Shown piece after piece: positions 1-64,000 of a stretch of 64,000 nt of DNA. Where the stretch lies: contig NZ_JAERQM010000004.1 of NCBI RefSeq assembly GCF_019029495.1, positions 416,880 to 480,879 of the forward strand, read 5' to 3'. The DNA is from Falsiroseomonas oleicola. Lineage in GTDB: Bacteria; Pseudomonadota; Alphaproteobacteria; Acetobacterales; Acetobacteraceae. A model generated the notes under the pieces. It saw nothing but the letters and a program-made list of their open reading frames with translations, was not told where the DNA came from and did not search any database. Made by a program: the position numbers and the translations under genes. How positions within the stretch are numbered: the stretch's first letter is position 1; the number at the start of each line of letters is the position of its first letter.

Positions 1-1619
<1,619 letters not shown>

Positions 1620-1688
1620 GGCGCCGCGAATGTGGGCGCTTCCCCTCCCGAGTGGTAGTGGGAGCCGGGCGCCACAGGACAAAGCAGC

Positions 1689-2156
1689 ATGGGTATCGAG
1701 ATCGAGCGCAAGTTCCTGGTGACGGGGCAGGGGTGGCGCGCGGCGGTGGCCGGCCCGGGCGTGCCGATGCGCCAGGGCTACCTTTCGGCGCCGGGCAAAG
1801 GCGCGCCCGTGGTGCGGGTGCGCATCGCCGGGCCGCGCGGCTTCCTGACCATCAAGGGGCCGGGCGGGCTGGTGCGGGCGGAATTCGAATATGAAGTGCC
1901 GGTCGCCGAGGCCGAATCGATGCTGGCGCTTTGCCTGACGCCGCCTTTGGCCAAGACCCGCCACGAGGTACCGCATGCCGGCCACCTCTGGACCGTCGAT
2001 GTCTTCGAGGCGCCCGCCCGCCTGGCGGGGCTGGTGCTGGCGGAAGTCGAATTGCCGGACGAAACCACCGAACCGCCGCTGCCCGACTGGCTCGGCGCGG
2101 AGGTGACGGAGGACCCACGCTACGCCAATGCGGCGCTGGCCATCGCCGGGCCCTGA
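1689..2156 (+). CDS. CYTH domain protein (triphosphatase-like)
   Basis: This is a 155-residue stand-alone CYTH domain. The protein opens with [11 protein letters not shown], carrying the E-x-E-x-K signature (E4, E6, K8) that binds metal-triphosphate in this superfamily, and later has basic and acidic strand residues typical of the tunnel fold ([39 protein letters not shown]). Family members hydrolyse inorganic triphosphate, or more rarely make cAMP or thiamine phosphates. The length matches the short bacterial form, so an inorganic triphosphatase is the best guess; adenylate cyclase activity is unlikely but not excluded. The ATG follows AGGACAAAG. It stands alone between the divergent uvrB and a small secreted protein. 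Confidence 0.85.
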
Positions 2157-2285
2157 CCCATCGCCGGCTCGCCGCTCGCGCCGCTGTGCGCGACCGTCTC
2201 GGCGGCAGTATGAACACTCGGCCATCTTCCGCGTTCTGAACAGCATGGGTGCATCACACCCGATCAGAATTACGGAGGAACCACC

Positions 2286-2900
2286 ATGACGACACGTCAC
2301 ACCGCCCTCGTGGGCGCTTTTGTCGCATCCCTCGGCCTCGCTGGCGCCGCCTTCGCGCAAAGCACCTCGCCCAGCGCGACCACGCCGAATGTCGGCCCGA
2401 CGGGCCAGCCCATGGCGCAGCAGGGTACGTCCGGCCAGACCCCGGGTGCGCCGGCAGCCCAGACCAATCCGACGCCGATGCCGCAGGGCAGCCAGGCCAA
2501 CCAGGCGCCCGGCATGGGTGGCGCGCGCGCCCCGTCCTCGCAGATGGGCCAGACCAGCCCGGGCGCGACACCGTCCGATCCGGGTCGGGCCGGCGGCGGT
2601 CTGCCGGGCGCGACCCAGCCCACCACGCCCGCACCCGGCGCCGCGCCCAGCACCGGCACCACCACGCCGACGGCGCCGGTCCAGGGTGGCGGCGATACGG
2701 CCCGCCAGGGCGCGCTGGAGGAGGGGGCCAATTCCTTCACCGAGGGCCAGGCCCGTTCCCGCATGGGTGACGCCGGCTTCGCCGATGTGCAGGGGCTGAC
2801 CCTGGACGATCGTGGCATCTGGCGCGGCCGAGCCATGCGCAACGGTCAGCAGACCGGCGTCGGCATGGACTTCCAGGGCAACATCGTCGCGACGCCGTGA
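2286..2900 (+). CDS. Secreted Pro/Thr/Gln/Gly-rich protein of unknown function
   Basis: I do not recognise a family. The 204-residue product starts with a clean signal peptide: basic MTTRHT, a hydrophobic stretch, and an Ala-x-Ala site before QST (residues 1 to about 24). Residues 25 to 140 are low complexity, dominated by Pro, Thr, Gln, Gly and Ala. The last 60 residues are more ordered and read like a small repeat of the kind [21 protein letters not shown] followed by a [10 protein letters not shown] strand, as in short periplasmic PepSY-like or SH3-like modules. A strong GGAGGA ribosome site lies seven bases before the ATG. The gene is 41 bases upstream of a stress protein gene and probably cotranscribed with it. 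Confidence 0.7.
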
Positions 2901-2941
2901 GCCTGACGAACCCATCATCAACAACGACAGGAAACGCGCTT

Positions 2942-3637
2942 ATGACAATCCGTACCATTGCCCGGCTTTTCGACAGCTCCACCACCGCGCATGCCGCGGT
3001 CGCCAGCCTCGAGGCCGCCGGCTTCAAGCATGAAGACATCACCTATATGGGCAGCGCCGGCGAGACCGTGCGTGACGACCTGCCCGGCACGCCCGGTCGC
3101 GCCGCCGCCGCGGATGTGGGCACGCGGCATCCGGATGGCACCGCTGAGGCCCCGACCAAGACAGGCGCGGCGACCGGCGCCTCGCTCGGCACGGTCCTGG
3201 GTGGCGGCGCGGGCCTTCTGGCCGGCATCGGTGCCCTGGCGATCCCGGGCGTCGGCCCGCTGGTGGCCGCGGGCTGGCTTGTCGCCGCCCTGACCGGTGC
3301 CGGTGTCGGCGCCGCCTCGGGCGGTCTGATCGGTGGGCTGGTCTCGGCCGGTGTGGGCGAGGAACACGCCACCACCTATTCCGAGGGGCTGCGCCGTGGC
3401 GGTCATCTGGTGGCGGTGCGAACCGATGAGAGCCGCGCCGCGGAGGCCGAGCGAATCCTAGAGCAGCACGGCCCGATCGACATGGATGCCCGCCAGCAGG
3501 AATGGCGCAGCAGCGGCTGGGATCCGGCGGTGGACCCGGCACGCAACCCGGTCGGCCATACCGCGCCGATCCGCGCGCCGGGCGAGCTGCCGCTCGCCAA
3601 TGACCCGGCACTGCGCCGGCCGGGCGACGTGGCCTGA
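2942..3637 (+). CDS. General stress protein 17M-like (YflT domain) with glycine-rich core
   Basis: The N-terminal part (IARLFDSSTTAHAAVASLEAAGF, then DITYMGS) matches the start of the YflT/GSP17M-type heat-induced stress domain that occurs in many soil bacteria. Residues about 80 to 145 form an Ala/Gly glycine-zipper segment (GASLGTVLGGGAGLLAG, GVGAASGGLIGGLVSAG) that could insert into or pack on a membrane. The C-terminal part (HLVAVRTDESRAAEAERIL) resembles the second half of the same domain, followed by a charged tail. The ATG after ACAGGAAACGCGCTT was chosen because conservation begins there; an upstream in-frame ATG at 2897 adds 15 unlikely residues and overlaps the preceding gene. The gene ends just ahead of an intrinsic terminator. 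A role in desiccation or heat tolerance is inference. Confidence 0.75.
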   Translation: MTIRTIARLFDSSTTAHAAVASLEAAGFKHEDITYMGSAGETVRDDLPGTPGRAAAADVGTRHPDGTAEAPTKTGAATGASLGTVLGGGAGLLAGIGALAIPGVGPLVAAGWLVAALTGAGVGAASGGLIGGLVSAGVGEEHATTYSEGLRRGGHLVAVRTDESRAAEAERILEQHGPIDMDARQQEWRSSGWDPAVDPARNPVGHTAPIRAPGELPLANDPALRRPGDVA

Positions 3638-3662
3638 CCAGCCGGCCCTTGCAGGGCTGAAG

Positions 3663-3692
3663 CGGGCGGGGTCATCCCCCGCCCGTTTTTTT
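3663..3692 (+). terminator. Rho-independent terminator
   Basis: A perfect 9-bp GC stem (CGGGCGGGG paired with CCCCGCCCG) around a 5-base loop is followed by seven T residues. It lies 26 bases after the stress protein stop codon and ends that two-gene unit before opgG. Confidence 0.92.
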
Positions 3693-3804
3693 GTGCGCTG
3701 CCAGACAGACTATGCAACCGCCCATGCCGCATTCCGTTAGCAGGGCGACGCGGGCTTGCGGGGCCATGACAGGCCCGGCGCCCGCAACCATCCACCCGCG
3801 CCGA

Positions 3805-5334
3805 ATGGGGGCTCAATTGCGACGCCGAACCGCTCTTGCCGCTCTCGCCGGCTCTGCCCTGTTCCTGCGTGACACGCGGGAGGAGGTGGAGGCGCAGCCC
3901 GCCGCCCGACCCGGACAGCCCTTCAGCGACGGCACCGTGCGCGACATGGCGCGCGACCTGGCCAGCCGCGACTATCGCGCGCCGAACTCCTCACTGCCAC
4001 GCGCCTTCACCGATCTCAGCTATGACGACTACCGCACGCTGCGCTTCGATCCGCAACGCAGCCTCTGGCAAGGCCAGGATCTGGGTTTCCGGGTGCAGCT
4101 CTTCCATCGCGGCTTCCTCTATGCCCAGAAGGTCGAGATGTTCGAGGTGGTGGAGCGCCAGGCGCGCCCGATCCCCTATGATCCCGGCGCCTTCACATTG
4201 GGCGACCGCGCGCCGCCAGGCGCCGATTTCGGCTATGCCGGCTTCCGCATCCACAACCCGCTGAACACCCAGGGCATCTATGACGAGCTCTGTGCTTTCC
4301 TCGGCGCCTCCTACTTCCGGGCGGTCGGGCGGGGACTGCTCTATGGGCTGTCGGCCCGCGGCCTCGCCATCAAGACGGCGGATGCGGCGGGCGAGGAGTT
4401 TCCGCTGTTCCGCGCCTTCTGGCTGGAACGCCCGCATGCCGGCGCCAATTCCGTGGTGGTCCATGCGCTGCTCGACAGCCCGAGCGCGACCGCCGCCTTT
4501 CGCTTCACCATTCGCCCCGGCGACCACACCGTCTTCGACGTGCAGGCCGCGATGTTCCCGCGCGTGGAGGTGACGGCGGCAGGCATCGCGCCGCTGACCA
4601 GCATGTTCTTCTTCGCCCCCAATGACCGGGAGGGCGTGAACGACTACCGCAACGCAGTGCATGATTCCGACGGGCTGATGATCGCCACCTCCCGCGGCGA
4701 ACAGTTGTGGCGGCCGCTGCACAATCCGCGCGACCTGCAGATCAGCGATTTCAGCGAGGTCAATCCGCGCGGCTTCGGCCTGATGCAGCGGCGACGCGAC
4801 TACCTCGGCTACAATGACCTGGAGGCGCTGTATGAGCGCCGGCCGAGCCTCTGGGTGGAGCCGATTTCCGATTGGGGGCCGGGGCGCGTCCAGCTCGTGG
4901 AAATCCCCACGGATGGCGAGATCCACGACAACATCGTCGCCTATTGGCGGCCCGAGCAGCCGATGCGGGCCGGGCAGGAATACAATTTCGTCTATCGCCT
5001 GCACTGGCTGCCGGTCTTCCCCGGCAACCGGGATCTGGCGCAGTTCACCGAGACGCGGCTGGGTGCCGCGGGGCGCAGCGGGCGTCTGTTCGTGCTCGAT
5101 GTGGCCGGCGGCAAGGCGGGCGAGGTTCCGCCGGATGTGACGCCGACGATGGAGCTTTCGAACAGCGCCGGCGAAATCCGCAACCCGGTGGTGCAGCGCA
5201 ATCCGCAGAATGGCGGCTGGCGCGTGCATTTCGAATTGGCGCCAGGCTCGGCGCGGCTGGTGGAACTGCGCGTCGTGCTGAAGATCGGCGACCAGCCCCT
5301 GACCGAGACCTGGCTGTATCGATGGACGGCGTAG
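3805..5334 (+). CDS. opgG: Periplasmic glucan biosynthesis protein OpgG/MdoG
   Basis: OpgG acts in the periplasm with the membrane glucosyltransferase OpgH to make osmoregulated periplasmic glucans. The 509-residue product has the family length and hallmarks such as the start of the mature domain (FSDGTVRDMARDLASRDY), LSYDDYRTLRFDPQRSLW, the block with FRIHNPLN and YDELCAFLGASYFRAVG, and FFFAPNDREGVNDYRNAVHDSDGL. The chosen ATG gives an export signal with RRR before a hydrophobic run (RRRTALAALAGSALFL), suggesting Tat export as known for the paralogue OpgD; upstream in-frame ATGs at 3691 and 3766 would bury that signal. It overlaps opgH by 13 bases, so the two are translated together. No opgC-like succinyl transferase gene is next to it. 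Confidence 0.95.
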   Translation: MGAQLRRRTALAALAGSALFLRDTREEVEAQPAARPGQPFSDGTVRDMARDLASRDYRAPNSSLPRAFTDLSYDDYRTLRFDPQRSLWQGQDLGFRVQLFHRGFLYAQKVEMFEVVERQARPIPYDPGAFTLGDRAPPGADFGYAGFRIHNPLNTQGIYDELCAFLGASYFRAVGRGLLYGLSARGLAIKTADAAGEEFPLFRAFWLERPHAGANSVVVHALLDSPSATAAFRFTIRPGDHTVFDVQAAMFPRVEVTAAGIAPLTSMFFFAPNDREGVNDYRNAVHDSDGLMIATSRGEQLWRPLHNPRDLQISDFSEVNPRGFGLMQRRRDYLGYNDLEALYERRPSLWVEPISDWGPGRVQLVEIPTDGEIHDNIVAYWRPEQPMRAGQEYNFVYRLHWLPVFPGNRDLAQFTETRLGAAGRSGRLFVLDVAGGKAGEVPPDVTPTMELSNSAGEIRNPVVQRNPQNGGWRVHFELAPGSARLVELRVVLKIGDQPLTETWLYRWTA

Positions 5335-7496
5335 CCGGATCGCCGCCGCCCGGCTGGCACGCGCTGCCGGAGCCGGCGCCACTGGAGATGCCGGTGCAGT
5401 CGCTGCGCCGCATGCCGGAGCCCGGGCCGACCTCGCGCCCCTCCGCGCCGGGCGGCATGGCTTGGCGGCGCGTGCTGGTGCTGGGCGGTTCGGTGCTGCT
5501 GACCGCCTTCGCCGCGCATGAGATGGGGTTGGCGCTGGATATCCGCCGGCCCACCGCCCTGCAGATCATCCTGTTGCTGCTGTTCATCGCCCTGTTCGGC
5601 TGGATCGCGCTGTCCTTCATCAGCGCGCTTTGCGGCTTCGGCAGCCTGCTGGCGGGCGGTGGCCGGCGTCTCGGCATCGATGCGGCGGCCCCATTGCCCG
5701 AACTTGCCAGCCGCACCGCGCTGCTGATGCCCGTGTACAACGAGCCGCCGGAGCGGGTGATGGCCGGGCTCCAGGCGATCCATGAAAGCCTTGCCGCCAC
5801 CGGGCGCGGCGCGCATTTCGACATCTTCATCCTGAGCGACACCACCGATCCGGATGCCTGGGTGACGGAGGAAGCGGCCTTCCTGGCGCTGCGCGAGCGC
5901 ACCGGCGACCACGACCACATCTTCTACCGTCGCCGCCCGAAGAACACGGAACGCAAGGCTGGCAACATCGCCGAATGGGTGCAGCGCTTCGGCGCCTCCT
6001 ATCCGTCCATGCTCATCCTCGACGCCGACAGCGTGATGGAGGGCGACGCCTTGGTCCGTATCGCGGCGGCGATGGAATCCCACCCCGATGTCGGGCTGAT
6101 CCAGACCCTGCCGGTGATCGTCGGCGGCAAGTCCTTCTTCGCCCGGATGCAGCAATTCGCCGGCAGGGTCTATGGCCCGATGATCGCCGCCGGCATCGCC
6201 TGGTGGCATGGGGCGGAGGGCAATTACTGGGGCCACAACGCGATCATCCGCACCCGTGCCTTCGCCGCCCATGCCGGGCTACCGACGCTGCGCGGCCGCA
6301 AGCCCTTCGGCGGCCATATCCTGAGCCATGACTTCGTCGAGGCCGCACTGCTGCGGCGTGCCGGCTGGGCGATCCACATGGTGCCGACCCTGCAGGGCAG
6401 CTACGAGGAAAGCCCGCCCTCGCTCACCGACCTCGCGGTGCGTGACCGTCGCTGGTGCCAGGGCAATCTTCAGCATGCGGCAGTGCTGCCGGCGCGCGGG
6501 CTGCATCCGATCAGCCGGCTGCACCTGTTCACCGGCATCGGCAGCTACATCACCGCGCCGCTCTGGCTGCTGTTCCTGGTGGTGGGGGTGTTCGGCGCGC
6601 TGGAGGTGCGCTTCATCCGCCCGAATTATTTCCCCGCCGGCCCCTCGCTGTTTCCGGACTGGCCGGTGGTCGATCCGGTGCGGGCGATGTGGCTGTTCAT
6701 CGGCACCATGGCGCTGCTGCTGGTGCCGAAGCTGCTCGCCTGGGGGCTGATGCTGTTGCGGCAGCGCGATCGCGACGGCATCGGCGGCCCGGTGCGGTCC
6801 TTCCTGTCGATGCTGGTGGAGACGGTGGTCGCAGGTCTGCTGGCCCCGGTGACGATGCTGACGCAAAGCGCCGATGTGGTCTCCATCCTGCTCGGCCGCG
6901 ATTCCGGCTGGCAGCCGCAGCAGCGCGATGATGGCCATTTGCCGATGCGGGCCGTGTTCCGGCTCTACTGGCGCCACACGCTGTTCGGCCTGCTGTTCGG
7001 CATCGCCTCCTGGCTCGTCTCGCCCTATCTGGCGCTGTGGATGCTGCCGGTGACCTTGGGCCTGGCCTTGGCCGTGCCGCTGGCGGCCTGGACCGCGCGC
7101 AGCCCCGCCTTGCTGCGGCGGATCGGCCTTCTGGCGATCCCGGAGGAGGCGGCACCGCCCGCCGTGCTCGACCGCGCCGTCACCTTCCGCCGGCAATGGC
7201 AGGCGGAGGCGGAGGATACGGAAGCGGTGCGCCGGCTCGCCACGGATCCCGCGCTGCGCGCGGCGCATCAGGCGATGCTGCCGCCGCCGCGCCGCCCGCG
7301 CCTCGACCCGCTGGACCCTAATCTGGTGGTCGGCCGTGCCAAGGCGGCGGAGGCGAAGACGCTGGAGGAGGCGCTGGCCGGGCTGACACGCGCCGAAAAG
7401 GCGGCGCTGCTGGCCGACAAGGAAGGGCTCGAGCAGTTGGTCGGGCTGGCCGGCGTGAGAGCGCAGCCCTCGCGCCCGGTGATGGCAACCGTCTAG
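5322..7496 (+). CDS. opgH: Glucan biosynthesis glucosyltransferase OpgH/MdoH
   Basis: OpgH is the inner-membrane family 2 glucosyltransferase that polymerises UDP-glucose into the backbone of periplasmic glucans. The 724-residue protein has two N-terminal membrane helices (around residues 48 to 110), a cytoplasmic catalytic domain with MPVYNEPPERV, the acidic LSDTTDPDAW segment, LDADSVMEGD and the RRWCQGNLQH motif, then several C-terminal membrane helices (from YITAPLWLLFLVVGVFGAL onward). The start ATG lies inside the end of opgG, giving tight coupling. A longer open frame upstream exists only because it runs through opgG. Its stop TAG shares the palindrome CTAG with the stop of the converging epimerase gene, so no terminator separates the two. 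Confidence 0.95.
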   Translation: MDGVAGSPPPGWHALPEPAPLEMPVQSLRRMPEPGPTSRPSAPGGMAWRRVLVLGGSVLLTAFAAHEMGLALDIRRPTALQIILLLLFIALFGWIALSFISALCGFGSLLAGGGRRLGIDAAAPLPELASRTALLMPVYNEPPERVMAGLQAIHESLAATGRGAHFDIFILSDTTDPDAWVTEEAAFLALRERTGDHDHIFYRRRPKNTERKAGNIAEWVQRFGASYPSMLILDADSVMEGDALVRIAAAMESHPDVGLIQTLPVIVGGKSFFARMQQFAGRVYGPMIAAGIAWWHGAEGNYWGHNAIIRTRAFAAHAGLPTLRGRKPFGGHILSHDFVEAALLRRAGWAIHMVPTLQGSYEESPPSLTDLAVRDRRWCQGNLQHAAVLPARGLHPISRLHLFTGIGSYITAPLWLLFLVVGVFGALEVRFIRPNYFPAGPSLFPDWPVVDPVRAMWLFIGTMALLLVPKLLAWGLMLLRQRDRDGIGGPVRSFLSMLVETVVAGLLAPVTMLTQSADVVSILLGRDSGWQPQQRDDGHLPMRAVFRLYWRHTLFGLLFGIASWLVSPYLALWMLPVTLGLALAVPLAAWTARSPALLRRIGLLAIPEEAAPPAVLDRAVTFRRQWQAEAEDTEAVRRLATDPALRAAHQAMLPPPRRPRLDPLDPNLVVGRAKAAEAKTLEEALAGLTRAEKAALLADKEGLEQLVGLAGVRAQPSRPVMATV

Positions 7497-8671
7497 ACCG
7501 GGGACATCCCGAAGATCCGCTTGGCTTCCGCGACCGCGACGAAGACGTGATACAGGATGCTGGCGGGCACCGGGCCGGGCACCGGACGGCCCGCCGCATC
7601 GAGCTGGTCGATCCAGCCGGCGGGCCAGGGCTTGCCGAGAAAATGGTCGCGCATCGTGGTCAGCGCGGCGATCGCGGCCTCGCGCTCCGCCGCACCACCC
7701 TCCTCCGCCATGGCCAGCCGGGCCTTCACCAATTCGGTCTGGAGCCAGATGCGGCTGGTGCCGCGCAGCACCGGGCCGTCGCGATCCACCTCATCCACCA
7801 GCAGGCCGGTGGCGGGCTGGGCCCAGCGCAAGGCGGCCTGAAACAGATCGGCCGCCTCGGCGCAGGGCGGCAGGCCGGCCAGCGCATCGTGCCGGCGCAG
7901 CAGCCAGCTCCATTCCGCCAGATGCCCCGGCTCCACGATCCGCGCGGCGGCATCGGGCAGGGGGTGCCAGTCCTCGGCGAAATACTCGCCGATGGTCCGC
8001 GTCGGGCGGTGATACAGCTTTTCATCGAAGAGGCGGCGCGCCGTCGCGGCGCGGGCCGCGGCGCCGGGATGGCCCAGCTCCATCAGGGCCAGCACCGATT
8101 CGAACCAGTGCATCTGCGGATTCTGCCGGCGTGGCAGGCGGCGCGGCACGGATTCGTAAAGGCTGCCATCCGCGGCGCCGAGCCCCTGGTCGACGAAGGC
8201 CAGGCAGCGCTCCAGCGCCGCCGCCACGCGCGGCGCGCCGCTGGCCTTCGAAAGCCAGGCGAAGGCCAGCACCAGGAAGGCGTGGTCATAGGCGTCGCGC
8301 GTCGCATCCTGCACCGCGCCATCCGGCGCCAGCGCCTGGACGAAGCCGGGCGCGCCATCCGGCGCTTCCGCCGCGTCCAGCAATCGGTCGAAGACGCCCA
8401 GCGCCAGCGCTGTGCCCTGCGGATAGAGGCCCAGCACCGCGGCATGGGCGAGGCTGTAGATCTGCCGCGCCTGCACCCGGATGCGGCGCGGCGCGGCGCG
8501 GTCCGGCGCGCCATCGGCCGTCATCCGCTCCCAGAACAGCCCCGTTTCCGGGTCGAGGCCCTGCGTTGCCCAGAAGGGCAGGGCCACTTCACCCATCCAG
8601 CGCCAGAGATCGTCGGTGACATCCGCTGCCGGAAGCTGGGGGGGGTGTGCGGGCGCGTTGCTGGACGGCAT
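7493..8671 (-). CDS. AGE-family sugar 2-epimerase/isomerase
   Basis: The 392-residue product is an (alpha/alpha)6-barrel enzyme of the N-acylglucosamine 2-epimerase family, which includes mannose-6-phosphate isomerase-like and cellobiose/mannose 2-epimerases. Recognisable segments are LPFWATQGLDPETGLFWE, RIRVQARQIYSLAHA, YDHAFLVLAFAWL, the NPQMHWFESVLALMELG helix and WHPLPDAAARIVEPGHLAEWSWLL, which carries the conserved catalytic-type His-Leu-Ala-Glu-Trp region, plus RIWLQTELVKARLA. The exact substrate cannot be read. The ATG at 8671 was preferred to one 54 bases upstream because the extension looks like untranslated leader. It converges on opgH, overlapping four bases. A link with glucan or mannose metabolism is only suggested by position. 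Confidence 0.85.
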   Translation of the reverse strand: MPSSNAPAHPPQLPAADVTDDLWRWMGEVALPFWATQGLDPETGLFWERMTADGAPDRAAPRRIRVQARQIYSLAHAAVLGLYPQGTALALGVFDRLLDAAEAPDGAPGFVQALAPDGAVQDATRDAYDHAFLVLAFAWLSKASGAPRVAAALERCLAFVDQGLGAADGSLYESVPRRLPRRQNPQMHWFESVLALMELGHPGAAARAATARRLFDEKLYHRPTRTIGEYFAEDWHPLPDAAARIVEPGHLAEWSWLLRRHDALAGLPPCAEAADLFQAALRWAQPATGLLVDEVDRDGPVLRGTSRIWLQTELVKARLAMAEEGGAAEREAAIAALTTMRDHFLGKPWPAGWIDQLDAAGRPVPGPVPASILYHVFVAVAEAKRIFGMSPV

Positions 8672-8782
8672 TGGGGTGTCCCTGCGTGACCCTCCCCGGG
8701 TAGCCAGCAATTGCGGCGCGGACAAGGTTGTGCCGGGTTGCGATACCTCGCGCGGTGGTAACGGCTCCGGTAGCGGTCGGCG

Positions 8783-9973
8783 CTACCCCTGGCGCCAGCC
8801 TGGAAAGGGGTCCTCGAGCCTCGTCCAGGCCTTGGGGCCGCCCTTCATCTCCCGCTCCGTCAGCAGGCAGGCATCCAACTGGCGTCGCAACCCGGCCTCG
8901 TCCATCCCGATGCCGATGAAGACGATCTCCTGCCGGCGGTCGCCGAAGGGTTCCTGCCAGTTCGCCCGCACGCCGGCGTGCCAGCCGGGGTCCTCCGGCC
9001 ACCGGTCGGGGTCGGTGGCGGCCCACCAGAAGCCTGCCGCCTCATGCCGCCCGACGGCGCCGGCCAATTGCCAGGACCCCGCCCAGGGCATGCGCGTCGC
9101 CAGCCAGAAGAACCCCTTGGCCCGCACCACGCCGGGCAGCGGCCCCTCGACCAGCCGCTTGAAGCGGGCGGGGTGCAGCGGCCGGCGGGCCTTCCATACG
9201 AAGCTGGCGATGCCGAATTCCTCGGACTCCGGCAGATGCCCGCCCGCCAGGGCCTGCGACCAGCCGGCCGCCTGGCTCGCCTGGGTGAAGTCGAATTTTC
9301 CCGAGTCCAGCACATGGTGCAGCGGCACGCGGCCTTCGGTGCTGGCGATGATCTCGGCGCGGGGGTTGAAGGTGGCGAGCAGGGCGGAGAGGCGGCCGAG
9401 GTCTTCCTCGCTGACCAGGTCGGCCTTGTTCAGCACCAGCACATCGGCGAATTCCACCTGCTCGACCAGCAGGTCGACCAGCAGCCGCGTATCCTCCTCC
9501 CCGGTCGCCTGGCCGCGTTTCGCGAGGCTGTCGGCGGAGGCATAGTCGCGCAGCCAGGCCTGGGCATCGACCACCGTCACCATGGTGTCGAGCCGCGCGA
9601 CATCGGACAGGGAAAACCCCTCCTCCGTCCGGAAGTCGAAGGTGGCGGCGACGGGCATGGGCTCGCCGACGCCGGTGCTTTCGATCAGCAGCGCGTCGAA
9701 GCGGCCCTCCGCGGCCAGCTTCGTCACCTCCTGCATCAGGTCCTCGCGCAGCGTGCAGCAGATGCAGCCATTCGACATCTCCACCAGCCGCTCCTCGGTG
9801 CGGGAGAGCGTGCCGGTATTGGCGACCAGCGCGCCGTCGATATTCACCTCCGACATGTCATTGACGATGACGGCGACGCGACGGCCCTCGCGATTGGCGA
9901 GGATGTGGTTCAGCAGCGTGGTCTTGCCGGCGCCGAGGAAGCCGGAAAGCACGGTGACGGGAAGCTTGTTCAT
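8783..9973 (-). CDS. COG0523 (CobW/ZigA-type) GTPase, likely zinc metallochaperone
   Basis: G3E-family P-loop GTPase of 396 residues. It has the Walker A motif [10 protein letters not shown] (residues 11-20), the [10 protein letters not shown] switch region, the metal-binding C-x-C-C motif at C70, C72 and C73 (SNGCICCTL), the Walker B-like [14 protein letters not shown] for guanine recognition, and a C-terminal CobW_C domain ([22 protein letters not shown]). The NDMSEVN and CICC details match the zinc-type subgroup (ZigA/YciC/ZNG1) rather than cobalamin CobW. The 5' end overlaps the DUF1826 gene by four bases and both lie behind a Zur-type operator, which argues for delivery of zinc to client proteins under zinc starvation. 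Strong family call; client unknown. Confidence 0.93.
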
Positions 9974-10614
9974 TCGAGGGGAATCCGTCCGGCTTCATCG
10001 AGGCAGAGCAGCAGGCGCGGTGGCGCCTTGGGGGTGCGGGGCGGGGCGCGGTGGATGCAGCCGGCGCCCTGGTTGCCCGGATAGGCCTCGCCCTTCATCA
10101 GGGCGACGTCGCCGGTGCCCAGGCGCTGGATGGGGAGGCCGGGACTACCGGCGCGGTTCAGCAGCCGCGCCGCCTGCGCGCCGCCCGGCCTGGCCAGCCA
10201 TTCGGTGCCCGCGCCGCGATAGGTGCAGAGCAGCCGCAGCCCCACCGCATCGGCATGCCAGAGATGGCAGCCGGGTCCGTCGATCGCCTCCAGCCGCATG
10301 CGCAGGCGGGGCGCGCCGGCGATCTGGGTGAAGACCGTCGCCAGGTGCAGCATGTCGAGGAACAGGTCGAGCGGCGCAGGCCCCGGCAGTGCCGCCACCA
10401 GCGCATCCAGCGCGGCTTCCGGCGTGTCCTCGGCCGTCGCGGTGAAGGGCGCGCGGGCGGCGAGTTTGCCCAGGTCGCGCATCAGCGGGCCGGGCAGGGT
10501 GCGGGGCCAGATGGCGATATGGGTGCCCGGCCGGACGATGCCGGCCAGTACGGCGGGCAGGGGGCTGGCGAGGTTGCCGGGGCCGGCGGCGGGGCAGAAG
10601 CCTTCGATCAGCAT
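9970..10614 (-). CDS. DUF1826 protein, predicted zinc-starvation gene
   Basis: A 214-residue soluble protein of the DUF1826 family ([102 protein letters not shown]). Several His, Cys and Asp residues (CHLWHAD, CTYRG, IHRAPP) could hold a metal. The biochemical role is not known. In many proteobacteria this family neighbours COG0523 GTPases, as here. The ATG at 10614 is preferred: it lies 12 bases downstream of the operator, whereas a longer frame starting at 10686 would put the operator inside the coding region. The gene leads the zinc operon. Confidence 0.82.
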
Positions 10615-10626
10615 GGGTGGCCTGAG

Positions 10627-10645
10627 AATGTTATAATATAACATT
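10627..10645. promoter_or_regulatory. Zur-type operator (perfect 9-1-9 palindrome)
   Basis: The site reads AATGTTATA-A-TATAACATT, a perfect inverted repeat and an AT island in GC-rich DNA. It closely matches the remembered proteobacterial Zur consensus with GTTATANTATAAC at its core. It sits 12 bases upstream of the DUF1826 start, where Zur with zinc would block transcription, and about 80 bases upstream of the divergent ArsR gene. Confidence 0.88.
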
Positions 10646-10727
10646 GCATGATGGGGCGCGGCTCGCAAGGCTCTGGCAAAACACAACCAGACGATTAAGT
10701 GATCTTGCGCAGGCGCGGCAGGTCGTT

Positions 10728-11072
10728 ATGGTGAGTCACATGACTAACCAACTGGACCACGCCTTCCATGCTCTGGCCGATCCCACCCGCCGCGCCATCC
10801 TGGCCCGGCTGGCCCAGGGGCCGGCCGCCGTCGGCCAGATCGAAACGCCGATCCGCATGGCCATGCCGACCCTGTTGCAGCATCTGCGGGTGCTGGAACG
10901 CGGCGGACTGATCGCCACGGAAAAGCAGGGCCGCCAGCGCATCTGCCACCTGCGCCCCGAGGCGGTGCGGGAGGCCGAGGCCTGGCTCAGCCGCCAGCGC
11001 GCGGTGTGGGAGGCGCGGCTGGACCAGTTGGACGCCTATGTCCTGACCCTGAAGGAGCAAGAGAATGGCTGA
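10728..11072 (+). CDS. ArsR/SmtB-family winged-helix repressor
   Basis: A 114-residue regulator with the classic ArsR layout: HAFHALADPTRRAILARLA, the recognition helix region MAMPTLLQHLRVLERGGLIATEKQGRQRI and a C-terminal dimer helix. The CVC-type metal motif of arsenic or cadmium sensors is absent, as expected for the SdpR-like branch that is usually paired with AHSA1 proteins. That partner follows with an 8-base overlap. A second ATG at 10740 (starting MTNQLDHAF) is an equally good start; it follows GGTGAG and lies inside a 12-bp palindrome. The signal sensed is unknown. Confidence 0.9.
   Translation: MVSHMTNQLDHAFHALADPTRRAILARLAQGPAAVGQIETPIRMAMPTLLQHLRVLERGGLIATEKQGRQRICHLRPEAVREAEAWLSRQRAVWEARLDQLDAYVLTLKEQENG
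10734..10745. promoter_or_regulatory. Short palindrome at the ArsR start, possible autoregulatory site
   Basis: AGTCA-CA-TGACT is a perfect 5-2-5 inverted repeat that covers the alternative ATG of the ArsR gene. ArsR repressors often bind imperfect palindromes near their own start, so it may be an operator, but a 12-bp palindrome can also arise by chance. Confidence 0.3.
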
Positions 11073-11535
11073 CGAATCCCCGCTCGACCTGGTGCTGACC
11101 CGCATCGTGCCGGTGCCGCCCCGCCTGGTCTGGCTGGCCTGGACCCGGCCGGAGCATCTGGTGAAGTGGTTCACCCCGGCCCCCTGGCGCACCACGGCGG
11201 CGGAGATTGACCTGCGCCCCGGCGGCATCTTCCGCACCGTCATGGAAGGCCCCAATGGCGAGCGGATGGACAGCCCCGGCTGCTGGCTGGAGGTGGAGGA
11301 GGAGCGCCGCCTGACCTTCACCGATGCCCTGCTGCCCGGCTTCCGCCCGGCGCCGGAGCCCTTCTTCACCGCGACCATCACCCTGGAGCCGGTGGAAGGC
11401 GGCACCCGCTACACCGCTTTGGCGATGCACCGCACGCCGGAGGACCGCGACCGCCACGCCGCCATGGGCTTCCACCAGGGCTGGGGCACCGCGCTGGATC
11501 AGCTCGTGGCGACGATGCGCGGCTTCGAAGGCTGA
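11065..11535 (+). CDS. SRPBCC/AHSA1-domain protein
   Basis: A 156-residue single-domain protein of the AHSA1 (activator of Hsp90 ATPase homologue) branch of the START-like SRPBCC fold. Diagnostic segments are the opening strand and helix (LVLTRIVPVPPRLVWLAWTRPEHLVKWFTP), GGIFRTVMEGPNGE, EERRLTFTDALLPGF, FTATITLEPVEGGTRYTA and the final helix HQGWGTALDQLVATM. Such proteins hold a hydrophobic ligand in a deep cavity; the ligand here is not known. The start overlaps the end of the ArsR gene by 8 bases, so the pair is one transcript and the regulator probably controls it. Confidence 0.9.
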   Translation: MADESPLDLVLTRIVPVPPRLVWLAWTRPEHLVKWFTPAPWRTTAAEIDLRPGGIFRTVMEGPNGERMDSPGCWLEVEEERRLTFTDALLPGFRPAPEPFFTATITLEPVEGGTRYTALAMHRTPEDRDRHAAMGFHQGWGTALDQLVATMRGFEG

Positions 11536-11548
11536 CTCGGGAGGTCCG

Positions 11549-13279
11549 CTACGCCTCGCCGGCTGCCAGCCGCCCTTCTGCCACCCGCAAGCTGCGGCCG
11601 TGGAAGGCGGCGACGGCCGGGCGATGGGCGATGGACAGCATGCCCACCCCCGGCAGCCGTTCCGCCACCAGCCGGTACAGCGCCGCCTCGGCCGCCGGAT
11701 CGAGGCTGGCCGTCGCCTCGTCCAGGAACAGGAAATCGGGCTTCGCGATCAGCGCCCGGGCGAAGGCGAGCCGTTGCTGCTCCCCGCCCGAAAGGCGCCG
11801 GTCCCAGGCATCCTCCACATCCAGCCGGTCCCGCAGATGGCCGAGGCCCACCGCCTCCAGCGCCTCCCGCACCGCGTCCTCCGGCACCGATGCGGCGTCG
11901 AGCGGATAACAGACGGCGCGGCGCAGGCTGCCCAGCGGCAGGTAGGGGCGCTGCGGCAGGAACAGCGCGCGGGTGCCTGCCGGCATATGCACGGCGCCCT
12001 GGCCATAGGGCCAGATGCCCGCCAGCGCCCGGAACAGGGTGGACTTGCCGCTGCCGGAAGCACCGGAGATCAGCACGGCCTCGCCCTTCTCCAGCCGCAG
12101 CGCGGCATCCTGGATCAGCACCCGGCCATCGGGCAGGGACAGCGTCACCCCCTCCAGCGTCACCGCCACATCCGGCCCGGCGACCGGCCGCGGGCCGCTG
12201 GCGGTGGCGCGCGCGGTGGCGATCGCGCGGCGGAAGCCGGTCAGCCGCTCCACCGTCGCGCGCCATTCGGTGAGCCGGGCGTAGGAATCGACGAACCAGG
12301 AGAGTGCGCCCTGCACCTGGCCGAAGGCACTGCTGGTCTGGATCAGCCCGCCGAGCGGGATGCGCCCTGCGAAATAAGCCGGCGCCGCCACCACGATGGG
12401 AAAGATGCTGGCCACCTGGGAATAGCCGGCGGTGAAGAAGGTCAGCCGCTTGGTGGCGGTCATGATCGCCCACCAGTTCTCCGCCAGGGCCTGGAAGCGG
12501 GTCAGCAGGCCGCGCTTCTCGTCGGCCTCTCCGCCATGCAGCGCCACGCCCTCTACATTGTCGCGGAAGCGCACCAAAGCGTAGCGGAAATCCGCCTCCA
12601 CCCGCTGCTGGAGGAAGTTCAGCCCGATCAGCCGCCGGCCGATCAGATGCGCCAGCCAGGTGCCGAGCGCCGAATAGATCAGCGCCACCCAGACCATGTA
12701 GCCGGGGATGGAGACGCCGAAGACCTCCAGCGGCCCCGACAGCGACCAGAGCACCAGGATGAAGGAGAACAGCGTCACCACGCTGTTCATCAGCCCGAGC
12801 CCCAGGGTGAGCGTGTCGTCCACGAACAGCCGCAGGTCATCGGCCACGCGCTGGTCGGGATTGTCGGTGCCGGGATCGGTCAGGGCGATGCGGTAATAGG
12901 CACGGTCGGCCAGCCAGTCGTCCAGATAGTCCCGCGTCAGCCAGCGGCGCCAGCGGATCTGCAGGGCCTGGCGCAGATAGAGCTGGTAGACCGCAATCAG
13001 GATATAGGCCACCGCGACCACGGTGAAGCCCGGGAACCAGGTGCCGTCGGCCTCCCCACCCAGGAAGATCAGCGACCAGAAGGTGCCGGAATCCTTGGCC
13101 TCCAGCGCGTTGTAGAAGGCCCGCTGCCAATAGGTGAGCACCACCGTCATGCCCACCAGCGACAGGTTCAGCACCACCACCGCCGCCAGCAGCAGCCGGG
13201 CGCGCGCCTTTTCCTCACTGGTCCAGTAGGGGCGCGTCAGCGCCCAGGCGTCATGCAGGAAGGAGCCGAGGCGGCGCAT
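11549..13279 (-). CDS. SbmA/YddA-like ABC transporter (membrane and ATPase domains fused)
   Basis: A 576-residue half transporter. Residues 1 to about 330 are the ABC_membrane_2 domain with about six helices and the typical YWTSEEKARARLLL opening, FYNALEAKD, and WRRWLTRDYLDDWLADRAYYRI and NPDQRVADDLRLFVDDTL signatures. Residues 370 to 576 are the ATPase, with Walker A GASGSGKST, signature LSGGEQQRLAFARAL, Walker B FLFLDEATASLD and a terminal H-loop (SIAHRP). The membrane domain is shared with peroxisomal ABCD proteins, Rv1819c and the peptide importer SbmA/BacA. Substrates of the YddA branch are not settled. It is the last gene of a five-gene minus-strand operon and follows the DUF1499 gene by 28 bases. 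Confidence 0.92.
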   Translation of the reverse strand: MRRLGSFLHDAWALTRPYWTSEEKARARLLLAAVVVLNLSLVGMTVVLTYWQRAFYNALEAKDSGTFWSLIFLGGEADGTWFPGFTVVAVAYILIAVYQLYLRQALQIRWRRWLTRDYLDDWLADRAYYRIALTDPGTDNPDQRVADDLRLFVDDTLTLGLGLMNSVVTLFSFILVLWSLSGPLEVFGVSIPGYMVWVALIYSALGTWLAHLIGRRLIGLNFLQQRVEADFRYALVRFRDNVEGVALHGGEADEKRGLLTRFQALAENWWAIMTATKRLTFFTAGYSQVASIFPIVVAAPAYFAGRIPLGGLIQTSSAFGQVQGALSWFVDSYARLTEWRATVERLTGFRRAIATARATASGPRPVAGPDVAVTLEGVTLSLPDGRVLIQDAALRLEKGEAVLISGASGSGKSTLFRALAGIWPYGQGAVHMPAGTRALFLPQRPYLPLGSLRRAVCYPLDAASVPEDAVREALEAVGLGHLRDRLDVEDAWDRRLSGGEQQRLAFARALIAKPDFLFLDEATASLDPAAEAALYRLVAERLPGVGMLSIAHRPAVAAFHGRSLRVAEGRLAAGEA

Positions 13280-13307
13280 TGGGGCAGGATCCGGTGTGGG
13301 AGGGCGT

Positions 13308-13772
13308 TCACACGGCGCGCAGCGCCTCCTCCAGCCTGGCGCGCCAGGCGAGGAGTCGGCGGCGATTCACGCCGAAATCGAAATAGCCGAGCAGACTGCG
13401 CGAATACAGGAAAACGCCGGAGCCGCCGACCAGCGGCACCACCTGGCCATTCACCAGGTCAGGAAAGCCGACGAGGCGGGTGCGGTCCACCCATTGCACC
13501 TGCCGCCGCTCCGGCCATTCCGCCATCTTCCAGCAACGCCGTTGGCCTTCCCCCAGCATGCGCAGCGCCGCCCAGGCGGCCTCGGGCGAGACTGCCAGCA
13601 ACGGCAGGCTGACATGCGGCTGGCTGGTGACGCCCGGCGGGGCGAGCAGCGCGGCATTGGGGGAGGCGGGCAGCACCAGCCGGGCGAAATCCACCGGCTC
13701 GGCCGGCGGCAGGCCGGCGGTGCCGGGGCCGCGCAGCAGCGCCAGGCTGGCCATGGACAGGCGGGTGCTCAT
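13308..13772 (-). CDS. DUF1499 family protein
   Basis: A 154-residue protein whose second half matches DUF1499: RQVQWVDRTRLVGFPDLVNGQV, then SGVFLYSRSLLGYFDFGVNRRRL, which is the conserved block near the C-terminus of this family. The first 75 residues are Ala/Pro/Leu-rich and include an SLPLLAVSPEAAWAALRML helix region. No clear signal peptide was seen. Family members occur in alphaproteobacteria and plants; function is unknown. It overlaps the DUF3253 gene by four bases at its start and is followed closely by the ABC transporter gene, so it belongs to that operon. Confidence 0.82.
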   Translation of the reverse strand: MSTRLSMASLALLRGPGTAGLPPAEPVDFARLVLPASPNAALLAPPGVTSQPHVSLPLLAVSPEAAWAALRMLGEGQRRCWKMAEWPERRQVQWVDRTRLVGFPDLVNGQVVPLVGGSGVFLYSRSLLGYFDFGVNRRRLLAWRARLEEALRAV

Positions 13773-14044
13773 GGGGCGTCCCCTTTCGGCGGGGCCGCGC
13801 GCAGGCGGATGACGCCACGGATCTCGGTCTCAGGCGACACCGGCTTGCCCTTGCGCAGCACCTCCACCTGCCCGGCGCGGGCCAGGCGGATGGCGGCGGC
13901 GCGGACCGGCCCCATCAGCCGCCGCCAGGCGTCCTCCTGCGGTTCCAGGGCCTTGGCCACCTCGCTCGGGCAGATGCTTTTGTCAGTCCCGCGCGCGGCG
14001 GTCTGGCGGAGAATTTCGGCGGTGATCGCGTCGGGGGAGGTCAT
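13769..14044 (-). CDS. DUF3253 small protein, winged-helix-like
   Basis: A 91-residue protein starting MTSPDAITAEILRQTAARG, with SICPSEVAKAL, WRRLMGPVRAAAIRLARAGQVEVLRKG and IRGVIRLR. This is the DUF3253 pattern, predicted to form a winged helix and sometimes found attached to other domains. The ATG at 14044 was taken because the frame upstream lacks similarity. It lies 8 bases after the flavin-oxidase gene and overlaps DUF1499. Its role, DNA binding or otherwise, is not established. Confidence 0.8.
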   Translation of the reverse strand: MTSPDAITAEILRQTAARGTDKSICPSEVAKALEPQEDAWRRLMGPVRAAAIRLARAGQVEVLRKGKPVSPETEIRGVIRLRAAPPKGDAP

Positions 14045-14052
14045 GTCGGTCC

Positions 14053-14625
14053 TTAGGGCACCAGCCAGGTGGCGGTGTGGGCGCCATCGCCGGGCCAGTC
14101 GAAGCGGGCGCGGCGATGGCCCCCGGTGGCCAGATGCAGCCATTCCAGCCGGGTCAATTCCAGCACCATCAGGCAGAAATGCGGCCGCCCGCCCTCGCTG
14201 TCCTGCGGTGCCGGCGGTGGTGCGGCGCAGGCAGTGCCAGGGGCGGGGCTGATGGCGTAGAGCGCGCGGCTTCCGGCAGGGCTGGACGCCCAGGCGGCAT
14301 CGGCCTCCGCATCATCCTGATGCAGGCTGGCCCGGCCGCGCAGCCGAAGCTGCAACTGGCCGTCCGGGTCATAGCCATGCAGCGCCGCCCAGGGGAAGGC
14401 TGCCAACTCGGCCGCCTTGGCGGCGCGGCTGTCGGTATAAAGGCGCAACTGGCGGCGCAACGGGTCGAAGCGGCGCAGGACCACCGTCCGGGCCTGCGGC
14501 ATGCCATCAAGGCCGATCGTGGCCAGGGTCGGCCTGTGGAAAGGGTGCCGGCGATCGGCGACGCCGCGAGCCAACAGCCGAAAGGCCTCCGCCAGCACTT
14601 CCGCCAGTTCTGGCCCGCTGCTCAT
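14053..14625 (-). CDS. Pyridoxamine 5'-phosphate oxidase-like FMN-binding protein
   Basis: A 190-residue split-barrel protein. HPFHRPTLATIGLDGMPQARTVVLRRFDPLRRQLRLYTDSRAAKAAEL is the characteristic FMN-binding first half of the Alr4036-like pyridoxamine phosphate oxidase group, and the end (LELTRLEWLHLATGGHRRARF) matches the usual C-terminal strand pair. These proteins bind flavin, but a true PdxH role is unlikely since the dedicated PLP-binding C-terminal domain is not evident. The start codon overlaps the stop of the FAD oxidoreductase gene (ATGA), so the two flavoproteins are translationally coupled. Confidence 0.85.
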   Translation of the reverse strand: MSSGPELAEVLAEAFRLLARGVADRRHPFHRPTLATIGLDGMPQARTVVLRRFDPLRRQLRLYTDSRAAKAAELAAFPWAALHGYDPDGQLQLRLRGRASLHQDDAEADAAWASSPAGSRALYAISPAPGTACAAPPPAPQDSEGGRPHFCLMVLELTRLEWLHLATGGHRRARFDWPGDGAHTATWLVP

Positions 14626-15596
14626 GTGCTCCGGATGGCGGCGACCAGCGCCGCGGCGCTGTCCACCGCCGCCTCGGCCCGGGCGCCGATGCACCAGTCG
14701 CCGGCCGCACCCAGGCCGAGCTGCGCATCCCAGAGGCAGGGCGCGCCGAGCGGCGTTTCCACCAGCGCATGGCGCCAGCGATGCGCCGCGCTGAAATAGG
14801 GTGTCGGCAGCACCTGGCCGGTGGCCTGGGCGAATTCGGCCAGCAGCGCCGCCGCCGCCGCCTCCGCCGTCAGTTCCAGCTTGGCGCGGGACCAGGCGGG
14901 GCCGGCCTGCACGACCCAAAGCTCCAGGCTGGCATCGCGGCCGGGTTTGGAACTGTCGCGCGCCGCCCAGCCGATCGGGCCGGCATCGCGGATCGTGTCG
15001 GGCAAGGCCAGGCGTTCGGGGAAGGCCAGCATCAGCGACCAGCAGGGCTCGAAGCGCACTGCTTCCAGCACACCGGCCAGATGCGGCGCGGGGCCGGCCA
15101 GCAGCGCCTGGGCCTGCGGCGCTGGCAAAGCGAGCACCACCGCCTCGAAGGGGCCATCCACCTCCGGCGTCTGGGTCGGGAAGGGGTGGCCCGGGCGCAC
15201 CAGCCGGGCATCCAGGTGATGCACCTGCCAGGCGCCGGGCGCGCCGGTGATGGCGGTGACGTGGCGCATCAGGTCGATATCCATGCCCTCCGCCAGCGCC
15301 CGTGGCACGGAGGACATGCGCGGCACGCCGACATGGCGCCCGGCACTCGGCCATTCCTGCGCCCGCGCCGCATCCAGCACCGCGGCGAAGGCCGGGCCAT
15401 GGGCGGTCAGGTATTGCGCGCCATGGTCGAAATTCAGCACATGGCCGCCCGCCTCCACCCGCCGCGTCGCCATGCGTCCGCCGGGGCCCCGGCCCTTGTC
15501 GAACAGGCGCAGGCGGACGTCGTAGGCGGCGAGGGTCTTGGCACAGGCGAGGCCCGCGAGGCCCGCGCCGATGATGGCGATATCTTTGGGAGGCAT
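14622..15596 (-). CDS. Renalase-like NAD/FAD-dependent oxidoreductase
   Basis: A 324-residue flavoprotein with an N-terminal dinucleotide-binding motif IAIIGAGLAGLACAKTL and the FDKGRGPGGRMATRR segment, followed by FDHGAQYLTAHGPAF, both typical of the COG3380 renalase-like amine oxidase group. A later stretch (FEAVVLALPAPQAQALL) and the C-terminal LGAAGDWCIGARAEAAVDSAAALVAAI, which closes the FAD site, complete the pattern. The substrate is unknown; bacterial renalases oxidise isomeric dihydronicotinamides. The ATG at 15596 begins the dinucleotide fold directly; upstream frame is leader. It is the first gene of a five-gene operon. Confidence 0.87.
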   Translation of the reverse strand: MPPKDIAIIGAGLAGLACAKTLAAYDVRLRLFDKGRGPGGRMATRRVEAGGHVLNFDHGAQYLTAHGPAFAAVLDAARAQEWPSAGRHVGVPRMSSVPRALAEGMDIDLMRHVTAITGAPGAWQVHHLDARLVRPGHPFPTQTPEVDGPFEAVVLALPAPQAQALLAGPAPHLAGVLEAVRFEPCWSLMLAFPERLALPDTIRDAGPIGWAARDSSKPGRDASLELWVVQAGPAWSRAKLELTAEAAAAALLAEFAQATGQVLPTPYFSAAHRWRHALVETPLGAPCLWDAQLGLGAAGDWCIGARAEAAVDSAAALVAAIRST

Positions 15597-15872
15597 GCTG
15601 CCCTGTATGGCGTGCCGGCGCCGCGAGGCAAGGGGCTTGTGCATTGCGGAATCGCCAGGCCGCGATGGCGGCAAGCGAAGGCGCCAGGCCGGTTGCCGGC
15701 CGGGGTGCAAGGATGCGGCCTGGCGCCGTGCTGGCCCCATCCTGAACCTCGCCTGGGGCGCCCGGATCACAGCCAGCGGCGATCCGGCCTTATCACGCAC
15801 ACGTCACAGTCCAGGCCCCATCCTTTTTCGTCGCGCCGTGCTTAGCCTTTTGCTTCGGGAGGATTTCTTGGC

Positions 15873-16265
15873 ATGGAGGCGGGCGCCCTGACACTGCTGC
15901 TCGTAGAGGACGATCCTCTGGTGCGGATGACCCTGGTGGAGGGTCTCGCCGATGCCGGTTTCACCGTGATCGAGGCGGAGGATGCGGAAGCCGCGCTGGC
16001 GCTGCTCGCGCGACGCGACGATATCGATGTGCTGCTGACCGACATCAACCTGCCGGGCGCGGATGGCTTCGACCTGTCGCATGCGGCGCGCCAGCTTCGG
16101 CCCCGCCTGCCCGTGGTCTATACCTCCGGCCGCTTCCGGGCTGCGGAGCCGGGGCGTGGCCTGCCCGATGCGCCCTTCCTGGCCAAGCCCTTCAGTGTCG
16201 CCCGCGCGGCGGAGACGATCGGGGCGCTGCTGCACCAGCCGCCTTCGTCGCATCGGGTCCAGTAG
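15873..16265 (+). CDS. Single-domain response regulator (receiver)
   Basis: A 130-residue CheY-like receiver without output domain. The acidic pocket (E12, D13, D14), phospho-acceptor D57 in LLTDINLPGADG, switch residues T84/S85 and the conserved K105 (LAKPF) are all present, so it should be phosphorylatable. A GGGAGGA ribosome site precedes the ATG. No histidine kinase gene is nearby, so it is probably served by a hybrid kinase elsewhere. It converges on the pcaB remnant, whose deleted 3' end lies only 8 bases from this stop codon. The 276 bases upstream hold no gene that I could see. Confidence 0.93.
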   Translation: MEAGALTLLLVEDDPLVRMTLVEGLADAGFTVIEAEDAEAALALLARRDDIDVLLTDINLPGADGFDLSHAARQLRPRLPVVYTSGRFRAAEPGRGLPDAPFLAKPFSVARAAETIGALLHQPPSSHRVQ

Positions 16266-16272
16266 TTGGGCG

Positions 16273-16630
16273 TCACGTCGCTGGGCCGGTGGCGCGCGCC
16301 AGCGCCGCGACCAGCCGGTCGAGGTCGCCCGCGATCAGCGCCAGCGCGGCGCGCAATTGCAGCAGGAAGCCCGTATCGGTGATGTCCTGGGTGGTGGTGC
16401 CCCAATGGGTCCAGCGCCCGGCCTCCGGCCCCGCGGCGGCGGGCGAGCGCCGGTATGTCCAGCATCTCGACCCGCGCGGGCTGGGTGATTGCGGTGGCGG
16501 CCTCGGCCGGGATCAGGCCGAGACGGGCCAGCGCCGCATCCAGCATCCGCTGGAGCAAGGCGCGCTCGCCCAGGATGGCGCGCGTCGCGTCGCTGCCAAA
16601 GACGGGGCCGTCGGCAGGAGAAACGGTCAT
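16273..16630 (-). pseudogene. pcaB: pcaB remnant (3-carboxy-cis,cis-muconate cycloisomerase)
   Basis: Intact PcaB is about 350 to 450 residues and converts 3-carboxymuconate to 4-carboxymuconolactone. Here the frame begins like PcaB (MTVSPADGPVFGSDATRAILGERALLQRML, then LIPAEAATAI and VEMLDIPALA), then continues in another frame with GRWTHWGTTTQDITDTGFLLQLR and LIAGDLDRLVAALA before a stop. Compared with the family, residues after RMLDA, about 25 residues after IPALA, and everything beyond the first third (including the fumarase-signature loop GSSxMPxKxN) are missing. So it carries at least one frameshift, internal deletions and a large 3' deletion. It still overlaps pcaG by four bases in normal operon fashion, showing it was the next gene. 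Confidence 0.85.
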
Positions 16631-17169
16631 ATATCCAGAAAGACCGTCTCGCCTTCGCCCTGAAGCCGGATGTCGAGCCGCCAGGCGCCGGCGCCCGCCG
16701 GCTGGGCGATCAGCGTGCCGCGCCGCGCCGGGTCCACCAGATTCAGCACCGGATCCTGGTCGTTCAGCTTCTCCCCGGCGAAATAGGCGCGGGTGACGAC
16801 GTGCTGCATCAGGCCACGGGCGAAGATGGTCACCAGGATATGCGGCGCCTGGGTCGCATTGCCGAGGCCGGGCACGGCGCCGGGCTTCAGCGTGGTGAAG
16901 CGGAATTCCCCATCCGTGTCGGTGGCGCAGCGGCCGAAGCCGAAGAAGCCGGCATCGTAGGCGCCGTCCGGCCCTGCCTGCCAGATTTCCACCATGGCAT
17001 CGACGCAGGGTGCGCCGTCGCCATCCGTGATGCGGCCGGTGAGCGTGATGCGATCGCCCTGCACGCCGTCATTCGGCCCGCCGGCGCGCAGAAGGTCGGC
17101 CCATTCGGGAAAATCGATCATGTGCCAGTAGGGGCCGGCGGTCTGGCTCGCCGTGGCGGGGGTGCTCAT
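16627..17169 (-). CDS. pcaG: Protocatechuate 3,4-dioxygenase, alpha subunit
   Basis: The alpha subunit packs with PcaH in the iron-containing ring-cleavage enzyme that turns protocatechuate into 3-carboxy-cis,cis-muconate. The 180-residue product has the family start SQTAGPYWHM, the beta-sandwich signature (ITLTGRITDGDGAPCVDAMVEIWQAGPDGAY, then GEFRFTTLKPG), and the ending RGLMQHVVTRAYFAGEKLNDQDPVLNLV. As usual for alpha subunits, the four iron ligands are not conserved. Translation starts at the ATG overlapping the pcaH stop; the longer open frame upstream lies inside pcaH. Its 3' end overlaps the pcaB remnant. Confidence 0.95.
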   Translation of the reverse strand: MSTPATASQTAGPYWHMIDFPEWADLLRAGGPNDGVQGDRITLTGRITDGDGAPCVDAMVEIWQAGPDGAYDAGFFGFGRCATDTDGEFRFTTLKPGAVPGLGNATQAPHILVTIFARGLMQHVVTRAYFAGEKLNDQDPVLNLVDPARRGTLIAQPAGAGAWRLDIRLQGEGETVFLDI

Positions 17170-17873
17170 GGCGTGTTCTCGAAGGGCGTGGCGGCGGGGC
17201 CGCGCAGCACGATGTCGAAGCGGTAGCCCAGCGCCCATTCCGGCCGGGTGATGTCGAGGTCGAAGGTCGAGACCAGCCGGTTGCGCGCCGCCTCATCCGC
17301 CGTGCTGTTGAAGATGGGATCGAGCGGCAGCAGCGGGTCGCCCGGGAAATACATCTGGGTGATCATGCGCTGGCCGAAGCCGGTGCCGTGCAGGCCGAAA
17401 TGGATATGGATCGGCCGCCAGGCATTGGCGTGGTTGCGCCAGGGATAGGCGCCCGGCTTGATGCTGACGAAGCTGTAGCGACCCTCCGCATCGGTGAAAA
17501 GCCGCGCGCGGCCCTCAAAATTCGGGTCCAGCGGCGCGTCGTGCTGGTCGCGCGGATGGTGGTAGCGGCCGGAGGCATTGGCCTGCCAGACCTCCACCAT
17601 CGCGCCGCGCAGCGGGCGGCCATCCTCGTCGGTCACGCGGCCGGCGACGATGATCCGCTCGCCCAGCGCGGCGCGGCCGCCGACCTGGGACATGTCGGCC
17701 TGCACCGGGTAGTGGGCCGGGTCGAAATGCGGCGCGCTGGTCTCGGTCAGCGTGTTCGGCACGCGGATCAGCGGCTGCTTCGGGTGGCGCTTATGGGTGC
17801 TGCCATAGGCCGGTAAATCCAGCGGCGGCTGGGTGCCCGGCGCCGGGCGGCGATAGGCGATGGGATCGCTCAA
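17166..17873 (-). CDS. pcaH: Protocatechuate 3,4-dioxygenase, beta subunit
   Basis: The catalytic subunit of 235 residues. The four non-haem Fe(III) ligands are visible at Y104 (SGRYHHPRDQ), Y143 (KPGAYPWRNH), H156 and H158 (RPIHIHFGL), each four residues earlier than in the Pseudomonas putida enzyme. RDQHDAPLDPNF, RLFTDAEGRYSF and MYFPGDPLLPLDPIFN are further family signatures. The gene overlaps the upstream pcaD-pcaC fusion and downstream pcaG by four bases each. With both subunits intact, ring cleavage should be possible even though the next enzyme, PcaB, is broken here. Confidence 0.97.
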   Translation of the reverse strand: MSDPIAYRRPAPGTQPPLDLPAYGSTHKRHPKQPLIRVPNTLTETSAPHFDPAHYPVQADMSQVGGRAALGERIIVAGRVTDEDGRPLRGAMVEVWQANASGRYHHPRDQHDAPLDPNFEGRARLFTDAEGRYSFVSIKPGAYPWRNHANAWRPIHIHFGLHGTGFGQRMITQMYFPGDPLLPLDPIFNSTADEAARNRLVSTFDLDITRPEWALGYRFDIVLRGPAATPFENTP

Positions 17874-19018
17874 CGGATCTGTTCCTCCTGAAGCACGGCC
17901 TTGGCGATCTTCAGCGCCGCATTCGCCGTTGGCACGCCGGCATAGGCGCCGACCTGAAGCAGCACCTCCCCCACCTCCTCCGGCGTCACGCCGGTGCGGG
18001 GGATGGCGCGCAGGTGCAGTTCCAGCTCCTCATGCCGCGCCAGCGCCGCCATGATGCCGATGCAGAGCAGGCTGCGGCTGTGGCGCGTCAGCCCCGGGCG
18101 GGTCCAGACGCCGCCCCAGACATTGGCCGTGATCCATTCCTGGAAGGCCGCATCCAGCGGCGAGACATTGGCGGCGGCGCGCGCCACATGCGCCTCCCCC
18201 AGCACCGCCTTGCGCACGGCCATGCCGGCTTCCAGGCCGGGTTTCGGGGCGAGGGCGGCGAAATGGTCGAGAATGGCGGCGGTCGCGGCTTCCGGCTTTT
18301 CCAGCGTCGGAAGATGGCCGGCCCCGGCGATCTCGAGGTAGCGGCTGCCGGGAATGGCGGCCTGCACCTCCCGCGCCATCTCCGGCGGGGTGGCGACGTC
18401 CTGGTCGCCGACGATGACGGTGGTGGGGCAGGTGATGCGCCCGGCGACCTCCGCCGCCCGGGCATCGCGCAGCGCGGCGGCGGAGCCGGCATAGCCGCGG
18501 CGATCCGTGCGCAGCAGCATCTGCCGCAGGCCCTGGGAGGAGGGCAGGGCGGTATCCACCACCCAGCGCGGCATCACCACATCGACCAGCGCCTGGGTGC
18601 CGATTCGCATCACCGCCTCGATGCGCTCCTGCCAGGCCTCGGGCGGTGGGAATTCCAGCGCGGTGTCCATCAGGATCAGCGACTCCACGCGATCCGGCGC
18701 CATCACCGCGAGCTGCATGGCGATGCGGCCACCGATCGACATGCCGAGCACATGCGCCTGCCGGATGCCCAGCGCATCGAGCAGCGCCAGCGCATCCGCC
18801 GCGTGGCGCTGCATGGAATAGTCGCCATCGGTCACGCCGGACAGGCCGTGCCCGCGCATGTCCATGCGGATCACCCGATGGGTCCGGGACAGCACCGCGA
18901 CCTGCGGGTCGAAGTCATGCAGGGTCGTGCCGATGGAATGCAGCATCAGCAGGGGTGGCGCCTCGGCGGGGCCATCGACGGCTGCATGAACGACGATATC
19001 GCCCAGGTGCAAAAACAT
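17870..19018 (-). CDS. pcaL: Fused 3-oxoadipate enol-lactonase / 4-carboxymuconolactone decarboxylase
   Basis: A 382-residue two-domain enzyme for consecutive beta-ketoadipate steps. Residues 1 to about 255 are PcaD, an alpha/beta hydrolase with nucleophile S94 in LGMSIGG, acid in VGDQDVATP and His in GAGHLPTLEKP. Residues about 258 to 382 are PcaC (GMAVRKAVLGEAHVARA, DAAFQEWITANVWGGVWTRPGL, SRSLLCIGIMAALARHEELELHL, TPEEVGEVLLQVGAYAGVP), including the CxxxHxxE-like helix region with Cys and His-Glu-Glu. Such fusions are known as PcaL in actinobacteria and occur in other bacteria. The ATG at 19018 begins the hydrolase domain; earlier codons are leader. It overlaps pcaH by four bases. Confidence 0.93.
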   Translation of the reverse strand: MFLHLGDIVVHAAVDGPAEAPPLLMLHSIGTTLHDFDPQVAVLSRTHRVIRMDMRGHGLSGVTDGDYSMQRHAADALALLDALGIRQAHVLGMSIGGRIAMQLAVMAPDRVESLILMDTALEFPPPEAWQERIEAVMRIGTQALVDVVMPRWVVDTALPSSQGLRQMLLRTDRRGYAGSAAALRDARAAEVAGRITCPTTVIVGDQDVATPPEMAREVQAAIPGSRYLEIAGAGHLPTLEKPEAATAAILDHFAALAPKPGLEAGMAVRKAVLGEAHVARAAANVSPLDAAFQEWITANVWGGVWTRPGLTRHSRSLLCIGIMAALARHEELELHLRAIPRTGVTPEEVGEVLLQVGAYAGVPTANAALKIAKAVLQEEQIR

Positions 19019-19034
19019 CCCGGCTCCCCACCTG

Positions 19035-19064
19035 ACCAGATCGTGTCCTATCACCAGATCGTGT
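19035..19064 (-). repeat. Two 12-bp direct repeats upstream of pcaL, possible operator
   Basis: ACCAGATCGTGT occurs at 19035-19046 and again at 19053-19064, an 18-bp period, 17 bases ahead of the pcaL start on the minus strand. Direct repeats are used by IclR-type pca regulators, so this may be a binding site; it may equally be a small tandem duplication. Confidence 0.45.
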
Positions 19065-19080
19065 GACCCGGGAAGCCGGC

Positions 19081-19105
19081 GGGTGAGCGACGGGGTCGCC
19101 CACCC
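19081..19105 (-). terminator. Hairpin between pcaF and pcaL, possible attenuator
   Basis: GGGTGAGCGAC and GTCGCCCACCC can pair over 11 positions with one mismatch around a 3-base loop, just after the pcaF stop codon on the minus strand. No T tract follows, so it may pause or stabilise the transcript end rather than terminate it. Confidence 0.4.
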
Positions 19106-19112
19106 TGGGGCC

Positions 19113-20321
<1,209 letters not shown>

Positions 20322-20470
20322 GGTCGGGTTCCTCGAGGCGTTGCGCGTTTCGTGCCGCCGATGGATGTCGGCGTCAACTGATGCGCGCCTTCGCAACCTC
20401 CGGCACCTGCCCCGCGTTACCCCGGTGACGCAACGAACCTGCCGCCAGGGCAGGGACAGGAGATCGCAAG

Positions 20471-20650
20471 ATGCCCGAGAATTCCGCACCCGGCGGCGCC
20501 GCCACCAAGAAGGCCCCGCATGGCCAGACCGATCCCGGCCCGGCCCCCGTGGGACCCGCCGTGCATGAGCCGCCGCAGAAGCCGGCCGAGACCCCCGAGG
20601 ATCCTGGCCCGGCGCCGGTCGGCCCCGCGGTGCATCCCGAACGGACCTAG
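20471..20650 (+). CDS. 59-residue Pro-rich protein with a duplicated 12-residue motif
   Basis: A short open frame preceded by a strong GGGACAGGAG ribosome site. The product is rich in Pro, Ala, Gly and His and contains DPGPAPVGPAVH twice (residues 21-32 and 44-55), each followed by a charged or Pro-rich spacer. It has no signal peptide or membrane segment and is probably disordered. The duplication is exact at protein level while the DNA copies differ at several third positions, which suggests selection on the peptide rather than a recent DNA duplication. I recognise no family. It ends 8 bases from the converging dctM gene. Confidence 0.62.
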   Translation: MPENSAPGGAATKKAPHGQTDPGPAPVGPAVHEPPQKPAETPEDPGPAPVGPAVHPERT

Positions 20651-20658
20651 CCCGGCCC

Positions 20659-21981
20659 TCAGCTCAGCGCGTTCACCAGCCAGAGGCTGAGCGCCGGGAA
20701 GGCCACCAGCAGGCCGAGGCGCAGGATATCCATGGCGAGGAAGGGCAGCACGCCGCGATAGATTCGCGCCATGGGCACGTCCTTCGCCAGGCCGGAGACG
20801 ACGAAGACGTTCAGCCCGATGGGCGGGGCGGTCAGCCCGATGCCGACCACCACCAGCACCAGGATGCCGAACCAGATCGCCGTCTCCTCCGTCGTCAGGC
20901 CGAAATCCAGCGCGGTGACGACGGGGAAGAACACCGGCAGGGTCAGCAGCATCATCGCCAACTCGTCCATCACGGCGCCGAGAATGATGTAGCAGGCCAG
21001 CAGGATGCCCAGCACCGCATAAGGCGGGTAGCCTTGCTCCGAGATCCACATCCCCAGCAGGTCCGGCGCCTGCGTCAAAGCGAGGAAGGCGTTGAAGATT
21101 TCGGCGCCGAGCAGGATCGCAAAGATCATCGCCGTCGTCTCGGCGGTGGCGAACAGACCTTCCCGAATTTGGCGCGGGCTCAATGTGCCGCGCAGCACGC
21201 CGACGGCCAGCGTGCCGATGCAGCCGATGGCAGCGCTTTCGGTGGGCGTGAAGACGCCGCCATAGATGCCGCCCACCACCACCACGGCGATCAGCAGCAC
21301 CGGAATGACATTGCGGAAGGCGGTTCGGCGCTCCGCGGCGCTCGGCGCCTCGCCCGGCGGTCCGAGTTTCGGGTTGAAGCGCACCAGCAGTGCGATGGCC
21401 AGGATATACAGCGCCATGGCCAGCAGGCCCGGGATCAGCGCCGCCATGAACAGCTTGGCGATGTTCTGTTCCGTGCTGATCGCATAGATCACCAGGATGA
21501 CGCTGGGCGGGATCAGGATGCCGAGCGTGCCGCCGACCGCGATGGTGCCGGTGGAGAAGCCGGGATCGTAGCCGTAGCGCCGCAGTTCCGGCAGCGCCGC
21601 CCGGGCGAAGGTGGCGGTGGTGGCGACGGAACTGCCGCAGACCGCGCCGAAGCAGCCGCAGGCGCCGATCACCCCCATCGCCATGCCGCCCGGCTTGCGG
21701 CCGATCAGCGCATTCGCCGCCGCGAACAGGTCCCGCGCCAGCCCGCCGCGCTCCGCCAGGGCGCCCATCAGGATGAACAGCGGAATGACCGACAGCGTGT
21801 AGTTGGCGAACAGATGGTAGGGCGTGGTCTTCAGGTAGTTGCCGAGCGTCGTCCAGTCCAGGATGTGGACATAGCCGCCCATGCCGACCAGCAGCATGGC
21901 GAGCCCCACCGGCGCGCGCAGCGCGATCAGCGCCAGCAGCGCGCCGAAGCCGGTGAGCGCGAGCGCGAATTCCGGCGCCAT
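20659..21981 (-). CDS. dctM: TRAP transporter large permease (DctM)
   Basis: The ion-coupled membrane subunit of a tripartite TRAP carboxylate importer, 440 residues with about twelve helices. Family signatures include LFILMGALAERGGLARDLF, GACGCFGAVCGSSVATTATF, GYDPGFSTGTIAVGGTLGILIPPSVILVIYA, VFTPTESAAIG and the end region LTAPPIGLNVFVVSGLAKDVPMARIYRGVLPF. The ATG overlaps the stop of dctQ by one base (TGATG), giving coupled translation. It is the last gene of the dgoK-dgoA-dctP-dctQ-dctM unit, so a sugar acid is the probable cargo. Confidence 0.95.
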   Translation of the reverse strand: MAPEFALALTGFGALLALIALRAPVGLAMLLVGMGGYVHILDWTTLGNYLKTTPYHLFANYTLSVIPLFILMGALAERGGLARDLFAAANALIGRKPGGMAMGVIGACGCFGAVCGSSVATTATFARAALPELRRYGYDPGFSTGTIAVGGTLGILIPPSVILVIYAISTEQNIAKLFMAALIPGLLAMALYILAIALLVRFNPKLGPPGEAPSAAERRTAFRNVIPVLLIAVVVVGGIYGGVFTPTESAAIGCIGTLAVGVLRGTLSPRQIREGLFATAETTAMIFAILLGAEIFNAFLALTQAPDLLGMWISEQGYPPYAVLGILLACYIILGAVMDELAMMLLTLPVFFPVVTALDFGLTTEETAIWFGILVLVVVGIGLTAPPIGLNVFVVSGLAKDVPMARIYRGVLPFLAMDILRLGLLVAFPALSLWLVNALS

Positions 21982-22493
21982 CAGAAACGCCCCCGCAGGA
22001 AGCGCAGCGCCCAGACCAGCGCCGCGACGCCGGTCATCGCGAAGGCCAGCGCGCCGATGGCGACCGCCCACCAATAGGGCAGGGCCAGCAAGCCGATGGT
22101 GCGCATGCCGTTGCGCCAGGTCTCCAGCGCGCCGAGGCCCATGCGTTCGGCCAGCCACAGGGTCACACCGCCCCAGACCACCATCCAGAACCCATCCACC
22201 GCCCCCGCCACACGGCGCGGCAGCCAGGTGGAGAAGGTGTCGACCAGGATATTGGCGCGCATCAGCGTGCCATAGGCGAGGAAGCCAAACACGCCGACGC
22301 CGCTGGCGATCGAGACGATCTCGAAATCACCACGGATCGGCTGGCTGGTGAACCAGCGCAGCACGACGCTGATCGTGGTGACCAATGCCGCCACCAGCAG
22401 CGAGACGCCGCCCAGGAAGGCCAGCGCCCGCGCGGCAAGGCCTATGGCGCCACCCGGTGGCTGCCCCCAGTCTGGGGCCAGGTCGTCCCGCAT
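21981..22493 (-). CDS. dctQ: TRAP transporter small permease (DctQ)
   Basis: A 170-residue four-helix membrane protein with helices around residues 18 to 45, 58 to 78, 96 to 118 and 140 to 160. The DctQ pattern is visible in LRWFTSQPIRGDFEIVSIASGVGVFGFLAYGTLMRANILVDTF, where the Arg/Gly turn before the second helix and the ANILVD segment are usual. It bridges DctM with the substrate-loaded DctP. It follows dctP by 53 bases and overlaps dctM by one base. Confidence 0.9.
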   Translation of the reverse strand: MRDDLAPDWGQPPGGAIGLAARALAFLGGVSLLVAALVTTISVVLRWFTSQPIRGDFEIVSIASGVGVFGFLAYGTLMRANILVDTFSTWLPRRVAGAVDGFWMVVWGGVTLWLAERMGLGALETWRNGMRTIGLLALPYWWAVAIGALAFAMTGVAALVWALRFLRGRF

Positions 22494-22546
22494 CAGCCGG
22501 CGCTCCCACTTTTCGTCGAGCGCGCTGGCCCGGAACCCGCAACCCG

Positions 22547-23590
22547 TTACGCGCCGTGCTTGGCGATCAGGCCGCGGGCCTCGGCCAGCATGGCCGCACC
22601 ATCAAAACCGCGCTCGCGCGATCCGGCGATCCAGTTATCGACCACCGGGCGGGTCGCCTCGATCCAGCGCTGCTTCTCCTCCGCCGAGAGCTGCACGATG
22701 GTGTTCTGGCGTCGGCGCGCCACCTGGGCGCGGACCAGGGGACCCTGGTCGTCCCAGGGCTTGGCGGCCATCTCGGCGGCGACCATGCCGGAATTGGCGT
22801 CCAGCACCGTCCGCAGCTCGTCCGGCATCGCCGCGTAGCGCGCCTTGTTCATCGCCAGGATGAAGGTGGCGGAATAGAAGGTCGGCGTGCCCAGGATCTC
22901 GGTGTGGTGGCTCACCAGCTCCTGCAGGCGGATCGAGGGCACGACCTCCCACGGCACCACCGCGCCGTCGATCACGCGCTGGGACACGGCCTCCGGCACC
23001 TGCGGCACCGGCATGCCGATCGGCGCGGCACCCAGCGCGCGCAGCGCCTCCCCGGCCTGGCGGGTCGGGAAGCGAAGCTTCAGGCCGCGCATATCCTCGA
23101 GCTTCGTGACGGAGCGGTTGGAATGGATGACACCGCCATCATGCGCCCAGATGACGATGGGATGCACATCGGCGAATTCCTCGCGCAGATGGGTCTGGGC
23201 GAATTCCTGGCAGGCCAGCGCATTCGGCCGGGCGCGCGGATCGGCCACGAAGGGCAGTTCGAAGACCTCGACCTTCGGGAAGCGGCCGGGGGTATTGCCG
23301 GGCAGGGTCCAGACAATGTCGACCACGCCGTCCCGCGCCTGGTCGAACAATTGCGGCGGCGCGCCACCCAACTGCATCGAGGGGAAGATCTGCACCCGCA
23401 GCTTGCCCTGCGATTCCGCCTGGATCTTCTGCGCCCAGGGCATCAGGAAATGGCGGTGCACATTGGCGACGGGCGGCAGGAAGTGGTGCAGCCGCAGGGT
23501 GAGTTCCTGCGCCTTGGCGCTGCGCACCAAGGCCGGCGCGGCGAGCGCCGCGGCACCAAGCAGGACGAAATCGCGGCGATGCAACGTCAT
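22547..23590 (-). CDS. dctP: TRAP transporter periplasmic binding protein (DctP)
   Basis: The 347-residue solute receptor of the TRAP system. It starts with a twin-arginine-like signal (MTLHRRDFVLLGAAALAAPALVRSAKAQE, cleavage near residue 28), followed by LRLHHFLPP, FPSMQLGGAPPQLFDQARDGVVDIVWTLPGNTPGRFPKVEVFELPF. The ligand-binding Arg of the family lies in GLKLRFPTRQAGEALRALGA, where a carboxylate would be gripped. The ATG at 23590 was chosen for the signal peptide; the longer frame is leader. It sits 81 bases after dgoA, so uptake of a sugar acid for the DgoK/DgoA enzymes is inferred. Overall family is certain, substrate is not. Confidence 0.92.
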   Translation of the reverse strand: MTLHRRDFVLLGAAALAAPALVRSAKAQELTLRLHHFLPPVANVHRHFLMPWAQKIQAESQGKLRVQIFPSMQLGGAPPQLFDQARDGVVDIVWTLPGNTPGRFPKVEVFELPFVADPRARPNALACQEFAQTHLREEFADVHPIVIWAHDGGVIHSNRSVTKLEDMRGLKLRFPTRQAGEALRALGAAPIGMPVPQVPEAVSQRVIDGAVVPWEVVPSIRLQELVSHHTEILGTPTFYSATFILAMNKARYAAMPDELRTVLDANSGMVAAEMAAKPWDDQGPLVRAQVARRRQNTIVQLSAEEKQRWIEATRPVVDNWIAGSRERGFDGAAMLAEARGLIAKHGA

Positions 23591-23671
23591 GGACACCAAC
23601 CCCCCTTTGCCATCCGGTTGCGCGACATCCGCGCCGGACGATTGCGGATATTGATGCCCCTCCGCTCCCAT

Positions 23672-24280
23672 TCAGGCAAGGCGAAGCTTCGCCGCCTTGG
23701 CGCGCACCGCCGCCGCGTCGTCACCGGGGCGGAAGATGGCGCTGCCGATGCCGAAGCCGGTGGCGCCGGCTTCCCGCCAGACTGGGATGTTCGTCGCATC
23801 GATGCCGCCCACGGGCAGCACCGGCGTGCCCTTCGGCAGCACGGCCAGCAAGGCGCGCAGCATGGCGGGTGACCCCGCCTCGGCCGGGAACAGCTTCAGC
23901 CCATCCGCGCCGGCCTTGAGCAGGGCAAAAGCCTCGCCCGGGGTGAAGAAGCCGGGGACGCAGATCATGCCCTCCGCCTTCGCAGCCCGCACCACGGCGG
24001 GGTCGGCATGCGGCGTCACGATCAGCCGGCCGCCCACGGCGGCGATGCGCGCGCAATCGGCCGGGTCGGTCACCGTGCCGGCGCCGATCAGCGCATCCTC
24101 GCCGAAGCGATGCGCCAGGATGCGGATGCTCTCCAGCGGCTCGGGCGAATTCAGCGGCACTTCCAGCACGGCGATGCCGGAGGTGACCAGCACCTCCCCG
24201 ATCCCCAGCGCATCCTCGGGCTTCAGCCCGCGCAGGATGGCGACCAGGGGGCAGGCCGCGAGCCAATCCTTCAAACCCAT
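23672..24280 (-). CDS. dgoA: 2-dehydro-3-deoxy-6-phosphogalactonate aldolase
   Basis: A class I KDPG-type aldolase of 202 residues that cleaves 2-dehydro-3-deoxy-6-phosphogalactonate to pyruvate and glyceraldehyde 3-phosphate. VAILRGLKPEDAL, IAVLEVPLNSPEPLESI, GAGTVTDP and GADGLKLFPAEAGSPAML are visible, the last carrying the Schiff-base lysine. VPLNSPEPLESI favours the galactonate (DgoA) branch over KDPG aldolase (Eda), which usually reads ETTLRTPAAL. Start overlaps dgoK by 10 bases. Together with DgoK it makes the lower De Ley-Doudoroff route. Confidence 0.9.
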   Translation of the reverse strand: MGLKDWLAACPLVAILRGLKPEDALGIGEVLVTSGIAVLEVPLNSPEPLESIRILAHRFGEDALIGAGTVTDPADCARIAAVGGRLIVTPHADPAVVRAAKAEGMICVPGFFTPGEAFALLKAGADGLKLFPAEAGSPAMLRALLAVLPKGTPVLPVGGIDATNIPVWREAGATGFGIGSAIFRPGDDAAAVRAKAAKLRLA

Positions 24281-25146
24281 CCGAGACTCCTGCCGATCTG
24301 GCGAAGGCCGGATGCGACCAGATCCGGATCATGTTGCGTCACCGCGATGCCGTTGCGCGCCAGCGCCGCGGCGTAGAGCGCCGAGAGATGCGCGGCGCCG
24401 GCGAGATGCACCGCCGTCACCCCCGAAGCCGCCGCCACGATCTCATGGCCGATCAGCAGGCCGGAGAGGAAGCTGCGCGTCTCCGCCTGTTCCAGCCGGC
24501 CCATCAGATGCAGGGTGCGGGCGCCGAACAGATGGTGCAGCAGCCCGCCGGGCTGGCGCGCGCGATCCACGCCGCGGGAGAAGGCTTCCGGTACATCGGG
24601 GCCGTCCACGCTGGTGCGGGCCAGAATGGTGTGCTGCGACAATGCGGCAAAAGTCTCGCCGGTCATGTGCGTGGCGAAGCCGGTGACGCGCCCGTCTTCC
24701 AGCCGCGCCCATTTGCTGTGGGTGCCGGGCAGGCAGGCCAGCGCGGTGCCGAGGCTCTCGGCCAGGGCCACCAGCTTGGTCTCCTCGCCGCGCATCACAT
24801 CGGGGACGCCGCCCTCATCCTCGGTCGTCAGGCCGGGGATCAGGCGCAGCTCGGCGCCGGCGAAGGGGATGGCGGTGGTGGCGGCGGCGATCTCGGCCGG
24901 GCCCGCGGGGCAGCGCAGATAGGGCGCCTCGACCCAGCCCTGGCGGCTGCCGACCATGCCGCAGAGCAGCACCCTGGTCTCCCCGGCCGCGAGCCAGGGG
25001 CCGATGGCGTCACGCAAGGCGGCGGGAAAGCCGCCCTGCGGCACGGTGAGGATGCCGCCCGGCCGGTCGAGCCGGTCCGTCGCCGGGCCGGATGCGCCGA
25101 TGCGATAGGCGCGCAGGCTGGTGGTGCCCCAGTCGACCCCGATCAT
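24271..25146 (-). CDS. dgoK: 2-dehydro-3-deoxygalactonokinase
   Basis: Phosphorylates 2-keto-3-deoxygalactonate for DgoA. The 291-residue product has the DgoK opening MIGVDWGTTSLRAYRI with the phosphate-binding GTTS, then VLLCGMVGSRQGWVEAPYLRCPAG, LIPGLTTEDEGGVPDVMRGEETKL and the ACLPGTHSKWARLEDGRVTGFATHMTGE block, all hallmarks of the family. It is the first gene of the unit that includes dgoA and the TRAP transporter; no galactonate dehydratase (dgoD) or galactose dehydrogenase gene is here, so the substrate entering the pathway must be made elsewhere. It diverges from the methyltransferase-glycosyltransferase gene across 185 bases. Confidence 0.93.
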   Translation of the reverse strand: MIGVDWGTTSLRAYRIGASGPATDRLDRPGGILTVPQGGFPAALRDAIGPWLAAGETRVLLCGMVGSRQGWVEAPYLRCPAGPAEIAAATTAIPFAGAELRLIPGLTTEDEGGVPDVMRGEETKLVALAESLGTALACLPGTHSKWARLEDGRVTGFATHMTGETFAALSQHTILARTSVDGPDVPEAFSRGVDRARQPGGLLHHLFGARTLHLMGRLEQAETRSFLSGLLIGHEIVAAASGVTAVHLAGAAHLSALYAAALARNGIAVTQHDPDLVASGLRQIGRSLGWV

Positions 25147-25331
25147 GGTCGTTCCGTCTCATCCCGTTTCGTCCCGGCGAAGGCATGCGCCGGGCGGGGG
25201 AGGGGCGCAAGCCCCCCGCCTGGCCGGAGCGTCTTGCCTCTCCGCCGCATCACGTGTCCCATCCGCGCGCCATTTTCGCGCCTCTGGACGTCGCTCATGC
25301 CTTGCGCACTTGCCCTGCCGACGTCTGCGCC

Positions 25332-27008
25332 GTGACCCGGCGGAACTACGGCACTGACGCCAATCCGGACCTGCTGGCGCGCATCCCGCTGGATGCGCGG
25401 CGCATCCTCGATGTCGGCTGCGGCGCCGGCGGCCTCGGCGCGGCCTTCCGGCGTCGCAACCCGGCGACGGAGCTGCTGGCGGTGGAGGCCGACCCGGCGC
25501 TCGCCGACCAGGCGCAAGCGCATTACGACGCGGTGCACCGCATCGACATCGAGGCGACGGCGCCACCCATCGCGCCCGGCAGCCTGGATGCGCTGATCCT
25601 CGGCGATGTGCTGGAACATCTGCGCGACCCCTGGGCCGTGCTGCGACGCGACGCGGCGCTGCTGGCGGAAGATGGCGTGCTGCTGGCCTGCGTGCCGAAC
25701 CTGGAACACTGGTCCTTCGCCGCACGCCTGCTGGCCGGCGGCTGGTGCTACGAAGACCAGGGCCTGTTCGACCGCACCCATCTGCGCTGGTTCACGAAGC
25801 AGGGGATGCAGCAGGCGTTGGAACAGGCCGGGCTGGTGCCGCTGGAGGTCTCGCCGCGCATCTTCGACCATGACCGCGCCACGGAATTCGCCCGCCGCCT
25901 CGCCCCCGCCTTGCAGGCGCTGGGCGTGACGGAGGCCGATTGGCTGCGCCGCTCCGCGCCTCTGCAATATGTCTGGCGCGCCACCCGCAGGCCGCCCGCG
26001 CCGATGCTGGTCGCGGCGCGGACACTGCGGCCGGTCGGCGGCGTGAACGATGTGCGTGTGCTGCAGCCCTTCGCCGCACTGGCGAGCCGCCCCGGCGTCG
26101 CGACGCTGGCCGGGCCGCAGGCCGAGATGCCGAAGGTGGATGTGCCGCGCATTCTGGTCCTGCAGCGCCGACTGCTCGACCGGCCGGACAGCGTGGATTA
26201 CCTGCGCGGGCTGCGCGCCACCGGCGCCCTGCTGGTGCAGGAGTTCGACGACGATCCCGCGCATTGGCCCTCGATCGCCGCCAGCAACCATCTGGCCTTT
26301 CGCGGCGTGCATGCGGTGCAGACCTCCACGGCGCCGCTGCGCGACCTGCTGGCGCCCTTCAACGACGAGATCGCGGTGTTTCCCAACGCCCTGGCCGAGC
26401 TGCCCGAGCCCGTGAATTTCCGCGACCCGTCGCGCCTGACCCTGTTCTTCGGCGCGCTGAACCGCCAGGCCGACATCGCCCCCTTCCTGCCGGTGCTGAA
26501 CCAGGTCCTGGCCGAGGCGGGCGGTCGCCTGGCCGTGGAGGTGCTGCACGATCGTCCGAGTTTCGAGGCGCTGGCCACGCCCCACAAACGCTTCACCCCC
26601 ACCGCGGATTACGCCGGCTACCGAATGGTGATGGGCCGCTGCGAACTGGCCTTCCTGCCGCTGGCCGACACCCGCTTCAACCGCATGAAATCCGACCTGA
26701 AGGCGGTGGAGGCCGGCGGCCATCGCCTGTGCTGCCTGGCGAGCCCGGTGGTCTATGCCGGGAGCCTGCGCCATGGCGAAACCGGGTTGATCGTGCCGGA
26801 CCCCGAAAGCCTCGGTCGTGAATTGCGCGCCCTGCTGGCCGAACCGGGCCGCGCGCTCAACATGGCGAATGCCGCCCGCGCCTGGGTCGCGGCGGACCGG
26901 ATGCTGGCGCGGCAGGTTGCGCCGCGGCTGGACTGGTATCGCGCGCTTTGGGAACGCCGGGCGGCGCTGGATGCGGCGCTGTTGCGCAGGGTTCCGGGGA
27001 TCGGCTGA
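25332..27008 (+). CDS. Methyltransferase-glycosyltransferase fusion
   Basis: A protein of about 558 residues. The N-terminal 220 residues form a class I SAM methyltransferase: RRILDVGCGAGGLGAAFR (motif I), ELLAVEADP, DALILGDVLEHLRDPWAVLRR (motif IV region) and the CVPNLEHWSFAARLLAGGW stretch common in sugar methyltransferases. From about residue 230 it turns into a GT-B-like part with IAVFPNALAELPEP, LTLFFGALNRQADIAPFLPVL, FLPLADTRFNRMKSDLKAVEAGGHRL and GETGLIVPDPESLGRELRALL, typical of glycosyltransferase C-domains. The start is uncertain: GTG at 25332 precedes the conserved domain, but no good ribosome site is visible and in-frame ATGs lie upstream at 25185. It probably decorates a surface polysaccharide. 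Its stop is one base from the converging tamB stop. Confidence 0.8.
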   Translation: MTRRNYGTDANPDLLARIPLDARRILDVGCGAGGLGAAFRRRNPATELLAVEADPALADQAQAHYDAVHRIDIEATAPPIAPGSLDALILGDVLEHLRDPWAVLRRDAALLAEDGVLLACVPNLEHWSFAARLLAGGWCYEDQGLFDRTHLRWFTKQGMQQALEQAGLVPLEVSPRIFDHDRATEFARRLAPALQALGVTEADWLRRSAPLQYVWRATRRPPAPMLVAARTLRPVGGVNDVRVLQPFAALASRPGVATLAGPQAEMPKVDVPRILVLQRRLLDRPDSVDYLRGLRATGALLVQEFDDDPAHWPSIAASNHLAFRGVHAVQTSTAPLRDLLAPFNDEIAVFPNALAELPEPVNFRDPSRLTLFFGALNRQADIAPFLPVLNQVLAEAGGRLAVEVLHDRPSFEALATPHKRFTPTADYAGYRMVMGRCELAFLPLADTRFNRMKSDLKAVEAGGHRLCCLASPVVYAGSLRHGETGLIVPDPESLGRELRALLAEPGRALNMANAARAWVAADRMLARQVAPRLDWYRALWERRAALDAALLRRVPGIG

Positions 27009-27009
27009 G

Positions 27010-30000
27010 TTACCGCCCCCACTGCCACTCCGCCGTCACGCCCACCCGCTCCCCCGCTTCCCGGTCGCCCGTCTCGGCCTCCAGCTTGATGCGCGGCGTC
27101 AAATCCACCCGCACGCCGACCCGGGAGGACCCGCTTTCCGTCCCCTGCCGCACGCCGACGAAGACGCCATCGGCGACATAGCGCCCGGCTTCCAGCGTCG
27201 GCCCCGCGCGTTCCTCCGCGGCCGTGCGCCGCGCCGCCGTCTCCCCGCCGCCACCCACCGCCAGCCGGTCGAGGCCGAGTGTCTGGCGCACGCGGTCCAG
27301 AACGCCGGAGGCGCCGCCACCGGCAAATCCGGTGGCGCCGGCGATGGCCTGGGCGATCTGGGCGATCTCGAAGGGCGACAGCTCGCTGACCGGCCGGTCG
27401 AACAGCAGCCGCGCCAGCACCTCATCCTGCGGCAGCTCCGGCGTGGAGGAGAAGGTGATGGTCGGATTGCTGGGCGGGCCGCTGACATTGGCGCGCACGG
27501 TGGTGCCGCCGGTCTGGCTGATCGCCTCGAAATCCAGGTCGGGGATCAGCCCGCCGGAGAAATCCAGCCGCCCCCGGCTGAAGGTCAGGCGCCGCGCCAG
27601 GATCTGGAACTCGCCCCGCACCAGCGACAGATTGCCGGAGATGTCGGGCGCGTCCAGCGTGCCGCGGATCGCCAGCGTCCCGCCCAGCTCCGCATCCAGC
27701 CCGCGGCCGCGCACGAAAACGCCGCGCGGCGCGATGAACTGCAGGTCGAGCGCGATGGGCAGCCCGCCGCCGCCACCGGCGGGCGCCGCCGCATTCGCAG
27801 GGGCGCGCGGCGGCGGGGTGGCGCGGCCGGGCACCCGGCCGACCTCCGTCACCGGGCCGAGGCTGCGGACGCTGGCCGGCAGATCCTCCGGCACGCGGAT
27901 GTCGGCCCGCCGCAGCCGCAGCGGGCCGGAGAGCCGCGCGCCGCTGGAGAGCATCCCGGTCAGCGCCAGTTCCGCATCCAATGTCGCCCGGATCAGGTCG
28001 GACGAGACAGGCTGCGCCCCCGTCGCGCGCAAGGCGAGGTCCACCGGCATGCCCTCCGCCAAGGGTGCCACAGTGCCGGTCAGGGCGACCCGGCCCTCGC
28101 CGGCGCGGCCGTTCAGTTCGAGGCGAAGCTGCGGCCCCTCCGCCGCGATGGTGCCGGCGAGCTGGGTCAGGGCGATGCCCTGAACTGCGTTGCGATAGGA
28201 CCCGCCGGCAAGCTGTGCCTGCCCGCCCAGGACCGGCGCGGCGGTGGTGCCGCCGACCCGCAAGGCGAGGGTCATCCGCCCCGCCACCCGATCCGCGCCG
28301 GCCGCCAGCAGCGGCGCGGTCAGGGCGCCAAGATCGGCTGTGCCGTCCAGCGAACCCTCCAGCGGCCCCTCCGGCCCGCGCGGCAGGTTGGCGGTGGCGG
28401 TCAGGCGGGTGGCATTGCCGGCATTGGCGGTAGCGCGCCCAGAAATGGCGCCATCGCCACCGCGCCGACCCTCCGCCTGGATCTCCACCGCCGGCAGGCC
28501 GCGCGCCCAGGCGGCGTTGGACCGCACACCGGTGGCGCGCAGTGTGGCGGCGATCTCCGGCGCGGTGCCGGGGCCGGTGATGCGGGCTTCCGCCTGCACC
28601 CGGCCGCTCGGCGTCACATCCGGCAGCAGCGCGGCCAGCACGGCGAGGTCGGGGATCACCAGATTCGCGCGCAGGTCGGCCCGCGCCGTGGACCAACTGC
28701 CCGCCACGCTCAGATTGCCGCCGCGCCCGCTGGTCAGCGCCAGCGCCGCCACCTCGATGCCGCCATCGGGCCGCAGCAGGATGCGGGCGGGGGCGGTCAG
28801 GCGGAGGCTCTCGCCATTGGAGGCCGCGTTCAGCGTGGCGAGGTCCAGGCGCCGCACGCCCTCCGCCTGCTGCGCCAGCCGCCCGCGCGCCTCGATCCGC
28901 GCCTCCGCCACCTGGCCCGAAAGCTGGAAGGCGAGTTCGGCCAGCGTGCCCTCCACCTGCGCCACGATGTCGCGCAGGGCGGTGCCGGAGGCGGTCAGGC
29001 GCGGTGCGTTCAGCCGCAGATTGGCGCGCTGCTGGCCATTCTCCCCGGCCAGCACCGCCTCCGCCCGCAGGCTGCCGGCCAGCGGCGTGCCGGCGACGGC
29101 GGAAAGCGGGGCGAGGTCGGGCACGTTCAGCCGGGCATTGCCGGTGAAGATGGTGGTGGCGGTGTCCAGCACGCCATCGGCCACCAGCTCCGCCGGGCCG
29201 AAGCGGGCCGTGGCGGCATCCAGGCGCAGGCTGCCATCGGGTTGCGGCGCGCCGCGCAGGTCCAGCGCCAAGGGCTGCCCCTGGAAGCGGCCGCTGGCCT
29301 GGGCGTTCACGGCCAGGGCGGTCGCCGGATTGGCGATGCGTGCCTCCAGCGCCAGCGCCTCCAGCACCTGTCCGGCCATCTCCAGCCGGTCGGAGGCGGC
29401 CTGCACCGTCAGGCTGGGATCGGCCATGGGGCCGGTCGCGGTGCCGGTCAGGCGCAGCGCGCCGAGCAGACCCGGCGCCGCGCCCTCCACCGAGGCGAGG
29501 TCGGCGGCGAAGCGCAGGTCCAGCACCTCCGCCACGCGGCCGCTGGCCTCGGCCCGGATCGCCGCACCCGCGAGGGTGAATTGCGCGATCTGGTCGGGCG
29601 CCGTGGCGCGCAGCGTCACCCGAGGCGTGGCGCCCAGCAGGGCCATCACCGGATGCTGCGGGGAGGAGAAGCCGCGCGCGGCCAGTCGCGCATCCACCAC
29701 GGGCGCCGCCAGCGGGCCGTCGATGCTGGCGTCGAGGTCCAGACCCTCCCAAGCCGCGACGCCCGGAGGCAGCAGCGCCGCGAAGCTGTCGGAACCGGCG
29801 AGCGCGGCCTGCACCCGCAGCGCGGCGGTGGCGAAATCGCTGGCGATGCGGCCCTGGGCGGCAACGCGCCCGGCGGTGCCGGAGACGGTCAGGCCGCGCA
29901 GGTCGATGGCGCCATCCGGCATGCGGCCGGCGTCCAGGGCCAGGTCCAGCGGCCCGGCCAGCGCGGCCAGCGGTCCCTCCAGCAGGCCGGAGGCATCGGC

Positions 30001-30891
30001 GGTGCCGCGCAGCTCCGCGCCCAGCCGGTCCATATCCGGGGCGCGGATGGTGCCGGCGACGTCCAGCGCCAGCCCCGGGCCGAGCGCGGCGCGCAGGGTG
30101 AGCGCGGCGTTCTCGGCGGGACCGTCTAGGGTCAGGTCCAACTCGATCGGCCGCCCCGGCTGGCCGATCAGCCGCGGGAGCAGCCCATCCACCGCGTCGC
30201 GCAGGTGGATCTCGGCGGAAAGCCGCCCGGTCTCCGGCCGCAGCGCGGCGTGCAGGGCCAGGCTGGTGGCGCCCTCCGGTGCGTTCACATCCAGACCGGC
30301 GGTGAGGCCGGAGGCATCCAGCACCGCCATGCCCTCCGCCCGCAGCCTTGCCGCCATGCCGGCCACGGCCTCGCCGAGGTCGATCCGGGCCAGTTCCAGC
30401 CGGTCCAGCCGGACCGCCAGGGGCAGGCTGGGCAGTTCGGGAAGCAGCGGGCCGGGCTCGGACGGCTCGGCCTCGGGCGCGGAGGCGGGCAGGCGGTGCA
30501 GCGCCAGGCGCTCGGCGGCCAGCAGGTTCACATGCGCCTCCCGCCGCAGCAGCGCGCGCGGGTCCCAGTCCAGCCGGGCGCCCTCCAGCTCCAGCCAGAC
30601 GCCCTGGTCATCCGCCATGGTCAGCCGGGCGATGCCGAGGCGGCCGGGCAGGGGGCCGGACAGGCCTTCCAGCGTCAGGCCTGGGACAAAGGATTCCGCC
30701 AGCCCGGCGAGGCGCGCCCGCCCGCCCTCGGTATTGGCATAGAGCAGCGCGCCGCCGACCAGCAGCGGCGGCAGCAACAGCAGGGTCAGCACCACCCCCA
30801 GCAGCACGGCCACCCAGCGGCGGCGGCGCGGCCGGGCGGGCGCCGTCTCAGAAGGCCTGGCCAAGTCCGACATAAAGTCCATATCCATCAT
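27010..30891 (-). CDS. tamB: Translocation and assembly module subunit TamB
   Basis: TamB is a large inner-membrane-anchored periplasmic protein that spans the periplasm and works with TamA in outer-membrane biogenesis and phospholipid transport. At 1293 residues it is in the family range. It has one N-terminal helix (residues about 24 to 50, after an Arg-rich start), a very long beta-repeat body with Ala/Gly/Leu strands (for example LTLEGLSGPLPGRLGIARL), and the C-terminal DUF490 domain with GEFQILARRLTFSRGRLDFSGGLIPDLDF and LPQDEVLARLLFDRPVSELSPFEIAQIAQA. The start ATG overlaps tamA by 44 bases; AGCAGGG lies ahead of it, and a second ATG at 30873 is possible. A 1103-codon open frame on the other strand is an artefact of codon composition. 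Confidence 0.95.
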   Translation of the reverse strand: MMDMDFMSDLARPSETAPARPRRRRWVAVLLGVVLTLLLLPPLLVGGALLYANTEGGRARLAGLAESFVPGLTLEGLSGPLPGRLGIARLTMADDQGVWLELEGARLDWDPRALLRREAHVNLLAAERLALHRLPASAPEAEPSEPGPLLPELPSLPLAVRLDRLELARIDLGEAVAGMAARLRAEGMAVLDASGLTAGLDVNAPEGATSLALHAALRPETGRLSAEIHLRDAVDGLLPRLIGQPGRPIELDLTLDGPAENAALTLRAALGPGLALDVAGTIRAPDMDRLGAELRGTADASGLLEGPLAALAGPLDLALDAGRMPDGAIDLRGLTVSGTAGRVAAQGRIASDFATAALRVQAALAGSDSFAALLPPGVAAWEGLDLDASIDGPLAAPVVDARLAARGFSSPQHPVMALLGATPRVTLRATAPDQIAQFTLAGAAIRAEASGRVAEVLDLRFAADLASVEGAAPGLLGALRLTGTATGPMADPSLTVQAASDRLEMAGQVLEALALEARIANPATALAVNAQASGRFQGQPLALDLRGAPQPDGSLRLDAATARFGPAELVADGVLDTATTIFTGNARLNVPDLAPLSAVAGTPLAGSLRAEAVLAGENGQQRANLRLNAPRLTASGTALRDIVAQVEGTLAELAFQLSGQVAEARIEARGRLAQQAEGVRRLDLATLNAASNGESLRLTAPARILLRPDGGIEVAALALTSGRGGNLSVAGSWSTARADLRANLVIPDLAVLAALLPDVTPSGRVQAEARITGPGTAPEIAATLRATGVRSNAAWARGLPAVEIQAEGRRGGDGAISGRATANAGNATRLTATANLPRGPEGPLEGSLDGTADLGALTAPLLAAGADRVAGRMTLALRVGGTTAAPVLGGQAQLAGGSYRNAVQGIALTQLAGTIAAEGPQLRLELNGRAGEGRVALTGTVAPLAEGMPVDLALRATGAQPVSSDLIRATLDAELALTGMLSSGARLSGPLRLRRADIRVPEDLPASVRSLGPVTEVGRVPGRATPPPRAPANAAAPAGGGGGLPIALDLQFIAPRGVFVRGRGLDAELGGTLAIRGTLDAPDISGNLSLVRGEFQILARRLTFSRGRLDFSGGLIPDLDFEAISQTGGTTVRANVSGPPSNPTITFSSTPELPQDEVLARLLFDRPVSELSPFEIAQIAQAIAGATGFAGGGASGVLDRVRQTLGLDRLAVGGGGETAARRTAAEERAGPTLEAGRYVADGVFVGVRQGTESGSSRVGVRVDLTPRIKLEAETGDREAGERVGVTAEWQWGR

Positions 30892-32725
30892 CGCCCTGCT
30901 GCTTGTTCAGCGGCACGGCCACATCCAGTCGCAACGGCCCAATGGCCGTCCCGTAGCGCACGCCAAGCCCGGCGCCGAAGCGCACCTCCTCGAAGCTCGG
31001 CGTCTCCGCCTGCCCGACGGAGCCGCCATCGAGGAAGGCGACCATGCCGAGCGCGCCGGAAATGCGCTGGCGAATCTCGACCGAGCCCTCCACCAGGCTG
31101 GCCCCGCCATTCGGCCGGTTCTGGGAATCCTGTGGCCCGATCGCCTGATAGGCATAGCCGCGCACCGACCCGCCGCCGCCCGCATAGAAGCGCTTGTCGA
31201 GCGGCACCGCGCGGTCGGCGCCGACCAGACTGCCCAGCGTGCCGCGCAGCGCCAGCACCGTGCCGCCACCTTCCACCAGGCTGAAATAGCCGCGCGCGCT
31301 GCCGATCGCCCGGGCGAAGCCGCCCCCCTCCGCCACATCCATATAGGGCGTGACGGTGGCGCTCAGCCGGTAGCCGCGGCGCGGGTCCAGCGGGTCGTCG
31401 GTATTGTCGTAGCGGGCGCCCATGACGAAGCCCGCCAGGGTGAAGGCCTGCATGTCGCCATCGCGGCCGATCTTGCCGGTCTCGAAGGTCGGACCGGCCT
31501 GAAGCACCCAGCGGGCGCCGAAGGGGCGTTCCAGCAGGGCGGAGGTGGTGATGGCGTCGCGGTCATAGGCGTCCAGCCTTTCCCGCAGCACCGCGGCATC
31601 CAGCACCAGGCTGGTGCGGCCGTCGAACAGGCCGGGCCGCCGCAGATTGGCGCCGATCCGGTAGTTGTTGTCCTCGGCGTCGCCGCCGAGGCGCGACGCC
31701 GAGGCCTCCAGCCGCAGCCGCTCCGCATTGCCGAAGACGTTGCGGCGTTCGTAGTAGACCGAGGCGGAGGGGCCGAAATTGGTCTCATAGGCCAGCGTCG
31801 CGCCCGCCGCATTGCGCGGCCGGTCGGTGAAGGTGAAGGTCACCGGCAGGCGGCCCTCCGCATCCAGCCGCGCCGCCGCCCGCGCCCGCACCGAATCGAA
31901 GGCGCCGAGGGCCAGGAGCTGGCGTCGAGTCGCCTCCTGCGTCGCGGGGGCATAGGGCTCGCCGGACAGGCGGTTGGCGATGCGGGCCAGAAGGCGGCGG
32001 CTGACGGCGGTGTCGCCGGCGATCTCTGGCGGGGCGAAGCGGGTCTGCGGGCCGGGGGCGAGGATCCAGGTGACGTCCATCGCCTGTTCCTCGTGGTTCA
32101 CCAGCACCTCCCGGTCCACCACGGCGGCCAGCGGGTAGCCGGCGACGCGCAGGCGGTCGATCAGCGCCGTCTCGGCATCCAGCACCGGGCCGCTGCGGGC
32201 CGGATCGCCGGGGGCGATACCCGGGGGTGCGCCGAGCGCGGCAATGGCCGGCGCGGCCGCCTGCGCATCCGGCCGCAGGGCGACGCGGCGGATGCTGTAG
32301 CGCGGGCCTGGGGCGATGCGGACTTCCACCGGCACCGGCGCGCCCGGCGGGGCATTGGCCAGGCGTTGCGCCAGGCCCGCGGCATCGGCTGGCTCGCCAG
32401 CGACGCGCACGGTGATGACGGCGGCCCAATAGCCTTCCGCCCGCAGCACGGCATCCAGCAAGGGCGGCTCCCCCAGCGCGCGGGCGACCAGGCCAAAGGA
32501 ATCGACCGGCGCCTCGTCGGACAGGCGGATCAGGCGGGAGGCCTGGCGCAGTGGCTCGTCCAGCGCCTCGACACCGCTGGGCATCAGGGTGGTGGCATAG
32601 GGGAGGTCGGCCGGTGCCGCCTCGGCGGCTGGCGCCGGTGGTTCGGCGGCCGGCTGGGCCAGAACGGGGGTCGCGGCCAGCAGCAGGGCGGGGATGAGGA
32701 GGATGAGTCGCAGGGGTTTTTTCAC
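30848..32725 (-). CDS. tamA: Outer-membrane assembly protein TamA (Omp85 family)
   Basis: A 625-residue Omp85 protein: signal peptide (KKPLRLILLIPALLLAATPVLAQ), POTRA-like repeats in about residues 60 to 300 (for example GEPPLLDAVLRAEGYWAAVITVRV and RIAPGPRYSIRRVAL), and a C-terminal beta-barrel with the family motif RFYAGGGGSVRGYAYQAIGPQ (VRGY loop) and ending in GLYVGLGQAF with terminal Phe as required for Bam recognition. GTG at 32725 was chosen because it starts the signal peptide directly; an ATG at 32770 would add 15 residues without ribosome site. It is upstream of and overlaps tamB, so both parts of the TAM complex are coexpressed. It diverges from an M20 hydrolase gene. Confidence 0.94.
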   Translation of the reverse strand: MKKPLRLILLIPALLLAATPVLAQPAAEPPAPAAEAAPADLPYATTLMPSGVEALDEPLRQASRLIRLSDEAPVDSFGLVARALGEPPLLDAVLRAEGYWAAVITVRVAGEPADAAGLAQRLANAPPGAPVPVEVRIAPGPRYSIRRVALRPDAQAAAPAIAALGAPPGIAPGDPARSGPVLDAETALIDRLRVAGYPLAAVVDREVLVNHEEQAMDVTWILAPGPQTRFAPPEIAGDTAVSRRLLARIANRLSGEPYAPATQEATRRQLLALGAFDSVRARAAARLDAEGRLPVTFTFTDRPRNAAGATLAYETNFGPSASVYYERRNVFGNAERLRLEASASRLGGDAEDNNYRIGANLRRPGLFDGRTSLVLDAAVLRERLDAYDRDAITTSALLERPFGARWVLQAGPTFETGKIGRDGDMQAFTLAGFVMGARYDNTDDPLDPRRGYRLSATVTPYMDVAEGGGFARAIGSARGYFSLVEGGGTVLALRGTLGSLVGADRAVPLDKRFYAGGGGSVRGYAYQAIGPQDSQNRPNGGASLVEGSVEIRQRISGALGMVAFLDGGSVGQAETPSFEEVRFGAGLGVRYGTAIGPLRLDVAVPLNKQQGDDGYGLYVGLGQAF

Positions 32726-32813
32726 TTCTCGCTTAAGGAACAAAGCGTGCGGCCGGGGAAAGGGTTGCATCGCGGGGATGGAGACGAAGCCGCGAAACCG
32801 CTATCCTTACAGG

Positions 32814-33962
32814 ATGGACACCGCATTCGCCGAGACGCTGACAGGCTGGCGCCGCCACCTCCACGCCCATCCGGGCCTCACCTTGCAGGAAAGCGCGACG
32901 GCCGCCTTCGTGGCGGAGAAGCTGCGGGAGATCGGGGTGACGGAGATCACCACCGATTTCGGCGGCCATGGCGTGGTGGCGACCCTGCGGCGCGCCGGCG
33001 GCAATCGCAGCGTCGGCCTGCGCGGCGATATGGACGCGCTGCCGATCCAGGAGGTGAACGAGGACCTGCCCTATCGCAGCACCGTCCCCGGCGTGATGCA
33101 TGCCTGTGGCCATGACGGCCACACCACCGCGCTGCTGGGGGCGGCGAAGTTGCTGCTGGCGGATCAGGGCTGGTCCGGCACGGTGCATCTGGTGTTCCAA
33201 CCCGCGGAGGAAGGCGGCGGCGGTGCCCGCAGCATGATCGCGGAGGGGCTGTTCCAGCGCTTCCCGATGGACCGCATCTTCGGTTGGCATAATTGGCCCG
33301 GACTGCCGGTTGGCACCATCGCCGTGCATGACAAGGCCGTGATGGCGGCCGGCGCCCGCTTCGACATCACCTTCGACGGCCATGCCGCCCATGCCGCCCT
33401 GCCGCATCTGTCGCGCGACCCGATGGTCGCCGCCGGGCATTGCATCGTGGCCTTGCAGAGCATCGTCGGCCGCAATCTGGACCCGCTGGCCGGCGGCGTG
33501 GTCTCCGTCACCATGGTGCAGGGGGGCGAGGCGCAGAACCAGATCCCCGCCCGCGTCGTGCTGAAGGGCACCGCCCGCTGGCTGGCCGATTCGGCCGGGG
33601 AGGCGATTCGGGAAGGCCTGCATCGTGTGGCAAAGGGTATCGCCGCCACCTGCGCCGTGACCGCCGAGGTGGGCTGGCGCCAGGGGGTGGAGGTGACGGC
33701 CAACAGCCCCGCCGAGCGCGAGCTGGCCGCCGCCGCCGCCACCGCCGTGGCACCCACCCGGCGCGACGTGCCCCCGGCCATGACCGGGGAGGATTTCTCC
33801 TGGTTTCTCAAGGAGGTACCCGGCGCCTTCGTCTGGATCGGAAATGGCCCGGCGGAGGGTGGGCGGGAGTTGCACAACCCGCATTACGACTTCAACGACG
33901 CGGTGCTGCCGACCGCCAGCGGCTTCCTGGCGGAGGTCGCGAAACGGGCGCTGGGGGGCTGA
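32814..33962 (+). CDS. M20-family amidohydrolase (hippurate hydrolase-like)
   Basis: A 382-residue metallo-amidase/peptidase of the M20D type. Metal-binding and catalytic residues are visible: GLRGDMDALPIQE, the PGVMHACGHDGHTTALLGAAKLL block, FQPAEEGGGGARSMI with the catalytic Glu pair, GWHNWPGLPVGTI, and the terminal His in ELHNPHYDFNDAVLP. The dimerisation domain with FDITFDGHAAHAALPHLSRDP is intact. Family members hydrolyse N-acyl amino acids, hippurate or indole-acetyl conjugates; the actual substrate is unknown. ATG at 32814 matches the usual start (TGWRRHLHAHPGLTLQE); an ATG 36 bases upstream is possible. Confidence 0.9.
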   Translation: MDTAFAETLTGWRRHLHAHPGLTLQESATAAFVAEKLREIGVTEITTDFGGHGVVATLRRAGGNRSVGLRGDMDALPIQEVNEDLPYRSTVPGVMHACGHDGHTTALLGAAKLLLADQGWSGTVHLVFQPAEEGGGGARSMIAEGLFQRFPMDRIFGWHNWPGLPVGTIAVHDKAVMAAGARFDITFDGHAAHAALPHLSRDPMVAAGHCIVALQSIVGRNLDPLAGGVVSVTMVQGGEAQNQIPARVVLKGTARWLADSAGEAIREGLHRVAKGIAATCAVTAEVGWRQGVEVTANSPAERELAAAAATAVAPTRRDVPPAMTGEDFSWFLKEVPGAFVWIGNGPAEGGRELHNPHYDFNDAVLPTASGFLAEVAKRALGG

Positions 33963-34108
33963 TTCGTCCCTGGATTAAGGCGGCTCCGCCGCAAAAGGCC
34001 TTGGCGCCGCCGCGATCGCGCCTGAACCGGGACATGACGGCGGGGTTAACTGCCCATCAAGCGGCAGGGCATCCGAGAAACCAGCCCGCCGCAGGGGAGT
34101 CCCCGCCC

Positions 34109-34450
34109 ATGCGCCGCCTCCGCGCCTTCTTCCTGCTGCTGCCGGTGCTGCTCTTCGCGCCGGGCTGCGTGGTCGCTGCCGATGTCACGCCCGTTGGCGG
34201 CTACGGCTACGGCTATGGCTACGGCTATGCACAGCCCTATTACGCGCCGGCCCCGCGCTACTACGCGCCGCGCCCGGTCTACCGCCCGTATTACGCCCCG
34301 GCGCCCCGCTACTACGCGCCACCGCCGCGCCATTACGCGCCGCCCCGCCACTATGGCCCGCCGCGCCACTACAGCCATGGCGGCGGTCGTGGCTATGACC
34401 GGGGGCATGATCGGGGCCGGGGCCGCGACCATGGTCGCGGCCACCGCTGA
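34109..34450 (+). CDS. Exported Tyr/Pro/His/Gly-rich protein
   Basis: A 113-residue protein with a signal sequence (MRRLRAFFLLLPVLLFAPGC). The Cys at 20 follows Ala-Pro-Gly, a poor lipobox because position -3 lacks Leu, so lipidation is uncertain; cleavage after VVAA is another option. The mature part begins with a (GY)n run, then repeats of the form PRYYAPxP and PPRHYxPP, and ends with Gly/Arg/Asp/His repeats (GRGYDRGHDRGRGRDHGRG). No catalytic domain is present. Similar Tyr- and Pro-rich proteins occur as envelope or matrix components, and the His-rich tail could bind metal; both are inference. GCAGGGGAG lies upstream of the ATG. Confidence 0.72.
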   Translation: MRRLRAFFLLLPVLLFAPGCVVAADVTPVGGYGYGYGYGYAQPYYAPAPRYYAPRPVYRPYYAPAPRYYAPPPRHYAPPRHYGPPRHYSHGGGRGYDRGHDRGRGRDHGRGHR

Positions 34451-34453
34451 GCC

Positions 34454-35230
34454 TCAATCCGCCAGGTCGATGAGCACGGGTGTGTGGTCCGAGGGCTGTT
34501 CCTCCGCCCTTGGGTCCACATCCACCGTGCAGGCTTCCAGCCGTTCCGCCAGCTCCGCGCTCAGCAGCGCATGGTCGATGCGCAGCCCGGCATTGCGCTC
34601 GAAGGCGGAGCCGTAGTCCCAATAGGTGTAGATCCGCTCCGGCAGCGGATGCAGGGCGCGCAGCGCATCGGTCAGGCCGAGATGTTCCAGCGCCCTCCAG
34701 GCCGCCCGCGTCTCCGGCCGCACCAGCGCATCGGTCGGCGGCAGGGTCCCAGGCGCCAAATCCTGCGCCGCCGGGCAGACGTTGAAGTCGCCCAGGATGG
34801 CGAGCGGGGTGAAGGCATCCAGCCGCGCCTGCGCCAGCCGTCGCAGCCGCTCCATCCAGGTCAGCTTGTAGAGGTAGCCTTCATCGCCGCCGGAATTGCC
34901 ATTCGGCAGGTAGATGCCGGCAGCATGTATGCCGGCGGCCTTCACCTCGATGAAGCGGGCCTGGCTGTCGGCGTCGTCGCCCGGCAGGGCTTCGGACACC
35001 ACCTCGAAGGGAATGCGCGCCAGCACCGCCACCCCATTGCGGCCGCCCGGCTGGCCCACGGCCCGGAATTGGTAGCCGGAGGCGGCGAGCTCCACGCCGG
35101 GAAACTCCTCCGTCCGGCATTTCAGCTCCTGCAGGAACAGCAGGTCGGGCTGCTGCCGGGCGAGGAAGCGCAGGATATGCGGCGCCCGCTTGCGGACGGA
35201 GTTCACGTTGAAGCTGGCGAGGCGGATCAT
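34454..35230 (-). CDS. xthA: Exodeoxyribonuclease III (AP endonuclease)
   Basis: A 258-residue Mg-dependent AP endonuclease/3'-5' exonuclease of base-excision repair. It starts MIRLASFNVNSVRKRAPHIL, with the catalytic Glu in LLFLQELKC, the Tyr in IYLPNGN, LAILGDFNVCPA with the Asp/Asn pair, then YTYWDYGS, LRIDHALLS and the C-terminal QPSDHTPVLIDL with the active-site Asp-His. All required residues are present. It follows erpA by 47 bases on the same strand and may be cotranscribed. The stop lies 3 bases from the converging Tyr-rich gene. Confidence 0.96.
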   Translation of the reverse strand: MIRLASFNVNSVRKRAPHILRFLARQQPDLLFLQELKCRTEEFPGVELAASGYQFRAVGQPGGRNGVAVLARIPFEVVSEALPGDDADSQARFIEVKAAGIHAAGIYLPNGNSGGDEGYLYKLTWMERLRRLAQARLDAFTPLAILGDFNVCPAAQDLAPGTLPPTDALVRPETRAAWRALEHLGLTDALRALHPLPERIYTYWDYGSAFERNAGLRIDHALLSAELAERLEACTVDVDPRAEEQPSDHTPVLIDLAD

Positions 35231-35277
35231 GGCGCGCAGACTGCCTGCGCCGCCCCTCTTTGACTACCCGACTTCGG

Positions 35278-35622
35278 CTACCCGACCGAGAAGCTGGTGC
35301 CGCAGCCGCAGGCACTGACCGCCTGGGGGTTCTTCACCGCGAAATGCGCGCCGATCAGCGCCTCGGTCCAGTCCAGCTCCGCGCCGGCCAGCAGTTCCAT
35401 GCTCACCGGATCGACGAAGACCCGGCCCGGGCCTTCGGCCACCACCAGATCGTCCTCGGCCGGGGCGTCCTCCAGGTCGAAGCGGTACTGGAAGCCGGAA
35501 CAGCCCCCGGCATCGACCGCGAGGCGCAACCCTGCCCCGGGCTTGCCCTGGCGTGCGGCGATCTCCGCCACCTGGGCGGCGGCGCGCGGGGTGACGCGGA
35601 AGGGAATGATGGCAGTGTCCAT
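35278..35622 (-). CDS. erpA: Iron-sulfur cluster A-type carrier ErpA/IscA
   Basis: A 114-residue A-type carrier that receives Fe-S clusters and passes them to target enzymes. The three cluster-binding cysteines are at C41 (AGGCSGFQY), C105 and C107 (SACGCGTSF). FVDPVSMELLAGAELDWTEALIGAHFAVKNPQA is the normal preceding segment. The exact subclass (ErpA versus IscA/SufA) cannot be decided with certainty; the stand-alone position outside an isc or suf operon and next to xthA favours ErpA. The ATG at 35622 starts the domain directly. It diverges from the dGTPase gene. Confidence 0.9.
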   Translation of the reverse strand: MDTAIIPFRVTPRAAAQVAEIAARQGKPGAGLRLAVDAGGCSGFQYRFDLEDAPAEDDLVVAEGPGRVFVDPVSMELLAGAELDWTEALIGAHFAVKNPQAVSACGCGTSFSVG

Positions 35623-35733
35623 GGTGGGCGGATGCTCCTTGCCATGAAGATAGGGTGGAAACGCCCGGGGTTCCAGGCGCGACAACCGGCCGGGCCTTTC
35701 CGGCGGGGGCGGGGCGGTGCTAGGCCGAAGGGC

Positions 35734-36903
35734 ATGGATATCAAGCGGCATGCGGACGGGCTGGCCCCCTGGGCGGTCCGGGCCGAAACCTCCCGCGGCC
35801 GGCTGCATGCCGAGCCGGGCGGGGGCGCGCGTTCGCCCTTCCAGCGCGACCGCGACCGGATCATCCACGCCACCGCCTTCCGGCGCCTGCAATACAAGAC
35901 CCAGGTTTTTGTCTACCACGAGGGCGACCATTTCCGGACGCGACTGACGCACAGCCTTGAAGTGGCGCAGATCGCCCGCTCCATCGCCCGCGAACTGGCG
36001 TTGGAGGAGGATCTGGCGGAGGCGTTGGCGCTGGCGCATGACCTCGGCCACCCGCCCTTCGGCCATGGCGGGGAGGATGCGCTGGATGCGATGATGAAGC
36101 CCTATGGCGGCTTCGACCACAATGCGCAGTCGCTGAAGGCCGTCACCCGGCTGGAAACCCGCTATGCCGGCTTCGACGGGCTGAACCTGACCTGGGAGAC
36201 GCTGGAGGGCCTGGCCAAGCACAATGGCCCGCTGCGCCGCCCCAGCCCCTTCATCATCGAATACGACCGCCTGCAACCGCTGGACCTGACCACCCATGCC
36301 GGGGCCGAGGCGCAGGTGGCGGCGCTGGCGGATGACATCGCCTACAACAACCACGACCTGGATGACGGCATCCGCGCCGGCCTGTTCACGCTGGAGGAGG
36401 CGGTGGAACTGCCTCTGGTGCGGGAGGCCCATGCCGAGGCCATCCGCGCCAACCCCGACATGCCCCGCGACCGTGCGACCGGGGAGGTGGTGCGGCGTGT
36501 CATCAATGCCATGGTGAACGACACGGTGGCGGAGACGCGCCGCCGCATTGCCGCCCTGGCGCCGGCCAGCGCCACCGATATCCGCGCCCATGACCGGCCA
36601 GTGGTCGCCTTCTCCGACAGCATGATGGAGGCGAATAACGAGCTGCGCGCCTTCCTGTTCCAGCGCATGTACCGCCACTGGCGGGTCAATCGCACCACGC
36701 AGAAGTGCAAGCGGGCGCTGCAACTGCTGTTCTCCCTGCTGCATGGGGAGCCGCGGCAGTTGCCGCCCTGGTGGCAGGCCCGGGCCGGGGAGGCGGGCAG
36801 CCCCGCCGCCGCCCAGGCGGTCTGCGACTACCTGGCCGGCATGACCGACCGCTTCGCGCTGGAGGAGCACCGGCGCATGACCGATCCCTCCATCCCGGGC
36901 TGA
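35734..36903 (+). CDS. dgt: Deoxyguanosinetriphosphate triphosphohydrolase-like protein
   Basis: A 389-residue HD-superfamily dNTPase of the type-2 dGTPase-like group, which removes triphosphate from deoxynucleotides and helps control dNTP pools. The N-terminus SPFQRDRDRIIHATAFRRLQYKTQVF, the metal-binding HSLEVAQIARSIAREL, LALAHDLGHPPFGHGGEDAL with the HD pair, FDHNAQSLKAVTRLE, and DDIAYNNHDLDDGIRAGLF are canonical. The C-terminal FLFQRMYRHWRVNR also fits. The start is placed at the ATG preceded by CCGAAGGGC. Upstream open frame lies over erpA and is not coding. Confidence 0.93.
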   Translation: MDIKRHADGLAPWAVRAETSRGRLHAEPGGGARSPFQRDRDRIIHATAFRRLQYKTQVFVYHEGDHFRTRLTHSLEVAQIARSIARELALEEDLAEALALAHDLGHPPFGHGGEDALDAMMKPYGGFDHNAQSLKAVTRLETRYAGFDGLNLTWETLEGLAKHNGPLRRPSPFIIEYDRLQPLDLTTHAGAEAQVAALADDIAYNNHDLDDGIRAGLFTLEEAVELPLVREAHAEAIRANPDMPRDRATGEVVRRVINAMVNDTVAETRRRIAALAPASATDIRAHDRPVVAFSDSMMEANNELRAFLFQRMYRHWRVNRTTQKCKRALQLLFSLLHGEPRQLPPWWQARAGEAGSPAAAQAVCDYLAGMTDRFALEEHRRMTDPSIPG

Positions 36904-36976
36904 CAGCGCCTGGCAGCGGCTTGACCCCGCGCCGCCGCAATGGTCGCCTGGGACCGCAATGCGGAGGGACGTCAAG

Positions 36977-38044
36977 ATGAAAGCCTGGGCCGTTGTCGAA
37001 GCGAGCAAGCCGCTTCAGGAGATCGAGCTGCCGACTCCGGAGCCCGTGGGCCGCCAGGTGCTTCTGGAAGTCACCCATGCCGGCGTCTGCCATTCCGACA
37101 TCCATGTCTGGGAAGGCGAATGGGACCTCGGCAGCCGCGGCAAGATGAGGCTGTCCGATCGCGGCGTGAAGCTGCCGCTGGCCATGGGGCATGAGACGGT
37201 GGGCCGCGTGGTGAAGTGGGGACCCGAGGCGGAGGGGCAGGGGCTCGAAGTCGGCCAGCTCCGCATCGTCTTCCCCTGGGTCGGCTGCGGCACCTGCGCA
37301 AAGTGCCAGGCGGAGGAGGACAATATGTGCCTCCAGGGCAAGGCGCTCGGCATCTTCCAGAATGGCGGCTACGCCACCCACATCCTGGTGCCGGAGCCGC
37401 GCCACCTTGTCGATCCGGGCGACATCGACCCGGCGCTGGCCGCGACCTATGCCTGTTCCGGCATCACCGTCTTCTCGGCCATCAACAAGGTGATGCCGAT
37501 GCCGCCCGACGTGCCGATCGTGCTGGTCGGCGCCGGCGGTCTCGGCCTGCAGGCGATCGCGGTGCTGAAGGCGATGGGGCACCAGCGCATCGTCTCGGTC
37601 GATCTCAGCGCGGAAAAGCTGGAAGCGGCGCGGCAGGCCGGGGCCTCCGACACCTTCCAGCCCGGCGGGGAGGATACCGTCCAGCGTCTGATCGCGCTCT
37701 GCGGCGGGCCGGTGGAGGCGATCATCGATCTGGTCAATGGCAGCCAGACCGCGCGCATGTGCTTCGACGCGCTGACCAAGGGCGGCACGCTGATCCAGGT
37801 GGGGCTCTTCGGCGGCGAGCTGACCGTGCCGCTGCCGGTGATGGCGATGCGGGCGCTGACGGTGCGCGGCAGCTATGTCGGCAATCCGAAGGAGCTGCGG
37901 GAGCTGGTGAAGATCGCCCAGGGCGGCGGGCTGCCGGGCATCCCCATCACGCGGGAGCCGCTGCGCAATGCCGACAGCGCCCTGCAACGGTTGCGTGAGG
38001 GCAAGGTGACGGGCCGCGTCGTGCTGACGGCAGAGGCTGCGTAG
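36977..38044 (+). CDS. Zinc-dependent alcohol dehydrogenase
   Basis: A 355-residue medium-chain dehydrogenase. It has the catalytic-zinc residues in HAGVCHSDIHVWEG and AMGHETVGRV, the structural-zinc four-Cys lobe GCGTCAKCQAEEDNMC, and the NAD-binding GAGGLGLQAIAVLKAMG with an acidic VSVDLS following, suggesting NAD rather than NADP preference. The spacing between the catalytic Cys and the GHE motif is longer than usual (about 22 extra residues, GEWDLGSRGKMRLSDRG), as in the branch of alcohol dehydrogenases acting on larger substrates. AGGGACGTCAAG precedes the ATG. It is 27 bases ahead of the P450 gene and probably in the same transcript. Confidence 0.9.
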   Translation: MKAWAVVEASKPLQEIELPTPEPVGRQVLLEVTHAGVCHSDIHVWEGEWDLGSRGKMRLSDRGVKLPLAMGHETVGRVVKWGPEAEGQGLEVGQLRIVFPWVGCGTCAKCQAEEDNMCLQGKALGIFQNGGYATHILVPEPRHLVDPGDIDPALAATYACSGITVFSAINKVMPMPPDVPIVLVGAGGLGLQAIAVLKAMGHQRIVSVDLSAEKLEAARQAGASDTFQPGGEDTVQRLIALCGGPVEAIIDLVNGSQTARMCFDALTKGGTLIQVGLFGGELTVPLPVMAMRALTVRGSYVGNPKELRELVKIAQGGGLPGIPITREPLRNADSALQRLREGKVTGRVVLTAEAA

Positions 38045-38071
38045 CCCGCGAAGGCCGTGTTAGGCTCGGGC

Positions 38072-39469
38072 ATGCTGACCGATACGGCTGCCCCGCCGAC
38101 CACGGCGCCCTATGTGCCGCCCTTTCCGCCGCGCCCGGAAAAGGGCCTGCCGCTGCGCCAGATGCTGAAGCTGGCGCGGGAGAACTGGCTGGCAATCTGG
38201 GCCCAATCCTCCTTCGAACGCGACGTCTATGGCAGCCGCCTGCTGACCCGCGACGTGGTGGTCTGCAACAGCCCCGACTCGGTGCATTACGTCTTCGTCG
38301 AGCGTCATGAGAACTTCCAGCGGAAAAGCCCGCAGCATCGCCATGCGCTGATCCCATTGCTCGGCGACGGGTTGTTCGTCAGCGACGGGCCGCTGTGGCG
38401 GGAGCGTCGGCGCGTGGTGGCGCCCGTCACCCATGTCTCCCGCCTGGCCGAGCTGGCGCCCGCCATCACCGAGGCCGCCATGGAGCGCCGCGATGCCTGG
38501 CGCGGCTTTTCGCCCGACCGGCCGGTGGATGTGCTGGCGGAGATGGGGCACCTGACCGCCGAGATCATCTGCCGTACCATCTTCGGCCGTGCCCTGGGGC
38601 GGGATGCGGCGAAGGAGGTGGTGGCCGCCTTCGCCGCCTACCAGGCCTGCATCGGCCAGACCGATATCCTGTCGCTGCTCGGCCTGCCCGACTGGTTCCC
38701 GCGCTACCGCAGCGCCGCCGTGCGGGAATCGGCGCGGCGCATCCACCAGGTGGTGGATGGGCTGATCGCCGATATCCTGGACCGGCCGGGCGAGGGCGAG
38801 GCCTCCCTGATCCGCGCGATGTCGGAGGCCAAGGTCCCCGGCACCGACCGCCCGATGGACCGCCGCGCCTTCCGCAACGAGGCGATCGTGCTGTTCATGG
38901 CCGGCCACGAGACCACGGCGAATACCCTCGCCTGGGCGCTGTTCATGCTGTCCCAGGATTCCGGCAGTGCCACCCGGCTGGTCGAGGAGGTCCGGGGTGC
39001 TCTTGGCGACCGGGTGGCGACTCTCGCCGACTTGCCGAAGCTGCCCTTCACCCGCGCGGTGGTGGAGGAGACGTTGCGGCTGTATCCCCCCGTGCCGCTG
39101 CTGTCGCGGGAGGCGCTGGGGCCGGACCGGATCGGTGACCGGCCGGTGCGCAAGGGCACCATCATTTTGGTCAGCCCCTGGCTGCTGCATCGCAAGCCGG
39201 GCCTCTGGGACCAGCCGGATGCCTTCATCCCAGACCGCTTCATGCCCGGCGCGCCGAAGCCGCCACGCCACGCCTATATCCCCTTCAGCACCGGCCCGCG
39301 CATCTGCACAGGCATGCATCTGGGCCTCGCCGAGGCGACCATCTGCCTCGCCGCCCTGGCCGGCAACTTCGGTCTGACGCTGGAGCCGGGCACGCAGGTG
39401 ATGCCCGTGGCGCGGCTGACGCTGCGCCCCGGCGAGACCCTGCCGATGCGGATCGCCCCGCTTGGTTGA
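38072..39469 (+). CDS. Cytochrome P450
   Basis: A 465-residue soluble P450. The haem loop FSTGPRICTG with thiolate C412, the I-helix oxygen-activation motif MAGHETTANTLAW, the K-helix ExxR in VVEETLRLYPP and the meander PDAFIPDRF are all intact, so it should be active. Layout and length resemble the fatty-acid/alkane type (CYP4/CYP102-like) more than short bacterial camphor types, judged from the I-helix and haem loop. Redox partners are not adjacent. The ATG at 38072 lacks a strong ribosome site; ATG at 38057 is an alternative. The 3' end overlaps the acyltransferase gene by eight bases. Confidence 0.93.
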   Translation: MLTDTAAPPTTAPYVPPFPPRPEKGLPLRQMLKLARENWLAIWAQSSFERDVYGSRLLTRDVVVCNSPDSVHYVFVERHENFQRKSPQHRHALIPLLGDGLFVSDGPLWRERRRVVAPVTHVSRLAELAPAITEAAMERRDAWRGFSPDRPVDVLAEMGHLTAEIICRTIFGRALGRDAAKEVVAAFAAYQACIGQTDILSLLGLPDWFPRYRSAAVRESARRIHQVVDGLIADILDRPGEGEASLIRAMSEAKVPGTDRPMDRRAFRNEAIVLFMAGHETTANTLAWALFMLSQDSGSATRLVEEVRGALGDRVATLADLPKLPFTRAVVEETLRLYPPVPLLSREALGPDRIGDRPVRKGTIILVSPWLLHRKPGLWDQPDAFIPDRFMPGAPKPPRHAYIPFSTGPRICTGMHLGLAEATICLAALAGNFGLTLEPGTQVMPVARLTLRPGETLPMRIAPLG

Positions 39470-40427
39470 TCTTCTCTACAAGGCCCCGCCCTGGCGCTGG
39501 GCGGAGCGCCAGGCGCTGGCGCGCTACTGGCTGCGCGACCCGATGCAGGGGCTGGCGGATTGGCTGCCGCACCAGGCCATGCGGCTGCTGCCGACGGAGG
39601 GCGCTTCCGCCGTCGGCGCCAGGCTCGGCCTGCGCGGCGGGCGCAAGCGGCAGGTCGGCTCCGACCGGGTGCGCGCCTTGCTGCGGGAATTGCGACCGGA
39701 GGCATCGGCGGAGGAGATCGAGAGGCTGCTTACGGCCCATTGGTCGCATGTCGGCCGCTGCTTCGGCGAATTCGCCGCCTTGTCGCGCTTCCGGGCGGAG
39801 GGGCGCATCGCGGTGGAGGGGGCGGAACATGTGCTCGGCCCCTGGCATGCCGGCCGGCCGCTGATCGTCGCCGGGCTGCATGTCGGCAACTGGGAGGTGG
39901 TGCATGCCGGGCTGGCCATGCTCGGCATTCCCTTCCACGCCATCTACCAGCGCCTGCCCAACCGCTTCCGCATGCGCATCGCCGACCGCGCCCGCAACCG
40001 CAGCCGGACCTCCGCCGGCAGCGGTGCCGCCGTGGCGGTGGCGCCGACGCTCGGCGCGGTATTCGAGGCACATCGCATCCTGGAAGCCCGCGAGGCCGCG
40101 CTGCTGTATTACGTGGACGAGTTCTGGGAGGGGCGGGTTCATGCGCCCTCCCTCGGCCGGCCGCTGCGGATGGATGGCAATATCATGCGCGCCGTGCGGC
40201 TGGCCGCCGCCACCGGGGCGGCGCTGGTGCCGGCCTATGCGCTGCGGCTGGGCGATTCGGCGCGCTTCAGCCTGACCTTCCTGCCGCCGGTCGAGATCGG
40301 CCCGCCGGGGCGCGGCCGCGCGGCGGTGCTCCAGGATATCGCGGCGCTGGACTGGGTGGTGGAGGGGGTGGTGCGCGCCCATCCCGAGCAGTGGTTCATG
40401 GCGCATGTCTTCCAGCAGGACCGGTAG
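39462..40427 (+). CDS. LpxL/HtrB-family lipid acyltransferase
   Basis: A 321-residue lysophospholipid-acyltransferase-fold protein of the lauroyl/myristoyl transferase family. It has the HxxxxE catalytic motif in GLHVGNWEVVHAGL, an N-terminal membrane-associated stretch (DWLPHQAMRLLP, SAVGARLG), VDEFWEGRVHAPSLGRPLRM and the substrate-binding Arg region RRxRxR-like LPNRFRMRIADRARNRSRT. The start appears to be TTG, inside the end of the P450 gene; an internal ATG at 39543 would remove part of the conserved N-terminus. Whether the acceptor is lipid A or another lipid cannot be told. Gene order suggests the P450 and acyltransferase act on one lipid. Confidence 0.82.
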   Translation: MVDLLYKAPPWRWAERQALARYWLRDPMQGLADWLPHQAMRLLPTEGASAVGARLGLRGGRKRQVGSDRVRALLRELRPEASAEEIERLLTAHWSHVGRCFGEFAALSRFRAEGRIAVEGAEHVLGPWHAGRPLIVAGLHVGNWEVVHAGLAMLGIPFHAIYQRLPNRFRMRIADRARNRSRTSAGSGAAVAVAPTLGAVFEAHRILEAREAALLYYVDEFWEGRVHAPSLGRPLRMDGNIMRAVRLAAATGAALVPAYALRLGDSARFSLTFLPPVEIGPPGRGRAAVLQDIAALDWVVEGVVRAHPEQWFMAHVFQQDR

Positions 40428-40934
40428 CTACCGGTAAGGCTGCCCTGTCACGGGGTCGCAGGGCGGGTCGGGCGTGGCGGGAATGGCGTGCAGGGCGCGC
40501 TCACGCTCCCCGGGGCGGGTGGTGAACTGCTCGGGTGGGTCGCCGGGCGGGTAGGCGCCGACCACCAGCAGGTCGTCCGACTGGCCGAGATTGCGATGCG
40601 CCGTGCCGGCGGGCAGCACCACCACGTCGCCGGCCGTAAGATCCAGCGTCACCCCGGCCTCCGCCCCCAGCCTGACGCGCACGCTGCCACGGGCAATGGC
40701 CAGCGCCTCATGGGCGTTCGGGTGGTAGTGGTCGAAGTCGTAGATGCCGTTGCGCCAGGCGGGCGGCCAGCCATGGCGGGCGAACAGCGCCTCCGCCGCC
40801 GCCGGATCGTCCGGCGGGGTGGCGCCACGATGCAGCAGCACGGGAAGCCGGGGATTATTCGGGATCTGGCCGCCCTGGGCGGCGCTGTCCGGCAGCATCA
40901 GGCGCTCCGCGCCATCCGTGCCACGTTCATGCAT
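40428..40934 (-). CDS. Cupin-domain protein (YjlB-like)
   Basis: A 168-residue protein with one cupin fold. FDHYHPNAHEALAIARGSVRVRLG is cupin motif 1 (HxH...E) and LTAGDVVVLPAGTAHRNLG is motif 2, giving a likely three-His/one-Glu metal site. IPNNPRLPVLLHRGA at the start and RNGIYDFDHYH place it in the COG4297 YjlB-like group, whose function is unknown. ATG at 40934 gives a sensible start; the frame upstream extends into the CHAP-gene leader. It abuts the stop of the converging acyltransferase gene. Confidence 0.87.
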   Translation of the reverse strand: MHERGTDGAERLMLPDSAAQGGQIPNNPRLPVLLHRGATPPDDPAAAEALFARHGWPPAWRNGIYDFDHYHPNAHEALAIARGSVRVRLGAEAGVTLDLTAGDVVVLPAGTAHRNLGQSDDLLVVGAYPPGDPPEQFTTRPGERERALHAIPATPDPPCDPVTGQPYR

Positions 40935-40992
40935 CGAAGCCTCCCAAATCGATGGGGGCCTGACGCGCCGGCGCGCCGGAAGTTGCGCGGTA

Positions 40993-41871
40993 TCAGCGGG
41001 CCAGAAGCTGCTCCGCCAGCCGCTGATGCTGTGCGGCATGGGGGGAGGCGGCGTCGGCCACTTCGATGTAGCGCGGCGCCTCGGCGGTCATCATGCGGGT
41101 GCCGGCGGGGCGGTTGTAGATGAAACCATGGGTCGGATAGGTGCGGCCGAAGCTGCTGCTGTCATGGCCGACCTGGACGCGCACGGCGGTCCAGTCATTG
41201 CGGTCGGAGACGTCCATGACCACCACGCCACGCATCACCGTGCCACGGCGGATGCCGGGACCACCCCAATTGGAATGGTCGATATGGATGGTGCGGGGGC
41301 CGGCGACCCGGCTGACCACGGCGACATGGCCGCGGGACATGCCGCCGGAGGCGGTGAAGGCGAGCACGGCGCCACGCTCCGGCGCCTGGCCGCGGGCATA
41401 TCGACCGCCTGCGTTGTTCCACCAATGGCGGGCATCGCCCGAAATCTCCATGCCCGTCGCCATCCGCGCGAAGGGTACGCAGGACAGGCCGGAGGTACGG
41501 GAGACGGGCAGGATCGGCGTGCCGGCGCCCGCCCCATGGGCCTGGCGCATCACGCCGAAAGTGGAGACCTGCTGGGCGATGGGTGCGCTGCGCGATGCGG
41601 CTGTGCTGGGCACGGCGACGGAGACGCTGCGGCTTGCCTGGCGGCGCTGCACGGCGCTCGTCTGTCGCGTGACATTGGCGCGGGCAGCGTTCTGGCGGCT
41701 GGTGGTGGGCCGGCTGGCGGTGGGCCGGTTCGCCGCGGGACGTTGGGCCGGCTGCGCCGTGGCACGGGCCTGGGCCGTGCGCGCGTTGCGCTCCGCGGCA
41801 TCGGCTGATGGGACGAAGGCAGTGCTGCCCAACAGGATTAAGAGTGCTGCAAGCGTGCTTTTTGCCCGCAT
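40993..41871 (-). CDS. Secreted CHAP-domain peptidoglycan amidase
   Basis: A 292-residue exported protein with signal peptide (KSTLAALLILLGSTAFVPSADA) followed by an Arg/Ala/Thr/Gln-rich linker up to about residue 105 (RPAANRPTASRPTTSRQ), probably a flexible or cell-wall-binding tether. The C-terminal CHAP domain (about residues 125 to 245) has catalytic C131 (TSGLSCVPFAR) and H182 (MSRGHVAVV), with ERGAVLAFT between and an acidic/Asn residue in IDHSNW. Such enzymes cleave peptidoglycan peptide bonds during growth or division. It stands alone with a 357-base region upstream that contains a possible operator. Confidence 0.9.
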   Translation of the reverse strand: MRAKSTLAALLILLGSTAFVPSADAAERNARTAQARATAQPAQRPAANRPTASRPTTSRQNAARANVTRQTSAVQRRQASRSVSVAVPSTAASRSAPIAQQVSTFGVMRQAHGAGAGTPILPVSRTSGLSCVPFARMATGMEISGDARHWWNNAGGRYARGQAPERGAVLAFTASGGMSRGHVAVVSRVAGPRTIHIDHSNWGGPGIRRGTVMRGVVVMDVSDRNDWTAVRVQVGHDSSSFGRTYPTHGFIYNRPAGTRMMTAEAPRYIEVADAASPHAAQHQRLAEQLLAR

Positions 41872-42070
41872 CGACTATCCCCTGCTTCGCCACAACAGCG
41901 ACCCGTTATGGCTCGCCTGGAGGTTGCGGTAGCCGGCGGCGGTTCCCCGGGGCAACCCGCTGTGATGAAACGCGGCGAAATACGCGGTGATTCGTTCGGG
42001 GCGGGTGGGCGCGGGGCCACAGGAACAGACCATCTTCCTAGAGCGAAACACGCTGAAACACGAAGCCACA

Positions 42071-42093
42071 GTGTTGCGTCCAAAATGCAACAC
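42071..42093. promoter_or_regulatory. Perfect inverted repeat upstream of the CHAP gene, possible operator
   Basis: GTGTTGC and GCAACAC are separated by nine bases (GTCCAAAAT). The 7-9-7 dyad lies in an AT-enriched part of the gap, about 200 bases upstream of the CHAP gene. Symmetry and spacing suit a dimeric repressor, but the regulator is unknown. Confidence 0.4.
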
Positions 42094-42177
42094 TCGAAAC
42101 AGGGAATCCCGACAGGCCAGAAGCGAGTCACATGGCTGTCATGTTGTTGCCGAATGGGAAGGGCATCAGGCCGATAT

Positions 42178-42213
42178 GAAAACGCGCCGGCCACCTTGAC
42201 GGCGGCCGGCGCG
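42178..42213 (-). terminator. Rho-independent terminator of the ridA-like gene
   Basis: A perfect 10-bp stem (CGCGCCGGCC with GGCCGGCGCG) closes an 11-base loop and is followed on the minus strand by TTTTC. It begins 15 bases past the ridA stop codon. Confidence 0.82.
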
Positions 42214-42228
42214 CATCCGGAAGCGAAC

Positions 42229-42579
42229 TCAGCGGCAGGCGGTGACCATGATCTCCACCAGGTGGCGCGGATCGGCCATGTTCGCCTCGACGCAGGCGCG
42301 CACCGGGCGGCCGGCATCGCCCAGCCAGTTGACCCACACCTTGTTCATGGCGTCGCGGTCGCGGATGTCCTTCAGCCAGATCTGGGCCTGGAGCAGGCGG
42401 GTATTGTCCGTGCCATTGGCTTCCAGCGCGGCGGTGATCTTCTCCAGCACCTGCTGGGTCTGGCCGGTGATGTCCTGGGACAGGTCATCGGCGGTCATGC
42501 CGGCCAGGTAGACGAAGTTGTGGTACTCCACCGAGGAGGACAGGATCGGGTTGCTGCCCTGGCGGGTGATCTTGGACAT
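42229..42579 (-). CDS. RidA-family protein
   Basis: A 116-residue YjgF/YER057c/UK114 fold protein. Canonical RidA deaminates reactive enamine/imine intermediates from PLP enzymes. YHNFVYLAGMTADDLSQDITGQTQQVLEKITAALEANGTD and NWLGDAGRPVRACVEANM are family features; R94, the residue needed for deaminase activity, is present, and a Glu follows in LVEIMVTA. The sequence resembles the Rid4-7 type branches rather than E. coli RidA, so specificity may differ. It has its own terminator. ATG overlaps no other gene and follows a GAGGAGAACC ribosome site. Confidence 0.9.
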   Translation of the reverse strand: MSKITRQGSNPILSSSVEYHNFVYLAGMTADDLSQDITGQTQQVLEKITAALEANGTDNTRLLQAQIWLKDIRDRDAMNKVWVNWLGDAGRPVRACVEANMADPRHLVEIMVTACR

Positions 42580-42651
42580 GAGCGGTTCTCCTCGTGGGGG
42601 TTGGCGCGCTTTTCCTAAGCTTGGTCGGCACGGGCGGCAAGGTGAGGTGCC

Positions 42652-42951
42652 ATGCGGATAAGGGTCATGGCCGACTATCATTGCTGGCCATTGTGGTGGG
42701 ATGCCGGGGAAGCCGGGAATATCGACCCGGCGACGCTGGCGGTGAGCGCGGCGCTGGCCGCCGACTTGGCCGCCTGGGCCGCCCGCTATGATGCCACGCT
42801 GGACGCTGACGACCCCGCAAGGTCGGGCTTCGCCACATCGGCCGCCGAGGCGGCGTTTGAAACGCAGGGCCGGTCCCTTGCGCGCCGATTGGCGAAGGAA
42901 CTCGAAGACCGTGCCACGGTGCGCTACTGGCGGGATCAGCCCTCCGGCTGA
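42652..42951 (+). CDS. Small hypothetical protein, 99 residues
   Basis: No function known to me. The product has no signal peptide and begins MRIRVMADYHCWPLWW, with WDAGEAGNIDPATL and a helical second half (ALAADLAAWAARYDATLDADDPARSGFATSAAEAAFETQGRSLARRLAKEL) ending in TVRYWRDQPSG. Sequences of this layout are common in actinobacteria and alphaproteobacteria as orphan small proteins. A start at the internal ATG 15 bases later is possible. The 3' end overlaps the converging small secreted protein gene by 16 bases. Confidence 0.7.
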   Translation: MRIRVMADYHCWPLWWDAGEAGNIDPATLAVSAALAADLAAWAARYDATLDADDPARSGFATSAAEAAFETQGRSLARRLAKELEDRATVRYWRDQPSG

Positions 42952-43241
42952 GGCCGGCCCTCGCCATGGTCGGCCGCGCCCGTCACGGCGCAGCCACAGA
43001 AAGGGCAGCGCGCCAGGCGCGCGAGCTGCGGGGCCAGGGCCGGTGGCAGCGGCCGCCCTTCCAGCAGCTTCTCCACCTCCGCCTGCAAGGCGGCGTGGCT
43101 GTCGGTCGCCGGGCAGCCGGCGCCGTAATCGGCCATGGCCTCGGCCGAGGGGGCTTCCAGCCGGAAGGCCTGCGCCGCCAGGGGCGTCAGCGCCCCGGCG
43201 GCGGGCAGGCAGGTCAGCAGGGTGCGGCGCGATCTCGTCAT
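42936..43241 (-). CDS. Small secreted protein with a CxxC-type motif
   Basis: A 101-residue protein with a Tat-like signal (MTRSRRTLLTCLPAAGALTPLAAQA). The mature part is helical and Ala/Leu/Pro-rich, with ATDSHAALQAEVEKLLEGRPLPPALAPQLARLARCPFCGCAV, which carries a CPFCGC motif near the C-terminus that could bind a metal or take part in disulphide chemistry. No family recognised. The gene stands between two minus-strand genes and overlaps the end of the hypothetical gene on the other strand. Confidence 0.68.
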   Translation of the reverse strand: MTRSRRTLLTCLPAAGALTPLAAQAFRLEAPSAEAMADYGAGCPATDSHAALQAEVEKLLEGRPLPPALAPQLARLARCPFCGCAVTGAADHGEGRPQPEG

Positions 43242-43269
43242 GCCGGCAGGATAGCCCCGCAGCCCGCCG

Positions 43270-44259
43270 CTACGCCACCACGGCGTAGCTGCTGCCGGAG
43301 GCGGCGGCGCCGATCATCGCCTCGAACACCGCGACGCCATGGATCGCCTCCGCCACCGGCAGGGGATAGGCCGGGCCGCCGGCGACGGCGGCGGCGAAGG
43401 CGGCGAGCTCGGCCGCCTCGATATCGGTCTTGGGGAAGGTCTTGACCCAGCCCTCGCTTTCGCGCGGGGTGTAGGAAAGGGTCTCAAGCCCCTGCATTTG
43501 CAGGATACCCTCCGTGCCGAACAGGGCCACACGCCAGAAGCTGGGGCTCAGCGACAGGGTGGCGAAGTTCACCGTGGCGCCGGTCTCCAGCAGGCCCAGC
43601 ATGGCCGTGGTGTCGTCGATGGTCTGGCTGACCTGGGCGTGGCTGTGCACCGTCACCTGCCGGAAGCGGCCGGCCAGGTGGATGATCATGTCGATCATAT
43701 GGATGCCCATGCCGCCCATGCCGCCGAGCGGGCTTTCCGCCCGGTCCGCGCGCCACATGCCGGGCTGGTAGGCGCGCGCGCCGGGGCCGCTGAACTGGCC
43801 CTCGACATGCAGCAGCGTGCCCAGCGAGCCATCCGCCAGCATCGCCTTCATCAGCGCGGTGGAGGGCAGGAAGCGCCGGTTATGGCCCAGCGCCATCACC
43901 ACGCCGGCCTTCTCGCAGGCCGCCACGGCAGCGGCGGCGCTGGTGCGGTCGAGGGTGAAAGGCTTCTCCACGAAGACATGCTTGCCGGCCTGCGCCGCGG
44001 CGATCACCTGCTCGGCATGCTGGGCATGCGGCGTGGCCAGCACCACGGCCTGCACCTCCGGGTCGGCCAGCACGGCGGCGAAGTCCGGCAGGATGCGGAT
44101 GCCCTGCTGCGCGGCCCAGTCGCGCGCCTTGTCCGGGCTGCGGGTGCTGCCGGCGACGAAGCGCAGCGGCGCGCCCTGCTTGGGCTGCCCTTGGCCCTGC
44201 ACGCTGTTCACCAGCACCTGGCCCCAGCGCCCCATGCCCACGATTGCGGCGTTCAACAT
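43270..44259 (-). CDS. Gfo/Idh/MocA-family oxidoreductase
   Basis: A 329-residue NAD(P)-dependent sugar-alcohol or related dehydrogenase. MLNAAIVGMGRWGQVLVNSV is the nucleotide-binding start; VVLATPHAQHAEQVIAAAQAGKHVFVEKPFTL carries the conserved EKP lysine, and VVMALGHNRRFLPS, GGMGGMGIHMIDMIIHLAG with the catalytic His region are also typical. Substrate cannot be read. It overlaps the MFS exporter gene by seven bases, making a two-gene unit. A longer frame upstream runs through the exporter in the wrong frame. Confidence 0.9.
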   Translation of the reverse strand: MLNAAIVGMGRWGQVLVNSVQGQGQPKQGAPLRFVAGSTRSPDKARDWAAQQGIRILPDFAAVLADPEVQAVVLATPHAQHAEQVIAAAQAGKHVFVEKPFTLDRTSAAAAVAACEKAGVVMALGHNRRFLPSTALMKAMLADGSLGTLLHVEGQFSGPGARAYQPGMWRADRAESPLGGMGGMGIHMIDMIIHLAGRFRQVTVHSHAQVSQTIDDTTAMLGLLETGATVNFATLSLSPSFWRVALFGTEGILQMQGLETLSYTPRESEGWVKTFPKTDIEAAELAAFAAAVAGGPAYPLPVAEAIHGVAVFEAMIGAAASGSSYAVVA

Positions 44260-45515
44260 CTGTCGTCTCCCAAAGGGGGTGGTGGTGGTGATTCGAGTTC
44301 CGCTTCCATGCGCTTCAGCCGCGTCACGCCCCAGGCGAAGACCCCCAGGAACAGCGCCACCGCCACCAGGGTCGGCCATTGCAGCCCGAAGAACTCCCCG
44401 GCCGCGCCCAGGGACAGCGCCCCCAGCGCCGGGAAGGCCCGGGTGATGAGGCCCCAGAGGCTCAGCATGCGGCCGCGATAGGTCGTGTCCGTCGCGCTCT
44501 GGATCAGGGTCTGCACGCTGATCCCATGGATCGAGGCGAAGCCGCCGATCAGCGCGGCGCAGAGCATGCCGAAGGGGAAGAAGCTGGTGGCGACGAAGCC
44601 CACCGTGGCCACGGCCTGCGCCAGCCCGGCGAAGACCGCCAGCCGCGTCGTGCCTTCCAGCCGGCCGCGGGAGGCCACCCAGAGCCCGGCGCAGAGCGCG
44701 CCCACGCCGAAACAGGCGGTCAGTATGGCCAGGCTCTCGGCGCCGCGCCCGAACAGGCGTTCCACGAAGGGCGGCAGAATCTCCTGCACCCCGCGCAGCA
44801 GCAGCGCGCCGAGCGCGGCATAGAGCAGGATCGGGCCGAGGCCCGGATGGCGCGCGGCATAGCGCAGCCCCTCCACCACCTCCCCGAACAGGCTTTTCGA
44901 GGCGGGGTGGCCCTGGCGTTCCTTGGGGTCGACCCGCAGCAGCCAGATCGAGATGCAGGCGAAGACATAGCCCACCGCATTGCCGGCAATCGCCGGCACC
45001 ACGCCCCATATGGCGATCACCGGGCCGGCGATGGCCGGGCCGATGAAGCGGGCGGTGGCGAAGCAGAGCGAGTTGGCGGCCACCGCGGCGGGCAGGTCGG
45101 CGCGGGCCACGATGCCGGGCATCAGCGTCTGCCGCGCCGGCTGGGCGAAGCTGGCGGCGACGCCGCCGATCACCTCCAGCACCAGCAGGATGGTGATGGT
45201 CATATGGCCGCTGAAGGTGATGCCGGCGACCAGCGCGGATTGCAGGGCGATCGCCACCTGCGTCCACATCGCCAGCTTCACCCGGTCCACCCGGTCCGCC
45301 ATCGCGCCGGCGAGCGGGCTGATGAACACCGCCGGCGCCAGGTCGCAGAAGGCGACCATGCCCACCCAGAAGGCGCTGCCGGTCAGTTCCCAGGCGAGCC
45401 AGGACACGGCGATGCGCTGCATCCACAGCCCGGTCCAGGCGACCATGGAGCCGGAGAAGAACAGCCGCGAATCCCGGGTGGAAAGGGCGCGCGCCAGCGC
45501 GCCGGAGGAGGCCAC
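44253..45515 (-). CDS. MFS transporter (MFS_3/EntS-like)
   Basis: A 420-residue, twelve-helix major facilitator protein. LFFSGSMVAWTGLWMQRIAVSWLAWELTGSAFWVGMVAF at the first helices and AGAMADRVDRVKLAMWTQ (loop 2-3 motif A-like) mark it as the MFS_3 group that includes the enterobactin exporter EntS and other drug or siderophore exporters. The second half begins about residue 215 (LLYAALGALLLRGVQEILPPF). The C-terminus is Pro-rich and acidic. Cotranscribed with the Gfo/Idh/MocA gene that follows. Cargo unknown. Confidence 0.88.
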   Translation of the reverse strand: MASSGALARALSTRDSRLFFSGSMVAWTGLWMQRIAVSWLAWELTGSAFWVGMVAFCDLAPAVFISPLAGAMADRVDRVKLAMWTQVAIALQSALVAGITFSGHMTITILLVLEVIGGVAASFAQPARQTLMPGIVARADLPAAVAANSLCFATARFIGPAIAGPVIAIWGVVPAIAGNAVGYVFACISIWLLRVDPKERQGHPASKSLFGEVVEGLRYAARHPGLGPILLYAALGALLLRGVQEILPPFVERLFGRGAESLAILTACFGVGALCAGLWVASRGRLEGTTRLAVFAGLAQAVATVGFVATSFFPFGMLCAALIGGFASIHGISVQTLIQSATDTTYRGRMLSLWGLITRAFPALGALSLGAAGEFFGLQWPTLVAVALFLGVFAWGVTRLKRMEAELESPPPPPLGDDRC

Positions 45516-45521
45516 GCCCGC

Positions 45522-45875
45522 TCAGCGGGTCCGGGCGGGGGCCGGGCCAGGAACAGGGGCCGTGGCCGGCCCGCGCAGGCATTCGGCGATCAGCCGGTCG
45601 CGGTCGATCTGGGAGGCGCCGCGATCGGCCTCCAGCCGGCTGAAGGGGGTGGTGCCGGAAACGCCGCGACTCGATTCGGTCTCATCCGTGCGCATCAACT
45701 GGCCACGCTCGCGGTACTGCACGACCCGGGTCGCCTCCGCCCGGCAGGCCTCATAGGCCGCGTCGCGCTGGCCGGCCGGCACCGGCGGCGGGGCGCTGAT
45801 CGGCTGCGGCAAAGGCAGGGTGCAGGCCCCCAAAAGCAGCAGGGCGGTGCAGGCGGGCAGACGGATCGGGGACAT
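45522..45875 (-). CDS. Predicted lipoprotein, 117 residues
   Basis: The protein starts MSPIRLPACTALLLLGACTLPLP, giving a good lipobox (LLGAC) with lipidated Cys 18. The rest is short: a Pro-rich linker, a helix-forming part with two Cys (YEACRAEATRVV, LIAECLRG) and a Pro/Ala tail. No family recognised. It lies 6 bases beyond the MFS gene start and 25 bases from the next hypothetical gene, so it could share their transcript. Confidence 0.72.
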   Translation of the reverse strand: MSPIRLPACTALLLLGACTLPLPQPISAPPPVPAGQRDAAYEACRAEATRVVQYRERGQLMRTDETESSRGVSGTTPFSRLEADRGASQIDRDRLIAECLRGPATAPVPGPAPARTR

Positions 45876-45900
45876 GGTCGGGACTTTCGGGGTCGGCGCG

Positions 45901-46401
45901 TCAGGCCGGGACGCGGGAGCCGGGCAGGCCGCGCGACAATAGCCCGCGAAGTTGCTCCGCGTCGAACCTCGCCCCGGCATCGAGTGGCATGGCCGCGGCG
46001 GCGCGCAGCAGGGAGGGATGCAACTCCACCCCCTCCGCCGTCACCGCAAACAGCCCGGCCATCCAGCCGCTGCGCGTCATCACCTCCACCAGGGCCAGCA
46101 GCCGCAGGCACAGCGCCAGGCCGGGCAGGGTGCCGAGGTCGGCGCGGCGGTCCACCGCCTCGGCCCAGGACCGGGCATCGCGATCGGCGATGGACAGCAC
46201 CGTGGCGCTGCCATCCGGCCGGCGGAACAGCAGGGTGCGGGTCGGGCCCCAGCGCCCGGCATGGGCATGGGCACGCGCCGCATCCCAGGCGCCGAGCAGC
46301 GCATCCGGGGTGACGGCGGGCAGGGCCTCGGGGGCGAGCGGCACGGCGTAGGTCAGGCCGCCATCGGGCGTCTCGGCCAACTGGATCGAAGAGGTGGGCA
46401 T
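45901..46401 (-). CDS. Hypothetical protein, 166 residues
   Basis: No family recognised. The protein has no signal peptide or membrane helix. It has a repeated Ala-rich helical character with a central strand-rich segment (GPTRTLLFRRPDGSATVLSIADRDARSW) and long helices (WAEAVDRR, LPGLALCLRLLALVEVM, HPSLLRAAAAMPL). It reads as a genuine gene: codon use matches its neighbours and the start ATG overlaps nothing. It diverges from the amidase gene across 102 bases and may lead the unit that continues with the lipoprotein. Confidence 0.65.
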   Translation of the reverse strand: MPTSSIQLAETPDGGLTYAVPLAPEALPAVTPDALLGAWDAARAHAHAGRWGPTRTLLFRRPDGSATVLSIADRDARSWAEAVDRRADLGTLPGLALCLRLLALVEVMTRSGWMAGLFAVTAEGVELHPSLLRAAAAMPLDAGARFDAEQLRGLLSRGLPGSRVPA

Positions 46402-46503
46402 CGCCGCAATGTGGCATCCCGGCGCCGGCCTGCCATCCCGCATGTTCCAGTCTTCTGGGCAAACCGGCTTCGCAAACCGGGCAGGGCGTGGCGTGATGGT
46501 GGC

Positions 46504-47775
46504 ATGACCGATCCCAACCGCCTGACCGCCACCGAAGCCGCCCGCGCCATCGCCGCCGGCCGGCTTTCCGCCACCGACCTGATGGAGGCCTGCCTGGCCC
46601 GCGCCGCGGAACGCGAGCCGGTGGTGCGCGCCTTCGTCCATCTGGACCCCGCCGCCGCCCGCCGCGCCGCAGCCCGCGCGAAGCCCGGCCCGCTTCAGGG
46701 CCTGCCCTTCGCGGTGAAGGATGTTCTGGACACGGCGGAGGCGCCGACCGGCTATGGCTCCCCGATCTGGGCCGGGCACCGGCCGCGCGGCGATTCGGCG
46801 GCGGTCGCCGCGGCCAAGGCGGCGGGCGGCGTGGTGATGGGCAAGACCGTCACCACGGAATTCGCCACCCGCCATCCCGGCGCCACCGCCAATCCGCACA
46901 ACTTGGCGCATACGCCGGGTGGTTCCTCCTCCGGCTCCGCCGCCGCCGTGGCGGATTTCATGGCGCCGCTGGCCTTCGGCACGCAGACGGCGGGCAGCAT
47001 CGTGCGGCCGGCGGCCTATTGCGGCGTGGTGGGCTTCAAGCCGACCTACGGAACCTTCCACAGGGGCGGGATGAAGGTGTGTTCGGAAAGCCTTGATACC
47101 ATTGGCATCATGACCCGCAGCCTGGCGGATTGCGCGCTGGCCATGGGCGCCATGACCGGCCGCGACTATCCGGACCCCGAGGCGAAGCGCGACCGCCCGC
47201 CGCGCCTGCTGCTCAGCCTGGGCCAGGCGCCGGAGGCCGCGAAGCCGGAGACGGTGGCGCTGCTGCATCGCGTGGCGGAGGCCGCGCGCAAGGCCGGCGC
47301 CGAGGTGGTGGAAGCGCCGCTGCCGCCCGCCTTGCTGCTGGCGGCGGAGCTGCACCCCTTCATGATGAACATGGAGACCCGCCAGGGGCTGGCCTGGGAA
47401 TATGCCGAGGCGCGGCCGCAGATCTCCGCCGTGCTGCTCGACCGGCTGGACTGGGCCGGCGGCTTCCCGCCGGCGAAGCTGGGCGAGGCGCGCCGCGCCG
47501 CCATGGCCGCCCGCGCGGCCTTCCTGGACTGGACGGCGGCCTTCGACGCGGTGCTGACCCCGTCCGCACCCGGGGAGGCGCCGGCGGGGCTGCATCATAC
47601 CGGGGAGGCGACCTTCAACCTGCTCTGGACCCTGCTCTACGGGCCGAACGTCACCATCCCGGCCGGCACCGGGCCGGGCGGCCTGCCGCAGGGCGTGCAA
47701 CTTGTGGGGCGCATCGCGGAGGACCCGGCCCTGCTGGGCACGGCGCGCTGGGTGCAGGCGGCGCTGGAGGGTTGA
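46504..47775 (+). CDS. Amidase-signature family amidase
   Basis: A 423-residue amide hydrolase with the Ser-cisSer-Lys triad family layout. LPFAVKDVLDTAEAPTGYGSPIW carries the catalytic Lys, and HTPGGSSSGSAAAVADFMAPLAFGTQTAGSIVRPAAYCGVVGFKPTYG holds the Gly/Ser-rich signature with both serines. The C-terminal half is shorter than in GatA, and no gatB/gatC neighbour is present, so this is a stand-alone amidase rather than tRNA amidotransferase. Natural substrate unknown. The coding region ends 54 bases before a run of five hairpins. Confidence 0.93.
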   Translation: MTDPNRLTATEAARAIAAGRLSATDLMEACLARAAEREPVVRAFVHLDPAAARRAAARAKPGPLQGLPFAVKDVLDTAEAPTGYGSPIWAGHRPRGDSAAVAAAKAAGGVVMGKTVTTEFATRHPGATANPHNLAHTPGGSSSGSAAAVADFMAPLAFGTQTAGSIVRPAAYCGVVGFKPTYGTFHRGGMKVCSESLDTIGIMTRSLADCALAMGAMTGRDYPDPEAKRDRPPRLLLSLGQAPEAAKPETVALLHRVAEAARKAGAEVVEAPLPPALLLAAELHPFMMNMETRQGLAWEYAEARPQISAVLLDRLDWAGGFPPAKLGEARRAAMAARAAFLDWTAAFDAVLTPSAPGEAPAGLHHTGEATFNLLWTLLYGPNVTIPAGTGPGGLPQGVQLVGRIAEDPALLGTARWVQAALEG

Positions 47776-47828
47776 TATCAGCGGCCCTTTTGCGTGACCG
47801 CTCCAGGGTCCCTCAATCGTGCCGCAGG

Positions 47829-47957
47829 CACGCCAGAGGCGTGACGGGCGGAAACCCCCGGTTTCCTTGGCTTCGTCGCGCCAAAGTCTCGCCTTTGGCG
47901 CGACGCACTTGCGGCGGCGCCCATTCGGGCGCTCGGACCGGTCAAGAGACCGGTCCG
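47829..47957. repeat. Five consecutive perfect hairpins (REP-like block)
   Basis: Within 129 bases there are five adjacent perfect inverted repeats: CACGCC/GGCGTG (47829-47843), GGAAACC/GGTTTCC (47850-47866), GTCGCGCCAAAG/CTTTGGCGCGAC (47875-47904), GCGCCC/GGGCGC (47917-47932) and CGGACCGGTC/GACCGGTCCG (47934-47957), with loops of 3, 3, 6, 4 and 4 bases. No T tract follows any, so they are not simple terminators. The block follows the amidase stop and precedes the chemoreceptor by 71 bases. It may be a dispersed palindromic repeat or a structured RNA. Confidence 0.75.
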
Positions 47958-48028
47958 CCGGTATGAGGCGGGGACGTCGCGCCATGGCCTAGTCAGAAGG
48001 TCGGGAATTTAAGCGAAATGAAATCAGT

Positions 48029-49534
48029 GTGAGCGAAAATCCTGAGCCCCCAGATCAGGAGTTCGCCGTGTTCCTTCGACCCCAGCGCCCCGACCGCAGC
48101 ATCGAGCGCCTGGCCGCGCTGGAATGCGTGCGCGCCAAGATCATGATCGCGGACCCCGACCTGAACATCATCTACATGAACCAGGCGGTCACCGCGCTGA
48201 TGGCGGAGGCGGAGGCGGAGCTGAAGCGCGAATTGCCGCGCTTCAGCATGGCCACCCTGCTGGGCAGCAATATCGACGTCTTCCACAAGACGCCGGACCA
48301 CCAGCGCCGCATGCTGGCGGCGCTCGACAAGCCGCATTCCGCCACCATCCGCATCGGCCGGCGCGCCTTCGACCTGCTGGTCACCCCGATCAGCCAGGGC
48401 GACCGCCGTGCCGGCTTCGTGGTGGAATGGGAGGATGCGCATCATCGGCTGCTGAACCTGGACTACGCCGCGCAGATCGCCGCGATCGGCCGTGCCCAGG
48501 CCGTGATCGAGTTCGGAACGGACGGCACGATCGTCACCGCCAACGACAACTTCCTGACAACCATGGGCTATGGGCTGGAGGAGATCCGGGGCAAGCACCA
48601 TCAGATATTCGTCGAACCCGGCTACGCCCGCTCCGCCGACTATGCCGCCTTCTGGGAGGCGCTGCGCTCCGGCAAGCCGATGTCCGCGCAGTACAAGCGC
48701 ATCTCGAAAACCGGGCGGCCGATCTGGATCGATGGGTCCTACAATCCGATCCTCGACCACAACGGCCGGGTGACGAAGGTGGTGAAGTTCGCCACCGACA
48801 TCAGCGCGCAGATTGAGCTGCTGGGCAACCTCAGGGACAATATCGTCGAGGTGGACCGGGAGGTCGGCCGGTCCAATACGGAGTCGGTGGCAGCCAGGCA
48901 GGCGGTCGGCACCGCGACGGCCAATGTCTCCTCCGTCGCGCAGAATGCCGAACAGCTCGCCGAATCCATCCGGGTGATCTCCGGCAATATGGTCGCCTCC
49001 CAGACCGCCACCGATGCCGTCTTCCAGCAGGCCGCGCGCGTGGCGACGGAGACGGAGGGCCTGGCCGGCGCCACCCAGGCGATGAGCGGCATCGTCGCGC
49101 TGATCCGCAGCATCGCCAGCCAGATCAACCTGCTGTCCCTGAACGCCACCATCGAGGCGGCACGCGCCGGAGAGGCCGGAAAGGGCTTCTCCGTCGTCGC
49201 CTCCGAGGTGAAGAACCTGGCGGTACAGGCGGCCCAGGCGACGGAGCAGATCACCAAGGAAATCGACAGCCTGCAATCCCGCTCCGCCAGCGTGGCGCAG
49301 GCCGTCATCAGCATCCGCGAACAGGCCACAACGGTGCGTGACCAGGTGACCCATGCGGCGGAGGCTGTGCAGGAGCAGGCGAGCGTCACCCAGGGCATGT
49401 CCGGCAGCGCGCAGAATGCCGCCGACGCGGTCAGCGCCGTGCTGGGCAGCGTCACCGAGATGGAGGCGGCGGTGGGCAGCGTCTCCACCGCCATGCGCAA
49501 GACCATGGAGGCGGCGCAGGCCCTGGCGCGCTGA
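48029..49534 (+). CDS. Soluble PAS-containing methyl-accepting chemotaxis protein
   Basis: A 501-residue chemoreceptor with no membrane helix. Residues about 30 to 135 and 150 to 270 form two PAS-like domains ([61 protein letters not shown] with [19 protein letters not shown]), the second of the Aer/FlrB type. Residues about 290 to 490 form the coiled-coil signalling domain with the highly conserved hairpin tip [38 protein letters not shown]. It should sense a cytosolic signal and drive CheA. Start is GTG; the ATG ten bases upstream is out of frame. No che genes are nearby. Confidence 0.93.
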
Positions 49535-49544
49535 CCCAGGGGCC

Positions 49545-50327
49545 TCAGGCGAGCCGGCGCAGGCGTTCGGCCGTCCCGGCATCCGCCGGGTAGAAGGCCT
49601 CGATCGCCAGTTCCGACAGCGTCACCTCCACCGGCGTGCCGAAGACCGCGGTGGTGGAAAGCAGCGTGAGCCGCCCGGCCGGGCTGTCCAGCACCAGCGG
49701 CACCACCACGCCGCCGGGCGCCAGCCCCGGCGTGGTCGGCGCGGCCGGCGCCGGGGCGGGCAGGGCGCGCAGTTCGGCCAGCAGATCGGCCAGCACCGCA
49801 TCACCGCTCGCTTCCACCTGCCGGTGCAGCCGTTCCAGCACATGGGCGCGCCATTCGAAAAAGTTGCCGATGCGGGGCGCCAGGCCGCCGGGGTGCAGGC
49901 TGAGCCGCAGCACATTCGCGGGCGGCGCGAGCAGCGCGGGCTCGGCAATGCCGGTGAGCAGTTTCGGCAGCACCGCATTGGCCGCGACCAGATGCCAATG
50001 CCGGTCCACCGCCAGCGCCGGGTTCGGCGCCTGCGCGTCCAGGATCAGCTGCACCGCCTCCCGCACGCCCGCCATCGCCACATCCTCCCGATAGGCGGGC
50101 GCGTAGCCTGCGGCGAGCAGCAGGGTGTTGCGGGCGCGCAGCGGCACGTCGAGCTGGCCGGCGAGGCGCAGCACCATCTCCCGGCTCGGCCGGGCGCGGC
50201 CGGATTCGACGTAGCTGAGATGCCGAGTCGAGATTTCGGCATCGAGCGCGAGGTCGAGCTGGCTGCGGCGCCGGCGCTGGCGCCATGCGCGCAGCAGGGT
50301 GCCGATGGGGGGATGGGAGCTGGACAT
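49545..50327 (-). CDS. XRE-family transcription regulator with MmyB-like ligand domain
   Basis: A 260-residue regulator: N-terminal helix-turn-helix (GTLLRAWRQRRRRSQLDLALDAEISTRHLSYVESGRARPSREMVLRLAGQLDVPLRARNTLLLAAGYAP) and a C-terminal MmyB-like domain (VDRHWHLVAANAVL, PPANVLRLSLHPGGLAPRIGNFFEWRAHVLERL, VEVTLSELAIEAFYPAD). The C-terminal domain is a PAS-related sensor bound by fatty acids in some members. It diverges from a small membrane protein and hydrolase operon across 112 bases, so it probably controls that operon. Longer frames upstream are not coding. Confidence 0.92.
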   Translation of the reverse strand: MSSSHPPIGTLLRAWRQRRRRSQLDLALDAEISTRHLSYVESGRARPSREMVLRLAGQLDVPLRARNTLLLAAGYAPAYREDVAMAGVREAVQLILDAQAPNPALAVDRHWHLVAANAVLPKLLTGIAEPALLAPPANVLRLSLHPGGLAPRIGNFFEWRAHVLERLHRQVEASGDAVLADLLAELRALPAPAPAAPTTPGLAPGGVVVPLVLDSPAGRLTLLSTTAVFGTPVEVTLSELAIEAFYPADAGTAERLRRLA

Positions 50328-50439
50328 GCCGGCGATCCTACGCCGCTCCGCGGCCGGCTTCCCATGACCTGTGAGGTTATCGCGCGGCGGCGGCCGGCGG
50401 GTGTTGGGTGGGGTCCTCGGAACCCGAAGGAGATCCCCG

Positions 50440-50823
50440 ATGACGATGCTGAAATGGGCGCTGCTCGGCGATGCCGCCGCCTGCGCCGCCTCCGGCCTGT
50501 TGCTGGCGGGCGTTGCCGGCGTGCTGGCCGCCCCGCTCGGCCTGCCGGAGGCGTTGCTGCGCGGGGCCGGCTTTTTCCTGCTGCCCTGGGCCGGATTCGT
50601 CGCGCTGGTCGGCCGCAGCACACAGCCCTCGCGTGGTGCGGTGCTGGCCATCATCGCGGTGAACGCGCTGTGGGTGCTGGACAGTCTGCTGCTTGCCGGT
50701 GGCGCCTTTGGCTTCGTGCCGAGCCACCTCGGCCAAGCTTGCGTCATGGCCCAGGCGGCCATGGCCGCGGGCTTCACCGCACTGCAGGTGCTGGCGCTGC
50801 CGGCGCGACAGGTGCCGGCATGA
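50440..50823 (+). CDS. Small integral membrane protein
   Basis: A 127-residue protein with four predicted helices: residues about 5 to 32, 40 to 62, 70 to 94 and 102 to 122. The layout (ALLGDAAACAASGLLLAGVAGVLAAPLGLP, WAGFVALVGRS, AVLAIIAVNALWVLDSLLLL-type stretch) is that of a common family of small permease-like proteins found next to XRE regulators; its function is unknown. AAGGAGAT precedes the ATG, and an upstream ATG at 50371 was discarded for lack of conservation. Its stop overlaps the start of the hydrolase gene (ATGA). Confidence 0.8.
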   Translation: MTMLKWALLGDAAACAASGLLLAGVAGVLAAPLGLPEALLRGAGFFLLPWAGFVALVGRSTQPSRGAVLAIIAVNALWVLDSLLLAGGAFGFVPSHLGQACVMAQAAMAAGFTALQVLALPARQVPA

Positions 50824-51620
50824 TCCGCACCCGCGACGGCGTCGGGCTTTTCCACCGCGAGGCCGGCCAGGGCGCGGCCGTGGTCTTCCTGGCAAGCTGG
50901 TCGCTGCCGAGCGATAGCTGGTTCCAGCAGATGCACGCCATGGCCGCCGCCGGGCTGCGCGCCGTGGCCTATGACCGGCGGGGCCATGGGCGATCCGACG
51001 ACCCCGGCCGCGGCTGGGACTACGACACGCTGGCCGATGACCTCGCCGATGTGCTGGCGGCGCTCGATCTACGCGGGGTCACGCTGGTGGCGATGTCCGG
51101 CGCGGCCGGGGAGGCGGTGCGCTACCTGACCCGCCACGGCCGCAACCGCATCGCCCGGCTGGCGCTGATCGGCCCGACCACGCCGCTGCTGGTGCAGCGC
51201 CCGGACAACCCGGACGGTATTCCGGCGGCGGCGCTGGATGCGTTGCGGGAGGAGCTGCGGCAGGATTTTCCGGCATGGCTTGAACGCAATGCGCGGGCCT
51301 TTGGCGGCCCCAGAGCCTCGGATGCCATGCTGGGCTGGATCTGCGCGCTGGCCCGCCAGGCCAGCCTGCCGGGGCTGCTGGCATTCCATCGCAGCCTGAC
51401 GGAGACGGATTTTCGCGCCGAGCTCCGCGCGCTGGACCTGCCGGTGCTGGTCGTCCAGGGCGATGCCGATGCGACCTGCCCGATCGAGCTGACCGGCGCG
51501 GCCACCGCGGCGCTGGTGCCCGGCGCCCGCCTGCTGGCATTTCGGGGCGCGCCGCACGGGCTGATCGTCAGCGATCCGGAGCGGCTGGCGGCGGAGCTGG
51601 TGGCCTTCGCCACCGACTGA
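50820..51620 (+). CDS. Alpha/beta hydrolase (chloroperoxidase/perhydrolase-like)
   Basis: A 266-residue alpha/beta hydrolase starting MIRTRDGVGLFHREAGQG, with YDRRGHGRSDDP, the nucleophile elbow VAMSGAAGEAVRYLTRHG (S93), an acid in VVQGDADATCPIELT and the His in FRGAPHGLIVSDP. The elbow reads A-M-S-G-A rather than the usual G-x-S-x-G; the Ser is in place but both flanking glycines are Ala, which narrows the turn. The surrounding pattern matches cofactor-free chloroperoxidases and arylesterases. Coupled to the membrane protein ahead of it and probably controlled by the XRE regulator. Confidence 0.87.
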   Translation: MIRTRDGVGLFHREAGQGAAVVFLASWSLPSDSWFQQMHAMAAAGLRAVAYDRRGHGRSDDPGRGWDYDTLADDLADVLAALDLRGVTLVAMSGAAGEAVRYLTRHGRNRIARLALIGPTTPLLVQRPDNPDGIPAAALDALREELRQDFPAWLERNARAFGGPRASDAMLGWICALARQASLPGLLAFHRSLTETDFRAELRALDLPVLVVQGDADATCPIELTGAATAALVPGARLLAFRGAPHGLIVSDPERLAAELVAFATD

Positions 51621-51623
51621 ACC

Positions 51624-52523
51624 TCAACCGGGCGCGGCCGCGTGCTTCTCGGCCTCCATCAGCAGCGCCAGGAAGCTGGTGACCTTGGCCGGCCGGAAGC
51701 GCGCGGCCGGCAGAACGGCGTGGATGCCGCCCGAAGGCAATTGCCAATCCGGCAGCGCCCGCACCAACTGTCCGGATGCGAGCAGTCCGCTCACCAGGAA
51801 GTCCGGCAGCACCGACAGCCCGGCACCGGCCCGCACCGCCGCCAGCGCGCCCGGCGTGGTGTCGATGGACAGCGACGCGCCCAGCCGCACGGCGCGGCGC
51901 TCCAGCGCGCCCTGGGAGAACTGCCACAGCAGCGGGTCGCGCAGCGCGGCATTGGCAATGAAGGGCAGGCGGGCGACATCCTCCGGCGCCCGCAGGGCCG
52001 CGATGGCCTCGGCGAAGGTGGGGCTGCCCACCAGAAGCTGCTGAAAGCCGCCGATGCGCCGTGCCTGAAGGCTGGAATCGGTCAGCCAGCCGACGCGGAT
52101 GGCGAGGTCCAGCGCGCCGGAGACCAGGTCCAGCGCCGCATCGCCCAGCGTCAGCTCCACCCGCATCGCCGGGTGGCGCGCCAGATAGGCGGTGACCACC
52201 GGCACCAGCCGCGCCACGCCATAATCGTTCGGCGCCGTCAGCCGCAGCGTGCCGGTGGGCGCCGCGACCGCCTGGGCGAGCTCGGCATAGGCGTCCTCGG
52301 CCTCCCGCAGCAGCAGGGTGCAGCGGGCATGGAACAGGCGGCCGGCCTCGGTGGGGTTCACGCGGCGGGTGGTGCGGACCAGCAGGGTGGTGCCGGTCTC
52401 CCGCTCCAGAAGCTGGACCTGCTGGCTGACCACCGCCTTGGTGATGCCGAGCCGGGCAGCCGCGCGGGTGAAGGAGCCGGTGTCCACGACGGCGGCGAAA
52501 TAGGCGAGGCGGTTGAGGTTCAT
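51624..52523 (-). CDS. LysR-family transcription regulator
   Basis: A 299-residue LysR protein: N-terminal helix-turn-helix (FAAVVDTGSFTRAAARLGITKAVVSQQVQLLERETGTTLLVRTTRRVNPTEAG) and a C-terminal co-inducer domain (GTLRLTAPNDYGVARLVPVV, LDLAIRVGWLTDSSLQARRIGGFQQLLVGSPTF, LSVLPDFLV). The effector is unknown. It diverges from the DsbA/MBL/SnoaL unit across 120 bases, the classic LysR arrangement, so it most likely controls that unit. Its stop lies 3 bases from the hydrolase stop. Confidence 0.93.
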   Translation of the reverse strand: MNLNRLAYFAAVVDTGSFTRAAARLGITKAVVSQQVQLLERETGTTLLVRTTRRVNPTEAGRLFHARCTLLLREAEDAYAELAQAVAAPTGTLRLTAPNDYGVARLVPVVTAYLARHPAMRVELTLGDAALDLVSGALDLAIRVGWLTDSSLQARRIGGFQQLLVGSPTFAEAIAALRAPEDVARLPFIANAALRDPLLWQFSQGALERRAVRLGASLSIDTTPGALAAVRAGAGLSVLPDFLVSGLLASGQLVRALPDWQLPSGGIHAVLPAARFRPAKVTSFLALLMEAEKHAAAPG

Positions 52524-52643
52524 GCCGCGCCACAGGGGCAGGGCGGGACCTCAGTTGTCAAGTTAATGCAGACGATATGTCCGATCCGTCGGCCTTATCG
52601 CACCAGTCCCCGCATGCCATTTCTCGGCGGCAGGAGCACCGCC

Positions 52644-53288
52644 ATGACGACAGGGACGCCGATCACCTACCTCTTCGACCCGCTCTGCGGCTGGTGCTAC
52701 GGCGCCGCGCCGGTGCTGGACCAGCTCGCCAGCCTGCCCGGCCTGGCGCTGGAGCTCGCCCCGACCGGCTTGTTCGCCGGCGCGGGCGCGCGGCCCATGG
52801 AGCCGCGTTTCGCCGCCTATGCCTGGTCCAACGACCAGCGCATCGCGCGGCTGACCGGCCAGGTCTTCAGCGAGGCCTATCGCCACAGGGTGTTGGCCGA
52901 CACCGCCCGGCTGTTCGATTCCGGCCCGGCGACGCTGGCGCTGACCGCCGTTGTGCTCACCGACCCGGACCGGATGCGGCCGGCGCTGCGGGCGATCCAG
53001 CACGCACGCTACGTGGCCGGCGAGGACATCACCGACACCGCCCTCCTGGCGCGCATCCTGACGGAGGCCGGCCTGCCGGACGCCGCCGCCCGCCTCGCCG
53101 CGCCCGATGCGGCGCTGCGCGCGGCGCTGGGCCAGCACATCACCGCCAGCCAGGCCCTGATGCAGGAGATGGGCGCGGAGGGTGTGCCGGCGCTGGTCGT
53201 CGGCACCGGCCCCTCCTGCCGCCTGCTGCCGGCGAGCGTGCTGTTCGGGGGCGCGGATGCGCTGCTCGGCAGCCTGGCCGCCGCCTGA
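52644..53288 (+). CDS. DsbA/FrnE-family thioredoxin-fold oxidoreductase
   Basis: A 214-residue cytosolic thioredoxin-fold protein with the active site CGWC at C15 and C18 (LFDPLCGWCYGAAPVL), placed in the DsbA-like FrnE/2-hydroxychromene isomerase clade by FAAYAWSNDQRIARLTGQVFSEAYRHR and IQHARYVAGEDIT. No signal peptide is seen, as in FrnE relatives. MGAEGVPALVVG carries the cis-Pro loop. GGCAGGAGCACCGCC precedes the ATG. It is followed by the MBL-fold gene after 24 bases. Confidence 0.9.
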   Translation: MTTGTPITYLFDPLCGWCYGAAPVLDQLASLPGLALELAPTGLFAGAGARPMEPRFAAYAWSNDQRIARLTGQVFSEAYRHRVLADTARLFDSGPATLALTAVVLTDPDRMRPALRAIQHARYVAGEDITDTALLARILTEAGLPDAAARLAAPDAALRAALGQHITASQALMQEMGAEGVPALVVGTGPSCRLLPASVLFGGADALLGSLAAA

Positions 53289-53312
53289 CATTTTTCGAAG
53301 GAGACCTGGGCC

Positions 53313-54185
53313 ATGACCACGAGGAGAACCCTGATGACCGCCGCCCTCGCCGCCACCGCAATGCCCGCCGCGGCCGCCAGCCTGACCCTGCGCCACCTGC
53401 CGGCCGGCCCGACCGGCTTCTTCCGCGCCCCGGTGCTGATTTCCGGCGCGACGGAAGCCGTGCTCGTCGATGGCGGCTTCACCCTCTCCGATGGCCGCGC
53501 GACCGTGGAGGCGGTGCGCGCCAGCGGTCGCCGCCTGACCACCATCTACATCAGCCAGAGCGATCCCGATTACTACTTCGGCCTGCGCCCGCTGCGCGAT
53601 GCCTTCCCGGAGGCCCGCATCCTCGCCGCGCCCGAGACCATTGCCGCGATCCAGGGCAATGTGGAGAAGAAGCTCGCCACCTGGAGCCCGCAGCTGCGCG
53701 ACAACGGTCCGGCCAGCCTGGCGGAGGTGGTGATCCCCGCGCCCTTCACCGGCAGCGCCCTGACCGTGGATGGCGCCACCGTCGAGATCGTCGCCGCCGA
53801 GGGCATGGAAAACCGCCGCTATCTTTATGTGCCGGAGCTTCGGGCCGTGGTCGGCGGCGTGCTGATCTTCGCCGGCGTGCATGTCTGGACCGCCGATACC
53901 CAGACGCCCGCGCTGCGGGCTGCCTGGCGCGCCAATCTGGAGCGCATCGCGGCGCGCCGGCCGGCCGTGGTGGTGCCGGGCCACATGACGCCGCAGGCAC
54001 CGACCGACCTCTCAGCCGTGACGCATACCCTGGCCTATCTCACTGCCTTCGAGGAGGAGCTGGGCCGCGCCGCCAATGGCGCGGCGCTGAATGCGGCGAT
54101 GAAGGCGCGCTTCCCGGGCCTCGGCATGGAAGTGGCGATCGACATCGGTGCCCGGGTCGCGACCGGCGAGATGCCGTGGGGCTGA
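53313..54185 (+). CDS. MBL-fold protein with a degenerate metal site, exported
   Basis: A 290-residue protein with a signal sequence (MTTRRTLMTAALAATAMPAAAAS) and a metallo-beta-lactamase fold: APVLISGATEAVLVDGGFTLSDG, the first-motif loop, then RILAAPETIAAIQGNVEKKLATWSP, GVLIFAGVHVWTADTQTP and VVVPGHMTP. The position of the metal motif HxHxDH reads Q82-S83-D84-P85-D86-Y87: only D86 is kept, and three metal-binding His are changed to Gln, Asp and Tyr. The second-half motif His (PGHM) survives. So it is either inactive, uses one metal, or has a different chemistry. It lies between dsbA-like and snoaL-like genes in the LysR-flanked unit. Confidence 0.85.
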   Translation: MTTRRTLMTAALAATAMPAAAASLTLRHLPAGPTGFFRAPVLISGATEAVLVDGGFTLSDGRATVEAVRASGRRLTTIYISQSDPDYYFGLRPLRDAFPEARILAAPETIAAIQGNVEKKLATWSPQLRDNGPASLAEVVIPAPFTGSALTVDGATVEIVAAEGMENRRYLYVPELRAVVGGVLIFAGVHVWTADTQTPALRAAWRANLERIAARRPAVVVPGHMTPQAPTDLSAVTHTLAYLTAFEEELGRAANGAALNAAMKARFPGLGMEVAIDIGARVATGEMPWG

Positions 54186-54187
54186 GC

Positions 54188-54602
54188 ATGTCCGCCAACC
54201 TCGACCTGATCCGCGCCACCTATGAGGGCAGTTCGGGGGAGAATGGCCGCAACCTGCTCGCGGCCCCTCGCGCCGGATGCCGAATGAACGGAGGCGGAGG
54301 GCTTCCCCTATGCCGGCAGCTATGTCGGGCCGGAGGCGATCCTGGCCGGCGTGTTCCGACGGCTGGGCCGCGCGTGGATCGGCTACCGCGCCGAGGTCCA
54401 TACCTTCCTGGAGGATGGCGACCGTGTCGCCGCCTTCGGCGTCTATTCCGGCACCTACCGCGCCACCGGTCGGGCGATGCGGGCCAGCTTCGCGCATCTG
54501 TATGAACTGCGCGACGGGCAAATCGCCCGGATGACGCAGTATGTGGACAGCGCCATGGTGCGGGCGGCGATGGTGCCGGGCGAGGCTATCCCGGCAGGCT
54601 GA
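54188..54602 (+). pseudogene. SnoaL-like protein gene with a frameshift and a nonsense codon
   Basis: Begins MSANLDLIRATYEGSSGENGRNLLAA in frame two bases after the MBL gene stop. In a second frame it continues LAPDAE, stop, TEAEGFPYAGSYVG, then GPEAILAGVFRRLG, YRAEVHTFLEDGDRVAAFGVYSGTY and HLYELRDGQIARMTQYVDSAMV, the standard end of a SnoaL-like (NTF2-fold) protein. One extra C in the run at 54264-54267 shifts the frame, and the expected Trp codon TGG is TGA at 54285-54287. Both lesions must be repaired to restore the protein. A sequencing error cannot explain both easily, but should be excluded. Confidence 0.85.
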
Positions 54603-55033
54603 GACGCTGGCCGAGCCCCGGCTTCCCGAACCAGCGCACATGTTCCGCCACCAGGTCCATCGACAGCGCCGCGCCAGCGGGCAGGGCGAGGAGAAGTCGC
54701 CCCCGCCCGGCGGCAGCGTGCCTTGGGCAGTGGGTGGCGGCGCCAGTTGCGGTCGGCCAGCGTCCCATCCGGCTTCAGCAGCAGCAGGCCGAGATCGACC
54801 GCGCCGCGCTGCGCGCCGGAGGGCAGCCAGGTGGCGCTGCCCTGGTTCTCAAGCCGCAGCGCGAGGTGCAGCCCCTGCGCATCGCGTCGCAATCTTGGCG
54901 CGCGGGGCGAAGGGCTTGCGGAAGCTCCAAAGCTCGGGCGTCAGGTCGTCATGCGAGGCATCGGCGCGCCGCGCATGTTCGGCCAGGGGCACTTCCGCGA
55001 TCAGACGGCAGACATCGACCGGCCGATCCGCTG
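54586..55033 (-). pseudogene. Broken gene, C-terminal fragment with several frameshifts
   Basis: Reading the minus strand just past the mocA-like stop gives, in successive frames, ADRPVDVCRLIAEVPLAEHARRADASHDDLTPELWSFRKPFAPRA, then LRRDAQGLHLALRLENQGSATWLPSGAQRGAVDLGLLLLKPDGTLADRNWRRHPLP, then LLLALPAGAALSMDLVAEHVRWFGKPGLGQ with a stop. Spliced together they form one plausible protein end resembling the strand-rich domain found at the C-terminus of some methyltransferases or glycosyltransferases. At least three frame changes lie in GC or G runs. No start is present, so the 5' part was lost, perhaps at the mocA junction. It converges on the broken snoaL-like gene. Confidence 0.65.
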
Positions 55034-55039
55034 TGGAGC

Positions 55040-56698
55040 TCAGCGGCGCGGTGTCGCCGCATCCGGCAGGCCCTTCAGGCTTTCCGTCGTGTCGAAGTCG
55101 CGCAGCACCGCGTCGCTCGCCATCTCCACCTCCACCATGCGGTCGGCATGCTGGGCGGCCAGGTGGCGGGCGCCGATGTCACCGGTGATGGCCAGCATCT
55201 GCGGCAGGAATTCACGCGACCAGAGCATCGGATTGCCCTGCTTGCCGCGGAAGGTGGGCTGCACGATGGCGCGGCTTTCCTCCGGGTCGAAGGCGGATAG
55301 CAGCCGGTCGAACATGGCGGCTGTCACCAGCGGCATGTCGCCGAGGCAGACCATGATGCCCTCCGCCTCCGCCGGTACCGCCGCCAGCCCGGCCTTCAGC
55401 GAGGCCGAGAGGCCATCGGCGTAGTTCTCCGCATGGGCGAACAGCACCGGGCGGCCAGCCAGCGCCTCCTCCACACGTTCCCGCTCATGCCCCGTCACGA
55501 CGATGACCGGCGAGGCGTGCGAGGCCAGGACATTGTCGACAACACGCAGAATCATCGGCACGCCCTTGCTGTCCGGCACCAGCAGCTTGTTCAGCGGTGC
55601 CATGCGGCGGGACCGGCCGGCGGCCAGCACCAGGGCGCAGACATTGCGGGCGCGGCGCGGCGCGGAATTCAGCGGCGGGGTACGTGGTGCCTCGGCGCGG
55701 GGCAGGGGGCGCTGCTCGATTTCCTTCAGCAGCCCGCCAACGCCCATGCCCATCACCTCCCGCGCCGTCACCTTGCGGCCGGCGAAGACGCGGGCAAGCA
55801 CCCAGTCGAAGCCGTTCAGCTTCGGGCTGCGGGCGCAGCCGGGCAGCACCAGGGCCGGCACGTCCCCGACACGGCCGAGGCAGATCAGGTTGCCCGGGTC
55901 CACCGGCATGCCGAAATGCTCGATCGTGCCGCCGGCGCGGATGATCGCGGCCGGGCCGACATCGCGGCGGTCGACCACGGCGGAGGCGCCGGCGATCAGC
56001 AGCAGCTCGGCCCCGGCGCGCTTGAGGCGGGTCAGCGCATCCGCCACCGGCCCTTCCTCATGCCGCACGCGTTCCACCGGCAGCATGGTGCCGAGCAAGG
56101 CGCGGATGCGGGTCTCGGTCGCCTCCACCGCGCCTTCCATGACGCTTTCCTTGATGCCGGGCAGTTCCGTCAGCACCAGCCCGACGCTGAGCGGCTGGAA
56201 GGGCTGCACCGCCAGCGCCGGGCCGCCACGGCGGCCGCGGGCAATCGCCTCCACCACCGCCAGCACCCGGCCGGGCACCGCGAAGGGGATGATCTTGATG
56301 GTGGCCAGCATCTCCTTCGTCTCGACCACGCTGTGATTGGGCAGCGTGGCGATGGTGACGCTTTCATCCACCGCATTGATCCGCTCGATCAGCGCGGCGT
56401 CGAGGGAGAACAGCCCCGGGCTTTCGGCGAACAGGTTCACCCGCCCGGTGGCGGCGCGGGAACGGGCGATCAGCGGCGCCATCAGCGCATCGGCGATGCG
56501 ATCCGCCGCCTCATCCTCCGGCACATCGCCGGAATCGAGGCGGGCGGTGATGACATCGCGCCGCCCCGCCTCGCGCAGCGCGGCGATCGCCGCCTCGTCC
56601 AGCACCGTGCCCTTCTTCAGGACCTTGCCCGTCAGTCGAACGGTATGGGCGAGGATGGCGCCGCGCGCCTCCTCCAGCGGGGTGGGTCCGAAGTTCAT
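55040..56698 (-). CDS. Molybdenum-cofactor cytidylyltransferase fused to a molybdopterin-binding domain
   Basis: A 552-residue two-part protein. Residues 1 to about 345 are a MoeA/MogA-like molybdopterin-binding part (ILAHTVRLTGKVLKKGTVLDEAAIAALREAGRRDVITARL, LLLIAGASAVVDRRDVGPAAIIRAGGTIEHFGMPVDPGNL). Residues about 360 to 552 are a MobA-like nucleotidyltransferase (VCALVLAAGRSRRMAPLNKLLVPDSKGVPMILRVVDNVL, ENYADGLSASLKAGLAAVPAEAEGIMVCLGDMPLV). Such fusions make the CMP form of molybdopterin used by xanthine oxidase-family and CO dehydrogenase-like enzymes. It overlaps the next upstream gene by four bases and is the last gene of the cox-like operon. Confidence 0.88.
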   Translation of the reverse strand: MNFGPTPLEEARGAILAHTVRLTGKVLKKGTVLDEAAIAALREAGRRDVITARLDSGDVPEDEAADRIADALMAPLIARSRAATGRVNLFAESPGLFSLDAALIERINAVDESVTIATLPNHSVVETKEMLATIKIIPFAVPGRVLAVVEAIARGRRGGPALAVQPFQPLSVGLVLTELPGIKESVMEGAVEATETRIRALLGTMLPVERVRHEEGPVADALTRLKRAGAELLLIAGASAVVDRRDVGPAAIIRAGGTIEHFGMPVDPGNLICLGRVGDVPALVLPGCARSPKLNGFDWVLARVFAGRKVTAREVMGMGVGGLLKEIEQRPLPRAEAPRTPPLNSAPRRARNVCALVLAAGRSRRMAPLNKLLVPDSKGVPMILRVVDNVLASHASPVIVVTGHERERVEEALAGRPVLFAHAENYADGLSASLKAGLAAVPAEAEGIMVCLGDMPLVTAAMFDRLLSAFDPEESRAIVQPTFRGKQGNPMLWSREFLPQMLAITGDIGARHLAAQHADRMVEVEMASDAVLRDFDTTESLKGLPDAATPRR

Positions 56699-57387
56699 TT
56701 CTTTTCCGATTTTGGCCCGCGGCGGGATGCGACGATCTGGGCGAGGATGGAGACGGCGATCTCGGGCGCCGTCACCGCGCCGATATCGAGGCCCACGGGC
56801 GCATGGATTTTGGCCAGTTCCGCCTCGCCCAGCCCGGCTTCACGCAGCCGGTCGAGCCGCTTGGCATGGGTGCGGCGGCTGCCGAGGCAGCCGATGTAGA
56901 AGGCGGGGCTGCGCAGGGCGACTTCCAGCGCCGGGTCGTCCAGCTTGGGGTCGTGGGTCAGGGTGACCACCGCCGTCCGGGTATCCGGGGCGAGGGCCGT
57001 CATCGCCTCATCCGGCCAGTCGCCGGAGATGGCGACCTCCGCCCCCAGCCGTTCCTCCGTGGCGAAGGCGCGGCGCGGATCGACGACGGTGACGGCATAG
57101 CCGAGCCGGGCCGCCATCGGCACCAGCGCCTGCGCGATATGCACCGCGCCGACCACGATCAGCCGCAGCGGCGGGTTCTGCGGCTGGATGAACCAGCTTT
57201 CCGCGCCGAGCGTCACATTGCGCGCCGCATCGGCGCGCAGCGCGGCCTCCGCTTCCGTGGCCAGCGCCTCCGGCACCGCATCCCCGGGGTGCAGCATCTG
57301 CGCGCCATCCGGCAGGCGGGTCAGCAGGGCGACGGGGTGCTTCGCCGCGCGGGCGGCGGCGAGGCGGGCGAGAAGGTCCGGGGTCAT
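56695..57387 (-). CDS. XdhC-family protein, C-terminal Rossmann part
   Basis: A 230-residue protein with the XdhC Rossmann domain: LRLIVVGAVHIAQALVPMAARLGYAVTVVDPRRAFATEERL, TAVVTLTHDPKLDDPALEVAL, AFYIGCLGSRRTHAKRL and VGLDIGAVTAPEIAVSILAQIVA. XdhC proteins bind molybdenum cofactor, protect its sulphido ligand and insert it into xanthine dehydrogenase-type enzymes. The N-terminal part of a full XdhC is encoded by the small gene just upstream, overlapping by four bases, so here the protein is split into two chains as in CoxF/CoxI pairs. Confidence 0.9.
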   Translation of the reverse strand: MTPDLLARLAAARAAKHPVALLTRLPDGAQMLHPGDAVPEALATEAEAALRADAARNVTLGAESWFIQPQNPPLRLIVVGAVHIAQALVPMAARLGYAVTVVDPRRAFATEERLGAEVAISGDWPDEAMTALAPDTRTAVVTLTHDPKLDDPALEVALRSPAFYIGCLGSRRTHAKRLDRLREAGLGEAELAKIHAPVGLDIGAVTAPEIAVSILAQIVASRRGPKSEKK

Positions 57388-57707
57388 CCGAGCTTCTCGA
57401 CGAAGACCTTGAGCTTGCCGCCGCAGGCCAGCCCGACTTCCCAGGCGCGGTCGTCCGAAATGCCGAAATCCAGCAATTGCGGGACGCCGGACTGCATGGT
57501 CTGCCGCGCCGCATCGGCGACGGCCCCCTCGATGCAGCCGCCGGAGACGCTGCCCTCCATGCGGCCGGAGGCGGTGACCACCAGCCGCGACCCGGCGGGG
57601 CGCGGGGAGGACCCCCAGGTCTCCACCACCGTGGCGATGGCCACATCCTCCCCGGCCGCGCGCCAGGCGGCGGCAGTCGCCAGAATGTCTTCCGAATCAG
57701 CGCTCAT
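57384..57707 (-). CDS. XdhC/CoxI-family protein, N-terminal part
   Basis: A 107-residue protein matching the XdhC_CoxI domain that starts full-length XdhC: ILATAAAWRAAGEDVAIATVVETWGSSPRPAGSRLVVTASGRMEGSVSGGCIEGAVADAARQTM, with the conserved Cys in SGGCIEG, and a C-terminal CGGKLKVFVE. The separate stop before the Rossmann gene shows a real split; the overlap with the next gene (four bases) keeps both chains in step. It is part of the Mo-enzyme maturation operon. Confidence 0.9.
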   Translation of the reverse strand: MSADSEDILATAAAWRAAGEDVAIATVVETWGSSPRPAGSRLVVTASGRMEGSVSGGCIEGAVADAARQTMQSGVPQLLDFGISDDRAWEVGLACGGKLKVFVEKLG

Positions 57708-58927
57708 GCCGCGCTCCTCATCCGCCCGGCTTGGGGTCCCGACAGAGCGGAGACCAGTTCGCGCAGGCTTGCCAGATTATGGACCGGGCGGAACTCGTCC
57801 ACATAAGGCAGCATCGCCCGGATGCCCTGCGATTTGGGCTGGAAGGCGGCGTAACGCAACAGCGGGTTCAGCCAGATCAGCCGGCGGCAGCTTTTCTGAA
57901 GCCGTTCCGTCGCCTCCGACAGGCCGCGCGCCCCCTCCCGGTCCAGCCCATCGGTGATGAGCAGCACCACCGCCCCCTGGCCGAGCACCCGGCGCGACCA
58001 GAGCCGGTTGAACAGATCGAGCGAATCGCCGATGCGGGTGCCGCCGGACCAGTCTGGCACCGCCTTGGCCACGGCCTCGAAGGCCACCTCGGCGTCGCGA
58101 TGGCGCAGCGGGCGGGTGATATTGGTCAGGCGCGTGCCGAACAGGAAGCTGTGCACCCGGTCCCGGTCATTCGCCACGGCGTGCAGGAAATGGATCAGGA
58201 TCTGCGCATAGCGGGCCATGGAGCCCGAGATGTCACACAGCGCCACCAGCGGCGGTGGCCGCACCACACGGCGGCGGCGGGAAATGTCCAGGATTTCGCC
58301 ACCCGTGCGCAGGCTGTTCCGCACGGTCGCGCGCAGGTCGGTGAAGGGGCCGCCGGGATCGGCGCGGAAGCGGCGGGTGGGGCGGGCATCCAGCGGCAGC
58401 ACGAGTCTGGAAATCTCGCGCTTGGCGGCGGCCAGCTCGGCGGCCGACATCGCCTCGAAATCCATGTTTTGGAGGCGTTCGCGCTCGCTGACCGTGAAGG
58501 TCATGTCGACGCGTTCCTCGGGCGGTTCCTCGGCGGGTTTCGGCGGCTTCGGCCGGTCGCCCTGCATGGCTTCCGCCAGGCGTCGGGCGGCGGGCGGCGG
58601 CTTCTGCTGCTCCTGCATCCCCTCCATCATCGCCATGGCGGAGGCATGGCGCGCGGCCTCGGGGTCGCGCCAGAACATCCCGAAGGCCTGGTCGAAGATG
58701 AAGAAATGTTCGTGGCGATGGACCATGGTGGCGCGCAGCGCCGCATGCACCTCGCCGCGCGTGCCGAGGTCGATCTCGACCAGCGCCGCGGCGCCGGCCA
58801 GCATTTCGGTCGGCCCGACCGGCACCCCGGCGCGGCGCAGCAGCCGGCCGAAGGCGAGCAGATTGCCCGCCAGCGCGCCGCCCGGACCCGCCGGCGGCAG
58901 GGCGAGCGCCGCCTTGGGGGGGATCAC
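57704..58927 (-). CDS. coxE: CoxE-like von Willebrand factor A domain protein
   Basis: A 407-residue protein with a C-terminal vWA domain. The metal-ion adhesion motif DxSxS is visible as CDISGSMARYAQILIHFLHA, and TNITRPLRHRDAEVAF and LLITDGLDREG follow in the usual places. The N-terminal half is helical and acidic/Pro-rich, as in CoxE, which works with CoxD to finish the copper/molybdenum site of aerobic CO dehydrogenase. Here the target enzyme is not in the window. Overlaps the coxD and xdhC-N genes by four bases. Confidence 0.88.
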   Translation of the reverse strand: MIPPKAALALPPAGPGGALAGNLLAFGRLLRRAGVPVGPTEMLAGAAALVEIDLGTRGEVHAALRATMVHRHEHFFIFDQAFGMFWRDPEAARHASAMAMMEGMQEQQKPPPAARRLAEAMQGDRPKPPKPAEEPPEERVDMTFTVSERERLQNMDFEAMSAAELAAAKREISRLVLPLDARPTRRFRADPGGPFTDLRATVRNSLRTGGEILDISRRRRVVRPPPLVALCDISGSMARYAQILIHFLHAVANDRDRVHSFLFGTRLTNITRPLRHRDAEVAFEAVAKAVPDWSGGTRIGDSLDLFNRLWSRRVLGQGAVVLLITDGLDREGARGLSEATERLQKSCRRLIWLNPLLRYAAFQPKSQGIRAMLPYVDEFRPVHNLASLRELVSALSGPQAGRMRSAA

Positions 58928-59823
58928 GCCGCCGTCGCCTGCTTCGCCTCGGCCACCAGCCGCGCCGCCTCGGCGCCCCGGATCTTGGCAATATCGTCCT
59001 GGTATTTCAGCAGGGCGCCCAGGGTTTCATCCACCAAGGCCGGCTCCAGCTCCCGCGCATCAAGGGCCGAGAGGGCGGCGGCCCAGTCGATGGTCTCGGC
59101 GACGCCGGGCGGCTTGAAGGTGTCGGCATTGCGCACCGCCTGGACGAAGGACACCACCTGGGCCGAGAGCGCCTCGCTCACCTGCGGGGCGCGCAGCTTC
59201 AGGATGGCGCGTTCGCGGGCGGCGTCGGGGTAGTCCACCCAGTGATACAGGCAGCGGCGGCGGATGGCGTCATGCACCTCCCGCGTCCGGTTGCTGGTGA
59301 TGATGACCACCGGGGGGGTGGCGGCCTTCACCGGGCCGAGTTCGGGGATGCTGATCTGGAAATCGGCCAGGATCTCGAGAAGAAACGCCTCGAAGGGTTC
59401 GTCGGCGCGGTCCAGCTCATCGATCAGCAGCACGGCCGGCGCGCCTTCCAGCGCGTCCAGCAGCGGGCGGGCCTGCAGGAAGCGGCGGTCATAGATGCCG
59501 GCCTCCAGCGCCGCGCGGTCGCCGGCCTCGCCGCTGGCCTCCGCCAGGCGGATCGCCATCAACTGCCGGGCGTGGTTCCACTCATAGGCGGCGGAGGCCA
59601 GATCCATGCCGTCATAGCATTGCAGCCGCACCAGCCGGCGCGGCAATTGGGCGGCCAGGACCTTGGCGATTTCCGTCTTGCCGGTGCCGGGCTCGCCTTC
59701 CAGGAACAGCGGCCGGCCCATGCGCAGCGCCAGATGGACGGTGGTGGCCAACTGGCGGTCGGCGACATAGCCGCCTTCCGCCAACAGGCGCTGCGTGGCC
59801 GGCACGTCCGCGGGCAGGCTCAC
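58924..59823 (-). CDS. coxD: CoxD-like MoxR AAA+ ATPase
   Basis: A 299-residue MoxR-family AAA+ ATPase. Walker A GEPGTGKTEIAKVLA, the LQCYDGMDLASAAYEWNHARQLMAIRLAE stretch that is characteristic of CoxD, Walker B VLLIDELDRADEPFEAFLLE, sensor TSNRTREVHDAIRRRCLYHWVDYPDAARERAIL and arginine finger are visible. CoxD is the ATPase needed for metal-cluster assembly in CO dehydrogenase-type enzymes. It forms a four-base overlap series with coxG and coxE. Confidence 0.92.
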   Translation of the reverse strand: MSLPADVPATQRLLAEGGYVADRQLATTVHLALRMGRPLFLEGEPGTGKTEIAKVLAAQLPRRLVRLQCYDGMDLASAAYEWNHARQLMAIRLAEASGEAGDRAALEAGIYDRRFLQARPLLDALEGAPAVLLIDELDRADEPFEAFLLEILADFQISIPELGPVKAATPPVVIITSNRTREVHDAIRRRCLYHWVDYPDAARERAILKLRAPQVSEALSAQVVSFVQAVRNADTFKPPGVAETIDWAAALSALDARELEPALVDETLGALLKYQDDIAKIRGAEAARLVAEAKQATAA

Positions 59824-60509
59824 GTCAGGAAGATGAGCGCGAGCACGACGATCATGGCCGCGCCACCGATCCAGACCTGGGCCGGGAAGCCCATGAAGTC
59901 CTGGGTCAGCAGGCGCAGCGGCAGCGGCATCTGGGCCGGCGCCGGGTTCGGCCGCTGCACCGGGCCGCCGGGGGAGAGACCCTCCGCCCCATGATGGGTG
60001 ATCGGCGCGGCGTCGCTGGTCTCGGCCAGGTATTCGGTATCGGTGCCGGCGACCGCCACCGGCTCGGCGGGCTGCAACTGGGCGGCGAAGCGGTCGAAGA
60101 ACTGATCGGCCATGGACTTGGCGGTGCTGTCGATCAGCCGCGCGCCGAGCTGCGCCATCTTGCCGCCGACCTGCGCCTTCACATTGTACTTCAGCAGCGT
60201 GTCGGAGGGACCCAGCTCCTCCAGCGCCACATCGGCACCGCCCTTGGCGAAGCCCATGGCGCCGCCCTGGCCCTCACCGGAAATGGTGTAGGAGGCGGGG
60301 GGCACGATATTGGACAGCAGCACCTTGCCGCCGAACTTGGCCGACATCGGGCCGAGCTTCATCGAGACCTTGGCCTGGAACTGGTCGTCGCCGATCCGCT
60401 CCACGCTCTCGCAGCCCGGAATCGCGGCCTGGAGCACGGCCGGGTCGTTCAATGCCTCCCAGACCTTCTCGCGGGGGGCGCCGATGCGCCGTTCGCCGGT
60501 CATTTCCAT
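59820..60509 (-). CDS. coxG: CoxG-like SRPBCC protein with a C-terminal membrane anchor
   Basis: A 229-residue protein. Residues 1 to about 150 are a CoxG-type SRPBCC domain (ERRIGAPREKVWEALNDPAVLQAAIPGCESVERIGDDQFQAKVSMKLGPMSAKFGGKVLLSNIVPPASYTI, KAQVGGKMAQLGARLIDSTAKSMADQFFDRF), then a Pro-rich linker and a terminal hydrophobic helix (VWIGGAAMIVVLALIFL) that anchors it at the membrane. CoxG recruits CO dehydrogenase to the cytoplasmic membrane in Oligotropha/Afipia; a similar role for a related enzyme is likely. It is the first gene of the maturation operon. Confidence 0.92.
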   Translation of the reverse strand: MEMTGERRIGAPREKVWEALNDPAVLQAAIPGCESVERIGDDQFQAKVSMKLGPMSAKFGGKVLLSNIVPPASYTISGEGQGGAMGFAKGGADVALEELGPSDTLLKYNVKAQVGGKMAQLGARLIDSTAKSMADQFFDRFAAQLQPAEPVAVAGTDTEYLAETSDAAPITHHGAEGLSPGGPVQRPNPAPAQMPLPLRLLTQDFMGFPAQVWIGGAAMIVVLALIFLT

Positions 60510-60679
60510 GCAGGGGGTCTCCGCTTTGTCAGGCCGGAAGGTAGGCCGGGTGGGCCTTCGCGGAAAGGGCAGGCCACAGCAATCCTGCCGGAGCGGACCA
60601 TTTGCCCCGCCTATCGTGACGCCGGGACGGGGAGGGATTAAGGGGTTCAGCCGGGGACGGACTTAACGGGGGTTCTTGG

Positions 60680-62092
60680 ATGACGGCGATGCGTGCGCTC
60701 GGCCTGGTCATGGCGGGCGGTTTACTGCTGGCGCCGGGGGATGCGCTGGCGGCGGGGGTCCCCGGGGCGCAGCTTTCGCTGGCATGGGGCATTCCATTCG
60801 TCGGCATCCTTCTGTCCATCGCGCTGATGCCGCTGGTCGCCGCGCATCTCTGGCACCACCACTACGGCAAGATCGCAGCCCTCTGGGGCGCGCTGTTCCT
60901 GCTGCCCTTCGCCGCGACCTTCGGCGCCGGCGCCGCCTGGTACGAGCTGACCCATGTGATGGTGCTGGAATACATCCCCTTCATCACGCTGCTGCTGGCG
61001 CTGTACACGGCCGGCGGCGGGGTGCTGCTGAAGGGGTCGCTGGTCGGCACGCCCGGCGTGAACACCGCGCTGCTGGCCATCGGCACCATCCTGGCCAGCC
61101 TGATGGGCACCACCGGCGCGGCGATGCTGCTGATCCGCCCGGTGCTGCGCGCCAATGCCTTCCGCCGCCGCAAGACCCATACCTTCGTCTTCTTCATCTT
61201 CCTGGTGGCCAATATCGGCGGCAGCCTTTCCCCTGTCGGCGACCCGCCGCTGTATCTCGGCTTCCTGCGCGGCGTGTCCTTCTTCTGGCCGACCACGCAC
61301 CTGTTCGCCGAATTCGCCACCTGCGCGGTGATCCTTCTGGGCATCTACTGGGTGCTCGATACGCTGGCCTGGAACCGGGAGAAGCCGGTGGCGCCGGTGG
61401 TGGACAAGCAGGCGGTCGGCATCGAGGGCTGGCTGAATGTCTGGATGGTGGTGGCCACCGTCGCTGTCGTGATCGGCATGGGCTATGTGAAGCTCGGCGT
61501 CGTCAGCGTGCTGGGCCAGATGATGGAGGTGGAGCGCGTGCTCGGCATCCTGCTGTTCCTGGTCATCACCGGCATCTCCGTTGCTTTCACAACGCGGGAG
61601 CTGCGGGAGGCGAATGGCTTCGCCTGGGGCGCGATCCTGGAAGTCGCCAAGCTGTTCGCGGCCATCTTCATCTGCATGGCGCCGGTGCTGGCCATTCTGC
61701 GCGCGGGCGCGGATGGCGCGGCGGCGGGGCTGGTGGCGCTGACCTCCGGCCCGGATGGGGCGCCGATCCCCTGGGTGTATTTCTGGCTGACCGGGGTGCT
61801 TTCGAGCTTCCTGGACAATGCGCCGACCTACATCGTCTTCTTCGAACTGGCGGGCGGCGATCCGCTCTGGCTGATGGGGCAGGGCGCGATGACGCTGGCG
61901 GCGATTTCCTGCGGGGCGGTGTTCATGGGCGCGAATTCCTATATCGGCAATGCGCCGAACTTCATGGTGAAGGCCATCGTCGAGGAGAACGGCATCCGCA
62001 TGCCGTCCTTCTTCGCCTATTGCGGCTGGGCGATGATCTTCCTGGTGCCGCTGTTCGTGCTGGTCACCCTGATCTTCTTCCGGCCCGTCTGA
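60680..62092 (+). CDS. Sodium:proton antiporter-like membrane protein
   Basis: A 470-residue membrane protein with an N-terminal signal-like helix and about eleven more. WGIPFVGILLSIALMPLVAAHLWHHHYGKIAALWGALFLLPF, LVANIGGSLSPVGDPPLYLGFLRGVSFFW and GVLSSFLDNAPTYIVFFELA (a typical LDNAPT motif in the second half) place it with the UIT3/NhaD-type ion transporter group annotated as sodium:proton antiporters. Ion and direction are inference. Its stop overlaps the cytosine deaminase start by one base, so both are made together. Upstream 170 bases hold no gene. Confidence 0.85.
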   Translation: MTAMRALGLVMAGGLLLAPGDALAAGVPGAQLSLAWGIPFVGILLSIALMPLVAAHLWHHHYGKIAALWGALFLLPFAATFGAGAAWYELTHVMVLEYIPFITLLLALYTAGGGVLLKGSLVGTPGVNTALLAIGTILASLMGTTGAAMLLIRPVLRANAFRRRKTHTFVFFIFLVANIGGSLSPVGDPPLYLGFLRGVSFFWPTTHLFAEFATCAVILLGIYWVLDTLAWNREKPVAPVVDKQAVGIEGWLNVWMVVATVAVVIGMGYVKLGVVSVLGQMMEVERVLGILLFLVITGISVAFTTRELREANGFAWGAILEVAKLFAAIFICMAPVLAILRAGADGAAAGLVALTSGPDGAPIPWVYFWLTGVLSSFLDNAPTYIVFFELAGGDPLWLMGQGAMTLAAISCGAVFMGANSYIGNAPNFMVKAIVEENGIRMPSFFAYCGWAMIFLVPLFVLVTLIFFRPV

Positions 62093-62535
62093 TGGATTTT
62101 TCGGGGTTCATGGCCCTGGCGCTGGACCAGGCGCGGACGGGGTTTGCCGAGGGCGGGGTGCCGGTGGGCGCCGTACTCGTTGGCGCGGAGGGCCGGCTGC
62201 TGGGCGCCGGGCGGAACCGCCGGGTGCAGCAGGGCGACCCGATCGCGCATGGGGAGATGGACTGCCTGCGCCAGGTGGGACGCCTGCGGAGCTATGCCGG
62301 CACCATCCTGTTCACCACCCTGACCCCCTGCATGATGTGCACCGGCACCATCCTGCAATTCGGCATTTCACGAGTTGTGATCGGGGAAAACCGCAGTTTT
62401 GCCGGGAATGAGGACTTCCTGCGGTCGCGCGGGGTGGAGGTGACGGTGCTGGACGATCCGGATTGCGTCGCGCTGATGCGGCGCTTCCAGGCGGAGAGAC
62501 CGGAGGTCTGGGCGGAGGATATCGGCGAAGGCTAG
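62092..62535 (+). CDS. Cytosine deaminase, yeast Fcy1-like
   Basis: A 147-residue zinc deaminase of the CDA fold. The zinc and catalytic residues are H53, E55 (IAHGEMDCLRQVGRL), C80 and C83 (TTLTPCMMCTGTIL). The rest closely follows yeast cytosine deaminase: ISRVVIGENRSF, LRSRGVEVTVLDDPDC, and the C-terminal RPEVWAEDIGE, nearly the same as the RPQDWFEDIGE that closes the Fcy1 active site. So deamination of free cytosine to uracil is likely, rather than tRNA or guanine deamination. The ATG is in the TGATG overlap with the antiporter gene. The bacterial CodA enzyme is unrelated in fold. Confidence 0.8.
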   Translation: MDFSGFMALALDQARTGFAEGGVPVGAVLVGAEGRLLGAGRNRRVQQGDPIAHGEMDCLRQVGRLRSYAGTILFTTLTPCMMCTGTILQFGISRVVIGENRSFAGNEDFLRSRGVEVTVLDDPDCVALMRRFQAERPEVWAEDIGEG

Positions 62536-62588
62536 TCGCCTCCGGACCACCCTGTTAGTCGTGGCGGCGCTGACCGAAGGAGCCTGCC

Positions 62589-63506
62589 ATGCCCTATGTG
62601 ATCGCCGACGACCTGCCCGACGCCCCCGCGGGGGTGCGCTTCCGCGCCCTGCTGGACCGGCCGCAGATCCTGCAGATGCCGGGCGCGCATCTCGGCATCG
62701 CCGCGCTGCTGGCGAAGAAGGCCGGCTTCGAATCGCTCTACATGTCCGGCGCCGCCATGTCCGCCACCATGGGCCTGCCCGACCTCGGCATGATTACCGT
62801 GGACGAGGTCGCCTTCTTCATCCGCCAGGTCGCCCGCGCCTCCGGCCTGCCGATCCTGGTGGATGGCGATACGGGCTATGGGGAGGCGCTGAACGTCATG
62901 CACATGGTGCGGGTGTTCGAGGAGGCCGGCGCCGGCGCCGTGCATCTGGAAGACCAGCTCCTGCCGAAGAAATGCGGCCATCTGAACGACAAGAAGCTGG
63001 CCGATGCCCGCGACATGGCGGCCAAGGTCGCCGCCGCCCGCAAGGCGCGGAAGCACCTGTACATCATCGCCCGGACCGACGCCGTGGCCAGCGAGGGCAT
63101 GGATGCCGCCGTGGCCCGCGCCCAGCTTTACCTGGACGCCGGCGCGGATGCGATCTTCCCCGAAGCCCTGGTCACCCGCGACATGTTCGCCGAGTTTGCC
63201 CGCCGCATGCCGGGGGTGAAGCTGCTGGCGAACATGACCGAATTCGGCCGCACCCCCTTCTTCACCGCGAAGGAGTTCGAGGAGCTGGGCTATGCCATGG
63301 TGATCTGGCCGGTCAGCCATCTGCGCGTCGCCGCCAAGGCGATGGAAGACCTCTACGCCGCCATCAACCGCGACGGTGGCACGATGAAGATGCTGGACCG
63401 CATGCAGACCCGCGCCGAGCTCTACGCCACCATCGGCTACCACGAATACGAGGCGCTGGATTCCAGCCTGGTCGCCACGGTGATCCCGGAGGGGATGCCG
63501 CAATAG
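62589..63506 (+). CDS. Isocitrate lyase-family enzyme, methylisocitrate lyase-like
   Basis: A 305-residue PEP mutase/isocitrate lyase superfamily enzyme. LYMSGAAMSATMGLPDLGMITVDEV, LVDGDTGYGEALNVMHMV with Asp residues 92 and 94 for Mg, VHLEDQLLPKKCGHLNDKKL with catalytic C129 in KKCGH, and IIARTDAVASEGMDAAVARAQLYLDAGADAIFPEAL are visible. KKCGH and size match 2-methylisocitrate lyase (PrpB); dimethylmalate lyase is an alternative and no prpC/prpD genes are nearby. The GAAGGAG ribosome site is strong. It stands alone after the cytosine deaminase gene. Confidence 0.88.
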   Translation: MPYVIADDLPDAPAGVRFRALLDRPQILQMPGAHLGIAALLAKKAGFESLYMSGAAMSATMGLPDLGMITVDEVAFFIRQVARASGLPILVDGDTGYGEALNVMHMVRVFEEAGAGAVHLEDQLLPKKCGHLNDKKLADARDMAAKVAAARKARKHLYIIARTDAVASEGMDAAVARAQLYLDAGADAIFPEALVTRDMFAEFARRMPGVKLLANMTEFGRTPFFTAKEFEELGYAMVIWPVSHLRVAAKAMEDLYAAINRDGGTMKMLDRMQTRAELYATIGYHEYEALDSSLVATVIPEGMPQ

Positions 63507-63544
63507 GCCGCTGAAGCGGCGGACCATGCTGGTGAATCAGGGGC

Positions 63545-63560
63545 GATCCGAACACGGATC
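63545..63560. terminator. Possible bidirectional hairpin between converging genes
   Basis: GATCCG and CGGATC form a 6-bp stem with a 4-base loop between the PrpB-like and MscS-like stops, followed on the plus strand by CCGCTTTC. No long T tract follows, so termination is a guess. Confidence 0.35.
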
Positions 63561-63568
63561 CCGCTTTC

Positions 63569-64000
63569 TCAGGCAGCCCGTATCCGCCGCGCCACCTCGC
63601 TCCGCACCGCGATCGGGCGTTCCTCGTGCCCTTCCAGCTCGGCGCGATTGCGCGGCAGGGCATGCGGATATTCCTGCTGGAGGAAGGCGATCATCTTCTC
63701 CCGCACCTCGCAGCGCAGGTCGAAGGTGCGGCCGGCATTGGTCGAGCTGATCAGCATCCGCACTTCCATGGTCTGCGGCCGCAATTCCGTGACCTGCATG
63801 TTCACCACCCGCTTGTCCCAGAGCGGGGAGGCAGCGGCGATCTCGTTCAGCTTGCGGCGCATCGCCTCGACCGGGGCGGTGTAGTCGACATGGATCATCG
63901 CGGTGCCGATCAGGCTGGCGCTTTCGCGGGTCCAGTTCTGGAAGGGGTGTTCCAGGAAGTAGCTCAGCGGCAGCACCATCCGGCGCCAGTCCCACAGGCG
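63569..64000 (-). CDS. MscS-family mechanosensitive channel, C-terminal part only
   Basis: The frame enters from the right edge (RLWDWRR, then MVLPLSYFLEHPFQNWTRESASLIGTAMIHVDYTAPVEAMRRKL) and continues to a stop, about 143 codons. The LPLSYFLEHPFQNWTR stretch, with the Arg that follows the beta domain, and VNMQVTELRPQTMEVRMLISSTNAGRTFDLRCEVREKMIAFLQQEYPHALPR match the cytoplasmic vestibule domain of MscS/YnaI-type channels, which open under membrane tension. The pore helices lie beyond the window. It converges on the PrpB-like gene. Confidence 0.85.
   Translation of the reverse strand, partial: RLWDWRRMVLPLSYFLEHPFQNWTRESASLIGTAMIHVDYTAPVEAMRRKLNEIAAASPLWDKRVVNMQVTELRPQTMEVRMLISSTNAGRTFDLRCEVREKMIAFLQQEYPHALPRNRAELEGHEERPIAVRSEVARRIRAA

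Follow-up and report, generated by a model that had tools for sequence, protein, structure and literature searches.

A hairpin-rich intergenic block in Falsiroseomonas oleicola is probably a copy of a MITE-like mobile repeat that is non-autonomous

The 64-kb stretch of DNA analysed here in full (the window) contains a gap of approximately 253 bp, bounded on its left by an amidase gene (PF01425) that terminates with TGA at 47773–47775 and on its right by a gene for a PAS/methyl-accepting chemotaxis protein (start at approximately 48029). An earlier note on this DNA had described five perfect hairpins, none with a T tract, filling a gap of 129 bases. All five inverted repeats were confirmed at 47829–47957, each of them perfect and without a T run behind it; however, the gap is about twice the size given, and the repeated unit extends beyond the hairpins to span 47776–47963 (Table 1). 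Folding of the region 47810–47980, as the note had proposed, returned −100.9 kcal/mol vs −77 kcal/mol (sd 4.75) for dinucleotide shuffles (z = −5.0), with 0 of 200 shuffles equally low.

Table 1. Features of the hairpin-rich element and its flanks in the window
Feature	Sequence or arms	Position	Strand	Remark
Amidase stop codon	TGA	47773–47775	+	Left copy of the putative TNA target duplication
Whole extended element		47776–47963	+	188 bp; ends common to aligned copies
Left terminal inverted repeat	TATCAGCGG	47776–47784	+	Consensus TACCARCGG
Left arm		47776–47810	+	Opens with the left terminal inverted repeat
Conserved linker	CCTCA	47811–47815	+	Nearly invariant in alignments A1, A3 and A4
Optional hairpin module C, first site		47818–47846	+	Holds hairpin 1; missing from simple copies
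Hairpin 1	CACGCC/GGCGTG	47829–47843	+
Hairpin 2 (stem B)	GGAAACC/GGTTTCC	47850–47866	+	Arms freely variable; loop usually UCC or AUCC
Conserved TTGGC	TTGGC	47867–47871	+	Pairing partner of GCCGG across stem B in simple copies; two near-invariant G.U pairs
Hairpin 3 (optional hairpin module C, second site)	CGTCGCGCCAAAG/CTTTGGCGCGACG	47874–47905	+
Hairpin 4 (stem E)	GCGCCC/GGGCGC	47917–47932	+	Loop AUUC
Hairpin 5 (stem F)	CGGACCGGTC/GACCGGTCCG	47934–47957	+	45 distinct versions in 62 copies
Right terminal inverted repeat	CCGCCGGTA	47955–47963	+	Consensus CCGYTGGTA
TGA	TGA	47964–47966	+	Right copy of the putative TNA target duplication

The element is built around a 75-nt core with the layout CCTCARNCGCCGGGCG-hairpin-CTTGGC-hairpins. 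In order, it consists of CCTCARNCGCCGG, stem B (with a UCC or AUCC loop), CTTGGC, TTCG, stem D, stem E (with an AUUC or GUUC loop), CTCGG, stem F and a final GC; the optional hairpin C has two possible sites, both of which are occupied in the window copy. Extended copies carry, in addition to the core, a left arm starting with TACCARCGG and a right arm ending with CCGYTGGTA. These terminal inverted repeats are present in 31 two-armed copies in the host genome, and full copies with the same ends occur in other genera. Core-only copies mostly have no clear TACCA ends, are often preceded by a T-rich tract and seem to continue for approximately 20 nt past stem F, while core-less forms possessing both arms (36 and 67 nt) also exist. 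Separate palindromes of 31–33 nt (TACCARCG...CGYTGGTA) are positioned at L203 (C1:744706), L157 (C1:1192948) and L125 (C12:293703), and some of these palindromes are followed by a T run in the manner of an intrinsic terminator; they have the end sequence of the element in common with it, and the ends of the element may derive from a hairpin of this type. Tandem copies of the element also occur in the host. At L143 (G000:C12:757760–757853), an N run starts directly beside two identical 94-nt tandem copies, and it was probably the repeat that broke the assembly there.

Many further copies were found when the host genome (G000, 5.6 Mb, 30 contigs) was searched as the note had suggested. BLAST analysis of 47780–48000 returned approximately 40 places in both orientations (72–98 % identity), with the best copy besides the window element itself being 92 % identical to it over 192 nt. 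Sixteen simple copies served to build covariance model R1, which detected at least 105 copies at E ≤ 0.05, a lower bound given that only 150 candidates were scored; E values from the models are rough. Helix E of R1 is one column out of register, lowering its sensitivity, and BLAST and inspection of the sequences confirmed the copies that it found; the 75-nt model R3 and the pair counts for alignment A3 use corrected helices. The window itself contains only one clear match to the element model.

The element is not confined to its host. It was detected in 15/15 congeneric genomes (10–101 copies each among the matches listed) and, within the order, in 70/397 genomes and 16/84 genera, all belonging to one family, the copy counts from these large searches being lower bounds. 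Exact matches to one hairpin were found in Falsiroseomonas algicola, Roseomonas ponticola and Plastoroseomonas hellenica. R1 matches outside the family were weak, and on reading they proved to be clear relatives with the same linkers; R3 detected the core across the class in 35/385 genomes, representing 28/277 genera and more than 20 families. In IMG/VR, the core DNA pattern matches at least 66 stretches, many of them directly behind genes that by eye resemble those for portal, capsid or tail proteins, and these regions may be gene-transfer-agent or prophage segments of host chromosomes. One IMG/VR contig (UViG_2708742415_000004; L329, L331 and L290) carries head-to-tail core arrays with a 108-bp period, reminiscent of a minisatellite. 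Inverted core pairs 170–190 bp apart, with their CCTCA ends facing outward, are present at L303, L307, L336 and L344, on contigs that encode portal-like and other genes. BLAST searches of the window element against plasmids and of a sphingomonad-type core against named phages returned no match. The sphingomonad-type core did match plasmids of Sphingobium, Niveispirillum and Azospirillum, with Azospirillum lipoferum among the named hosts, and no feature is annotated under these matches in the plasmid gene tables, which are incomplete.

According to gene calls from a home-made codon-usage caller, in which single boundaries may be off, overlaps of more than 30 bp with a called gene occur in 0/99 host copies, and 96/99 adjoin the 3′ end of at least one gene. 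The neighbouring genes are convergent for 43, co-directional for 53 and divergent for 3 of the 99 copies, compared with 7, 37 and 18, respectively, of 62 background gaps of at least 30 bp (convergent enriched, p = 1e-5; divergent depleted, p = 3e-6). Copies between co-directional genes show no preferred orientation (28 vs 25). In reverse-orientation co-directional copies, CCTCA is read as TGAGG, often a few bases from a start codon (L153, L149, L180 and L183), where it may serve as a ribosome-binding site.

The ends of the element often coincide with stop codons. Among the 31 two-armed copies, a TNA trinucleotide (approximately 2 % of trinucleotides in the window) flanks the left end in 24, the right end in 20 and both ends in 17, and the two are identical in 10 of these 17 (4.8 expected by permutation, p = 0.006). 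The TNA is the exact stop codon of one neighbouring gene in 17/31 copies, on the left in 9 and on the right in 8 but never on both sides, which is the pattern expected from entry into a stop codon followed by duplication. The window copy itself lies between the amidase stop TGA on its left and a second TGA on its right. Against duplication, identical flanks are kept in only 10 of the 31 two-armed copies.

Sites lacking the element were identified in relatives. Using a joined-flank query and alignments, we found that the window copy is missing from the same amidase–chemotaxis gap in the related species G002; G002 also lacks copy C30:64408, as does G007, and copy C25:322268 is missing in three species and the core-only copy C28:300856 in at least seven. 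Model R3 detected no copy in any of the empty-site sequences, whose flanks are too diverged for a base-by-base view of the duplication.

The stems keep their structure while their sequence varies. Among 62 aligned copies, there are 24 sequence variants of stem B and 45 of stem F, most of them perfectly paired, as well as 9 of stem D and 11 of stem E. In the MAFFT alignment A3, 95.1 % of cells pair, vs 82.0 % with shuffled partners and <47 % when slid (covariation score 0.271 vs 0.062), and for A5, which comprises 112 distinct sequences found beyond the family or on viral contigs and was fitted to the model structure, the corresponding values are 95.0 % vs 75.9 % (0.364 vs 0.104). The stems are thus conserved through the compensatory base changes that the note had proposed to look for. 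Its view of the hairpins as a dispersed palindromic element is likewise borne out by the copy number, by these changes and by the empty sites in relatives. Stem changes in A3 affect both arms in 135 cells and one arm in 3, and G.U and A.C occur inside stems at similar rates (56 vs 37); therefore, the stems appear to behave as inverted repeats in double-stranded DNA or as two-strand structures, rather than as one-strand RNA. This does not apply to the near-invariant GCCGG/TTGGC pairing, in which two G.U pairs on the + strand of the window are present in 110/112 and 111/112 sequences of the GCCGG/CTTGGC helix in A5. At one locus shared by two species (L060 and L061), hairpin D is exactly reverse-complemented (GCGGCATAGGCCGC vs GCGGCCTATGCCGC; CATAGG vs CCTATG) and looks as if it had been flipped. 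At another, the same gene pair holds in L233 (G001:C168) a core that is strongly diverged from that at G000 C12:101659 and has different stems, which suggests either that both descend from one old copy or that the site was used more than once.

Taken together, we consider that the hairpin block probably represents a MITE-like mobile element, non-autonomous and moved in trans, of which it is one copy. Under this model, a transposase acting in trans would recognise the TACCARCGG inverted-repeat ends, possibly together with the hairpin-rich core in the form of folded DNA, and would insert the element by cut-and-paste at a TNA trinucleotide, which would be duplicated. As TGA, TAA and their complements TCA and TTA all fit TNA, an insertion at a stop codon would rebuild that codon and be harmless, and the element would be tolerated because it duplicates stop codons. 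Surviving insertions would then be those located between convergent genes or just behind the 3′ end of a gene. The interior would consist of exchangeable hairpins arranged around conserved linkers (CCTCA and GCCGG...CTTGGC). The core and the TACCA ends may move as a unit in all lineages, or core-only copies without clear TACCA ends may spread by a different route. It is not obvious how selfish spread by itself would account for perfect pairing amid sequence change. A related but somewhat unlikely reading is that of a class-wide hairpin family, common to alphaproteobacterial chromosomes and phage-like DNA, whose members would move in a folded form, either as single strands or as cruciforms; a widespread enzyme would read their shape and the CCTCA/CTTGGC linkers, not the arm sequence, and would favour stop codons.

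A candidate for the mobiliser was sought in several places. Nine loci with lone end sites in the host were read, and no transposase was located between matching ends; at L242, a left arm stands alone directly behind a gene resembling that for an Obg-like GTPase. One IS5 subgroup duplicates TNA targets, and IS5-type elements were therefore suspected; at the DUF4096 loci of seven genomes, the ends of these elements do not match TACCARCGG. No parent IS with matching ends was found at the lone host end sites or at the DUF4096 transposase loci of the seven genomes. Such a parent supports, but does not define, a MITE. The earlier note had suggested REP/BIME palindromes mobilised by a RayT-type (Y1, IS200/IS605-like) transposase, and dispersed intergenic palindromes, some of them arranged as inverted pairs, do fit this description. 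However, the corresponding domain (Y1_Tnp, PF01797) returned no match in 15/15 congeneric genomes, with the control positive in five known genomes, so that, within the limits of assembly completeness, RayT is excluded for the genus. In addition, the unit is 75–190 nt in length with several hairpins, terminal inverted repeats and TNA flanks, and REP tags are rare in the cores (CGTC, 5/62; GTAG, 2/62). We regard this as the most improbable of the explanations considered.

The placement of the copies would also suit a function for the host, in which they are kept as two-way 3′-end structures that block read-through or protect mRNA 3′ ends from exonucleases in any orientation. This reading, which we hold to be unlikely, draws on the enrichment between convergent genes and behind stops and the near absence from divergent gaps, as well as on stems that form on both strands nearly without one-strand bias, terminator-like left hairpins and the T-rich tract before CCTCA in core-only copies (peak 46 % T vs approximately 15 % further upstream). 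However, insertion at harmless sites alone predicts the same distribution, copies are gained or lost between species at the same gene pairs, and the five hairpins of the window lack a T run. The mobile repeat may have a secondary role as a two-way 3′-end barrier or stabiliser. The stabilising 3′ end that the note had suggested for the amidase mRNA would suit the location of the copies, 96/99 of which adjoin the 3′ end of a gene.

The structure lends itself to two further explanations. The note had raised a structured small RNA, and one-strand small RNA genes or mRNA leaders would be in keeping with a conserved, covarying structure, with the near-invariant G.U pairs of GCCGG/CTTGGC on the + strand of the window (A5) and with reversed copies that place TGAGG near start codons. 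The covarying stems are real, but the copies are freely oriented relative to genes and the stems are nearly strand-symmetric, making a dedicated small RNA unlikely; with approximately 100 divergent copies per genome and no Rfam match in addition, we consider this explanation highly improbable. Alternatively, pairing in a decaying repeat may be kept by DNA events such as template switching at inverted repeats or cruciform repair, and not by selection for RNA or protein binding, as might be expected where both arms change together (135 two-sided vs 3 one-sided cells), G.U is about as common as A.C and hairpin D is exactly reversed in the orthologous L060/L061. Against this stand the linkers CCTCA, GCCGG and CTTGGC and the loops UCC and AUUC, which are constant class-wide and could stay so only under selection or if they had recently been copied from a source that is itself constrained, and we judge it improbable.

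The behaviour of the element matches that of bacterial MITEs and bcr repeats (PMC2229807, PMC10969869, PMC3446304). As with the MITEs Correia/NEMIS, ERIC/RU-1 and RUP (PMC2229807), it is small, non-coding, dispersed and highly folded, with terminal inverted repeats and a putative target duplication; it differs from them in being G+C-rich, in its apparent target, a 3-bp TNA that in many cases is a stop codon, in its hypervariable compensated stems, in a core common to a bacterial class and in that no parent IS was found. The bcr1–bcr18 repeats of Bacillus cereus, some of which are MITE-like and often located in untranslated regions or operon gaps, are likewise intergenic with conserved structure (PMC3446304), but belong to another lineage and have other sequences, whereas the stems of our element vary almost limitlessly and its core spans many families. 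REPs of the GTAG and CGTC super-families are also palindromic, intergenic and near 3′ ends, mostly in convergent or co-directional gaps; however, they are single tagged hairpins of 20–40 bp and not a 75–190 bp multi-hairpin unit with terminal inverted repeats and TNA (PMC3733652). The CGTC REPs are alphaproteobacterial, have no dedicated transposase and are reported to be missing in Acetobacteraceae (PMC3733652). The CIR repeats of Caulobacter and Brucella, whose mobility is not understood, share the alphaproteobacterial and intergenic setting and stem-loop arms joined by a linker (PMC2229807), but carry GANTC, which is present in only 1/99, 3/62 and 0/112 of the element cores. An earlier survey of stem-loop repeats covers few Alphaproteobacteria, Brucella melitensis and Rickettsia conorii among them (PMC2267715). 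Rfam holds no family matching the element; a hit to DUF3800-XI RNA at 47934–47982 scored 25.4 bits against a gathering threshold of 37.8, was absent in other copies with the same hairpin and was judged to be due to chance. A search for the core strings and for Roseomonas intergenic repeats returned no description in the papers covered.

Many alphaproteobacterial genomes appear to contain this element as a very common component that has gone unrecorded, with at least 105 copies in this host. The element suggests a simple rule by which hundreds of gene ends could be filled harmlessly, namely insertion at a TNA such that the stop codon is rebuilt, and the copies provide a natural set of stems in which the arms change completely while pairing is kept. 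The missing mobiliser is a directly searchable question. In practice, repeats of this kind can interrupt genome assemblies, and they can be misread as terminators or as small RNAs.

Follow-up and report, generated by a model that had tools for sequence, protein, structure and literature searches.

A predicted Fcy1-type cytosine deaminase of Falsiroseomonas oleicola, whose gene overlap with a transporter is very probably a by-product of rearrangement

Bacterial and fungal cytosine deaminases are treated as distinct types that evolved separately, at least in the part of one review drawn on here (PMC9508425). E. coli CodA has the reaction expected of the enzyme described here, the conversion of cytosine to uracil, but its fold is unrelated to that of the yeast enzyme Fcy1 (yCD; PDB 1uaq, 1ox7 and 1p6o), with CATH 3.20.20.140 for CodA and 3.40.140.10 for yCD in the portion of PMC11796326 used for this comparison. 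The excerpted text of PMC11000218 gives Asn51, Gly63, Glu64 and Asp155 of yCD as ligand contacts and describes Trp152 and Phe114 as important in product release, while the roles of His62 and Glu64 are tabulated in the same portion of PMC11796326. Among the matches listed in our literature search, no paper dealt with an Fcy1-type gene of Roseomonas or with a bacterial one located next to URC genes; this is a weak absence, as subscription journals lay mostly outside the search. Bacterial homologues may be mentioned in the URC pathway study of Andersen et al. (2008) and in the treatment of the deaminase superfamily by Iyer et al. (2011).

The window, meaning the whole stretch of 64,000 nucleotides from Falsiroseomonas oleicola that was analysed, carries a predicted deaminase gene whose start overlaps the end of a transporter gene. 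The features of the locus are the following.

59820 to 60509, minus strand: CoxG-type gene (Pfam), divergent from the transporter; a conserved flank
60680 to 62092, plus strand: CitMHS_2 (PF16980) membrane transporter gene, 470 aa; its stop and the deaminase start share 1 base
62090 to 62094, plus strand: TGATG stop-start overlap; by eye, no clear Shine-Dalgarno sequence before the deaminase ATG
62092 to 62535, plus strand: Fcy1/yCD-type cytosine deaminase gene (predicted activity), 147 aa; PF00383
62589 to 63506, plus strand: methylisocitrate-lyase-type gene, above the cut-off of the prpB model TIGR02317; the transporter's usual downstream neighbour in relatives

The first-pass annotation had described both reading frames and their one-base overlap, and these were confirmed with the same coordinates: the transporter ends in TGA (62090-62092), the A of which doubles as the A of the deaminase ATG. 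The product of 62589-63506 scores 410.7 bits against the NCBIfam model TIGR02317, whose cut-off is 354.4. Upstream, between 55040 and 60509 on the minus strand, lies a run of genes that by eye resembles a molybdenum-hydroxylase maturation set, in which CoxG is confirmed by Pfam and CoxD-, CoxE-, XdhC- and MobA-like genes were recognised by eye.

Identity of the two overlapping genes

Judged by sequence and modelled fold, the window gene most likely encodes an Fcy1-type cytosine deaminase, an unremarkable representative of a family that is already known. At E <= 1e-36 the PDB search gave 13 sequences, every one of them yeast cytosine deaminase in its native or a mutant form, and 1uaq was matched at E 3e-38 with near full-length similarity. 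The window protein is 49% identical to yCD on the aligned part, with short gaps, and identity to yCD ranges from 47 to 55% across the 81 bacterial sequences formed by the window protein and its relatives (the best 80 of 348). HGE and PCMMC motifs are present, the C-terminus reads AEDIGEG, and the zinc motif HxE...PCxxC is found as His53, Glu55, Cys80 and Cys83. When these 81 sequences (best 80 of 348 plus the window) are aligned in yCD numbering, Asn51, His62, Gly63, Glu64, Cys91, Cys94, Phe114, Trp152, Glu154, Asp155 and Ile156 do not vary at all (81 of 81), which takes in the zinc site, the base contacts Asn51, Gly63, Glu64 and Asp155, the gating Phe and Trp and the C-terminal ED-I lid. The zinc site and a "signature" EDIGE ending had been the basis of the earlier identification. 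Both are there, and the window protein has all five EDIGE residues; as a signature, the ending is kept only in part, with Gly157 in 20 and Glu158 in 66 of the 81 (window and best 80 of 348). The window protein differs from the yeast enzyme in its bacterial gene setting and in its pocket, where yCD Phe54, Thr83, Asp92 and Met100 are replaced by Val, Ile, Met and Gln respectively. Given these pocket differences, it is possible that another 4-aminopyrimidine would be the main substrate.

The AlphaFold monomer model of the deaminase (pLDDT 88.8) has a fold nearer to yCD than to TadA. The first 25 PDB matches in a fold search are all yCD, with TM by query of 0.90-0.93, and the next are TadA-type chains at 0.71-0.81. 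TadA shares the superfamily fold and the HxE...PCxxC motif with the window protein, but it is a much weaker match than yCD in sequence and structure alike: its best match in the PDB search is 5.9e-16, and the NCBIfam TadA model gives 68.4 bits, below the cut-off of 150. A TadA identity was rejected on these sequence scores and on the weaker fold match, and a guanine deaminase identity on its weaker PDB matches alone, the best being 1.3e-7. Against five relatives, the dN/dS of the deaminase is 0.12-0.15, indicating that the gene is maintained.

The upstream gene had been labelled as a UIT3/NhaD-type antiporter, and nothing in the analysis ties it to sodium/proton exchange. It is a clear member of the CitMHS_2 family, since PF16980 ("putative citrate transport") matches it at 566.7 bits, with a cut-off of 25.7, over positions 2-448 of 448. 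The model PF03600 (CitMHS) remains below its cut-off for the window transporter and exceeds it for the relative in L022. No match was obtained in NCBIfam at E <= 0.001 and no credible homologue in the PDB up to E = 1, and the AlphaFold model, built on a 7-row alignment, has a pLDDT of 37.

Distribution and gene settings of the deaminase family

A search of genome contigs found 348 stretches that encode a relative of the deaminase, and the best 80 were kept as loci. Within the window's genus the gene occurs in 8 of 15 genomes. At E <= 1e-30 it was found in 41 of 398 Pseudomonadota genomes, 39 of these with at least 46% identity; the term "fungal-type", which had been applied to the window gene, is for this reason misleading, while the Fcy1-type assignment itself is supported by sequence and modelled fold. 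Strong CodA (relatives of E. coli CodA at E <= 1e-90) is commoner, being found in 87 of the 398 genomes against 39, so that the statement that most bacteria use CodA holds loosely for Pseudomonadota. The two enzymes are seldom found in one genome. Strong CodA and the deaminase occur together in 1 of 398 genomes versus 8.5 expected (Fisher p 8e-4, which ignores ancestry), and the exclusion is weaker at looser cut-offs, with 4 of 41 having both and p 0.013 at the loosest. Counted as deaminase only, both and CodA only, the genomes number 4, 1 and 10 in family f44, 3, 0 and 3 in family f51, and 1, 0 and 1 in family f40. Alternation of this kind is expected of two unrelated enzymes doing one job.

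The flanks of the 80 loci (best of 348) were taken to a limit of 8 kb, or less where a contig ended, and 73 of the 80 have more than 1.2 kb upstream. In 23 of them, a PF01522 (polysaccharide-deacetylase-family) gene stands before the deaminase on the same strand, at gaps of -4 to 171 bases; an ABC ATPase gene lies upstream of it in 21 of these loci, the full set of binding protein, permease and ATPase in 16, and 14 of the 23 are Rhodobacteraceae/Roseobacteraceae-type. The arrangement is seen in L030, L036, L041 and L047 and in 19 further loci. For a representative PF01522 protein, the nearest PDB entry is 3rxz, "polysaccharide deacetylase" (1.7e-56), with PuuE allantoinase at 6.6e-10, and the NCBIfam PuuE model gives 57 bits, far under its cut-off of 424.6. 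A BPD_transp_2 permease lies within 6 kb in 12 of the same 80 loci, several of them with a Bmp-type binding protein.

A third setting comprises genes of uracil use. Within 8 kb of the deaminase, 9 of the best 80 loci have a uracil phosphoribosyltransferase, GTP-cyclohydrolase-like or DUF1688 gene. Five of the nine have all three (L047, L049, L072, L076 and L084), and some of them are present in L044, L074, L095 and L097. NCBIfam names the GTP-cyclohydrolase-like gene GTP cyclohydrolase II; we take it to be URC1, and the DUF1688 gene to be URC4, of the yeast uracil-degradation set, of which the genes near the deaminase are perhaps the bacterial counterpart. None of the three settings is found in 43 of the 80 loci (best of 348). 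Downstream of the deaminase in two of these 43, L055 and L090, are genes for a PfkB kinase, a nucleoside hydrolase, a 2-oxoglutarate oxygenase and a Bmp-type binding protein, a row that looks like nucleoside breakdown. The ORFs within 1.5 kb on either side were listed for 29 further Pseudomonadota loci, and inspection by eye of the larger ones in 11 of these showed no shared partner. The gene contexts of the deaminase are frequent, not universal.

Origin of the overlap and likely role of the enzyme

All 15 genomes examined from the window's genus encode the transporter, and the deaminase stands in different relations to it. It follows directly, with the one-base overlap, in three genomes (the window, L153 and L154) and after 13 bases in one (L165, the same place as in L025); in four (L161-L164) the deaminase is separated from the transporter by a TctC-like and then a PNPOx-like gene, and the remaining seven (L155-L160 and L166) have the transporter without it. 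A prpB-type gene is found within 3.5 kb after the transporter in 14 of the 15. In L155, prpB and the deaminase are both absent from the 6 kb downstream of the transporter, and the genome has no deaminase match; in their place (L155:4047-8414, minus strand) lies a gene of 1455 residues which by eye is a glycine-aspartate repeat gene. Outside the genus, 28 transporter loci were compared, namely the best-scoring among the matches in 82 genomes and two more. The transporter is followed by prpB, with no deaminase between them, in 26 of the 28, and in 24 within 200 bases; the two exceptions are L132, which stops at the contig end, and L128, with none within 1.5 kb. On the transporter's other side, a divergent coxG is found in 25 of these 28 loci (Acetobacteraceae). 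Across L016-L018 and L111-L135, the transporter-prpB pair is steadier than the transporter-deaminase pair, and prpB may form with the PF16980 transporter a unit that takes up and cleaves tri- or dicarboxylates. In three other Acetobacteraceae drafts (G119, G124 and G165), the deaminase and the transporter are on different contigs.

The overlap had been read as implying that the two genes work together, for example in pyrimidine salvage with pH or ion control; in another form of this view the transporter would import the substrate of the deaminase, and the overlap would fix the ratio of the two products. It is true that the one-base overlap is kept in three genomes (the window's, F. tokyonensis and F. 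selenitidurans), that in all 8 genus genomes with the deaminase the two genes share a strand and are no more than 1.8 kb apart, and that a transport gap is left by the lack of an NCS1 cytosine permease. However, the transporter occurs in 82 of 200 genomes of the window's family, Acetobacteraceae (E <= 1e-60), and the deaminase in 5 of 200 (E <= 1e-20). Seven of the 15 genus genomes have the transporter but no deaminase, other genes intervene in four of the eight that have both, and the usual neighbour of the transporter is prpB. Of the best 80 of the 348 deaminase loci, only 7, all Falsiroseomonas/Roseomonas-type, have the transporter within the flank of up to 8 kb, and 73 do not. Conservation of the pair across Acetobacteraceae, which had been proposed as a check, largely fails, as the pairing is confined to the window's genus group and homologues elsewhere are largely not beside the transporter. 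A functional pairing was rejected on synteny and is very improbable.

The reading that we prefer is that a bacterial Fcy1-type cytosine deaminase has been placed between an older transporter and a prpB-like gene, and that the overlap is, very probably, a by-product of rearrangement and not a partnership. The deaminase would have come to lie between the two genes within the Falsiroseomonas lineage, and a single sub-clade would have lost the stretch immediately in front of it, so that the transporter's stop came to overlap the deaminase start. Translation coupled by termination-reinitiation is possible, but would be incidental to the rearrangement. The transporter ends in Phe-Phe-stop in 10 of the 15 genus genomes and is three residues longer in the three overlap genomes (FFRPV, FFRGA and FFRPA), lengthened ends that are explained if the old stop was lost together with the intergenic sequence. 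L155 groups with the overlap genomes on the transporter tree and has a lengthened end (FFRAG) with no deaminase, and therefore one loss must be added: L155 probably lost the gene. The order of events rests on parsimony, which gives three changes in deaminase presence on the transporter tree, where 9 of 21 inner branches are unresolved. The overlap is probably genuine and not an artefact of start choice, since Met1 of the deaminase is Met also in L019-L023; another ATG stands at codon 7. By eye, a purine-rich stretch precedes the deaminase start in L021-L023, and none was seen in the overlap genomes.

The genomic context of the window gene points to a simple use of its product. Uracil phosphoribosyltransferase is encoded in 18 of 18 Acetobacteraceae genomes tested, the window's included, and the NCS1 cytosine/purine permease (PF02133) in none of the 18, its control being positive in 4 of 14 genomes. 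Strong CodA was not found in the window's genome, and an own CodA was discarded as a candidate there, the best match being a protein of only 27% identity. DUF1688 occurs in 10 of 50 genomes, 48 of which have the deaminase; it is absent from seven Acetobacteraceae genomes, the window's own among them, and from the six Falsiroseomonas/Roseomonas genomes to which L019 and L021-L025 belong. A URC-type uracil degradation in the window's genome was rejected on the absence of DUF1688 (URC4). With the phosphoribosyltransferase present and strong CodA, DUF1688/URC4 and NCS1 absent, simple salvage from cytosine through uracil to UMP would be the likeliest role of the deaminase. By analogy with yCD, His53, Cys80 and Cys83 would hold the zinc and Glu55 would shuttle protons, while Asn42, Gly54 and Asp143 would contact the base and Phe103 and Trp140 would gate the pocket. 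The enzyme would most likely hydrolyse cytosine to uracil and ammonia, and the uracil would pass to UMP through the uracil phosphoribosyltransferase encoded in the same genome.

It is quite unlikely that the protein uses its deaminase fold mainly on another substrate, such as guanine, tRNA adenosine or a modified pyrimidine (for example, a thiamine breakdown product). TadA and guanine deaminases have this fold in common, the pocket departs from that of yCD, and the 23 of 80 loci behind a PF01522 gene (best 80 of 348), usually with ABC-transporter genes, may signal a substrate other than cytosine. Nevertheless, the TadA model falls far below its cut-off, the yCD base contacts and the C-terminal ED-I are invariant in the 81 sequences (window and best 80 of 348), the deaminase alternates with CodA, and uracil-use genes lie near it in 9 of those 80 loci. 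As for acquisition of the window gene from a fungus, the 49% identity to the yeast enzyme may invite the idea, and the trees make it hardly credible. In the deaminase tree of 67 rows, whose one fungal sequence, yCD, is long-branched, the window protein groups apart from yCD with Falsiroseomonas, Roseomonas, Neoroseomonas, Roseococcus and Reyranella-type rows (supports 97/86 and 96/85), and yCD falls inside a 20-row clade (95/89) together with rows from Pseudomonadota of another class than the window's, probably Gammaproteobacteria. An AU test against all bacterial rows on one side, made on a 36-row tree with one fungal sequence, gave p 0.042. A fungal transfer of the window gene was rejected on the tree and this test. 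The nesting of yCD inside the bacterial family is suggestive only, and speaks against a recent fungal source.

Significance for the enzyme family

The preferred reading corrects the tempting view of a gene overlap as a partnership. It also draws attention to a "fungal" cytosine deaminase that is common in Pseudomonadota and seldom in the same genome as CodA. More speculatively, bacterial relatives may offer other scaffolds for the enzyme that is paired with the prodrug 5-fluorocytosine, and it may be prudent to look for an Fcy1-type gene before 5-fluorocytosine counter-selection is applied in such hosts.

The point to carry forward is the company that the deaminase gene keeps in bacteria outside the window's genus. 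It is conceivable, though unlikely, that Fcy1-type deaminases in bacteria point to a module, or several, of pyrimidine uptake and degradation that have yet to be described. If so, ring opening of the base after deamination, whether derived from cytosine or a related 4-aminopyrimidine, could fall to the PF01522 enzyme, which has a distant likeness to PuuE allantoinase, in a breakdown route other than the Rut, reductive or URC routes. Such a module would lie outside the window, and the gene of Falsiroseomonas oleicola would encode the enzyme in a stand-alone form that serves salvage.
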